The position numbers and the translations under genes are program-made. DNA of 34,863 nucleotides from an uncultured Pseudomonadota bacterium (lineage in GTDB: Bacteria > Bdellovibrionota_B > Oligoflexia > Oligoflexales > CAIMVM01), in NCBI GenBank assembly GCA_903844895.1, contig CAIMVM010000216.1, positions 1 to 34,863 on the forward strand, written 5' to 3'. The notes under the pieces are model-generated. The model did no database searches. It saw only the letters and a program-made list of their open reading frames with translations, and had not been told where the DNA came from. Below are positions 1 to 34,863 of the stretch, piece after piece (the stretch's first letter is position 1; each line of letters opens with the position of its first letter).

Positions 1-968
1 TCCCTGGCATAAAAACAAAGATGAGATAACTATTTCTTAGGGAATTAGGTTAGATAATTACGACGGCATAGGAAAGCGGAAATTCTACAACCTATTGAAA
101 TTTATAAAAAATAGGGTCGTCTGAAATCAGCCGCACCCAAATCTTTTAATAAGATTTAATACCGTTTTCTACATCTGGATCGTCTTTTTACTTCCGAAAT
201 TTTGTTTGGATTTTTCTAATATAGCCCCAGATGACTTTGCGAACCAAAAAGAGGTTTGGTAGTCGGTCTTGCTGAAAGCATCGGAACTTAAAGACCAAAG
301 TTTAGGTATGCCATAATTAAAATATCCAAATTAAAACAAGTTCAAATTTGATCTCCCACGAGTCTCTGATTCTTAGCCGAGATCCGTATTTTCGCACCTC
401 AAGTTGAGGCAAATCTCAAAAATGTTGTTTTTTTTGAAAGTGAAAAGCGTAGCCACATAAATGGCTAGTTATTTTTCAGCATCCTCACCCAACTAGGCAC
501 TCATTTTTTTGAACTTCATCTGCCCAAGACACCCTTCGCAGCCTAACAAATTCACAATCCTATCGAGGACCGGAACTAGAGTTTTTGATCAGAGTCCGCA
601 TGTGATCGACGCGCCGCATATAGGAAACCTTCTAGAAGAGTACGGACACTCTTGAAAGACCTACGCCGAATCTCCTGCAAACGACTCTTTAGGGACTGAA
701 ACTGGCAAATACGCAAGACGCCATGTTTGATTCCTTTGTTGTAAACTATGCAAGTGAATCCAGAAAGGTTTGGCCTGACTCTGTCGGGAGAGTTGTTTAA
801 GGCAAAGATTGAAGGGGAAAGGGAAAGAAAAATTGAAAGTTTACCGACGGCCTCATGATAGACACCAGGCCCTAACAACCCTGAGCAAGACAGGGGAGTT
901 TCCTATGCCTCTATGTGTGCGCACGCCATTTGTAGGTGCCTAATATCTAGTTCTAAAAAAACTTGCGC
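1..968. other. gene-poor stretch at the left edge
   Basis: No convincing gene is visible. The only open frame of about 100 codons (minus strand, 576-878) begins at a TTG without a usable ribosome binding site and has no recognisable motif, so I do not call it. The stretch is AT-rich in its first half. It holds a small perfect palindrome at 397-409 (six-base arms around one G). No tRNA, riboswitch or transposon end was recognised. The region is downstream of mutY, which is transcribed towards it. Confidence 0.5.
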
Positions 969-2006
969 TCAATGCTCTGCAAAAATGTTTTTTTGAGCTA
1001 AGCGCCAAATTTTTTGGTCGAGAGATGACAATAAAAAACTCTCCATATTTTTTCGTTTCACCCAAATGCCTTCACCTTGAGGTGCCTCGAGAGAATGTGT
1101 AAAAGTTGCCGTTATCTTATATTTGGTAATATTGTGCTTTACAAAGTGCTGGGAGCGAAGAGGTTTTTTTTGAATCTCTTTTATGGGAAATCCTATTGTA
1201 CCTTTCAAAAGAAGTGAATCTTCACTTCTTTTAATTAAGAAAACTTTATCTCCATCAGTATGTAAGGTTGCTAGTAAGGACAATTTCAAGAATTCTTTAG
1301 GTGCTTTTGGCTTCGGGCACTGGGATTGGGTTTGGTTTTTGTTCGCTAAGCAAAAATTTGAAATGGGACATTCGGAACAGTGAGGGGATGAAATGCGGCA
1401 AATGGTTTGCCCTAATTCCATAACAGACTGATTGAGATCCCCTGGGTCGCCAAGTTTAGTGAGCCTAGACATGAATGAGAAAAAAATAGATTTCCATTGA
1501 GGCGTTGCTACGATCTCTTGAATATTAAATATGCGCGCTAAAACACGCTCGACATTTCCGTCAACAACACCGACCGCCTCCCCGAGAGTAATACTCGCCA
1601 AAGCAGCAGAGGTGTATGGCCCTACTCCCGCTACATCCTGCCACATAGCTCGGGATTGAGGGTAGCCTTCTTGAGCCACCTGCAGTGCCCCTTTATGCAA
1701 AAGCGCAAATCTTCGATAGTATCCCAATCCAGAAACATAGGGCCTAATAGTTTCTTCGTTTGCCTCAGCAAAATCCTGAGCACTCGGAAAACGCTTCATA
1801 AATGCTATATATTTTGGAATTACTGCCGCAATTACGGTTTGCTGCAGCATAACTTCACTTACCCAAACGCACCACGGCGACCTTGTCTGCCCCCAAAGAA
1901 CACGCCAAGGGTGCGACCATCTGTAAGGGGAATACCAAGACTGCAATGCATCAGCCATTTGATTGAGGGACGAAGTAGAAAATCCCTCGATGTTTTGAGA
2001 AAGCAT
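969..2006 (-). CDS. mutY: A/G-specific adenine glycosylase MutY
   Basis: This DNA glycosylase removes adenine mispaired with 8-oxoguanine or guanine in base excision repair. The 345-residue product has the usual MutY length and domain order. Residues 20-220 form the HhH-GPD catalytic domain: the catalytic Glu51 lies in the SEVMLQQT motif, the helix-hairpin-helix VAGVGPYTSAAL is at 125-136, and the catalytic Asp149 is in VVDGNVERV. The [4Fe-4S] loop has Cys203, Cys210, Cys213 and Cys219 in the family spacing C-x6-C-x2-C-x5-C. Residues 232-345 look like the NUDIX-fold C-terminal domain that reads 8-oxoG. The ATG at 2006 follows a modest AGG. An internal ATG at 1958 would suit the family N-terminus but has no Shine-Dalgarno. 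The gene stands apart from its neighbour by about 30 nt and may be co-transcribed with the upstream small secreted protein. Confidence 0.95.
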   Translation of the reverse strand: MLSQNIEGFSTSSLNQMADALQSWYSPYRWSHPWRVLWGQTRSPWCVWVSEVMLQQTVIAAVIPKYIAFMKRFPSAQDFAEANEETIRPYVSGLGYYRRFALLHKGALQVAQEGYPQSRAMWQDVAGVGPYTSAALASITLGEAVGVVDGNVERVLARIFNIQEIVATPQWKSIFFSFMSRLTKLGDPGDLNQSVMELGQTICRISSPHCSECPISNFCLANKNQTQSQCPKPKAPKEFLKLSLLATLHTDGDKVFLIKRSEDSLLLKGTIGFPIKEIQKKPLRSQHFVKHNITKYKITATFTHSLEAPQGEGIWVKRKNMESFLLSSLDQKIWRLAQKNIFAEH

Positions 2007-2038
2007 AAAACCTATGTATAGATCGAAAGAAAATAAAT

Positions 2039-2431
2039 CTACTTATTCGTGCACTCAGCCTCTGAGCAAAAAAAGCCTTTTTTACTAGCCCCCGAAAGCT
2101 TACACAAATCTAAGGCTTCTTTCTCTGCAAGTGCTCGATTGACCCCTACGGCGCTATAAATTTCACCCATGGCCGAAATCTTGCAAATCCAAGTAGGAGT
2201 TTTTGATGACTGAGACTCCAATTGAAACACTTTTTGTTGAATTTGCCATACGGCACGCTCCAATTCCCAAACCCTTCTTTTAAGGTCATCTTTAGAATAG
2301 TGTGAATAGTCTTTAGAAACTTCAATGCGGTAAACTTCGTCGGAATACGCGCTTTGGGAGACAAAAATGGAGCCACTACATAGAACCAGAAGTGACACGA
2401 AATTTGCTCTCATGGGGAAAAAGTATTTCAT
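2039..2431 (-). CDS. small secreted protein with coiled coil and C-terminal cysteines
   Basis: The family is not recognised. The 130-residue product has an N-terminal signal sequence (residues 1-30: basic start, hydrophobic LLVLCSGSIFV core, probable cleavage near SAYS-DE). Next comes a short heptad-like helix (about 46-76) rich in Leu, Val, Arg and Glu. The C-terminal segment has four cysteines (WICK, DLCK, FFCS, AECT), compatible with two periplasmic disulfides. An AGGA six bases before the ATG supports the start. It lies 32 nt upstream of mutY on the same strand, but nothing in it suggests a repair role. I expect an exported protein of unknown function. Confidence 0.7.
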   Translation of the reverse strand: MKYFFPMRANFVSLLVLCSGSIFVSQSAYSDEVYRIEVSKDYSHYSKDDLKRRVWELERAVWQIQQKVFQLESQSSKTPTWICKISAMGEIYSAVGVNRALAEKEALDLCKLSGASKKGFFCSEAECTNK

Positions 2432-2586
2432 ATGTGATCCTATTTAGTTAGAGTCGGGATTATTCTCCATTTAACACCTAAGAGTCCAGTCATAAAATAG
2501 CGTTCCTTGCGAAGTCTAGTTGATATAGGCATTAAAAAAGCTAAGCTCTAAAAGCCTAGCTAAAATCACATGAGGATACCTTAAAT

Positions 2587-3072
2587 CTATACGGGAGTCT
2601 TTTTAGGGCGCGGCTTGTTGGCTGGTGCTGCCTTCTTTGTCGGGGCCTTTTTCGCCGGAGCTTTAGCAGACGTCTTAACTCGTGATGCACCTGTCGTAGA
2701 AGTACGCGACGGCTTTTTACCAGTTACTTTAGCTTTTGCGCTTTGGGCTGCTTGCACAATATCTTTTTCAATCTTATCTACATCAATCCCAACTCTCTGT
2801 GCGTTGTCTCTCAATTCTTTTACAAACTTGTGAATACTAGGTTCAATTTTCTTGTATTCAGTAATTGCCAATTTTTCTAATTTTTTTGCTTTCTTTTCAA
2901 TTTCCTTTGCTTTTTTATCAAGACCACTTTCCCCAGCATATTTTTTGACCTTCGCAGAGATCACTTTTGCTTCTTTTTGGACCATAGTTTGTAGGTTAGC
3001 TAGATCAGCCTGAACCACTTCAGTAATCTTCTTCGCTAAGTCTGCTTGAAATTTTGCAAATGTATTCTTCAT
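2587..3072 (-). CDS. lysine/alanine-rich protein with histone H1-like tail
   Basis: The start is set at the ATG at 3072 because a strong GGAGG lies just before it. A longer frame from 3144 would lack this. The product is 161 residues. Residues 1-100 are highly helical and charged, with repeated K/E/A stretches (AKKITEVVQ, KKAKEIEKKAKKLEK), giving a phasin-like or coiled-coil character. Residues 125-161 form a low-complexity basic tail built from KAPAKKAPTKKAAPA-type repeats, like the C-terminal tails of bacterial histone H1-like proteins. No signal peptide is present, so it should be cytoplasmic. It could bind DNA through the tail, or be a granule-associated phasin, since its upstream neighbours handle hydroxybutyryl-CoA-type intermediates. 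The choice between these is open. Confidence 0.75.
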   Translation of the reverse strand: MKNTFAKFQADLAKKITEVVQADLANLQTMVQKEAKVISAKVKKYAGESGLDKKAKEIEKKAKKLEKLAITEYKKIEPSIHKFVKELRDNAQRVGIDVDKIEKDIVQAAQSAKAKVTGKKPSRTSTTGASRVKTSAKAPAKKAPTKKAAPANKPRPKKTPV

Positions 3073-3174
3073 AAATCCTCCAAATAGATGGCAATGCTGA
3101 CGGCCATTGACACTAGTGTACACTATTTCCCAAATACCCGCCACACTGTCGAAAATTAATTTGTCATGTACTAT

Positions 3175-3957
3175 CTATTCAAAACTAGGGGATCTCTTCT
3201 CTAGAAATGCGGAAATCCCTTCTCTCGGATCTCCCAGTGCGAAACAGGCAGCAAACGAGGTCGATTCCGAATTGAGTCCTGCTCGAAGCGACATTTCTGA
3301 AGACTCTCTCACCAAACGCTTAATCTCTCGGGAGGCAAATGGTCCAGTAATTAAAATAGATTTCACGACTTTCTCAAGCTCTTCTTCAAGTTGCTCGGGA
3401 CTGACGAGTCTTGACACAAGACCTAAGGTTAAAGCTTCACTTCCCGAAAGCCTTCGACCGCTACCCGTCAACAGAAGATCCATTGCCTGTGGCAGCCCGA
3501 CCCTTCGAACGAGGCGTTGCGTGCCACCGAAGCCAGGAATGAGTCCAAGGTTTGCTTCTGGTTGCCCAAAACTAGCCTTGGTCGACGCCACTAGGATATC
3601 GCAAGCAAGCGCCAATTCACAACCTCCCCCCAAAGCAAAGCCTTGAATCTTGCCAATCACAATCTGGGGAATCTGCTCCAAGACATTTAACAAGTTCTGA
3701 CCGACTCGCGAAAACTCCAGGGCTTCTACCGGGCTCATTTCAAGCATCGATTTAATATCTGCCCCTGCAACAAACGCCTTATCCCCAGCTCCTTCCAGGA
3801 TGAGAACTCGAACGTCAGGATTCATCTCCGTCAGAATCGCTTCAAGCATTTCCTCAATCACGTGTTGATTGAGAGAGTTAAGGGCTTGCGGGCGGTTAAT
3901 GGTAAGCTTAGCCACTGGCCCTTCTTGGTCAAACAGAATGGATTCATACGCGCTCAT
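3175..3957 (-). CDS. enoyl-CoA hydratase/isomerase family protein (crotonase)
   Basis: This crotonase-fold enzyme probably hydrates a short-chain 2-enoyl-CoA to the 3-hydroxyacyl-CoA. The 260-residue length is normal. The oxyanion-hole segments are AFVAGADIK (61-69) and FALGGGCELALACD (107-120). The two catalytic glutamates of hydratases are present, Glu114 in GGGCE and Glu134 in FGQPEANLGLIPGFGGTQRL. The conservation of both favours true hydratase over isomerase or decarboxylase activity. It follows the 3-hydroxyacyl-CoA dehydrogenase gene by 9 nt, so the two form an operon catalysing consecutive steps of beta-oxidation or of the reverse, butyryl-CoA-forming route. The ATG at 3957 is the start. 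Chain-length preference cannot be read from sequence. Confidence 0.93.
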   Translation of the reverse strand: MSAYESILFDQEGPVAKLTINRPQALNSLNQHVIEEMLEAILTEMNPDVRVLILEGAGDKAFVAGADIKSMLEMSPVEALEFSRVGQNLLNVLEQIPQIVIGKIQGFALGGGCELALACDILVASTKASFGQPEANLGLIPGFGGTQRLVRRVGLPQAMDLLLTGSGRRLSGSEALTLGLVSRLVSPEQLEEELEKVVKSILITGPFASREIKRLVRESSEMSLRAGLNSESTSFAACFALGDPREGISAFLEKRSPSFE

Positions 3958-3966
3958 ATCGATTTC

Positions 3967-4821
3967 CTATTTATAGTGAAAAACCCCGCGGCCACTTTTC
4001 TTGCCCATCCAACCTGCATCCACATACTGAATCAACAGAGGTGACGGCCTATACTTAGAGTCTCCAAGTCCCTTATGCATCACATTCAATATATAAAGAC
4101 ATGTATCAAGTCCAATAAAATCAGCAAGTTCTAACGGCCCCATGGGCTGGTTAGTGCCAAGCTTCATACCGCGATCAATATCCTCAGCCGATGCCACCCC
4201 TTCCATAAGTGCAAAAAAAGCTTCGTTGATCATCGGCATCAGGATTCGATTGACAATAAATCCTGGATAGTCGTGACTTATAGATACCTCCTTACCTAAA
4301 GTTGCAGCTAACAACTTTATGTTTTGAAGAACCGTGTCGCTTGTGGCCATGCCAGGAATAATCTCCACCAATTTCATAATTGGCACTGGATTCATAAAAT
4401 GCATTCCAATAACTCGATCAGGCCGCTTTGTTGCTGATCCAAGTCGAGTAATCGATATAGACGACGTATTGCTAGCGATGACCGAATGGGAAGGCAAAAT
4501 CAAATCTAATCTTGAGAATAGATCTTTTTTTACGGCTTCATTCTCGACAATAGCCTCAATCACAAGATCGCAGGATTTTAAGCCTTCGATCGACTCTTCG
4601 AAAAATATGTTTGCTGCTCTTTGCACTTGTTCAGCAGTCAACAAATTTTTTGATCTCAGCTTTTCCGCTGAAGTCGCAATGGATTTTCTAGCTTTTTCAA
4701 GTTGAGGTCCATGAGTATCCATAAGAGTTACACTTAGCCCTGATGTGGCCATAACCTGAGCTATGCCGCTCCCCATTTGCCCGGCGCCAATGACGCCAAC
4801 ATGTGAAAATCCTGCTATCAC
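3967..4821 (-). CDS. 3-hydroxyacyl-CoA (3-hydroxybutyryl-CoA) dehydrogenase
   Basis: This NAD-dependent enzyme interconverts 3-hydroxyacyl-CoA and 3-ketoacyl-CoA. The 284-residue single-function form is typical of PaaH/Hbd-type enzymes rather than the fused FadB. A Rossmann dinucleotide motif GVIGAGQMGSGIAQ spans 9-22, with the acidic strand end VTLMD at 31-35. The catalytic His141 is in GMHFMNPVP and its partner Glu153 in KLVEIIP. The C-terminal helical domain contains PGFIVNRIL and the family's GPLELADFIGLD. The start is GTG at 4821, preceded by AGGGAG six bases upstream. It is the first gene of a two-gene unit with the enoyl-CoA hydratase. No thiolase or acyl-CoA dehydrogenase is in the window, so the rest of the pathway must be elsewhere. 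Confidence 0.94.
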   Translation of the reverse strand: MIAGFSHVGVIGAGQMGSGIAQVMATSGLSVTLMDTHGPQLEKARKSIATSAEKLRSKNLLTAEQVQRAANIFFEESIEGLKSCDLVIEAIVENEAVKKDLFSRLDLILPSHSVIASNTSSISITRLGSATKRPDRVIGMHFMNPVPIMKLVEIIPGMATSDTVLQNIKLLAATLGKEVSISHDYPGFIVNRILMPMINEAFFALMEGVASAEDIDRGMKLGTNQPMGPLELADFIGLDTCLYILNVMHKGLGDSKYRPSPLLIQYVDAGWMGKKSGRGVFHYK

Positions 4822-4971
4822 AACAGTCTCCCTGCTTAGTCAAGTCGTTGATGATAGGCAAAAAACTAAAAAATGCAATAAAATGAGCTTAGAAATTTGC
4901 TTTTATAAACTTTCTATTCGGCGCGCTCTCTTCAGGCCCATAGAGCCTAGCGCATGATTTACACAGGCCTT

Positions 4972-4990
4972 GGTCGTGCCATGAACGACC
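4972..4990. other. small hairpin in the hbd/pabB divergent gap
   Basis: A perfect six-base inverted repeat (GGTCGT, seven-base loop, ACGACC) is followed on the plus strand by TTTATT. It sits about 90 nt before pabB in the gap between divergent genes. It could be a weak terminator-like or operator-like element of the pabB leader. The stem is short, so chance is possible. Confidence 0.25.
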
Positions 4991-5077
4991 TTTATTCAGT
5001 GGGGCTCTGAAGCTTTATTTGGTATCCCAATTCCCAAGTTAAGTCTATAATCTCGCCAAAATCGGGAAGTTCCTGCC

Positions 5078-6289
5078 ATGACACAACAAGCTGCAGCGCA
5101 ATGGATTCGCCACCTTTCTCAAGAAGGTCAAGTGCTGGTTTTTGGGGGAAGTCATCACTCTGAACTTTTGGTTGCTTCTAAGTTTGAAAGAATTCCGTAT
5201 AGAGAAGTTAGAAACCTCAAAGTTGGCCGAAAGTCTCCTTGCCAAATCGTTGGGTTTTTAAGTTACGATGACACGGTAGCTCAAAAGTTTGATCACTCTT
5301 TCTTCTATCGGGTCCGCGAAGGCTTCTTCTTTGATTTCAGAACTGGCCAACAGCAAATCATAGGCTCAGGCGACAAAAAAGCCTTTCTAGACATTATTTC
5401 AAGCCACAAAGATTCGCTTCCTGAATCTTTGGGTAGAAACATTCGTATAGACCTCAAGCCTCTTCAATCTGATGAGACATACTTAGAGGCATGCCATAAG
5501 GCGTTAGATTGGATTCGAAATGGGAGGTTCTATCAACTCAATCTATTGCGTTATTTTAATATTTTAGGTATGCGGCGTGATCATTTTGTAGAACATTGGC
5601 TTGTAAATTCAGGGAATCAGGGCGCATTACTCATTGACGATGATCGCGAAATCTTTTCTTATAGCCCTGAACAGTTTGTTGTTTCGAGCAACTCTAGCCC
5701 ACAGCGAAGAGTAGAAACTTTCCCGATCAAAGGCACCAGAAGACGAAGCCAAGATCCTGACATGGATTCACGGCTCAAGGCAGATTTGGAGACCTCCCCC
5801 AAAGACCGGGCTGAGCTCTCAATGATTATCGATCTCATGAGAAATGACCTCGCCCAAATCTGTAAAAAAAACACGGTCCGCGTTGACGAACCTGGGCAAG
5901 TGTATTCCTACCCCACAGTTCACCATCTGGTAGCGCATGTTAGCGGAGAGGCTTTAGACGATTTAACCTTAGGTCAAATCTTTTCCATATTGCCAGCCGG
6001 CTCGATTACCGGCGCACCTAAAGTTGAAGTAATAGCCGCTATATCAGAACTAGAAAACCGCAAACGCAGTTTTTTTATGGGATCTGCATTTCATTTGAAC
6101 TCCTCAGGCGACTTCAAGTCGACGGTTATGATTCGCACAGCTCTAAAAGTAGGGGATGCATACCAATATGCTGCCGGAAGTGGTATTGTAGTAAAATCCG
6201 TTCCAGAAGATGAAATGGCAGAAATTTATGTAAAATGCCGCGTATTATCGGGAGATCAAGATGACTCAACCTTCCACCATATCCAGTAG
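5078..6289 (+). CDS. pabB: aminodeoxychorismate synthase component I (PabB)
   Basis: This chorismate-binding enzyme aminates chorismate to 4-amino-4-deoxychorismate, the first step of the p-aminobenzoate branch of folate synthesis, using ammonia from a PabA-type amidotransferase. The 403-residue product has the chorismate-binding domain over about 135-395. The motifs are YQLNLLRYF, SPEQF, FPIKGTRRR, ELSMIIDLMRNDL, PAGSITGAPK and the AGSGIV...E segment near the end. The Lys of PIKGT marks aminodeoxychorismate synthases, while anthranilate synthases have PIAGT, so PabB is preferred over TrpE. The N-terminal 130 residues are divergent and shorter than in E. coli PabB. A GGGAAG precedes the ATG by eight bases. 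The 3' end overlaps the next gene by 29 nt, indicating translational coupling. No pabA or pabC is adjacent. Confidence 0.88.
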   Translation: MTQQAAAQWIRHLSQEGQVLVFGGSHHSELLVASKFERIPYREVRNLKVGRKSPCQIVGFLSYDDTVAQKFDHSFFYRVREGFFFDFRTGQQQIIGSGDKKAFLDIISSHKDSLPESLGRNIRIDLKPLQSDETYLEACHKALDWIRNGRFYQLNLLRYFNILGMRRDHFVEHWLVNSGNQGALLIDDDREIFSYSPEQFVVSSNSSPQRRVETFPIKGTRRRSQDPDMDSRLKADLETSPKDRAELSMIIDLMRNDLAQICKKNTVRVDEPGQVYSYPTVHHLVAHVSGEALDDLTLGQIFSILPAGSITGAPKVEVIAAISELENRKRSFFMGSAFHLNSSGDFKSTVMIRTALKVGDAYQYAAGSGIVVKSVPEDEMAEIYVKCRVLSGDQDDSTFHHIQ

Positions 6290-7931
6290 ATTTCGAAGCG
6301 CCAAACGGCTGACGCAAGTCATCCAAGTTTTTGCCCATCATGGATTTTGGTCTTTAGTAGAAAAATCTAAGCTTCAGAACTCTTTAACCAAAGTAGAGCA
6401 AAAAGAGATCGAGCAGTCTGCTCAAACTGAAGGTCAAAAGGAAGTGCAGCGACTTACAGCAGCAGCTCGACTTAGAATTGCATTTGAAGACCTTGGACCT
6501 GCCTTCGTTAAGCTAGGTCAAATTCTTGCCTCACGCGATGATTTGGTGCCACCGCATATTGTCGATGAACTGGCAAAGCTTCATAGCAGTGTCGCTGCCA
6601 TGCCGTTTTCTGACGTCATGCGAGTCCTTGAGGAAGAACTTGATAAGAGAGCATTGGCATCTATCACTTCCATTGAAGAAAAGCCACTTGCGGCTGGTTC
6701 CATTGGCCAAGTTCACTTAGCGCATTTAGACGATGGAAGTACCATTGTGCTAAAAATTCAACGCCCTGGAATATTAAAAGTGATTAAAGGTGATCTAGAA
6801 CTTATGAGCCAAGTGGCACAAGATCTAGAAAAATACCTCCCTGAACTTCGTCCTTATCGTCCTGCAGTCCTTATTTCGGAACTAAATTTTGCTCTATTAG
6901 GCGAACTTGACTATTTGCGGGAAGCTGCAAATACAGAAAAGATAAACAAAAACTTTGAAAAAGATGACAGCATTGTCCTACCAAAAGTTATATGGAATTT
7001 TACCACTTCCAAGGTATTGGGGCTTGAGTTTCTAAAAGGCGAAAAAATGCCCTCAACTCCTCAACCAAATGCCGACATCATTATTTCAAAAGGGCTTGAG
7101 ATGTTTCTTAAGATGGTCGCTGTTGACGGCGAATACCATGGCGATCTTCACCCAGGCAATCTCCTTTTACTTTCAGGGAGTCGACTGGGAGTCATTGATT
7201 TTGGGCTTACCGTTAGGCTATCTAGTTTTCAAAGGCTTCTCATCGCCGAAATTTTTGTAAGCTTGATTGAAGGCGATTGCGACCGGTTAGCCAGGGCTAT
7301 GGTAGAAATGGGAGACCCTTCGCCTGACTTTGACTATGATGCCTATAACTCTGACCTTTTGAATACACTAGGCCCCTATATGGGGGGAAGTATTTCCAAT
7401 GTTAAGACAGGAAAATTATTATTTGATTTTTCAAAGGTTTCGGCGAAGCACGGCGTTCCTCTGCCAAGGTCACTTTTTTTAGTTTTAAAGACCCTGGCAA
7501 GTTTTGAATCTGTAGGGCGCAGACTTGATCCCAGTTTTGACGTCATGCGACTTTGTGAAAAGCATGTCCATGTTCTTAAACTTCAAATCAATCAAACCAA
7601 GGAAGTTAAACACCAGCTAGAATCCATAGCAAAAGATCTCGCCTCCTTAGCGCGCATCGCACCCTTTCAGCTCCGCAAACTTCTCAAATCAGCTGTCGCA
7701 GGTGATTTAAGGCTGAATATTTCCAATGATTCTACCATGGAGCTGGCAGTACAGATTTCCAAAGCCTCGAGCCGCATTGCCATTAGTGTCATTTTGACCG
7801 GCACGATCTTAGCGTCAAGTATGCTGGTAAGCATTTCTGATCAATGGAAACATTTAGGCATCGCAGGATATATATTGTCTGGAGTTTTAGGGCTTTTTGT
7901 TGTCTTTTCTATCATTTTGAATCGTCCTTAG
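6261..7931 (+). CDS. UbiB/ABC1/AarF-family protein kinase-like protein
   Basis: This is an atypical kinase-like ATPase of the UbiB/Coq8 family, which supports ubiquinone synthesis or lipid-quinone handling at the membrane. In the 556-residue product the family-specific KxGQ motif is K84LGQ87 (AFVKLGQILASR). The alanine-rich nucleotide loop AAGSIGQVH is at 144-152 and the ATP-binding Lys165 is in VLKIQRPG. The catalytic-loop equivalent HGDLHPGN is at 293-300, and DFG at 313-315. Two hydrophobic segments at about 510-533 and 537-555 form the usual C-terminal membrane anchor. The ATG at 6261 has GGGAG six to seven bases upstream and lies inside the end of pabB. The partner biosynthetic genes (ubi/men) are not in the window, so the exact quinone role is inferred from the family. 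Confidence 0.92.
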   Translation: MTQPSTISSRFRSAKRLTQVIQVFAHHGFWSLVEKSKLQNSLTKVEQKEIEQSAQTEGQKEVQRLTAAARLRIAFEDLGPAFVKLGQILASRDDLVPPHIVDELAKLHSSVAAMPFSDVMRVLEEELDKRALASITSIEEKPLAAGSIGQVHLAHLDDGSTIVLKIQRPGILKVIKGDLELMSQVAQDLEKYLPELRPYRPAVLISELNFALLGELDYLREAANTEKINKNFEKDDSIVLPKVIWNFTTSKVLGLEFLKGEKMPSTPQPNADIIISKGLEMFLKMVAVDGEYHGDLHPGNLLLLSGSRLGVIDFGLTVRLSSFQRLLIAEIFVSLIEGDCDRLARAMVEMGDPSPDFDYDAYNSDLLNTLGPYMGGSISNVKTGKLLFDFSKVSAKHGVPLPRSLFLVLKTLASFESVGRRLDPSFDVMRLCEKHVHVLKLQINQTKEVKHQLESIAKDLASLARIAPFQLRKLLKSAVAGDLRLNISNDSTMELAVQISKASSRIAISVILTGTILASSMLVSISDQWKHLGIAGYILSGVLGLFVVFSIILNRP

Positions 7932-8326
7932 TAACGAAGAGCGCAAAAGGCAGGTTCCCTGCGAGACTTCTCTCGCAGGGGGGGTATTTAGGAAGGACAA
8001 GAAGATTTAGAGCAAGGCGGGATTTTGGCAATCGATGCCTGACTTGGCTCGATACTGTTTCCTTTATAAAGGCATTTAAAAAATACAGCCAATATCTTAA
8101 GCACTTCTTTACAAAGCCCTGCCAGGCAAGGGATTCCAGAGTCGACATCAAGAGCCATCCGATCGAGACGCCTTGTTTCTAAAAGATATATCAATCTAAT
8201 CAGATTGTTGCCGATTTATCTGCAAGATATAAACCAACCTAATTCGCTAGTGAGCTGTATTATTTTTGTTTTAAATAGCTCAACTAGGGAGGCGCATTCC
8301 TAAGTTTTAGCAAAAGAGAATCGACC
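7932..8326. other. intergenic stretch between convergent genes
   Basis: There are 395 bases between the plus-strand UbiB-like gene and the minus-strand membrane protein gene. Apart from the 10-bp stem-loop near the left end and the G run right after it (7978-7984), I see no gene. Open frames on both strands overlap each other, lack binding sites and have no motif, so I read them as chance. Confidence 0.5.
7957..7980. terminator. perfect 10-bp stem-loop after the ubiB-like gene
   Basis: Perfect 10-base arms CCCTGCGAGA / TCTCGCAGGG enclose a four-base CTTC loop, 25 nt after the stop of the UbiB-like gene. The next bases are a G run, not a T tract, so this is not a canonical intrinsic terminator. 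It may instead stop 3' exonucleases or act in a factor-dependent way. Confidence 0.45.
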
Positions 8327-8734
8327 TTAAAAAGGTTGCGCAACTCCAAGATAGACAGCACAAGTACCCAGTATGATTACTAAAAGAAGCCAAAGAGTGC
8401 GTTTCTCAGGCACTCGCTTAATCACTGCGGCGGCACCACCTAAGGCAACCCAAATACCAAATTTAGCCCAGAACCAATTGGGAAAGCCACTTTGAGCAAC
8501 GACAGAGCCCTCCTCACCAATTCCAGCATCGCCCAAAAATTTGGCCTTGGCCGCCATGCCAAAGCCACCGACTAAAATAAGTACAAGTCCAATCCCGTGA
8601 ACCATCATGGGTTTAGCGTTTTTGACAGCCCCAGCTACCTTTTCTGACAATTGGCTTGCGAGCATCATTCCAAAGCCAAGAAATAGAGTAATAATTCCAA
8701 CAAAATGTAAGATCTTATAGAATGCAAATGACAT
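8327..8734 (-). CDS. four-helix inner-membrane protein, unknown function
   Basis: The family is not recognised with confidence. The 135-residue product has four hydrophobic segments, at about 6-28, 45-62, 86-105 and 110-131. Short loops rich in Lys lie between the first two (KVAGAVKNAKPMM) and after the third (KRVPEKR). This suggests an integral membrane protein with cytoplasmic positive loops. There are His residues in the first two helices (ILHFVGI and MMVHGIG), which could bind a metal or haem, but this is speculation. The ATG follows AGGGGAC with proper spacing. The gene is divergent from trhO and convergent with the UbiB-like gene, so it is probably monocistronic. Confidence 0.75.
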   Translation of the reverse strand: MSFAFYKILHFVGIITLFLGFGMMLASQLSEKVAGAVKNAKPMMVHGIGLVLILVGGFGMAAKAKFLGDAGIGEEGSVVAQSGFPNWFWAKFGIWVALGGAAAVIKRVPEKRTLWLLLVIILGTCAVYLGVAQPF

Positions 8735-8806
8735 GAAGTGTCCCCTTGGAGAGTTATTGAATCACTCTTTTACTCGAATACTTGATTTTTAAAAGCAAAA
8801 AAAGCC

Positions 8807-8828
8807 GGCATGTTTAGCTGGACATGCC
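8807..8828 (-). terminator. hairpin followed by T tract on the minus strand, in the divergent gap
   Basis: Seven-base arms GGCATGT / ACATGCC enclose an eight-base loop. On the minus strand they are followed by GGCTTTTTTT, as in an intrinsic terminator. It lies between divergent genes, about 70 nt upstream of the four-helix protein's start. It could terminate antisense transcription from trhO or act as an attenuator in that gene's leader. Confidence 0.4.
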
Positions 8829-8872
8829 CCTTCTTTGTCAGGTATCAGATAGCCAAAGTGGAGGCCTAGCCT

Positions 8873-9808
8873 ATGGAAATCATTTCGTTCTATAAATTTT
8901 TAACTCTAAATCATTTGGAAGACATCAGAGCTGAGCTTTTGAATGTTTGCCAGAGTCATCAAATCTGCGGCTCCATTCTCATCGCGCCTGAGGGGATTAA
9001 TGGAACGATTTCTGGACGAAGCGAAGATATTTCAGCTGTTGTTGACTATTTCCAGAAAAGTTCTCTTTTCTCACCTATGGAGTTTAAAAAAAGCTTACAT
9101 GAAACCAAACCGTTTAGGCGCATGCTGGTGAGGATCAAAAAAGAAATCATAACCATGAAGATGAATGGCATAGACCCCAATCATTTGACTGGGAAGTATT
9201 TGGCTCCCCTGCAATTAAAGGAGTGGTTGGATCTTCGCGAAGATATTGTACTGCTGGATACTCGTAATGATTATGAGGTTAAAGTTGGAACTTTTAAAGG
9301 GGCTATAGATCCAGGAATCAAATCGTTTAGTGCATTTCCTGATTTTATTGATAAACATCTTGATGACTTAAAAGGTAAAAAAATAGTGACGTTTTGCACG
9401 GGTGGAATCAGGTGTGAAAAGGCTACTGCCTACATGGTGAGCCAAGGACTAACAGAGACCTATCAAATTGAAGGTGGCGTTTTAAAATATTTTGAAGACA
9501 CACAACATCTCGAAACCGACAACCATTGGGACGGTGAATGTGTAGTTTTTGATTCTAGGCTAGCTGTAGATAAATCCTTGAAGCCGACAGAAGTTAAACT
9601 TTGCTATTCGTGCTTTGATCCCTTAAGCACTCCCTGCCCCGATGGACTTTGTCCAAAATGTCAGGACATTCAAAACTTAGCTGCCCAGTCTCGCGCCAAA
9701 TCTGGACAAGAAAAGTATCTTAAGAACTTTGAGGAAAGACGAAGATTTTTAGAAAAGTCTAGGCAAGAGAAACACTGGCTACCTAACGAGTCAGCTCATT
9801 TACAATAA
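8873..9808 (+). CDS. trhO: tRNA uridine(34) hydroxylase TrhO (rhodanese-domain, YceA family)
   Basis: This enzyme makes 5-hydroxyuridine at wobble position 34 of tRNAs using oxygen (TrhO/YceA family). The 311-residue length fits. The N-terminal acylphosphatase-like ferredoxin fold contains the family signature APEGINGTISG at 39-49. The rhodanese domain (about 110-215) holds the active-site loop VTFCTGGIRCEKA with catalytic Cys175 and second Cys181. A C-terminal cysteine cluster (C-x2-C, then C-x4-C-x2-C, in KLCYSC...CPDGLCPKC) is the family's probable zinc site. GGAGG lies eight bases before the ATG. It is divergent from the membrane protein gene and ends about 60 nt from the convergent small secreted protein gene, so it is likely a single-gene unit. 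Confidence 0.95.
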   Translation: MEIISFYKFLTLNHLEDIRAELLNVCQSHQICGSILIAPEGINGTISGRSEDISAVVDYFQKSSLFSPMEFKKSLHETKPFRRMLVRIKKEIITMKMNGIDPNHLTGKYLAPLQLKEWLDLREDIVLLDTRNDYEVKVGTFKGAIDPGIKSFSAFPDFIDKHLDDLKGKKIVTFCTGGIRCEKATAYMVSQGLTETYQIEGGVLKYFEDTQHLETDNHWDGECVVFDSRLAVDKSLKPTEVKLCYSCFDPLSTPCPDGLCPKCQDIQNLAAQSRAKSGQEKYLKNFEERRRFLEKSRQEKHWLPNESAHLQ

Positions 9809-9868
9809 TTAACAATATGTCATGACCTTGAATTGAACCACGACAGGACATTCTTACATTTTAGGTTG

Positions 9869-10366
9869 TCAATCCTCGTATCCGACTTCAAATATCAGCG
9901 CTATTTTTTGCCCATAGGGAATGAGATAGAGAAATTGAGTCGTGGAAAGATCCTGATGAAGAGTGTCCTCACAAATTTTGTAGGACTTTTCAGACAGCCA
10001 ACTAGCCAATTCCGATTCTGCTTTATTTGTCATCAGAATGGGCACTTCTAGATTCTGATTGAGATCCGATTCCACACGTTTAACCCAAGCGCTCACAGCT
10101 ACTTGGGTAGACTGGGAATTTGCGAAATTACACTTGATTGGGGTCTTAGGAAACGTTCTCGCCTCTTTGACTTCAAAAAACTCAATCCAAGGGTCCTCTC
10201 CAGCTGCCGAGCTGAGCGCATCAAAATAACTCGATAAGAACGGGTAGTTCTTTAGTCTTTCAGTGGTTCGGGCCTGCACTGTCCCTACACATGAAAACGC
10301 TCCCGCTAAATAAATGACCTTTAAAAGTTGGCCTTGCCAGGCTCGAAACCTATGCTTTGGACTCAT
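9869..10366 (-). CDS. small secreted protein, unknown function
   Basis: The start is taken at the ATG at 10366, which has GGAG nine bases upstream. The frame extends to 10402 but without a better site. The 165-residue product starts with a basic segment (SPKHRFRAWQGQLLK) and a hydrophobic stretch VIYLAGAFSCVGTVQA, a plausible Sec signal cleaved near VQA-RT. The mature part has two cysteines (KCNF, ICED) and a C-terminal segment predicted to be beta-rich (FLYLIPYGQKIALIFEVGY). I recognise no family. It is convergent with trhO and divergent from the patatin-like gene. Confidence 0.65.
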   Translation of the reverse strand: MSPKHRFRAWQGQLLKVIYLAGAFSCVGTVQARTTERLKNYPFLSSYFDALSSAAGEDPWIEFFEVKEARTFPKTPIKCNFANSQSTQVAVSAWVKRVESDLNQNLEVPILMTNKAESELASWLSEKSYKICEDTLHQDLSTTQFLYLIPYGQKIALIFEVGYED

Positions 10367-10668
10367 GTTTTTTATCTCCGATTCTCGTGTGATGGCCACC
10401 ATTTATCTTTACTTATCTGCAAAAGGCAAGGGTTCAAATAATGGAAATCTTGAAGAGTCGTAAAAGCACGTTTATTAACCTCCCCAAGTAGAACGCGGGG
10501 GGGGCATTTGGGTAGCTTTAAACATTGGCCTACCGATGGACTCAGTTGCAATTTGTCCTGGGAGTGAACTAAAATTGATGGCGAACAAACTATTTTAGTT
10601 TTTGAATGTCTCAATTGTCTGCAGTTCCCGTGAACTGTGGGGGACGAGAAACTTCTGGGGGACTTTTT

Positions 10669-12615
10669 GTGTCAAATCGAACATTTTTTAGGCTCGTCGC
10701 CATTCCTTTAATCTTGCAACTATCTTGTAAAGCGCCCCTTGAAAAAGGGGAATCCGAGTTGCAAATGAGCAAGGACAACATTAAAAAAACCGCTTGTCTA
10801 AGTTTTCAAGGAAATGGCACTTACTTTTCTTCCCATATAGGATCTCTCATCGCATTGTTGGAAAGCAATTACGAACCCACTTTTGTTACCGGAGGTTCCA
10901 GTGGTGCGATTATAGCAAACATATCACGGGCTTTAGTTGAAAATAAAAGCCTTTCGGTAAATGGAGAATTTGCACCTCAAATGGCTGCAAGAATCTTGGC
11001 ATCAAGCGCCGGAATTGTTGACTCAGTGCTATTTTTGCCGCGTTTTACTAACCCGCTCATGTTGCTGGATTCATTTGACGTATTTATCTCCGGAACCAGC
11101 CAAGGGGTGCTTTTTGGCGATCCAAAGGATGGAATGGTTAATGCAGAATCTATTGTGGGCCAATCTGCACTCGTTATTGATTTCTTTAGAACTGCTGATT
11201 TTTCTGAAGCACTTAAACGATCGACGATTGGCGAACGCGAAGCCTTTATTTCAAACCTTTGGAAGTCGTATTCTAAATCTATACTGGTCACACCTGACGA
11301 TGTCGCCGACGCTATACTAACTGACAAAAAGACCCTCACTTCCCAAGGTCGAAATGATCTCGTTGTGATTCAAGACAGATTTTTCAAAATGTTTCGTAGC
11401 AAGCTTGACACAACATTTATAAATTACAAAACTCAACAGAAAGAATGGAATACCGCCTTGGCTCAGAACGCTTCAAGGTTTGGACTAGAAAATCCAGGGA
11501 AACGAAGGGCTTTTTTTAAGGCGTTCTTAGGCAAACTAAAATCGATAGAAAGCTTTGATGCTATCTATGTTACACTTTCTGGAAACTTTTTTCTTATGGA
11601 CCCTGATCTGGTGTGGGGTGCGTTTAATGGCTATGATCCAGTAGGGAAGCGAATGGAAATTCCTTCCAATGTCATCATACACAGCACAGCGAGACGTGGA
11701 CGCAAGGGAGATGGTAAATTTAAAGAACAGCGGGGGCTCGCTAGTCTTCATCAAGTCTATTTTACGAATCCGAAAATGGCAGAACGTGTTAGAAAAACGC
11801 TCTATGATCCAAAATCTAACCCCCTAAAGCCCTCCACACCAGGATTCCAAGCTGCGCTTCCATCTGAGCGAATCGTAGTTAATGCGTCCTATTTAGGTCC
11901 GGCTTTGGCGGCTACAACCGGGGAGCCGACAGCCTTTACACGCTATGAAATTAACCTAGATCCTGATGCCCAAAAGCGACTTCCCTGGCTTTCGTCCGGT
12001 GATACCTTAATTGGATATGGTGGTTGGCTAGAGAAAAATTCTCTGGGGACCGGACGGAAATTTGCGGAATGCGCACCTGACAAAGTCGACACTTATATGG
12101 CTTCAGGAGACGGCGCCAAGGTGACAACTTTTGCAAAAATGGCTTACTTTGGTTTGCTATTAGAGACGCCCCTACGGGGCCTGTTAGCCAGACAGGTGAG
12201 CAATCCATCCGACTTGCGCGAATTTATCGCCGGCCGGGCAAAACAAAACCAGATGTTTACTTCTGGACCTGAAGTCGATGAAATCGAAAAAACGGCTAGT
12301 ATTGTCAAGCAGATCTTTGATGAATCCCTAGCAAGTAAAGGACGTTTAGGCAACATCCCCCTAAATTTCAATGATGTTGCCCCCTCCTCGTCTAACGGTC
12401 CAAAGACTGCTGACGCGAATATGACTTTCAGATCCAACCGTCGAGCCATGATTCTTGGTGCGTATGAATCCACAAGAAATCTAATGATTCAATCAGGAAG
12501 TCGCGTTCCGGAACTAAATCTGTTTGGCATTCCCGCTAAGAATCTCAACATTTTATCCAAAGGTTCAGATGACGAAGTCATGGCAATAGTTAATTCGGCA
12601 ATTCCACGGCCGTAA
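10669..12615 (+). CDS. patatin-like phospholipase family protein, exported (probable lipoprotein)
   Basis: This is a probable serine acyl hydrolase of the patatin type acting on membrane lipids outside the cytoplasm. I choose the GTG at 10669 because GGGGGA lies six bases before it and it yields a clean signal peptide. An ATG at 10606 in the same frame has no binding site. From the GTG the product is 648 residues. A hydrophobic segment ends in LQLSC, a possible lipidation cysteine with an unusual -3 residue. CLSFQGNG...HIGSL resembles the patatin glycine-rich start, VTGGSSGAI holds a GxSxG nucleophile (Ser77), and ASGDGAK holds a DGA catalytic Asp (Asp481). Ser and Asp are about 400 residues apart, far more than in typical patatins, so a large insertion lies between them. 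Neighbours give no pathway context. Confidence 0.78.
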   Translation: MSNRTFFRLVAIPLILQLSCKAPLEKGESELQMSKDNIKKTACLSFQGNGTYFSSHIGSLIALLESNYEPTFVTGGSSGAIIANISRALVENKSLSVNGEFAPQMAARILASSAGIVDSVLFLPRFTNPLMLLDSFDVFISGTSQGVLFGDPKDGMVNAESIVGQSALVIDFFRTADFSEALKRSTIGEREAFISNLWKSYSKSILVTPDDVADAILTDKKTLTSQGRNDLVVIQDRFFKMFRSKLDTTFINYKTQQKEWNTALAQNASRFGLENPGKRRAFFKAFLGKLKSIESFDAIYVTLSGNFFLMDPDLVWGAFNGYDPVGKRMEIPSNVIIHSTARRGRKGDGKFKEQRGLASLHQVYFTNPKMAERVRKTLYDPKSNPLKPSTPGFQAALPSERIVVNASYLGPALAATTGEPTAFTRYEINLDPDAQKRLPWLSSGDTLIGYGGWLEKNSLGTGRKFAECAPDKVDTYMASGDGAKVTTFAKMAYFGLLLETPLRGLLARQVSNPSDLREFIAGRAKQNQMFTSGPEVDEIEKTASIVKQIFDESLASKGRLGNIPLNFNDVAPSSSNGPKTADANMTFRSNRRAMILGAYESTRNLMIQSGSRVPELNLFGIPAKNLNILSKGSDDEVMAIVNSAIPRP

Positions 12616-12774
12616 AATGAAATATCTTAGTTCAGACATCCCAAAGACAGTAAAGACCTCTGGAGGCCATTAATGTCTTGAGGACTAAAATGATTTGAAT
12701 GATGGACTTGAAAATTACTCTAGATCAAGAAACACGCCTTTTACCAAATTAATGTGCTTAAACTAATCAAATTT

Positions 12775-15156
12775 TCAAAATGCCGATGGACGCCTTTCTT
12801 TCATGACCTCTAAAACTAAATGAATGAGATCCTCAGCTGACGGCTTACAGTAATAATCTGCATCTGAAGCATAGGCGCTGCGATGAGCTTCAGCTGTAAG
12901 TGTTCGTGGCTTTGCATCTAACCAGTCATAGGCATCTTGATTTTCTAAAACTTCTCGCATCATGTAAGAGGTCGCGCCACCTGGAACATCCTCATCAAAA
13001 AAGATTACGGCATGAGTTTTCATAATAGAAGTCCGAATATCACATTTGATGTCAAATGGAAGTAATGTCTGAACGTCAATAATTTCGAGTTCAATTCCCA
13101 TTTCAAGAAGTATATCTTTTGCTTCCATAGCGATTCGACAGTTTGCACCATAGGTTACAACAGTAATGTCATTACCCTTTGCAAGAATTTCGACTTCTCC
13201 AAGAGGAAGGCAATAACTGCCAAGATTTTCTGGCACTGTTTCCTTAATTCGGTAACCACTCAAGACTTCTATGACGAGTCCTGGGTCATCCCCTTTTAGA
13301 AGAGTATTGTAGAAACCTGCAGCTTGTACCATATTTCTAGGTACACAAAAGTGAATCCCTCTTATGGCGTTTAGAATCATGGCAATGGGTGAGCCAGTGT
13401 GCCAGATCCCCTCTAATCGATGCCCCTTAGTTCTAATTATAACAGGAGCTACTTGTCCGCCGGCAGTTCTGTAGTGCAAAGTTGCTAAATCATCGCTCAT
13501 CCCCTGAAGGCAATAGAGCAGGTAATCAAGATACTGTATATCAACTATCGGCCTAAGTCCGCGCATGGCACAGCCTAGACCTTGTCCAAATATGGTTGCT
13601 TCGCGAATGCCTGTATCGGTTACCCTGAGCTCTCCAAATTTACTGGAAAGGCCTTCAAATTCGAGATTGACACCACCAAGCTGGCCTACATCTTCACCAC
13701 AAATGAAAATCCTGGGGTCCTCAGATAACTTAAGATCAAAAAACTTTTGAATGATCTGTCTGCCATCTACTTTTAAAGACGATTCTAAAAAACTGGGATA
13801 GATAGGTTCCACTTGAAGTGGCGACTTACTATTTTCGACCAATAGGTGAGTTCGATATGCATTACGTCCATATTCTTTCATTTCTAAGAGCATTTCTTTT
13901 ACGGGGGCCATAACACTCGAATCGATGCCTTGTGCCAACAATTGGATTCTATCCAAACAAGCATGAATCGCACGATTAAACGGGGTTAAGGGGCGCTCTA
14001 AATCTCCAAGTAGGCGCTTTGCAGCAGCACCATTTTCCATGGCTGCAACTACTGGTTTAAGAATAGAAAGGGCTTTTTGACGCCGAATCTCTATGGGGTC
14101 GATTACCGCCTTCCATGCGGCATTCTTTTCTTGCTCCACATAATTTTCTGCTTTCTTTTCAAGAGTAGCAATCTCCGATTCCGTGGCCACATTGGAAGAA
14201 AGAATCCAATGTCGCATTTTACGTAGACAGTCATATTCGTCTTCCCACGCAAGCCGCTCCGTTGACTTGTAACGTTCATGGCTACCAGACGTAGAGTGCC
14301 CTTGAGGCTGAGTAAGTTCGGTTATGTGAAACAGACAAGGAACGTGGGCTGTTCTGACCTTATCGATGCACATTTGAAACTGAGTTCGCAACGTCTGATA
14401 GTCCCACCCTTTAATAGCAACAATGTCAATCCCGGTTTTTTGATGCGTCGCTTGAAATCCGGCCATCACTTCAGAAATCGACTCTTTGGTCGTCTGAAAT
14501 TTAGATGGTACAGAAATGCCGTATCCATCATCCCAAACGCACATCGCTAAGGGGACCTGTAACACTCCAGCCGCATTCATAGTCTCCCAAAAATGACCTT
14601 CGCTAGTGGAAGCATTGCCAATGGTTCCAAATGCAATCTCGTCACCATGGTTTGAAAAAGACTTAGCACCGCCCCAAGATTTTAGAATCTCAGATTCGCG
14701 GTAGAGCTTTGACGCATAAGCCAACCCCAAAAGCCGGGCCATTTGCCCCCCGGTTGGCGAGATATCTGAGGAAGAATTCGGCTGAAGCAGTTGATGCTTC
14801 CACGTGCCGTTGTCATAGTAACGGGTTCCAAAATGCGCATTCATTTGGCGCCCGCCAGAATGAGGTTCATTCTCAAGATTTGTATCCGCGAACAATTGAG
14901 CAAAAAATTGCCTAATTGTAAGCTGTCCCACTGCTAGCATGTACGTTTGGTCGCGATAATACCCTGATCGCCAGTCGCCGTTTTTTACGCTCCTTGCAAG
15001 AGCGACCTGGGCCACTTCTTTACCATCGCCAAAAATCCCAAACTTAGCCCGACCTCCAAGAACCTCTTTACGTCCAGCAAGAGAAGCCAATCGACTAGTA
15101 AATGCTATTTCGTAATCATGAAGTATCTCTTGCTTTGAAAATCTAATGCCTGTCAA
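12775..15156 (-). CDS. fused alpha/beta E1 component of a 2-oxoacid dehydrogenase (TPP-dependent)
   Basis: This is the decarboxylating, thiamine-diphosphate-dependent E1 of a branched-chain 2-oxoacid or pyruvate-type dehydrogenase, with the normally separate alpha and beta chains joined. The start is a TTG at 15156 with GAGG six bases upstream; another TTG at 15168 is less well placed. The product is 793 residues. The alpha-like half spans about 1-340: RSGYYRDQTYMLAVG, the TPP-binding GNASTSEGHFWE near 180, CVWDDGYGISV, and a QGHSTSGS loop where E1 alpha has its phosphorylation loop. A helical linker spans about 340-450. The beta-like half covers 450-790, with FICGEDVGQLGGV and a transketolase C-terminal part (VVTYGANC...EIIDVQTLLPFD). 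It lies 27 nt after mutS2 on the same strand. No E2 or E3 gene is present here. Confidence 0.88.
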   Translation of the reverse strand: MTGIRFSKQEILHDYEIAFTSRLASLAGRKEVLGGRAKFGIFGDGKEVAQVALARSVKNGDWRSGYYRDQTYMLAVGQLTIRQFFAQLFADTNLENEPHSGGRQMNAHFGTRYYDNGTWKHQLLQPNSSSDISPTGGQMARLLGLAYASKLYRESEILKSWGGAKSFSNHGDEIAFGTIGNASTSEGHFWETMNAAGVLQVPLAMCVWDDGYGISVPSKFQTTKESISEVMAGFQATHQKTGIDIVAIKGWDYQTLRTQFQMCIDKVRTAHVPCLFHITELTQPQGHSTSGSHERYKSTERLAWEDEYDCLRKMRHWILSSNVATESEIATLEKKAENYVEQEKNAAWKAVIDPIEIRRQKALSILKPVVAAMENGAAAKRLLGDLERPLTPFNRAIHACLDRIQLLAQGIDSSVMAPVKEMLLEMKEYGRNAYRTHLLVENSKSPLQVEPIYPSFLESSLKVDGRQIIQKFFDLKLSEDPRIFICGEDVGQLGGVNLEFEGLSSKFGELRVTDTGIREATIFGQGLGCAMRGLRPIVDIQYLDYLLYCLQGMSDDLATLHYRTAGGQVAPVIIRTKGHRLEGIWHTGSPIAMILNAIRGIHFCVPRNMVQAAGFYNTLLKGDDPGLVIEVLSGYRIKETVPENLGSYCLPLGEVEILAKGNDITVVTYGANCRIAMEAKDILLEMGIELEIIDVQTLLPFDIKCDIRTSIMKTHAVIFFDEDVPGGATSYMMREVLENQDAYDWLDAKPRTLTAEAHRSAYASDADYYCKPSAEDLIHLVLEVMKERRPSAF

Positions 15157-15183
15157 CGAACACCTCAAAATGAAAAGGTAAAC

Positions 15184-17595
15184 TTAATCTTTAATAAAAA
15201 CGATAGTGACTGCATCTCCACCTTCTTCGGGAAGACCGGGGCGAAAATGAATTCTATAAGCGCAGCTCACTTCAAGCTCTTTTCTTAATGCATTTTTAAC
15301 TGCTGATGTCCCAAGTCCGTGAACTAGGACGGCAGCTTCTTCTCCCTTTAATACTAAATTATCAATAAACTTAAGTGATCTAGCAACAGCATCCTCCCCA
15401 GAAAGCCCGCGCAAATTACAAGTATTGGAAGCTGTTTGGAAGACAAGTCGATCCTCACTGCCTACCGTCTCCTTGGCTTTCCATTTACTTGTATCTCTGG
15501 GCTTTGGTGGAGAAAGCTTTTGAAGCAATCTTAACTCATCTAGAGATGCTCTAACCTTAACGATACCGACTAAAATTTCGTAAATCTCTTTTTGCGAATC
15601 AGAAATTTTAATAATGTTACCACCTTTTCCGAGTGGAATCACAAACACTTTATCCCCAACACATAAGGAGCCAGGACTTACCTGGTGACCAGGAAGGTCT
15701 TTAGACTCTGGCGTGGAAGATAGTGCTTCTTTGAACTCTAAAAGCGCATGCTTCGCTTTAGATTTCTCAAGAACTCCTCGCGAAGTATTACCAGCATCCC
15801 GAGCTGCTTGCTTTAAGTCTAGGGTCGCTTGTTCTACTTTCGAACGTTGCTTTTCAAGCTCGTTACCATACAATTCTGTAACTTTATCTACGGATTGCTT
15901 TCTCGCCTCTTTTATGAGCTGAACTTCTTGATTCCAACGCGCTTTTTCGGATTCAGCCTCAAATGTCTTCATCTCAAATTCTTTTTGAACTTGCTCAGCT
16001 CTCGTTTTAGCAAGCAACAACTCTGAAATCGCCAACTCCATTTGATTGACATTTTCACCTCTTAATTCTTTTGCCCTGGAAATAACCGTGGAAGGCAAAC
16101 CTGTCTGTTGTGCGAGCTCTAGCCCATAGCTTTGACCTGGGACATCTAAAATGAGTCTATAGGTGGGCGTATACTTTTGCACTGCATACTCCATGGAACC
16201 ATTGCGAAGCCTCTTATCATTTAATGCAAGAGTTTTAAGGCGTTCATAGTGAGTGGTCACCAAGGAAGTGGATCTCCGATTTAACAGTTCTTCAACGATC
16301 GCCTGCGCAATGGCAGATCCCGCATTTGGCTCTGTACCTACGGCAATTTCATCTAACAACACCAAATCGTGACTTTTGCAATTTTCCAATATTGGCTTAA
16401 GACCTGCCAAATGGCTGGAAAAGGTCGAGAGATTCGCGGACAAACTTTGCCCATCTCCCATTTCTAAATAGATATTTTCAAACAAGAAAATTTCGGAATG
16501 ACTTTCTATCGGCAATAGGAATCCCGCTTTTGCCATGAGATGAATGAACCCCGCGGTCTTGAGAGTTACGGTTTTTCCCCCGGCATTTGGCCCTGAAATG
16601 ACGAGTAAAGACTGCTCTTGATGAAGCAAAATATCATTTGAAACAACATTTCCATGGTTAGGTTTCAACAAAGGGTGTCGAGCCCCATAAAGCTTGATGC
16701 ATGGCTCGGACGACAGCTTAACAGCTTCGCAGTGCCATTCAGCGGCAATACGAGCTTGAGCAGTAAGGACATCAAGCTCTACTAGGAGAGCCATATTGCC
16801 TTTAAGACGATCTAGTTCTTTGCTAGCTAAGTCGCTTAATTCTTTTAAGATGCGAATAATTTCAAGTCTTTCAGAAAGGTCGATATCTGCCAACTGCTGA
16901 TTGAACGCGACGACACTGGGAGGTTCTATAAATAGAGTTTGCCCCGAAGACGATACGTCAACAATTTGTCCTTCCACCCGTCCACGGCCATCGATACGAA
17001 TAGGGATCACATACTTATCATTGCGGATGGTGAAGAAATCATCTTGCAGGTACTGGCTGGCATCATTTTGGGCAAGCTGCGCTTTGATTTTATCTAAAAT
17101 CCGCTGCATCAAATGGCGTTTGTGTCTCCTGATTTGATCTAACTCTTTGGAAGCTTCATCGTAAACATCGCCTTCAGGTGTGATTGCTCGTTCAATGTCT
17201 TGAAGAAGCCTAGGAAGTGGATAAAGCTCGGACCGCCACCTTGACAACATCGGCGCTTTAAGAGAGAAATCCGTGGCAAAACCATGAACAAATTTAGTGG
17301 ACTTTAAGAGGGCTGCAATGTCTCTTAAGTGCACCCCGTCTAATATCTGCGCAATGGCCAGTCCTCTGAAAACCCCTTTTAACTCTGGAATAAAGCCTAT
17401 GGGAGGGAAGTAATTTTGCTCGCAAAGCTTTTTTAAGGGCAGGACATCGTTCCAACGATTTCGAACCTGATCCTGAGAAAGATCCGGGCGGAGAGATTCT
17501 ATGAATGCCTTGCCTTGCTCCGTTTGAGTGCGATCTGAAACTTCTCGTAAGAGCTTAGGCCATTCCAGTTTTTCTAACATAGGTGAAGTTGCCAA
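15184..17595 (-). CDS. mutS2: MutS2 family ATPase/endonuclease with Smr domain
   Basis: MutS2 proteins suppress homologous recombination and, in some bacteria, rescue collided ribosomes; they do not do mismatch repair. I place the start at TTG 17595, with GGAG eight bases upstream, 15 bases before the in-frame ATG at 17580. The product is then 803 residues. The core helical region includes QDDFFTIRNDKYVIPI and SSSGQTLFIEP (about 183-226), conserved in MutS2. Walker A GPNAGGKT is at 335-342, the ABC-type signature SLSANLSTFSSH near 385-395, and Walker B LVLLDEIAVGTEP near 411-422. A long coiled coil follows (about 510-620). The last 85 residues form a Smr domain with NLRGLSGEDA and VHGLGTSAVKNALR. 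The Smr motif usually reads DLRG, and here the first residue is Asn. It is first in a pair with the E1 gene. Confidence 0.94.
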   Translation of the reverse strand: MATSPMLEKLEWPKLLREVSDRTQTEQGKAFIESLRPDLSQDQVRNRWNDVLPLKKLCEQNYFPPIGFIPELKGVFRGLAIAQILDGVHLRDIAALLKSTKFVHGFATDFSLKAPMLSRWRSELYPLPRLLQDIERAITPEGDVYDEASKELDQIRRHKRHLMQRILDKIKAQLAQNDASQYLQDDFFTIRNDKYVIPIRIDGRGRVEGQIVDVSSSGQTLFIEPPSVVAFNQQLADIDLSERLEIIRILKELSDLASKELDRLKGNMALLVELDVLTAQARIAAEWHCEAVKLSSEPCIKLYGARHPLLKPNHGNVVSNDILLHQEQSLLVISGPNAGGKTVTLKTAGFIHLMAKAGFLLPIESHSEIFLFENIYLEMGDGQSLSANLSTFSSHLAGLKPILENCKSHDLVLLDEIAVGTEPNAGSAIAQAIVEELLNRRSTSLVTTHYERLKTLALNDKRLRNGSMEYAVQKYTPTYRLILDVPGQSYGLELAQQTGLPSTVISRAKELRGENVNQMELAISELLLAKTRAEQVQKEFEMKTFEAESEKARWNQEVQLIKEARKQSVDKVTELYGNELEKQRSKVEQATLDLKQAARDAGNTSRGVLEKSKAKHALLEFKEALSSTPESKDLPGHQVSPGSLCVGDKVFVIPLGKGGNIIKISDSQKEIYEILVGIVKVRASLDELRLLQKLSPPKPRDTSKWKAKETVGSEDRLVFQTASNTCNLRGLSGEDAVARSLKFIDNLVLKGEEAAVLVHGLGTSAVKNALRKELEVSCAYRIHFRPGLPEEGGDAVTIVFIKD

Positions 17596-18010
17596 AGCCT
17601 TATCTCCAAAATCTAAGCAGTATTTACGACTCGGCAATGTATCTTAAAGAGCCTGCTATCATCTACAAAAAACCCCCAATCCGTAAGCAAGTTCCGCAAC
17701 ACTACGGGCATGTGCTTCTTGACTCACAACCCCTAGCAAAATTGGCGTCTTACAGTTCTGCGGTGGGGGTCCATAGCCATGGAAAGCTGCTTTAGAAATG
17801 GCGCCTAGGGATGAAAGCGGAGGTGAAACTCGGTTTTTCAAGCCCTCATCGCAAGGAGATCGGAAGGAGCAATGCAGCAGGACATGCATAACACCCAGCG
17901 CCTGCCATAGGATAGGTCGTAAAGAACGCTTAAAATCTAGTCAGCATTAATTTAGTGTCATGAAAAAACTAATAGAATAAAATGGTTGCATCATACATGA
18001 GGGGGCTTGC
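17596..18010. other. divergent gap between mutS2 and the prepilin peptidase gene
   Basis: About 415 bases with no gene I can support. It should hold the promoters for two divergent units. The sequence is more G+C-rich than other gaps between about 17,690 and 17,920. A minus-strand frame of 76 codons at 17659-17889 has no binding site or motif. A GGAAGGAGC...GCAGCAGG stretch near 17,862-17,881 faintly recalls the SRP RNA apical loop but does not fold as required. Confidence 0.45.
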
Positions 18011-18865
18011 TTGTTCCAACTGCCTTTTTTTAGTAGCGTTATTATCTGGGCAAAGGAGCCAGTGGCCTGGGCCATGTTCCTTTTAGGCCTCATCTTTGGA
18101 AGTTTCTATAATGTGTGTATTTGGCGCATTCCAGATGGGACATTTTGGCAAACTGCTCGAAGCGGCTGCCGCAACTGCTCAGAGCCCATTCCGTGGTATC
18201 TAAATATTCCTCTTATCAGTTGGCTCGCATTGCGTGGGAAATCGGCCTGCTGCAAGACGCCCATTTCCATACAATATCCTTTAATTGAGCTCATTACCGC
18301 GATTGCCGCCGTCCTCCTTTATGTCAAATTTCCATTCTATTCTATGTGGCAGGGAGAGATCAGAATTAGCCCCACCGAGCTCATTCAGTTTATTCACGCT
18401 TTTATCTTTTTTTCACTCCTCTTGATCTCTAGTATGATCGATATCAGGCATCTCATAATTCCGGATGGCATTTCTCTAGGCTTGGTACTTTCAACCCCAC
18501 TTGTTGTGTATTTCCTGCCAAACTATACATGGCAAGATGCTCTTATTGGTATTCTTTTAGGCGGCGGAAGCTTATATCTAGTAGCGTGGATCTACTGGAT
18601 AACGCGTAAGGTTACCGGCATGGGAATGGGTGATGTTAAATTATTAGCAGGCATTGGCGGTTGGTTAGGCTGGCAGTCCATTTTCCCAATCATACTTTAT
18701 TCTTCTGTACTTGGCTCCTTTGTCGGAATCGTTTTAATGCTAGTGCAAAGGAAAAAAGATCTCAGATTTGAGATTCCTTTTGGTCCTTTTTTGGCCGCAG
18801 GTGCCTTGATTCATATGTTCTTTGGAAGCAATTTATTAAATCTACTCCTTAATCATCAATCTTAA
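18011..18865 (+). CDS. type IV prepilin peptidase / N-methyltransferase (PilD family)
   Basis: This inner-membrane aspartic protease cleaves the leader of type IV pilins and type II secretion pseudopilins and methylates the new N-terminus. The start is TTG at 18011 with GAGGGGG five bases before. The 284-residue product has the full two-domain form. FLLGLIFGSFYNVCIWRIP (24-41) is followed by a cytoplasmic cysteine loop (C53RNC56 ... C80C81) and PISIQYPLIELITA. The catalytic aspartates are Asp144 in SSMIDIRHLIIPD and Asp208 in TGMGMGDVKLL. About seven hydrophobic segments are visible. The second cysteine pair is odd: where the family has C-x2-C, this protein has adjacent cysteines, with Ser at the usual first position. 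It is the first gene of an operon with a diguanylate cyclase 13 nt downstream. Confidence 0.92.
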   Translation: MFQLPFFSSVIIWAKEPVAWAMFLLGLIFGSFYNVCIWRIPDGTFWQTARSGCRNCSEPIPWYLNIPLISWLALRGKSACCKTPISIQYPLIELITAIAAVLLYVKFPFYSMWQGEIRISPTELIQFIHAFIFFSLLLISSMIDIRHLIIPDGISLGLVLSTPLVVYFLPNYTWQDALIGILLGGGSLYLVAWIYWITRKVTGMGMGDVKLLAGIGGWLGWQSIFPIILYSSVLGSFVGIVLMLVQRKKDLRFEIPFGPFLAAGALIHMFFGSNLLNLLLNHQS

Positions 18866-18878
18866 ATCAGGATTTGAA

Positions 18879-19814
18879 ATGGAAGATTTCGAAGATAAAA
18901 TTTCCCAAGCAACGAAATTTGAGGAACTATTTACTGCGGTACTTAGTATCTCTCAATCGCGTGCCATAGCTGTTCTAAAATTGCAAATGATCGGCACAAA
19001 ATTTAGAAGAGATATATCCTTTGGATCCGAGGCCTTACTCTCTATTTTAGACGAATTTTCAGACTCCTTCTTTCAGAGCTTTTTGTCCACCAGAATCGAC
19101 TTCACTGAGCATCTAGCGTCAAATCATCAATCATGGGTCCTATATAAGCTTCCCAATTTTAGTAAAGAAGTAGAGATGATTTGTTTTCCAAAAGGGGATA
19201 TTCATCTCAAGTATATCAAGCGATTTGCACATGAGTGGGGATGGCATAGAAGACTAGGTAATGCTGAAGAAATGTTGTTAGTGGATGAACTGACGGGCCT
19301 TTATAATATGAGGTATTTGGACCGAGCCATCGACCATGAACTTCTTAGAAGCCAGAGATTTAACGCCCCCTTTTCAATTCTGTTCATTGATCTCGATAAT
19401 TTTAAAAGAGTGAATGATGTCCATGGACATTTAGTGGGAAGTGAACTTCTTAAAGCGGCAGGCCGTTCGATCAAAGATGCCGTTCGCGAAGTAGATAGTG
19501 TCATAAGGTATGGAGGTGACGAATTTGTTGCTATTTTAATAGGTGCCAATTCAAGTATGGCCATTAATGTAGCAGAGCGTGTTCGTAATTTTATTAGCGC
19601 TACTACGATTAAAGTGGATTCCTTATGCGTATCTGTTACAGCATCTATAGGAATAGCTTCTTACCCGACCCATGGTTCCACTAGAGATAGCCTTTTAGCG
19701 GCAGCTGACGCTTCGATGTATAATATAAAAAATACTGGAAAAAATGCTGTTGGACGTCCCAAAATTGAAGCCATAAATAAAGGAGTTTCCTCTGAACAGA
19801 AGTTCCACATCTAA
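18879..19814 (+). CDS. GGDEF diguanylate cyclase
   Basis: This enzyme makes cyclic di-GMP from GTP. In the 311-residue product residues 1-130 form a soluble N-terminal domain I do not recognise, with no membrane segment; it may be a sensory or partner-binding module. The GGDEF domain runs from DELTGLYNMRYLD (about 136) to the end. It has FIDLDNFKRVND for metal and guanine contacts and an intact GGDEF active site at 212-216 in RYGGDEFVA. REVD at 203-206, five residues earlier, is a classic RxxD inhibitory site, so product feedback is expected. AGGA lies six bases before the ATG. It follows the prepilin peptidase by 13 nt, and its 3' end overlaps the probable CTG start of the thioesterase gene. 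The operon suggests local control of pili or envelope functions by cyclic di-GMP. Confidence 0.93.
   Translation: MEDFEDKISQATKFEELFTAVLSISQSRAIAVLKLQMIGTKFRRDISFGSEALLSILDEFSDSFFQSFLSTRIDFTEHLASNHQSWVLYKLPNFSKEVEMICFPKGDIHLKYIKRFAHEWGWHRRLGNAEEMLLVDELTGLYNMRYLDRAIDHELLRSQRFNAPFSILFIDLDNFKRVNDVHGHLVGSELLKAAGRSIKDAVREVDSVIRYGGDEFVAILIGANSSMAINVAERVRNFISATTIKVDSLCVSVTASIGIASYPTHGSTRDSLLAAADASMYNIKNTGKNAVGRPKIEAINKGVSSEQKFHI
19779..19794 (+). promoter_or_regulatory. strong ribosome binding site in front of a CTG start
   Basis: AAAGGAG at 19779-19785 is followed six bases later by CTG at 19792, in the thioesterase frame. No ATG, GTG or TTG occurs in that frame between the upstream stop (19774-19776) and the ATG at 19840, which has no binding site of its own. 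This decides the start of the thioesterase gene. Confidence 0.6.
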
Positions 19815-20304
19815 AACACCATCCGAGTCTCAAGTTGAAATGACCGAATTGGTTTTACCTCAACACACGAATGCCCTAGGAACTATTTTTGGTGGTGTAG
19901 TTCTATCTTGGGTAGATATAGCTGCTGCCATCTGCGCTCAAAGGCATTCAGGGCGCTTAGTCGTTACGGCCGCAATTGACGCCATGCAATTTGTCGCACC
20001 AATTCGCTTGGGTTGGATTGTAAGTATAAAGGCTTCGATTAATTTTGCTTCCGTTACTAGTTGTGAAGTAGGAGTGCGAATTACTGCAGAAAATCCCCTC
20101 ACACATGAACTCAACCATACAGCAACGGCCTATGTTACTATGGTGGCTCTAGATAGCAATGGCCGTCCTGCGGATATTCCCCAGGTAAAGCCCGTAACCG
20201 AAGTGGAACATAGGAGATTCAATGAAGCGCAGCAACGACGAAAACAAAGATTAGAGCTCAAGGAAAAGATATCCGAATCTCGAAGGCTCAAAGGAGACTT
20301 TTGA
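19792..20304 (+). CDS. hotdog-fold acyl-CoA thioesterase (YciA/BACH-like)
   Basis: This enzyme probably hydrolyses acyl-CoA to free acid and CoA. The single hotdog domain has the YciA/acyl-CoA hydrolase pattern: TELVLPQHTNALGTIFGG, then VVLSWVDIAAAI with the conserved acidic residue, and a later FVAPIRLGWIVSIKA strand pair. The C-terminal 35 residues are a charged helix (HRRFNEAQQRRKQRLELKEK). The first ATG (19840) would cut off PSESQVE, which precedes MTELVLP in relatives I recall. A strong AAAGGAG lies six bases before a CTG at 19792, so I infer a CTG start and 170 residues (154 from the ATG). The gene overlaps the diguanylate cyclase at its start and touches the DUF4105 gene at its end, which places it inside a tightly packed operon. 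Confidence 0.85.
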   Translation: MNRSSTSKTPSESQVEMTELVLPQHTNALGTIFGGVVLSWVDIAAAICAQRHSGRLVVTAAIDAMQFVAPIRLGWIVSIKASINFASVTSCEVGVRITAENPLTHELNHTATAYVTMVALDSNGRPADIPQVKPVTEVEHRRFNEAQQRRKQRLELKEKISESRRLKGDF

Positions 20305-21545
20305 TGTTGAGGCTCCTGCTTCTGTTGTTTTCCTTCTTTTATATAAACACCACCTCTCTAGCGCGACCCATTCCCGTGCCAAATCACATCCCAACTGATG
20401 TCGCTGTATCGGATATTGACGTAGAGCTTTATACAGTAGGCCTAGGACCCGCTCTTTACATGCGCTATGGTCATACTTTGCTAGGTTTTCATGTGAAATC
20501 AACGGGGGCGCGACTTATTTACAATTGGGGTATGTTCGATTTTCAAGACCCTCTTTTTCCTATACATTTCTATCTTGGGAAAAGAACGTATTGGGTGGGA
20601 CAATCAAGCCTAGAAGGAGTTGTGCGACTTTACAAAGACTATGAAGACAGAAATGTTTGGCGAGACATCATAAACTTAACTGAGAAACAAAAAACTGAGC
20701 TCATTCGGCTGGTAAATGAAAAGCTTTCGGCAGAAAATATGTTTTTTGGCTATGAGCACTTCGAAAGAAATTGCGCCACCATTCCCAGAGACTTGATAAA
20801 TGATAGTCTAGGACAAATTCTTTCTAAGAACTTAAAGGCCGAACCTGCAGATCATGATTTTAGATGGTATGTAAGAACTCACTTAGGAATTGTTCCCTCT
20901 CTAGGCTGGATTTTAGACATTGCAATGAACAACAAGCTTGATGTCCCTCAATCTAAATGGGAAGAATCTTTTTATCCTATAAAACTTAGAGAGTATGCCG
21001 CTTCACTTCCGGCTTACAACGATGACGGAACTCCCAATCATGGTCAAAGTCTTCTTCAATTCGACAAACAATTGGTGAAGGCTTCCAGTGACTGGTTCCA
21101 ACCCGATCCAAATTTCTATATATATGTGACAGGTTTTCTTTTCGCAGTGACAGTAATTATACTATTTTTTCCCATCCCCGTCCTAACCGGATTAAGCTCA
21201 GTTTTCCTTGGAGGAGTCTTTGGCATAATCGGTTTTTCCATGATTGTAAGTTGGGTCTTTTCTACTCACTTTGATATGCATCATAATATCAATATGCTTC
21301 TTTTTTTTCCCGTCGACTTAATTTTAATCTTTTTGCCAAAATGGAAACAAAAACCATGGTTCAGGAATTATGTGATTTGCCATTGGATTCTCTTGGGAGT
21401 TCATATAAGTGTCTCCCTCTTAGGAATTTCCAATCAAAATGCACTTAGAGTGATTCCTGTCGGTATTGCATATTCCATTTGGATGAGCGTCGCTTCCGGA
21501 TGGCTTATCTTCAAGGGAAAAAGCTTTCACCTAAGAATCCCTTGA
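20304..21545 (+). CDS. DUF4105 (Lnb N-terminal periplasmic domain) membrane protein
   Basis: The start is the ATG at 20304, which overlaps the thioesterase stop (TGATG) and has AAGGAG seven bases upstream. The product is 413 residues. A signal peptide (about 1-21, ending SLA-RP) is followed by a periplasmic DUF4105 domain. Its family motifs are MRYGHTLLGF, YNWGMFDFQDP, the LTEKQKTELIRLV helix and FERNCATIPRDLIND, where the Asn-Cys-Ala-Thr stretch is the most conserved point. The C-terminal 150 residues hold about five membrane segments (roughly 270-290, 293-315, 324-341, 352-374 and 384-402). The biochemical role of the domain in this architecture is not established. It ends the pilD-GGDEF-thioesterase operon, so an envelope role is likely. 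Confidence 0.85.
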   Translation: MLRLLLLLFSFFYINTTSLARPIPVPNHIPTDVAVSDIDVELYTVGLGPALYMRYGHTLLGFHVKSTGARLIYNWGMFDFQDPLFPIHFYLGKRTYWVGQSSLEGVVRLYKDYEDRNVWRDIINLTEKQKTELIRLVNEKLSAENMFFGYEHFERNCATIPRDLINDSLGQILSKNLKAEPADHDFRWYVRTHLGIVPSLGWILDIAMNNKLDVPQSKWEESFYPIKLREYAASLPAYNDDGTPNHGQSLLQFDKQLVKASSDWFQPDPNFYIYVTGFLFAVTVIILFFPIPVLTGLSSVFLGGVFGIIGFSMIVSWVFSTHFDMHHNINMLLFFPVDLILIFLPKWKQKPWFRNYVICHWILLGVHISVSLLGISNQNALRVIPVGIAYSIWMSVASGWLIFKGKSFHLRIP

Positions 21546-21676
21546 ATTCAGGTGTTTTTGTTCCTATTTTTTGGCAGTCGAATTTTCACATGGAATGTTT
21601 TGATGATTTTCAGGATCATTTTGTGATGTTCTCCAGCGAGGCACGGCTGACTGCTGTTAAAAATTAATTTTTTAAA

Positions 21677-21705
21677 TTGGCAGCTGCTGGTAATGTTGCT
21701 ATAGT
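21677..21705 (+). promoter_or_regulatory. sigma70-type promoter of the cyclophilin gene
   Basis: TTGGCA (21677-21682) and TATAGT (21700-21705) are separated by exactly 17 bases and lie 31 nt before the ATG of the cyclophilin gene. Both boxes match the consensus at five of six positions. Confidence 0.7.
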
Positions 21706-21736
21706 TTAGTCCTAAATTTAAGCAGGGAGTTTTATT

Positions 21737-22534
21737 ATGAAAAGACTGGTTGGGCTTTTATTGGCGATGTTTTCCTTTTCAGCAGTCGCTTCAGAATCAA
21801 TTGCAATCATGGAAACAACCATGGGAACCGTTAAAATAAAACTTTTCCCTGATAAAGCCCCTATTACTGTTTCAAATTTCGTTGAGCTTTCCCAGAAAGG
21901 TTTCTATGACGGACTTACCTTCCACCGGGTTATTCCTAAGTTTATGATTCAAGGTGGTGATCCCAAAGGAGACGGCACGGGCGGACCTGGGTACGCATTT
22001 AAAGACGAATTCCATAAAGATTTAAGACATAGCAAAGCTGGAATGCTCTCCATGGCCAACTCTGGACCAGGCACTAATGGCAGCCAGTTTTTTATTACTG
22101 TAGCACCAACCCCACATCTCGACGATAAACATTCCATATTCGGTGAAGTTATTGAGGGACTTGATGTTGCCATCAAGATATCCGAAGCACCTACAGATAA
22201 CTCCCGCCCTAAAGAGAAGATCGCCATTAAAAAGATCGCCATTAAAGGTGACTTTAAGCCTATGTCTTTCCCCAAAGAGAAAGAACTCACAGAGGCAGAA
22301 ATACAAAAGCTAACTTCAACGATGGTCGAAAACTTAGTTAAGAAAACTGGCGAAGTTCAAAATTTTGGCAAGTTGAGCACTGCTAAATTTGTTAAAGGCA
22401 TGAGCAAAGGGGGCATGATTCAAGCCATTTATACCGTTGATTATGAAAAGAAAAAGGGTGTAAAGTCTATGGTCATCGGTAATACCGTCAAAGAAAAGTT
22501 TAATCTTCTGCACTTCGAAGTTAATATCGAGTGA
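21737..22534 (+). CDS. exported cyclophilin-type peptidyl-prolyl isomerase with C-terminal extension
   Basis: This protein catalyses cis-trans isomerisation of proline bonds, here in the periplasm. Residues 1-19 are a signal peptide ([19 protein letters not shown]). The cyclophilin domain spans about 20-170. Catalytic Arg64 lies in [15 protein letters not shown] with Gln72, and [15 protein letters not shown] follows. The position equivalent to the cyclosporin-contact tryptophan is His127 (PHLDDKH), so drug insensitivity is expected. Residues 172-265 are an extension not found in small cyclophilins. It has a charged helix and a beta-rich end ([10 protein letters not shown]...[17 protein letters not shown]). 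GGGAG lies seven bases before the ATG. A good promoter upstream and two terminators downstream make this a single-gene unit. Confidence 0.93.
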
Positions 22535-22546
22535 AAAATACTCAGA

Positions 22547-22570
22547 CCCGATTGATATCGGGCTCTTTTT
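22547..22570 (+). terminator. intrinsic terminator 1 after the cyclophilin gene
   Basis: Six-base arms CCCGAT / ATCGGG enclose a four-base loop and are followed by CTCTTTTT, 12 nt after the stop codon. Confidence 0.75.
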
Positions 22571-22589
22571 AAAACTCAAAACAGCAAAA

Positions 22590-22618
22590 AACACTCTCTA
22601 TGTTGAGGGTGTTTTTTT
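22590..22618 (+). terminator. intrinsic terminator 2, backup
   Basis: Nine-base arms AACACTCTC / GAGGGTGTT with one T-G wobble enclose a six-base loop and are followed by a seven-T run. A matching A run precedes the stem, so it could work in both directions. Tandem terminators here insulate the coiled-coil gene downstream. Confidence 0.8.
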
Positions 22619-22996
22619 CTTTGTGATCCTTTCTTAATGCAAATCTTCAGCCGGCTGTTTTTAGAAAAAGGGGAGTATTTATGAAGCCCTGATTTTTTGT
22701 CTATTCCCAAAAAAATATAAAAAAAAGTGGCTTTTCATTCCCTTAGCAAAAAACAAATTAATTCTGGAAGACGCTTCATTGGCAATTTAGGACTTGGAAT
22801 ACAAGGCCTGCTCGATGCTGCCTCTTAGGGATATGACATAAGGTGAATATTACGGGCTTTTTTAGGCAAATTTGGCTTTTTTGCTGGTAAGCGCCCTTAA
22901 AATCCTAAAAATTTATACGCTACACCCAATAACTGGGGCTTCGTTGTACAATAGAGTAAGAATTCTTTATTTGCCGAAAACGGAAAGAGGTTGACC
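22619..22996. other. AT-rich gap upstream of the coiled-coil gene
   Basis: About 375 bases with no supported gene. The sequence has many A and T runs. It presumably contains the promoter of the coiled-coil gene, but I see no convincing -35/-10 pair. TTGTAC near 22,944 with TTTATT 16 bases later is only a weak candidate. Confidence 0.4.
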
Positions 22997-25168
22997 GTGA
23001 TCGTAACAGCTATTCATTGGCATCGAACAACAGGACTTGCACCAGAATCATTTAGGTTTGCAGGTGGTCGGGGCAACCTGAGACGCACCTGGATTACCTC
23101 AAGTGAACAAAAGACACAACAAGAATGGTTTGTCAAAGCTTTGGCTTGCGCTCTGACTGATCAGCCTATGGCTGGGCTCATGAAGGTGACCGTAGAGCTT
23201 TCAGATGATGCAGGTTCGAGTTATAAGATCACTAGAAATACTGACCGCGTTAACTGCGAGAAAGATGGCCGCTCCATTGCACGAGAAACGCTTCTCGCTG
23301 AGCTTCGCGATGGCTTAGACGTCATCAATAGCTCCCATACAGAATTTCATGAACTGTTTCAAAGCTTTCGGGTTAGCTACGAAAACGATGCCTATCTAGC
23401 TAGGCGAGAGCACCGAGACACCCTGGCAACAAAAGATGTTCGCGAAGTAACCCTCGAGATCAGACGGCTTAGCCAAAAACTTAACCAGTCGCTTGGGACC
23501 AAGTGGACCCCTTCAAACATAGCTATTCTTGACCGACGACTTAATGACCTGAGCCCCCGAATTTGGGAGGTACGCTCCCAAATAGCCAAGGTCGAGAGCA
23601 TGGAAGAAAACAAATTTCAGGACAGAAGTCAGGAAGTAGGGCTTTTAAAGGAAATGCAGTCCCTTCTCAATGAACTTGAGGGCAGCGGGCTTCCTGTTTC
23701 CGAAATCCATGCCCGTCGCAAGAACCTCGAAGATCAAATCTCAGACATGCGCGTTGATTCGGAATGGGTTGCAACTGCTCAGCGAGATATAAACTGGAAA
23801 TCTGGCTTTACGTTACTTGGCAGAATTCAAGTGGCAAGAAGAGTCGTAAAGATTTTAACTGACAAAAAAATGGAGTTATCAAACCATTTACAAGGTTCGT
23901 TCGAACCCTTGAATGATCAATGGACTCAATTTAAAGAGCTAGATTATGAGCTCATTAAAAGTCTTCAAAAATCACTCACGCTCATGCTGACGGGAACCTC
24001 AGTTTCCCTTAGGATAGAAGATAGAAAAAAATCATTAACTTGGTTCGACCGATTTAAGGTTCAAGATGCGATAAAGCCGCCCGAGTTGGCTTTTGAACTC
24101 CCTGAGGCAGGATTGTCTGAATTAGCTGAGCAGACCCAAAGTTTAATGAAATGCCTTGATTCCATACGAGACCGGCACGATGACAGGCTTAAAAAAATTC
24201 TGGCTTTTAGCGAGACACTAGACACCTTATATGAAGCCTATGTTCTCCGTTTGGACCAGCTCAAAGGCGAGTGGCAAGTATACGCCAAGGGAGCGGGCAT
24301 CCCAGAAAGCTTGACCCTAGAATCGTTTCCTAAGGCCATGGAAACTTTCTATAGTTTGAAAACCCTATCCTTCGAAGTCGAATCGCTAGAACGAGTAATG
24401 TCGGTTAAAAAGAAGGCTGCTTCTAGGTTGGTAGAAGTGATACATGAATGGAGAAAACTCACCCAGAGTCAAAAACAAACGGTCCCCCACAATGTACCCA
24501 TGATGATTGCCGAAGCCCAGGGATATATGAGGTACCTAGCTAAATTCGAAAAAGAAGATTTAGAGACGCAAGATCGCAAGACCCAGAATCTTAATAATGA
24601 AATACTACTTTCTAGGCTAAAAGAGAGGCTTAGAGAATTGGACTTGGATTGGAACGAGTCCTTTACCAAACTAGGGCTGGATGTTGTAAAGGTCGAAGAT
24701 GTCAGCGCTCATTTGGATCTTACAAGTGTCATTCATTATCTCACCAAAAAATATGATCAAATGCAAAAGGAAGCAGCACTATCGCCTCTTGGATTCTATG
24801 GTGCCTTCTTTAATGTTTGGCACTTGGAGGATTCCGAGCAAGAAACAAATACACTGAGCGAACTTACCAAAAATCCCTCTCCCCACGTATGTCATTTAAT
24901 TGTTGTAAATTCAGAACAGCGTGCACTAGAACTCTATGCCCTGGGAGCGGGACGAATTTTAGAAATCCCGCCAGTAGATCAAATTTCGCCTTCTCAGGCT
25001 GAGCGCAGCCCTACGCTCAAACCCATGGTAGAAAGAGCGACCATAGGCAAACCCAGCCCAAACTCAAATTCCAAAAAAGAGCCTCTAGGAACGGCAAACC
25101 AAGGAAAGATGCCTCCAACGGAACAACTTCTAAAGACGTTAGAGATGCTGCAAGGCAAACGCCGTTAA
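22997..25168 (+). CDS. long coiled-coil protein resembling an SMC/SbcC/YhaN ATPase with a decayed P-loop
   Basis: No known family fits fully. The start is GTG at 22997, six bases after AGAGG; a TTG at 22991 abuts that site. The product is 723 residues. The first 150 are laid out like the N-lobe of SbcC/YhaN-type ATPases: an initial strand VTAIHWHR, a second strand FRFAGGRG, and a third leading into TWITSSEQKTQQEWFVKALACAL. There the P-loop (GxNExGKST) would be, but its glycines are missing. The strand pair KVTVELSDD...SYKITRNTDRVNCEKDG follows. Residues about 150-610 are charged helices with heptads and few prolines. The C-terminal part has a strand VCHLIVVNSEQ where an H-loop strand would lie, but no Walker B or signature motif. 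The last 65 residues are a low-complexity basic tail. It stands alone between terminators. The SMC-like reading is inference. Confidence 0.7.
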   Translation: MIVTAIHWHRTTGLAPESFRFAGGRGNLRRTWITSSEQKTQQEWFVKALACALTDQPMAGLMKVTVELSDDAGSSYKITRNTDRVNCEKDGRSIARETLLAELRDGLDVINSSHTEFHELFQSFRVSYENDAYLARREHRDTLATKDVREVTLEIRRLSQKLNQSLGTKWTPSNIAILDRRLNDLSPRIWEVRSQIAKVESMEENKFQDRSQEVGLLKEMQSLLNELEGSGLPVSEIHARRKNLEDQISDMRVDSEWVATAQRDINWKSGFTLLGRIQVARRVVKILTDKKMELSNHLQGSFEPLNDQWTQFKELDYELIKSLQKSLTLMLTGTSVSLRIEDRKKSLTWFDRFKVQDAIKPPELAFELPEAGLSELAEQTQSLMKCLDSIRDRHDDRLKKILAFSETLDTLYEAYVLRLDQLKGEWQVYAKGAGIPESLTLESFPKAMETFYSLKTLSFEVESLERVMSVKKKAASRLVEVIHEWRKLTQSQKQTVPHNVPMMIAEAQGYMRYLAKFEKEDLETQDRKTQNLNNEILLSRLKERLRELDLDWNESFTKLGLDVVKVEDVSAHLDLTSVIHYLTKKYDQMQKEAALSPLGFYGAFFNVWHLEDSEQETNTLSELTKNPSPHVCHLIVVNSEQRALELYALGAGRILEIPPVDQISPSQAERSPTLKPMVERATIGKPSPNSNSKKEPLGTANQGKMPPTEQLLKTLEMLQGKRR

Positions 25169-25264
25169 ATGTAATTGGATTTGCGCCAAACTGTGGGCGA
25201 ATGTCCCGTTCAGTTAGGCACATTTTCCAAATAGAATTTAAAGTCTTAAGTGCAAGATTTTTCT

Positions 25265-25287
25265 AATCCAGGTGCCTTGGGATTTTT
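25265..25287 (+). terminator. probable terminator of the coiled-coil gene
   Basis: AATCCAGG and CTTGGGATT pair around a three-base loop with one bulge and one wobble, followed by TTT. It lies about 95 nt after the stop codon on the plus strand. Confidence 0.4.
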
Positions 25288-25345
25288 GCAACTTGCAAGA
25301 GAAGCTCAAAGTTATTTGCTTTAGCAATATGGTAGGTTTTAGTAA

Positions 25346-25388
25346 AACTTCCATGCAGATCGCTTTGCAAGTCATCTGCATGGAAGTT
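25346..25388 (-). terminator. long perfect stem-loop terminator of the lipocalin gene
   Basis: Two perfect 15-base arms (AACTTCCATGCAGAT and its reverse complement) enclose a 13-base loop, 19 nt after the lipocalin stop. On the minus strand the stem is followed by TTTACTAAAA. The arm length is well above the usual 6-10 bp. Confidence 0.75.
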
Positions 25389-25407
25389 CTTATCAATTTC
25401 TGTTCTT

Positions 25408-25935
25408 CTACAATCCAGGACAGTCATTGGAATTGAAATCCTTAAGGTTTCCAATCTTCACTCCAGCCTGCACCAGACGCAATCTAATGCCAGCAATGAT
25501 GCTTGGATCTAGTGTTTTTTCTCGTGATAAAATCCAAATCGGTGAGTTGCCCGGAGAAACCACTACAGAGTATTCATAATTCTGACCGACTTCTACCACT
25601 ACATAATTGACGAAATCCGGTGAAAAGCGCGAGAATTTAACTGTAAGTTGACTTGGGACATCCGGATTACTTATTTTTGCCGTTCCCATCACATCCCTAA
25701 TGGCACCATTAGGCAAGTAGCATGTATTGAGCACATCAATCTTATTGTCATCACTGGCCGTATATTGCGCTTTAGTGCATTTACAGCCTCTTTGAAAAAA
25801 AGGATTCGTACTTTGAACTTGATACCAAGTTCCCAAGTACCGATCTGGCTCAAAACCTTTAACACCTTCCAAATCTACCGAATATCCGACGGAAGAGACT
25901 AAAAACGTTACTGCCCAAAAAATGCGCCTAATCAT
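25408..25935 (-). CDS. lipocalin family protein (Blc-like)
   Basis: This is an exported beta-barrel that probably binds a hydrophobic ligand such as a fatty acid or lysophospholipid. The 175-residue product has a signal peptide at 1-19 (RRIFWAVTFLVSSVGYS) with no lipobox cysteine, so it is probably periplasmic rather than lipidated, unlike E. coli Blc. The structural motifs are present: the first, DRYLGTWYQVQS with GTWY at 35-38; the second, DVLNTCYLPNG (67-77); and the third, SPIWILSREKT (131-141), the usual R-after-WILS position. Cys51, Cys53, Cys72 and the C-terminal NDCPGL cysteine may form disulfides. AAAGGAG lies six bases before the ATG. It has its own promoter and a long-stem terminator. 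Confidence 0.88.
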   Translation of the reverse strand: MIRRIFWAVTFLVSSVGYSVDLEGVKGFEPDRYLGTWYQVQSTNPFFQRGCKCTKAQYTASDDNKIDVLNTCYLPNGAIRDVMGTAKISNPDVPSQLTVKFSRFSPDFVNYVVVEVGQNYEYSVVVSPGNSPIWILSREKTLDPSIIAGIRLRLVQAGVKIGNLKDFNSNDCPGL

Positions 25936-25961
25936 GAGTGACTCCTTTAGTAGGTTCTATC

Positions 25962-25990
25962 ACTATCAATTAGTGCGCATATTTTGTCAA
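25962..25990 (-). promoter_or_regulatory. sigma70-type promoter of the lipocalin gene
   Basis: Read on the minus strand, a perfect TTGACA (25990-25985) is followed after 17 bases by GATAGT (25967-25962), which matches TATAAT at four positions. It lies about 27 nt before the ATG. Confidence 0.65.
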
Positions 25991-26263
25991 TGTTTAGTTA
26001 AATAAATCCTGTGCGTTTAGGGTGTCGCATTCGCTCGCCTAAGCTTTTTCTGAAAAACACTGATCAATATAAATACTTAGGCCTTTCCGCGGAATGGCAT
26101 GTTCCCGAGAGTAAGATTCTAACTATGACCGCAAGCCTTTTCTCCTTAGTACACTGGTCTTAGGAGGCGCCGCGACCTCCTATGCACAAAGAGTCTAGGG
26201 GGGCGTAGTTTTGAATTTATATCTCTTCTTGCTGCTTCAGCCCCGTAGCTTGATCTGCTAAGA
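25991..26263. other. gap between lipocalin and response-regulator genes
   Basis: No gene is visible. It contains a six-base inverted repeat AGGAGG...CCTCCT at about 26,162-26,181 without a T tract, and a seven-base pair GCCTAAG...CTTAGGC with a long spacer near 26,037-26,084. It is the 3' flank of the regulator gene, so one of these may end its transcript. Confidence 0.4.
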
Positions 26264-26995
26264 CTAAGCGGACTCCTTAAAATCGTCTGGAGAGGTTTCA
26301 CCACTTAGGGGCGCTACCTCAATCATAAAACCAGTGCCATACAGGGTGCGAATATTGACTTGGGATGAAAGGTCTTTAAGAATCCGTCGCACTTCATGCA
26401 ACTTACGATTTAAAGCATTATCGCTGACAAATATTTGTCCCCAGCACCTTCGCTTCATAACCTCCCGAGGGACTACCGTTCCCTGAGCTGATAGTAAACA
26501 ATTCAACAGTCCCATCTCGGTTGGGGATAGGAAACGTTGTTGCTTATTGGAGTTTAAAATACTTCTATGGGCCCTATCGACAACAAGATCGCCAATTGTA
26601 TGTACTTCATCTGCCTGCCTTCGCGCTAAATCAGCCATTCTGGTTTGCAGTCTAGCAACTACCTCTTTTGGATTGACTGGTTTAAAAATAAAATCATCTG
26701 CTCCTTTGGATAGCGCATTAGAGACCGCGTCATCTTGGCGATCACCGGTAACGACTATCACTGGAGAGAAAGGCCACCGCTCTTTTAGCTTGGGAATAAT
26801 ATCCAAACCATTTTCAGAGGAACCCAATTGAACATCGACAAATACAGCAATGGGCTCTAGGTCAACCAATTGAATTTCCAAATCCATGGCACTAGAAAAG
26901 TAGATTGATTTTTTTCCGACAGCACGCTCTAAGAGAGAGCTCATTAGGGCATCACTGTCTAGCGTAATAAAGTAACTTTGCGTGTCTAACGCCAT
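26264..26995 (-). CDS. OmpR/PhoB-type response regulator, orphan
   Basis: This is a two-component transcription regulator. I set the start at the ATG at 26995, preceded by GGAG five bases upstream. The frame runs on to 27079, but the extra N-terminus does not belong to a receiver domain. The product is 243 residues. The receiver domain spans about 5-120, with phospho-acceptor Asp54 (AVFVDVQLG), Thr83 (VVTGD) and Lys105 (FIFKPVNPKEV). The acidic pair at the first strand reads LDSD rather than the usual adjacent DD. The winged-helix DNA-binding domain (about 140-225) contains FLSPTEMGLLNCLL, VMKRRCWG and the wing RTLYGTGFMI. No histidine kinase gene is near. It lies about 97 nt downstream of the metzincin-like lipoprotein gene on the same strand and may be co-transcribed with it. 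Confidence 0.9.
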   Translation of the reverse strand: MALDTQSYFITLDSDALMSSLLERAVGKKSIYFSSAMDLEIQLVDLEPIAVFVDVQLGSSENGLDIIPKLKERWPFSPVIVVTGDRQDDAVSNALSKGADDFIFKPVNPKEVVARLQTRMADLARRQADEVHTIGDLVVDRAHRSILNSNKQQRFLSPTEMGLLNCLLSAQGTVVPREVMKRRCWGQIFVSDNALNRKLHEVRRILKDLSSQVNIRTLYGTGFMIEVAPLSGETSPDDFKESA

Positions 26996-27091
26996 GTCAT
27001 CTCCAGAATGAAATCCAAGGATTACTATACTAAAATTATAATGCCGATCATGATGATTGCAATGGGTGATAACCCGCATGTAAGTAAGAAG

Positions 27092-27664
27092 TTACTTTGA
27101 GATTTCTTGTAGTTTCCATCGAACCTGTTCAAAATACATATCAAAATTCTTTTCGCCATTTACGACTGCAAACATGACGTCGTGCTCATTTGAACTGTGA
27201 TCTAAAAGTAAGCCATGTCCCAACTCATGAAATATTATAGTTCGCAAAAATTCTTGATTGCCTCTATTCCTCAAATCAGAAGAAATTTTTATATCGGCAC
27301 GGAGTTCACTCTTTCTTTGACGAATCCATCCTTTTTTCATAGAAAAATGAGATTTCGAACGAACATAAGTACTAGGCTCACAAAGGCCTACTACCCCGTC
27401 TTCCCTAGGACTAACAAACTCAATGACCCCATTACAGTTCTCAGTGCACAAAGAAGCTATATTTGACCCTAAACGCTGATTGAATTCTGCTAAAATTGCG
27501 GAAATCGCGGCCAACTCGCTTTCCGGCATGCCGATGGGCTCCAACGCAAATCGAGCTGTCACGGACTCCTTGGAACCGCAGCCGGCCAAGGCTATCCAAG
27601 CCGCAAATGGAAAGAGCAATCTCAATTCAACTCCACTCAATTGTAAAAGGCGAGGATTATGCAC
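27092..27664 (-). CDS. metzincin-like zinc metalloprotease lipoprotein
   Basis: This is a probable lipid-anchored zinc protease. The 190-residue product has a signal sequence with a good lipobox, WIALAGC (Cys29). The rest is a compact domain. It ends in the zinc site IIFHELGHGLLLDHS, with His146, Glu147, His150 and His156 in the spacing HExxHxxxxxH, and EHDVMF a few residues later, which looks like the Met-turn of metzincins (matrixin type). The position normally Gly in HExxHxxGxxH is Leu. Cysteines at 73, 77 and 95 may pair in the periplasm. The frame begins at GTG 27664 with a weak binding site. A TTG at 27625 has GGAG five bases upstream and would still give a complete signal peptide. No known substrate is evident. 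Confidence 0.8.
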   Translation of the reverse strand: MHNPRLLQLSGVELRLLFPFAAWIALAGCGSKESVTARFALEPIGMPESELAAISAILAEFNQRLGSNIASLCTENCNGVIEFVSPREDGVVGLCEPSTYVRSKSHFSMKKGWIRQRKSELRADIKISSDLRNRGNQEFLRTIIFHELGHGLLLDHSSNEHDVMFAVVNGEKNFDMYFEQVRWKLQEISK

Positions 27665-27916
27665 AACACCTGCACAGATGACAATAGAATTCTATAATAA
27701 CAAGGACCCGCCAATGAAGGCTTCTTCTGACACATTCGCAACTTGCGATGGAAATCCAAATTTCCGACCTTAGTTTTATTGCATCCCTTAAGTCCGCCGC
27801 GTAGGTAGCAATTCCAACTGGCGGGCTGAAGCTCAGCAAACAGTCGTTTAAGTACCTAACCACCTAGGATTGCGTAAGGCCCTGGAAGGACCCAAGTACC
27901 TTCAGTCCCCGCACAA

Positions 27917-29185
27917 TTAAAGATTAGCAGGAATGCGATCCATGCCACGAAAATTGAATTTCTTTCCTACAGAAAGCTCCCACAGCTCGACTATGGCTCC
28001 AAACTCGATCGGTTTGTCTAATTTATATCTGTTTTTAAATTTATCCGTAAAGGTATCTAATTTGTAGTTGGCGTCCTCTCCCTCTGCATACCAAACAAAA
28101 TCTGGATGGTAAGTTGCGTGCATTTTGTGATCTACTGCTTGCCCATCTTTCCACTTGCCGCCTATGATTTCGCCTTTTGAGTTAAGCTCTAACACATAAT
28201 TGTAAGTTGCCATGACCTCCACATTCTTTTTGTTGATCGTGAGTGGCTCCCAACTAGGCATTTCTTCTTCTGCATACCAAACACGCGTGTTGACAAGAGC
28301 TGAGGTAGGAGTCCTCGATATAACTCTAGTTGAATATCGATAGACGGGTTGATTCCAGACCTCCGAGTCTCGATCGACATCAAAGACTAAACCTTTCTTT
28401 AACCGACCAATCATATTTGTAAGAACCAAGTGAAAGGCCCCAGCATTAGAATCGGAGCAAGCATCGAGGGAATCTTCAGAAAGCCACTTTGGGAAAAAAA
28501 GCTCCATTTTTGGGGTCGCGACGTCCTCACATCGCTCACCCAAGATCGCATATTTTTTGTATCGCTCAATAAAAAACTGATGAAGCATCAAGAGCGACTT
28601 AATATCTGACGACCCGAACGGAACTACAACGCCATCTCTATTAGTAATGGAGACGGGTGGTGGTTCCGAAAACTTGAGTGCTGCTGTGGACCACCCGTTG
28701 CATGTACCCTCCCAATTCTGGTGATTTGGATCCGTTCTTTTGCGCTCGACATTGGTAAGGGGGTATTCATATCGCCCCATCAAAATGTCGAATTTTTCGG
28801 CGGGCGACAATAGCTTGAGAGACTCTAGACTCATTTTTTTTAATTCATTTAAAGAATTCAATTTGTACGTCCACATATCAGGGCGTGAAGTGGGAACATC
28901 CAAATCCCCCAATTTTGTATCTTTATACCATCTCACTGCTGCGCCTGCCCAACGGTTTGGTAAAAAAGTATCAGACCAGGCCGTAGGTAGGGCAGCATCT
29001 TGAGGCAACTCAGAGAGTCGCCGCTCCAAAGTTTTGTTTTCTGACTTGAAAAATTCTCTCTCAAAATACTTAGGATCCGAATTAGAGAGCGGTACAAATG
29101 AGTTTTGCAACTGAGACTCACGAGAACTCAAGCAGCCGGAAAAGGAGCCAAATATTAAAAAAGCTAGACTGATTCTATTGACCAC
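27917..29185 (-). CDS. transglutaminase-elicitor-like lipoprotein
   Basis: This protein resembles the Phytophthora GP42 (M81D) transglutaminase-elicitor family, which cross-links proteins through Gln and Lys; some bacteria carry homologues. GTG at 29185 follows GGAG by seven bases and gives 422 residues. A short signal (LAFLIFGSFSGC, Cys18) has a non-standard lipobox. After a 140-residue variable part comes NWEGTCNGWSTAALKF with the likely nucleophile Cys162. SSDIKSLLMLHQFF follows, then CSDSNAGAFHLVLTNMIG with His252, and VFDVDRDSEVWNQPVY with Asp269 and Asp271 as candidate triad partners. The assignment rests on my memory of these motifs. Activity, substrate and even catalysis are unproven. 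It is divergent from the glutamine amidotransferase gene and seems monocistronic. Confidence 0.72.
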   Translation of the reverse strand: MVNRISLAFLIFGSFSGCLSSRESQLQNSFVPLSNSDPKYFEREFFKSENKTLERRLSELPQDAALPTAWSDTFLPNRWAGAAVRWYKDTKLGDLDVPTSRPDMWTYKLNSLNELKKMSLESLKLLSPAEKFDILMGRYEYPLTNVERKRTDPNHQNWEGTCNGWSTAALKFSEPPPVSITNRDGVVVPFGSSDIKSLLMLHQFFIERYKKYAILGERCEDVATPKMELFFPKWLSEDSLDACSDSNAGAFHLVLTNMIGRLKKGLVFDVDRDSEVWNQPVYRYSTRVISRTPTSALVNTRVWYAEEEMPSWEPLTINKKNVEVMATYNYVLELNSKGEIIGGKWKDGQAVDHKMHATYHPDFVWYAEGEDANYKLDTFTDKFKNRYKLDKPIEFGAIVELWELSVGKKFNFRGMDRIPANL

Positions 29186-29440
29186 AAAAAATCTCCAACC
29201 TGCCCATGGCGATGACGTTCTTCTAAAGAAAATTCAAGAGTCCGAGAACTCACAGTATATTATCCAGCATCTACAAACGTTTTTCAATCCGACATATTGC
29301 GCACAAATATAGCTGGATAACGCCCCGTCAAAGCTCTAAGATAGCAGCAAACTTTGCGATTCAACTCGCACAGAAAATAAATTTAGGAATACATTGGTGA
29401 TTTAAATTATAAACCTTAAAGTAAATGAAAGGTTGATTTT

Positions 29441-30136
29441 ATGAAAATTCCTTTTGAAATCTTAGTCGTAGACCCTGGGTTGTCGCTACCTGAGACCGAA
29501 GCCTTCAATCGCATGTCAAAAGTTTCTAAGATTCCTCTCACGTATCACCTCCCAAACTTCACTGGTTGCGGGTCACTTTATAGGACCCCGCCAGAAACAA
29601 TTGCTGGAGTTGTAATTTTTGGCAGCAATGCAAGTGTGCACGACCAAAGGCCATGGCAACTTGAACTTGTAAATTGGCTTCAAAGTCAGATTATAAAACG
29701 CAAAATTCCTATATTCGGCATCTGCTTTGGTCATCAGTTGTTACATTTAATGCTAGGCGGGCAGGTGGGCTACGTTCATGAATCTAAAAAAATGGAAATA
29801 GGCAAGCGAACGATACAGTTGCATGCAAATCAACGTTTAAAAATTAAGACTTCAAAAGGAGAGGTTTTTATTTATCACTCAGAGCAAGTAACCGCAGCAG
29901 GATCTGGGTTTGAAAGCTGGGCAAAAGGAGATTTCATTCCTCATGAGGCTAGTTATCATACTGAACTTCCCATTTGGACTATACAATCTCATCCCGAAGG
30001 CACTGCTGCTGACTGCAAAGAGTTTAATGTCGATCCTAGTACTTTTTCAAACCTTTTCGGTTGGAGTATTGTCGACTCATTTCTTGATTTCTGTAATTTA
30101 GATGCCTTGGAAAAAACGAGGTCTCTTGGGAATTGA
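29441..30136 (+). CDS. class I glutamine amidotransferase-like protein
   Basis: This is a free-standing glutaminase domain of the GMP-synthase-like GATase1 family. The 231-residue product has the nucleophile elbow FGICFGHQLLHLMLGG with Cys95, and the His184-Glu186 pair in IQSHPEGTA, so the Cys-His-Glu triad is intact. The N-terminus (FEILVVDPG) and VVIFGSNASVHD (57-68) fit the family fold; the latter corresponds to the glycine-rich oxyanion region. AAAGG lies eight bases before the ATG. No synthetase partner is next to it. It could be a gamma-glutamyl hydrolase or transferase-like enzyme as in many stand-alone members. It could in principle serve PabB, but it lacks PabA's typical context and lies 24 kb away. 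Confidence 0.88.
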   Translation: MKIPFEILVVDPGLSLPETEAFNRMSKVSKIPLTYHLPNFTGCGSLYRTPPETIAGVVIFGSNASVHDQRPWQLELVNWLQSQIIKRKIPIFGICFGHQLLHLMLGGQVGYVHESKKMEIGKRTIQLHANQRLKIKTSKGEVFIYHSEQVTAAGSGFESWAKGDFIPHEASYHTELPIWTIQSHPEGTAADCKEFNVDPSTFSNLFGWSIVDSFLDFCNLDALEKTRSLGN

Positions 30137-30147
30137 GCAGCCCATCG

Positions 30148-30170
30148 AGGAGCAGGCTAAACCTGCTCCT
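30148..30170. terminator. 9-bp stem-loop after the amidotransferase gene
   Basis: Perfect nine-base arms AGGAGCAGG / CCTGCTCCT enclose a five-base loop, 12 nt after the stop codon. No T tract follows on the plus strand, so it is a terminator-like or transcript-stabilising hairpin. Confidence 0.45.
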
Positions 30171-30368
30171 AGTTATGAAAATCGCAGTTCGAATCATCTC
30201 GAAAAGTCTCAATGAGTCTTACGAGCATATGGGATGGGATCCGCGCTATCAATTCTGAAAGAACAAATAAAACAGAATATATTGTATGATGGAAGCGCTA
30301 AGGAACTGCCAGGACGAATGCCAGTCCAGCAGTAACCTCTCGTATAAAACTTGCAAAACGTTCTCTAA

Positions 30369-31544
30369 TTAAAAATTAGGAGGATCGAACTGAATGCCGC
30401 TTTTGGAGCGCTCCTCGGAACTAGCGTGATAAATAAATAAGCGAGCACGATTGACTTCTCCAAGTGGCTGATGAGCTGCAATCGTGTTCCAAGGGTGAAA
30501 TGTAATTCTCTCACAAAGGGCATCATTTTTGGCTAAGTCTTGTTTGTCAAAAGTCACCTTAGCCATCAAGATTGATGGAGTTTCAGATTCTTTCCAAAAT
30601 TCTTGAGGATTTTCAATGGGCTGCTTATAAGGATCAAGTTGCATTTGTACATAGAAATCATAACATACACTCTCAGAATTCAAATGCTCCTGTAATGACT
30701 CCCTATAATAGTTTTCGGTAACTTTTCTTGTGGGACTAAACTGCTTCCGTCCATCACAAGGGGCAACCCTAAACTTCATCGTCTTCGGTCCTATTCGCGA
30801 TGCACCACCACTCCAAAATGACTCTAGAGCTAAATCTCCAATTTTTCGGGTTACGGAACCCGCTAAACGCTGAAGTGCGATAGGGTGTTTAAGTAGAAAT
30901 GGCCCTTTATTTCCATCATGTGCTGCTTTTGCAAACTCCATAAAATCGGTAGAATTCTTGGTGCCAAAAGTCGGCACATTGGTCATTGTGAAATCAACAG
31001 ATCGACTATTAGGCAAGTTTTCGTTTGGCAACTTAGATTGAATGAGCTTCGGTCCCTCGATGTTTAGCAGCTTTAATGCCAATCCTTTCACGTCAAGCTC
31101 GGCATCTTTTTCAATGGTCCCTAAACCTGACGAGAATCTTCCCATAACTTCATAGGACGTGCCAGGCATGAAAATACCTTGTTGCAACTCAGATGGGATT
31201 TGATCTAAGACTTGAAAACGGCCTAAAGTGCATCCCAATTGCTTGGCATGAAATCCACGTTTAATGCCGCCATTATGTTGGGTTCTCTCAATCTGATAGC
31301 GCCGAATAATCTCGCCAAATTCTTCATGCCTCGCTTTTTCTTCAGGGCTAACATACTCCCGGTCAAGTTGAAGCGGCTCCTTGATCCATCCAGCTCCTGC
31401 CAATTTATTTTTCTCGTTCAAACCCAGTCCAAATAGCTTTACATCATTTTCTTCAGTTTCTGGCCTCAAAGGCTGACAAGATGTCTGGAAGGTTAAAAAT
31501 AGAACTCCCGCAGCCACGTAAACGTATTCTGTCGCTTTTTTCAT
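30369..31544 (-). CDS. catalase-family haem lipoprotein
   Basis: This member of the catalase-like (SrpA-type) superfamily is predicted to sit on the envelope. The 391-residue product has a signal ending FLTFQTSC (Cys23), a lipobox with Gln at -3. The catalase core is shortened. The distal haem His99 is in KRGFHAKQLGC, and VMGRFSSGLGT...DVKGLALKLLNIEG follows. DFTMTNVPTFGTKN (184-197) replaces the catalase distal Asn region. At the C-terminus ARLFIYHASSEERSKSG contains the proximal Tyr372 with Arg368 and Arg379, matching the RxFxYxDxxxxR haem-ligand pattern without its Asp. Whether it decomposes peroxide, acts as a peroxidase or converts lipid hydroperoxides is unknown. GGAGG lies nine bases before the ATG. 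It is isolated, with long gaps on both sides. Confidence 0.82.
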   Translation of the reverse strand: MKKATEYVYVAAGVLFLTFQTSCQPLRPETEENDVKLFGLGLNEKNKLAGAGWIKEPLQLDREYVSPEEKARHEEFGEIIRRYQIERTQHNGGIKRGFHAKQLGCTLGRFQVLDQIPSELQQGIFMPGTSYEVMGRFSSGLGTIEKDAELDVKGLALKLLNIEGPKLIQSKLPNENLPNSRSVDFTMTNVPTFGTKNSTDFMEFAKAAHDGNKGPFLLKHPIALQRLAGSVTRKIGDLALESFWSGGASRIGPKTMKFRVAPCDGRKQFSPTRKVTENYYRESLQEHLNSESVCYDFYVQMQLDPYKQPIENPQEFWKESETPSILMAKVTFDKQDLAKNDALCERITFHPWNTIAAHQPLGEVNRARLFIYHASSEERSKSGIQFDPPNF

Positions 31545-32368
31545 TGGCGCAATCCTCCTAACTAATTGAAATTCGTCAATATTTACCTAGGGCTCGAAAT
31601 TTCTTACGAACGGCTAGCAATTACATGTTTATAACAATTATATTGCATTCAGAAGACCTTTCCTAGCAGAGCAGAAAAGTTTTTAGGTTTCCAAATCCAT
31701 GCTGACATAATAGAATCTTAGGACCGAAAGACAAACAAGTGTTCTCTGCACTTCCACGATTCTCCTCCACAAGTTATGCAAAGGCACTTTTGGACTTATA
31801 ATGCGGCCGTTCACTCAAAATGTGAGAAGAGATAGTCGTCGATCTCTCTAGGGATTTCAGAGCAGCTAACCCCCAGTTCAAACCTAGCATCACAATTCTT
31901 CGATGACTCTTTACAGTGCTTGTCTGATCAAACTAGAAACGAACCACATACAACGTTAGACATCCTGGTTCTTTCCATTAAGCTACAGAAACAAATTTTC
32001 CAATTCACTGATTTATAGAGTATCTCTTGCAAATTAAAGACAGCTAAGTTGCCTGCTATAATCTTCCTTGCGAGACTTTTGACTCAGTAGAATTTTTCTA
32101 TAGATTCAAAAATCTTTTGGCCGAACGACAGGTCATTTTAAGCCCGTTGCTCTGAATAAACCTACCTAACGACCGCATCTCAATAAAAGCGCGTTTAGCC
32201 AAGCCAAAACTCAAAAATGGCTTTTTATATTGTACTTGAAAAACGACACATTAGACTTTTTGCTTACGTACTCCTTGATAGAGAACGTGACCCCTTTATA
32301 GACTTCTTAAAAGAGCCAAGAACTCTAATCTAGAAATAGAGCATGTGTGACTATCAGGCAGTTCCCAA
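31545..32368. other. 824-base gap without a supported gene
   Basis: This is the longest unassigned stretch inside the window, between two minus-strand lipoprotein genes. I see no domain-bearing frame, RNA gene, long repeat or array. A 38-codon plus-strand frame at 32217-32333 (starts MAFYIVLEKRH, contains DPFIDFLKEP) has no binding site, but its composition is protein-like. It could be a fragment or small protein. The region may hold decayed sequence or unknown regulatory RNA. Confidence 0.45.
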
Positions 32369-33847
32369 TTACTTATTGCATTTCAAGTCTTGATCACTTT
32401 TTATAGCGCAACCGAGATGTTTCCAAATGATCGTGCAAACTTTCTGGGAAGCATCTACGGCATACCAATGAAAGTGATGCTTCGCTGTTGCATAAGCCTC
32501 GTTGGGTCGCAGAATCCGAAAAGTCACCACATCGTTGGCACCAAATGGATTTACATCATTAAATGGATAAGGTGTTCGGACCCCCCATCCAGCAAAAATA
32601 CCCGTTTTCTCAAACGTATTCAAAATCGTTTCCCCAAAGGTCCAGTTTTCTTCGGACTGTCCTACGAGGTCATGACCAACAGAGTGCCATCCCGCTCCTG
32701 AGGGCACACCCCATTGGCTCTCGGCTTGTTGATTTCTCGCATCAAAGCATGTGTAAAGAATTTGAGTTTTTCCCACTCTTTCTTTAAGAACATAGGTATC
32801 GATGCCGCCAACTGCCGTAGGATGTGTCTTCCCACTGGTGTCAGTAAAATTGTTGTGAACACCCGCACCAGCAGTCGCCGCAAAGAAATCTGCCGATTTT
32901 GCAGCTTGATTCTGCGAATCTAGCCAGTTCTTAAGACTGATAGATGCTGTTGGATTTCCCGGGCCATTGTACGGAGGAAGAGCAATAGAACGCCCCGAAT
33001 CTTTAAAAGCACCTTGACCACCACCAAGACTGGCTGCAGCTAGCTCTGCTGTTTGAGAAGGGAAACGAAACAAAACTGGCCAATTTCCGCCTTTACTGAC
33101 ACCATTCTTTGCCACAAATCTCAGCTTAACTCTGGGCCAAGCCCAGCGATCTAAAAGCGAGAATAGCCAGCGTGGCCCTTCCGTGAAAACAGAGGGATAG
33201 GCCTCTAGGGTTTTCCACGTCATTCCCGACGCACCTACAATGATACCCGCTCTGTAAACTTGCCGAGTGGGGTCTTTCACAAGCTGAAAAGAGAAAGTTT
33301 CACCCTGCTCATTCGACATCTCACCTAAAACTTCAGATAATTCGGCCCCAAAAGTCGACTCCAACATTTGAGTTGATGGCTCAACTATAATCATTGAATG
33401 ATCTGCGCCGGGCGCCTTGCCAGCCACTAAAGTCAAAGTCAGTGGCGGATCGACATTTTGATCCGACCAATGAAACCAACCCAGAGATGCGTTTTTTTGT
33501 CCGTCAGCAAAAGGATGGTTTCGTCCATCGTCATCATTGGAAAGCAGCTTTACAGGAACTGAAACTATCCCATCAATCCATTCGAATTGCGGGGAAAGGC
33601 CCGAGATGAATTCTTTTAACTGAGCTGCTTGATTAAGTCGCTTTGCAGCTGCATTAGCTAACTTAGCTTCCACCGATGCAGGAACAACTGGCCTAGGCAA
33701 AAGACCACCCCAGTCAATCGGAACACCATTTGGTGCAAACTCAGCTTTAGGGCTTGAAACATCGTATGTCGTTGTGCGGCAGGCGATCCCTAAAGCAAAG
33801 AAACAAATCCAAGTGTATTTCGTAAAGATCGCTATTATAGGTCTCAA
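32369..33847 (-). CDS. 492-residue exported lipoprotein, unknown family
   Basis: I do not recognise this protein. The only possible start is TTG at 33847, with no Shine-Dalgarno before it, because the frame upstream has no ATG, GTG or TTG before its stop. The signal YTWICFFALGIAC puts a lipobox-like Cys at 23. The mature part is rich in Trp, Gly and aromatic residues and looks beta-structured. It includes ASLGWFHWSDQ, HSMIIVEPS, FRAGIIVGASGMTWK-like segments, a Gly/Ala-rich middle (ASLGGGQGAFKDSG) and the late block GAGWHSVGHDL...AGWGVRTPYPF. The last 80 residues contain an HHFHWYAVDASQKVC stretch and several cysteines. No metal or catalytic motif is certain. It is monocistronic as far as I can see. 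Confidence 0.75.
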   Translation of the reverse strand: MRPIIAIFTKYTWICFFALGIACRTTTYDVSSPKAEFAPNGVPIDWGGLLPRPVVPASVEAKLANAAAKRLNQAAQLKEFISGLSPQFEWIDGIVSVPVKLLSNDDDGRNHPFADGQKNASLGWFHWSDQNVDPPLTLTLVAGKAPGADHSMIIVEPSTQMLESTFGAELSEVLGEMSNEQGETFSFQLVKDPTRQVYRAGIIVGASGMTWKTLEAYPSVFTEGPRWLFSLLDRWAWPRVKLRFVAKNGVSKGGNWPVLFRFPSQTAELAAASLGGGQGAFKDSGRSIALPPYNGPGNPTASISLKNWLDSQNQAAKSADFFAATAGAGVHNNFTDTSGKTHPTAVGGIDTYVLKERVGKTQILYTCFDARNQQAESQWGVPSGAGWHSVGHDLVGQSEENWTFGETILNTFEKTGIFAGWGVRTPYPFNDVNPFGANDVVTFRILRPNEAYATAKHHFHWYAVDASQKVCTIIWKHLGCAIKSDQDLKCNK

Positions 33848-33874
33848 AAAAGTTTTTAATATGAGGCAAACTAA

Positions 33875-33902
33875 ATAGTAACATTTTTGTATTAGGAAGC
33901 AA
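33875..33902 (-). promoter_or_regulatory. possible promoter of the 492-residue lipoprotein gene
   Basis: On the minus strand TTGCTT (33902-33897) and TACTAT (33880-33875) are spaced by 16 bases. The -10 box matches the consensus at five of six, the -35 at only three. The start codon lies about 28 nt further on, so the leader would be short. Confidence 0.35.
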
Positions 33903-34410
33903 TAGCGACCCTAACCCGTTAAAACACAGCCTCGAAAAGGAGAACGGAATGCGCCGCAAGGAGCGGAACATGCTGTGCTGGCTCCGCAAAATTTCTGTAT
34001 TCGAATTTCACGTCACTGGCATAGAACCCATTTAGTTCCGCTCAATTAGAATCACCAAAACATCACTGCCGACTTTGAAAAAGCAAAAAAAGGTAGCGTC
34101 GGTAGCTCAAGTTATGACCTTGAACGTTTACCAAAACTGCGCAAAAAGCTATTTTTGGTCGCTTAGCCTGCCTTTAAAGAGACCTTTATAGACTCAGGAA
34201 ATAGATCCTTAGCGGATTTCTAGAAATCTGCAACAATCTTATAAAGTGTTCATGAAATTGAGCACTTAAAGGCACTTAGCCCAGTTCTAACAGCAGCTTC
34301 ACGACACCACTGCATCACAAAGGGAAATGATCGCTGCTAACGTCACAAAATTACGAGCATTTAAAGCAATCTTAAAGCTAAAGCATAGAACTGCCGATAG
34401 GAGTTACCAC
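33903..34410. other. gap upstream of the last small gene
   Basis: About 500 bases without a supported gene. A plus-strand frame ending near 34,168 (segment SSSYDLERLPKLRKKLF) looks protein-like but has no start codon. It could be a remnant. The divergent promoters of the two flanking genes should lie here. Confidence 0.4.
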
Positions 34411-34719
34411 ATGCGGGAGATGCGGAATATGAAACTCTACTTTTTTTTAGCAATGGTCCTTCTTATCGCAAGTGAATCGTCTCTTGCTGCATCTAAATCA
34501 AACTCGAGAAAGAAAATAATTACTCAAGAAAAGATGATCAAATCCAAAAAAGGCGCTGCTTCCACCAATATCGACTTTGAAGCAGTCGACATTTCGGGGG
34601 AACGTAAACTTCCATTAGGATCAAGTATCAATCAAACTAGAGCCAACAAAGATGGTGGTTTTGTAAAATTACGTACAGAATGGCATTCCGAGATGATACA
34701 GAGCGCTTCTTCACTTTAA
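34411..34719 (+). CDS. small secreted basic protein, unknown function
   Basis: The ATG at 34411 has AGGAG seven bases upstream, so the start is placed here rather than at 34327. The product is 102 residues. A signal peptide (RNMKLYFFLAMVLLIASESSLA) is cleaved near SLA-AS. The mature part of about 75 residues begins with a Lys/Ser-rich segment (SKSNSRKKIITQEKMIKSKK) and continues with no cysteines or recognisable motif. It is the last gene in the window, with no clear terminator behind it. I have no family assignment. Confidence 0.65.
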   Translation: MREMRNMKLYFFLAMVLLIASESSLAASKSNSRKKIITQEKMIKSKKGAASTNIDFEAVDISGERKLPLGSSINQTRANKDGGFVKLRTEWHSEMIQSASSL

Positions 34720-34863
34720 AATCTAGCAAGAGCCTAGCCGAAAAGGTCTAAACATCGGGAGTTTGACGCTACTATTTGGATTTTCCACCGCGAAGAAAAT
34801 CTGAAGCATTTTTTTTCTAAGGATTTTATAAATTTCTAATATATAAATCCGATTTTGGACGCA

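Follow-up and report, generated by a model that had tools for sequence, protein, structure and literature searches.

The window (the whole 34,863-nucleotide stretch of DNA analyzed here) carries at 22997-25168 an open reading frame that is a real gene, and we refer to its product as pseudo-SMC. Its orthologues share the aligned start position, where most have GTG or TTG, and a purine-rich sequence resembling a ribosome-binding site precedes it. The gene stands alone in the window: the nearest 5′ gene, by its sequence a peptidyl-prolyl isomerase, stops about 460 bp short of it, and the 3′ gene is convergent. Further from it, 20301-21545 (+) encodes an Lnb-type protein with an Lnb N-terminal periplasmic domain (PF13387) and an Lnb transmembrane domain (PF25221), and 2587-3144 (-) encodes a small, helical protein whose C-terminal tail is K/A/P-rich and histone-H1-like, a layout that by eye only is PhaF/AlgP phasin-like. 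The features of the pseudo-SMC gene and protein are as follows:

22984..22990, + strand: Shine-Dalgarno-like AAAGAGG, 6 nt 5′ of the GTG start; orthologues are purine-rich at the same place
22997..25168, + strand: pseudo-SMC coding sequence, 723 aa, GTG start at 22997, TAA stop ending at 25168
22997..23407, + strand: N-lobe, putative degenerate ABC head, residues 1-137 (AlphaFold2 models, hhalign to SMC/YhaN N-lobes, Foldseek)
23102..23128, + strand: lost P-loop position, S36-W44, SEQKTQQEW against GDNEAGKST (profile alignment; P-loop in 0/24 orthologues)
23204..23236, + strand: motif D-x-x-G-x-x-W/Y-x-I-x-R, residues 70-80, in line with the G-x-x-x-x-I-x-R hairpin found in SMC/YhaN heads
23417..24775, + strand: predicted antiparallel coiled-coil region, residues 141-593 (AlphaFold2 secondary structure)
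23999..24094, + strand: rod apex, residues 335-366, low confidence (pLDDT <50), no hinge domain modelled
24449..24538, + strand: best-conserved block of the family, residues 485-514, W[RW]xxTGSQKxxDLSxPxILxxEAxxxLRYR, with W485, S491, and E506 invariant
24806..24967, + strand: putative C-lobe remnant, residues 604-657 (AlphaFold2; hhalign to Walker B/H-loop regions)
24980..25117, + strand: disordered P/S/K/Q-rich linker, residues 662-707, pLDDT about 33-46, length differing among orthologues
25118..25165, + strand: conserved C-terminal tip, residues 708-723, consensus LSxRAxxALexLxxKR, candidate partner-binding peptide

AlphaFold2 (AF2) run on the family alignment gave a full-length model with a pTM of 0.39, in which the N-lobe strands mostly have a pLDDT of 75-90, helices occupy residues 141-593, and a strand-helix-strand-helix-strand arrangement follows at 605-657. 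The N-lobe is modelled as strands at 2-10, 17-22, and 31-35, a helix at 39-53, and strands at 61-69, 75-81, and 85-89, and the C-lobe as a strand in the Walker B position (605-610), a helix (616-625), a strand in the H-loop position (632-637), a second helix (640-649), and a last strand (652-657). The protein has an ABC head split into N- and C-terminal lobes, and the models place between them a long antiparallel coiled coil, as is characteristic of the SMC/Rad50 class. The original prediction, made from the sequence, had described about 450 residues of charged helix, which correspond to the coiled coil at 141-593, and an H-loop-like strand, which is real (632-637); the strand in the Walker B position had gone unreported. 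It had also described a basic, low-complexity tail, and residues 662-723 are indeed P/S/K/Q-rich but only mildly basic (11 K/R, 5 E, and no D).

Conservation across the family is concentrated in a few places. The D-x-x-G-x-x-W/Y-x-I-x-R motif is kept in 24/24 members when a tolerant pattern is used, and the block at 485-514, which sits in the descending arm of the coiled coil, matches to our knowledge no known motif. The C-terminal tip is present in 23/23 complete orthologues, the 24th being cut off by a contig end, and a conserved tip at the end of a disordered linker whose length varies is the pattern of a docking peptide, for which it is a candidate. A CxxC zinc hook was found in 0 of the 24 members.

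The window protein has no P-loop, no LSGG signature, and no Walker B motif, so that the SbcC/YhaN-like layout lacking them that had been proposed is borne out, and the check proposed with it, whether the P-loop is lost in all orthologues, came out positive for the 24 that were aligned. No residue is common to the family at the P-loop position, no member has LSGG, and none has hhhhDE on the Walker B strand; a chance hhhhDE string occurs in three orthologues, off that strand. The idea that E, K, and T of the P-loop survive did not hold up, as placing SEQKTQQEW in register with GDNEAGKST leaves E37, K39, and T40 off the functional positions and the orthologues do not conserve them. The TGSQK-like residues at 489-493 were considered as a signature motif and rejected, lying about 115 residues ahead of the Walker B strand with no signature helix after them. 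In genomes without a family match, no diverged orthologue with an intact P-loop was found at the syntenic place. Since the P-loop is absent from every aligned orthologue, its loss is probably ancestral, and the loss of P-loop, Walker B, and signature most likely traces to the common ancestor of the family. Judging from the missing motifs, pseudo-SMC very probably works without using ATP.

The ancestry of the head was examined with sequence profiles, against a reference profile of 34 N-lobes taken in other genomes from live SMC, SbcC, and YhaN-like proteins. HHalign matched the family N-lobe to SMC/YhaN/SbcC N-lobes with probabilities of 83-89% and scores of 36.7-40.2 (the best, 40.2, at 88.7%), and the alignment is co-linear from residue 1, running past the P-loop position as far as the G-x-x-x-x-I-x-R hairpin. 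As controls, nine unrelated families scored 10-19.3, ABC transporters and MutS scored 11.8, and 299 of 300 column shuffles scored 16.3 or less; the remaining shuffle, with an hhalign score of 131.9 over 14 columns, is implausible and was treated as a numerical artefact. The C-lobe (about 100 residues before the linker) aligned by hhalign to Walker B/H-loop regions with a probability of 20% and a score of 23.4, where the best unrelated family reached 19.2 and 12 shuffles at most 14.9, and taken alone its homology appears weak. Each lobe aligns with its own SMC-class counterpart and not with the other lobe, and the order is correct.

The predicted structure gave a second route to the same class. 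When the full model was searched against the PDB with Foldseek, places 1-26 were taken by Rad50, JetC, MukB, Lamassu, SMC, condensin, cohesin, and Smc5/6, with one docked model (9a6c) as the exception and axonemal coiled coils ranking below; full-length TM-scores were mostly 0.13-0.19, the flexible rod dominating. Because the coil can drive SMC-class matches, we modelled the N-lobe without it (pTM 0.68). The first 33 PDB matches of this model were all RecF/Rad50/cohesin heads, the best with E 0.011 and a probability of 1.00, and the first protein of another kind appeared at E 0.94. No match passed E 0.001 and TM-scores among the top matches were 0.34-0.47, modest values of the kind that one half of a diverged head should give. 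Lobe profiles and AlphaFold/Foldseek, as two independent routes, support a predicted SMC/Rad50/RecF ancestry, and with it the SMC-like origin first suggested: the predicted structure has an ABC-like head with its best Foldseek matches in the Rad50/SMC/RecF class, and the window protein has no significant profile match to an unrelated coiled-coil family, so that neither of the two outcomes named beforehand as speaking against it came about. It could be argued that pseudo-SMC is an unrelated coiled-coil protein with ends that merely look like an ABC head, given that coiled coils attract false matches, that HMMER matched the window protein to no SMC-class Pfam family, and that a broad family alignment (A1) had none among PDB sequences. 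However, the coil-free N-lobe found SMC/Rad50/RecF heads only in its first 33 Foldseek matches, and the profile match is lobe-specific, in the right order, and far above controls; we regard this explanation as highly improbable and already largely refuted.

Pseudo-SMC is single-copy and was found in 34 of 43 Oligoflexales genomes. A profile of 24 sequences matched in 34 of the 58 genomes of the phylum, with 0/15 in the rest of the class, and among about 340 genomes outside Oligoflexales the sole match was weak and local (G074, 27 bits, profile positions 330-446 only) and was taken as coiled-coil noise; it was also the one addition when the search was widened to 383 relatives, drawn mostly from other parts of the domain. 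With one sequence as the query, 29 of the 96 genomes of relatives had matches, of which those in G055 and G067 turned out to be unrelated. In the GTDB contig collection, a single-sequence search found no match and alignment A1 was too diverged as a query, but a narrower alignment gave matches. No family in Pfam, NCBIfam, or PHROG describes the window protein, HMMER searches including PDB sequences gave weak coiled-coil noise only, and the YhaN-like PF13514 does not match the window protein above the Pfam gathering cut-off and is absent from the families listed for the 24 members. PADLOC gave weak matches of two members to LmuB (best E 0.0012) and of two to JetC (best E 0.0023). Three very diverged orthologues (G025, G029, and G040, at L206, L205, and L207) were recognized mainly through locus and profile, and in G040 the gene is seemingly split into two frames.

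The window protein shares 15-20% identity with the other members, whereas pyrD and the HD-domain protein of the same genome are 54% and 52% identical to the copies of a relative, suggesting fast sequence drift of pseudo-SMC. Nevertheless, dN/dS is 0.07-0.13 in the four close pairs with estimable dS, indicating that the protein is maintained by purifying selection. A head fold retained under such selection would also be seen if a nucleotide or other ligand were bound at a non-canonical site and the protein cycled like a live SMC, but the family shares no residue in the P-loop region and Walker B and signature are gone too, making this very unlikely.

The gene is divergent from pyrD in 26 of the 34 genomes, accompanied by an HD-domain gene unless the contig or slice ends, and three further genomes have the HD gene without pyrD; a histidine kinase and a response regulator often lie between pseudo-SMC and pyrD-HD. 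On the other side, a K-rich histone-H1-like ORF follows 3′ on the same strand in 23/34 genomes, in most of them directly adjoining, and an H+-pyrophosphatase gene is often next. Two of the 11 genomes without the K-rich ORF are cut by contig ends, and no such ORF was found elsewhere in the neighbourhood stretches examined. The window's genome does not have this conserved locus: its pyrD-HD pair is on another contig, and a lone K-rich histone-H1-like ORF with KKAATKKVAKKATK repeats is on a third, away from pseudo-SMC (L210:4618-4923, G000:C163). In G021 (L232, G021:C63), pyrD and the H+-pyrophosphatase gene both occur but do not enclose a pseudo-SMC gene, which looks cleanly lost, and the intervening stretch reads as the antisense of a K-rich ORF; the remaining genomes without a match have other genes at the syntenic place. 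The kleisin, kite, and nuclease partners of Wadjet/MukBEF/Lamassu are not among the recurrent neighbours (pyrD, HD, histidine kinase, response regulator, K-rich ORF, and H+-pyrophosphatase). Since pseudo-SMC and the K-rich ORF are separated by anything between tens of bases and, in one family, about 1.5 kb, and gene order may reflect ancestry more than function, we weighed the neighbourhood lightly.

We propose that pseudo-SMC is related to the SMC/Rad50/RecF branch among the ABC ATPases but is catalytically dead, and that it acts as an ATP-independent SMC-like scaffold, a reading to which we assign a probability of about 0.72. The two halves of the head, at the ends of the chain, would be brought together by the antiparallel coiled coil of about 450 residues, forming a head-plus-rod whose canonical site would neither bind nor hydrolyze ATP. 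The head would be retained as a binding platform, the rod would provide reach, and the flexible linker would carry the conserved C-terminal peptide to dock a partner. Taken as a separate point, an action as scaffold or tether independent of ATP is probable. A role in nucleoid or DNA organization is a more tentative suggestion, as only SMC ancestry and the frequent H1-like neighbour point there, and it seems rather unlikely that pseudo-SMC is specifically an ATP-free SMC serving as a constitutive chromosome scaffold together with the H1-like K-rich protein of the adjoining gene, as architecture and not motor.

The same neighbourhood could be read as that of a positioning or cytoskeletal coiled-coil factor, or of a tether for granules such as polyphosphate, and not of a chromosome protein. 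Arcadin-4, an SMC-related archaeal protein, has been reported with the cytoskeleton (PMC9389158), the H1-like AlgP is a DNA-binding protein that spaces polyphosphate granules (PMC9239181), and in many genomes the K-rich ORF lies between pseudo-SMC and the H+-pyrophosphatase gene. Set against this, the association is one of neighbourhood only, and pyrD and HD at the locus have no obvious relation to it; we find it unlikely. A similarly low probability goes to pseudo-SMC being the dead half of a heterodimer, as in the pairing of AddB with AddA, its head joining a live SMC-class head (SMC, RecN, or JetC/MukB-like) and regulating or anchoring that partner. SMC-class heads are established to act as dimers, and the genome offers a live SMC of 1204 aa (G000:C207), a RecN-like protein of 598 aa (G000:C25), and an open frame of 1505 aa that carries a P-loop (G000:C130), but no live SMC-class gene adjoins pseudo-SMC in the neighbourhoods examined and a composite ATP site would lose both halves that pseudo-SMC contributes. 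The analysis turned up no partner, and the partnership with a live SMC or SbcC protein that had first been suggested drew no support from it.

As a proposed ATP-independent scaffold, pseudo-SMC can be compared with several known systems. It resembles Rad50/SbcC and YhaN (AAA_23, PF13476; AAA_27, PF13514) in having its head split to the termini around an antiparallel coiled coil, in the order of strands and helices in the N-lobe, in the G-x-x-x-x-I-x-R hairpin, and in the strand-helix-strand order of the Walker-B/H-loop region. Unlike them, it has no P-loop, Walker B, signature, or CxxC zinc hook, and unlike Rad50/SbcC it was not seen beside an SbcD-like nuclease gene in the neighbourhoods examined. 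SMC, MukB, JetC, and LmuB are matched in fold by the full-length model in the PDB, but pseudo-SMC has shorter arms, no modelled hinge, no kleisin/kite operon seen, and no ATP motifs. With the N-lobe by itself, Foldseek ranked RecF first (5zwu); unlike pseudo-SMC, RecF is a live ATPase and has no long coiled coil. The archaeal SMC-related coalescin and Sph (PMC9389158) are likewise lineage-restricted and have a coiled coil with terminal head lobes; the archaeal families keep Walker A and B, and the survey that described them discarded candidates without these motifs (PMC9389158), whereas the loss of Walker motifs runs through the whole pseudo-SMC family. A literature text search of limited coverage found no inactive SMC-class families, a weak indication that this one is novel. 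What defines SMC-class proteins is an ATP-driven head cycle, and a family-wide ATP-dead member under purifying selection would naturally uncouple what the fold does as architecture from what it does as a motor, a case that is directly testable as the family can be recognized by its head-lobe profile.
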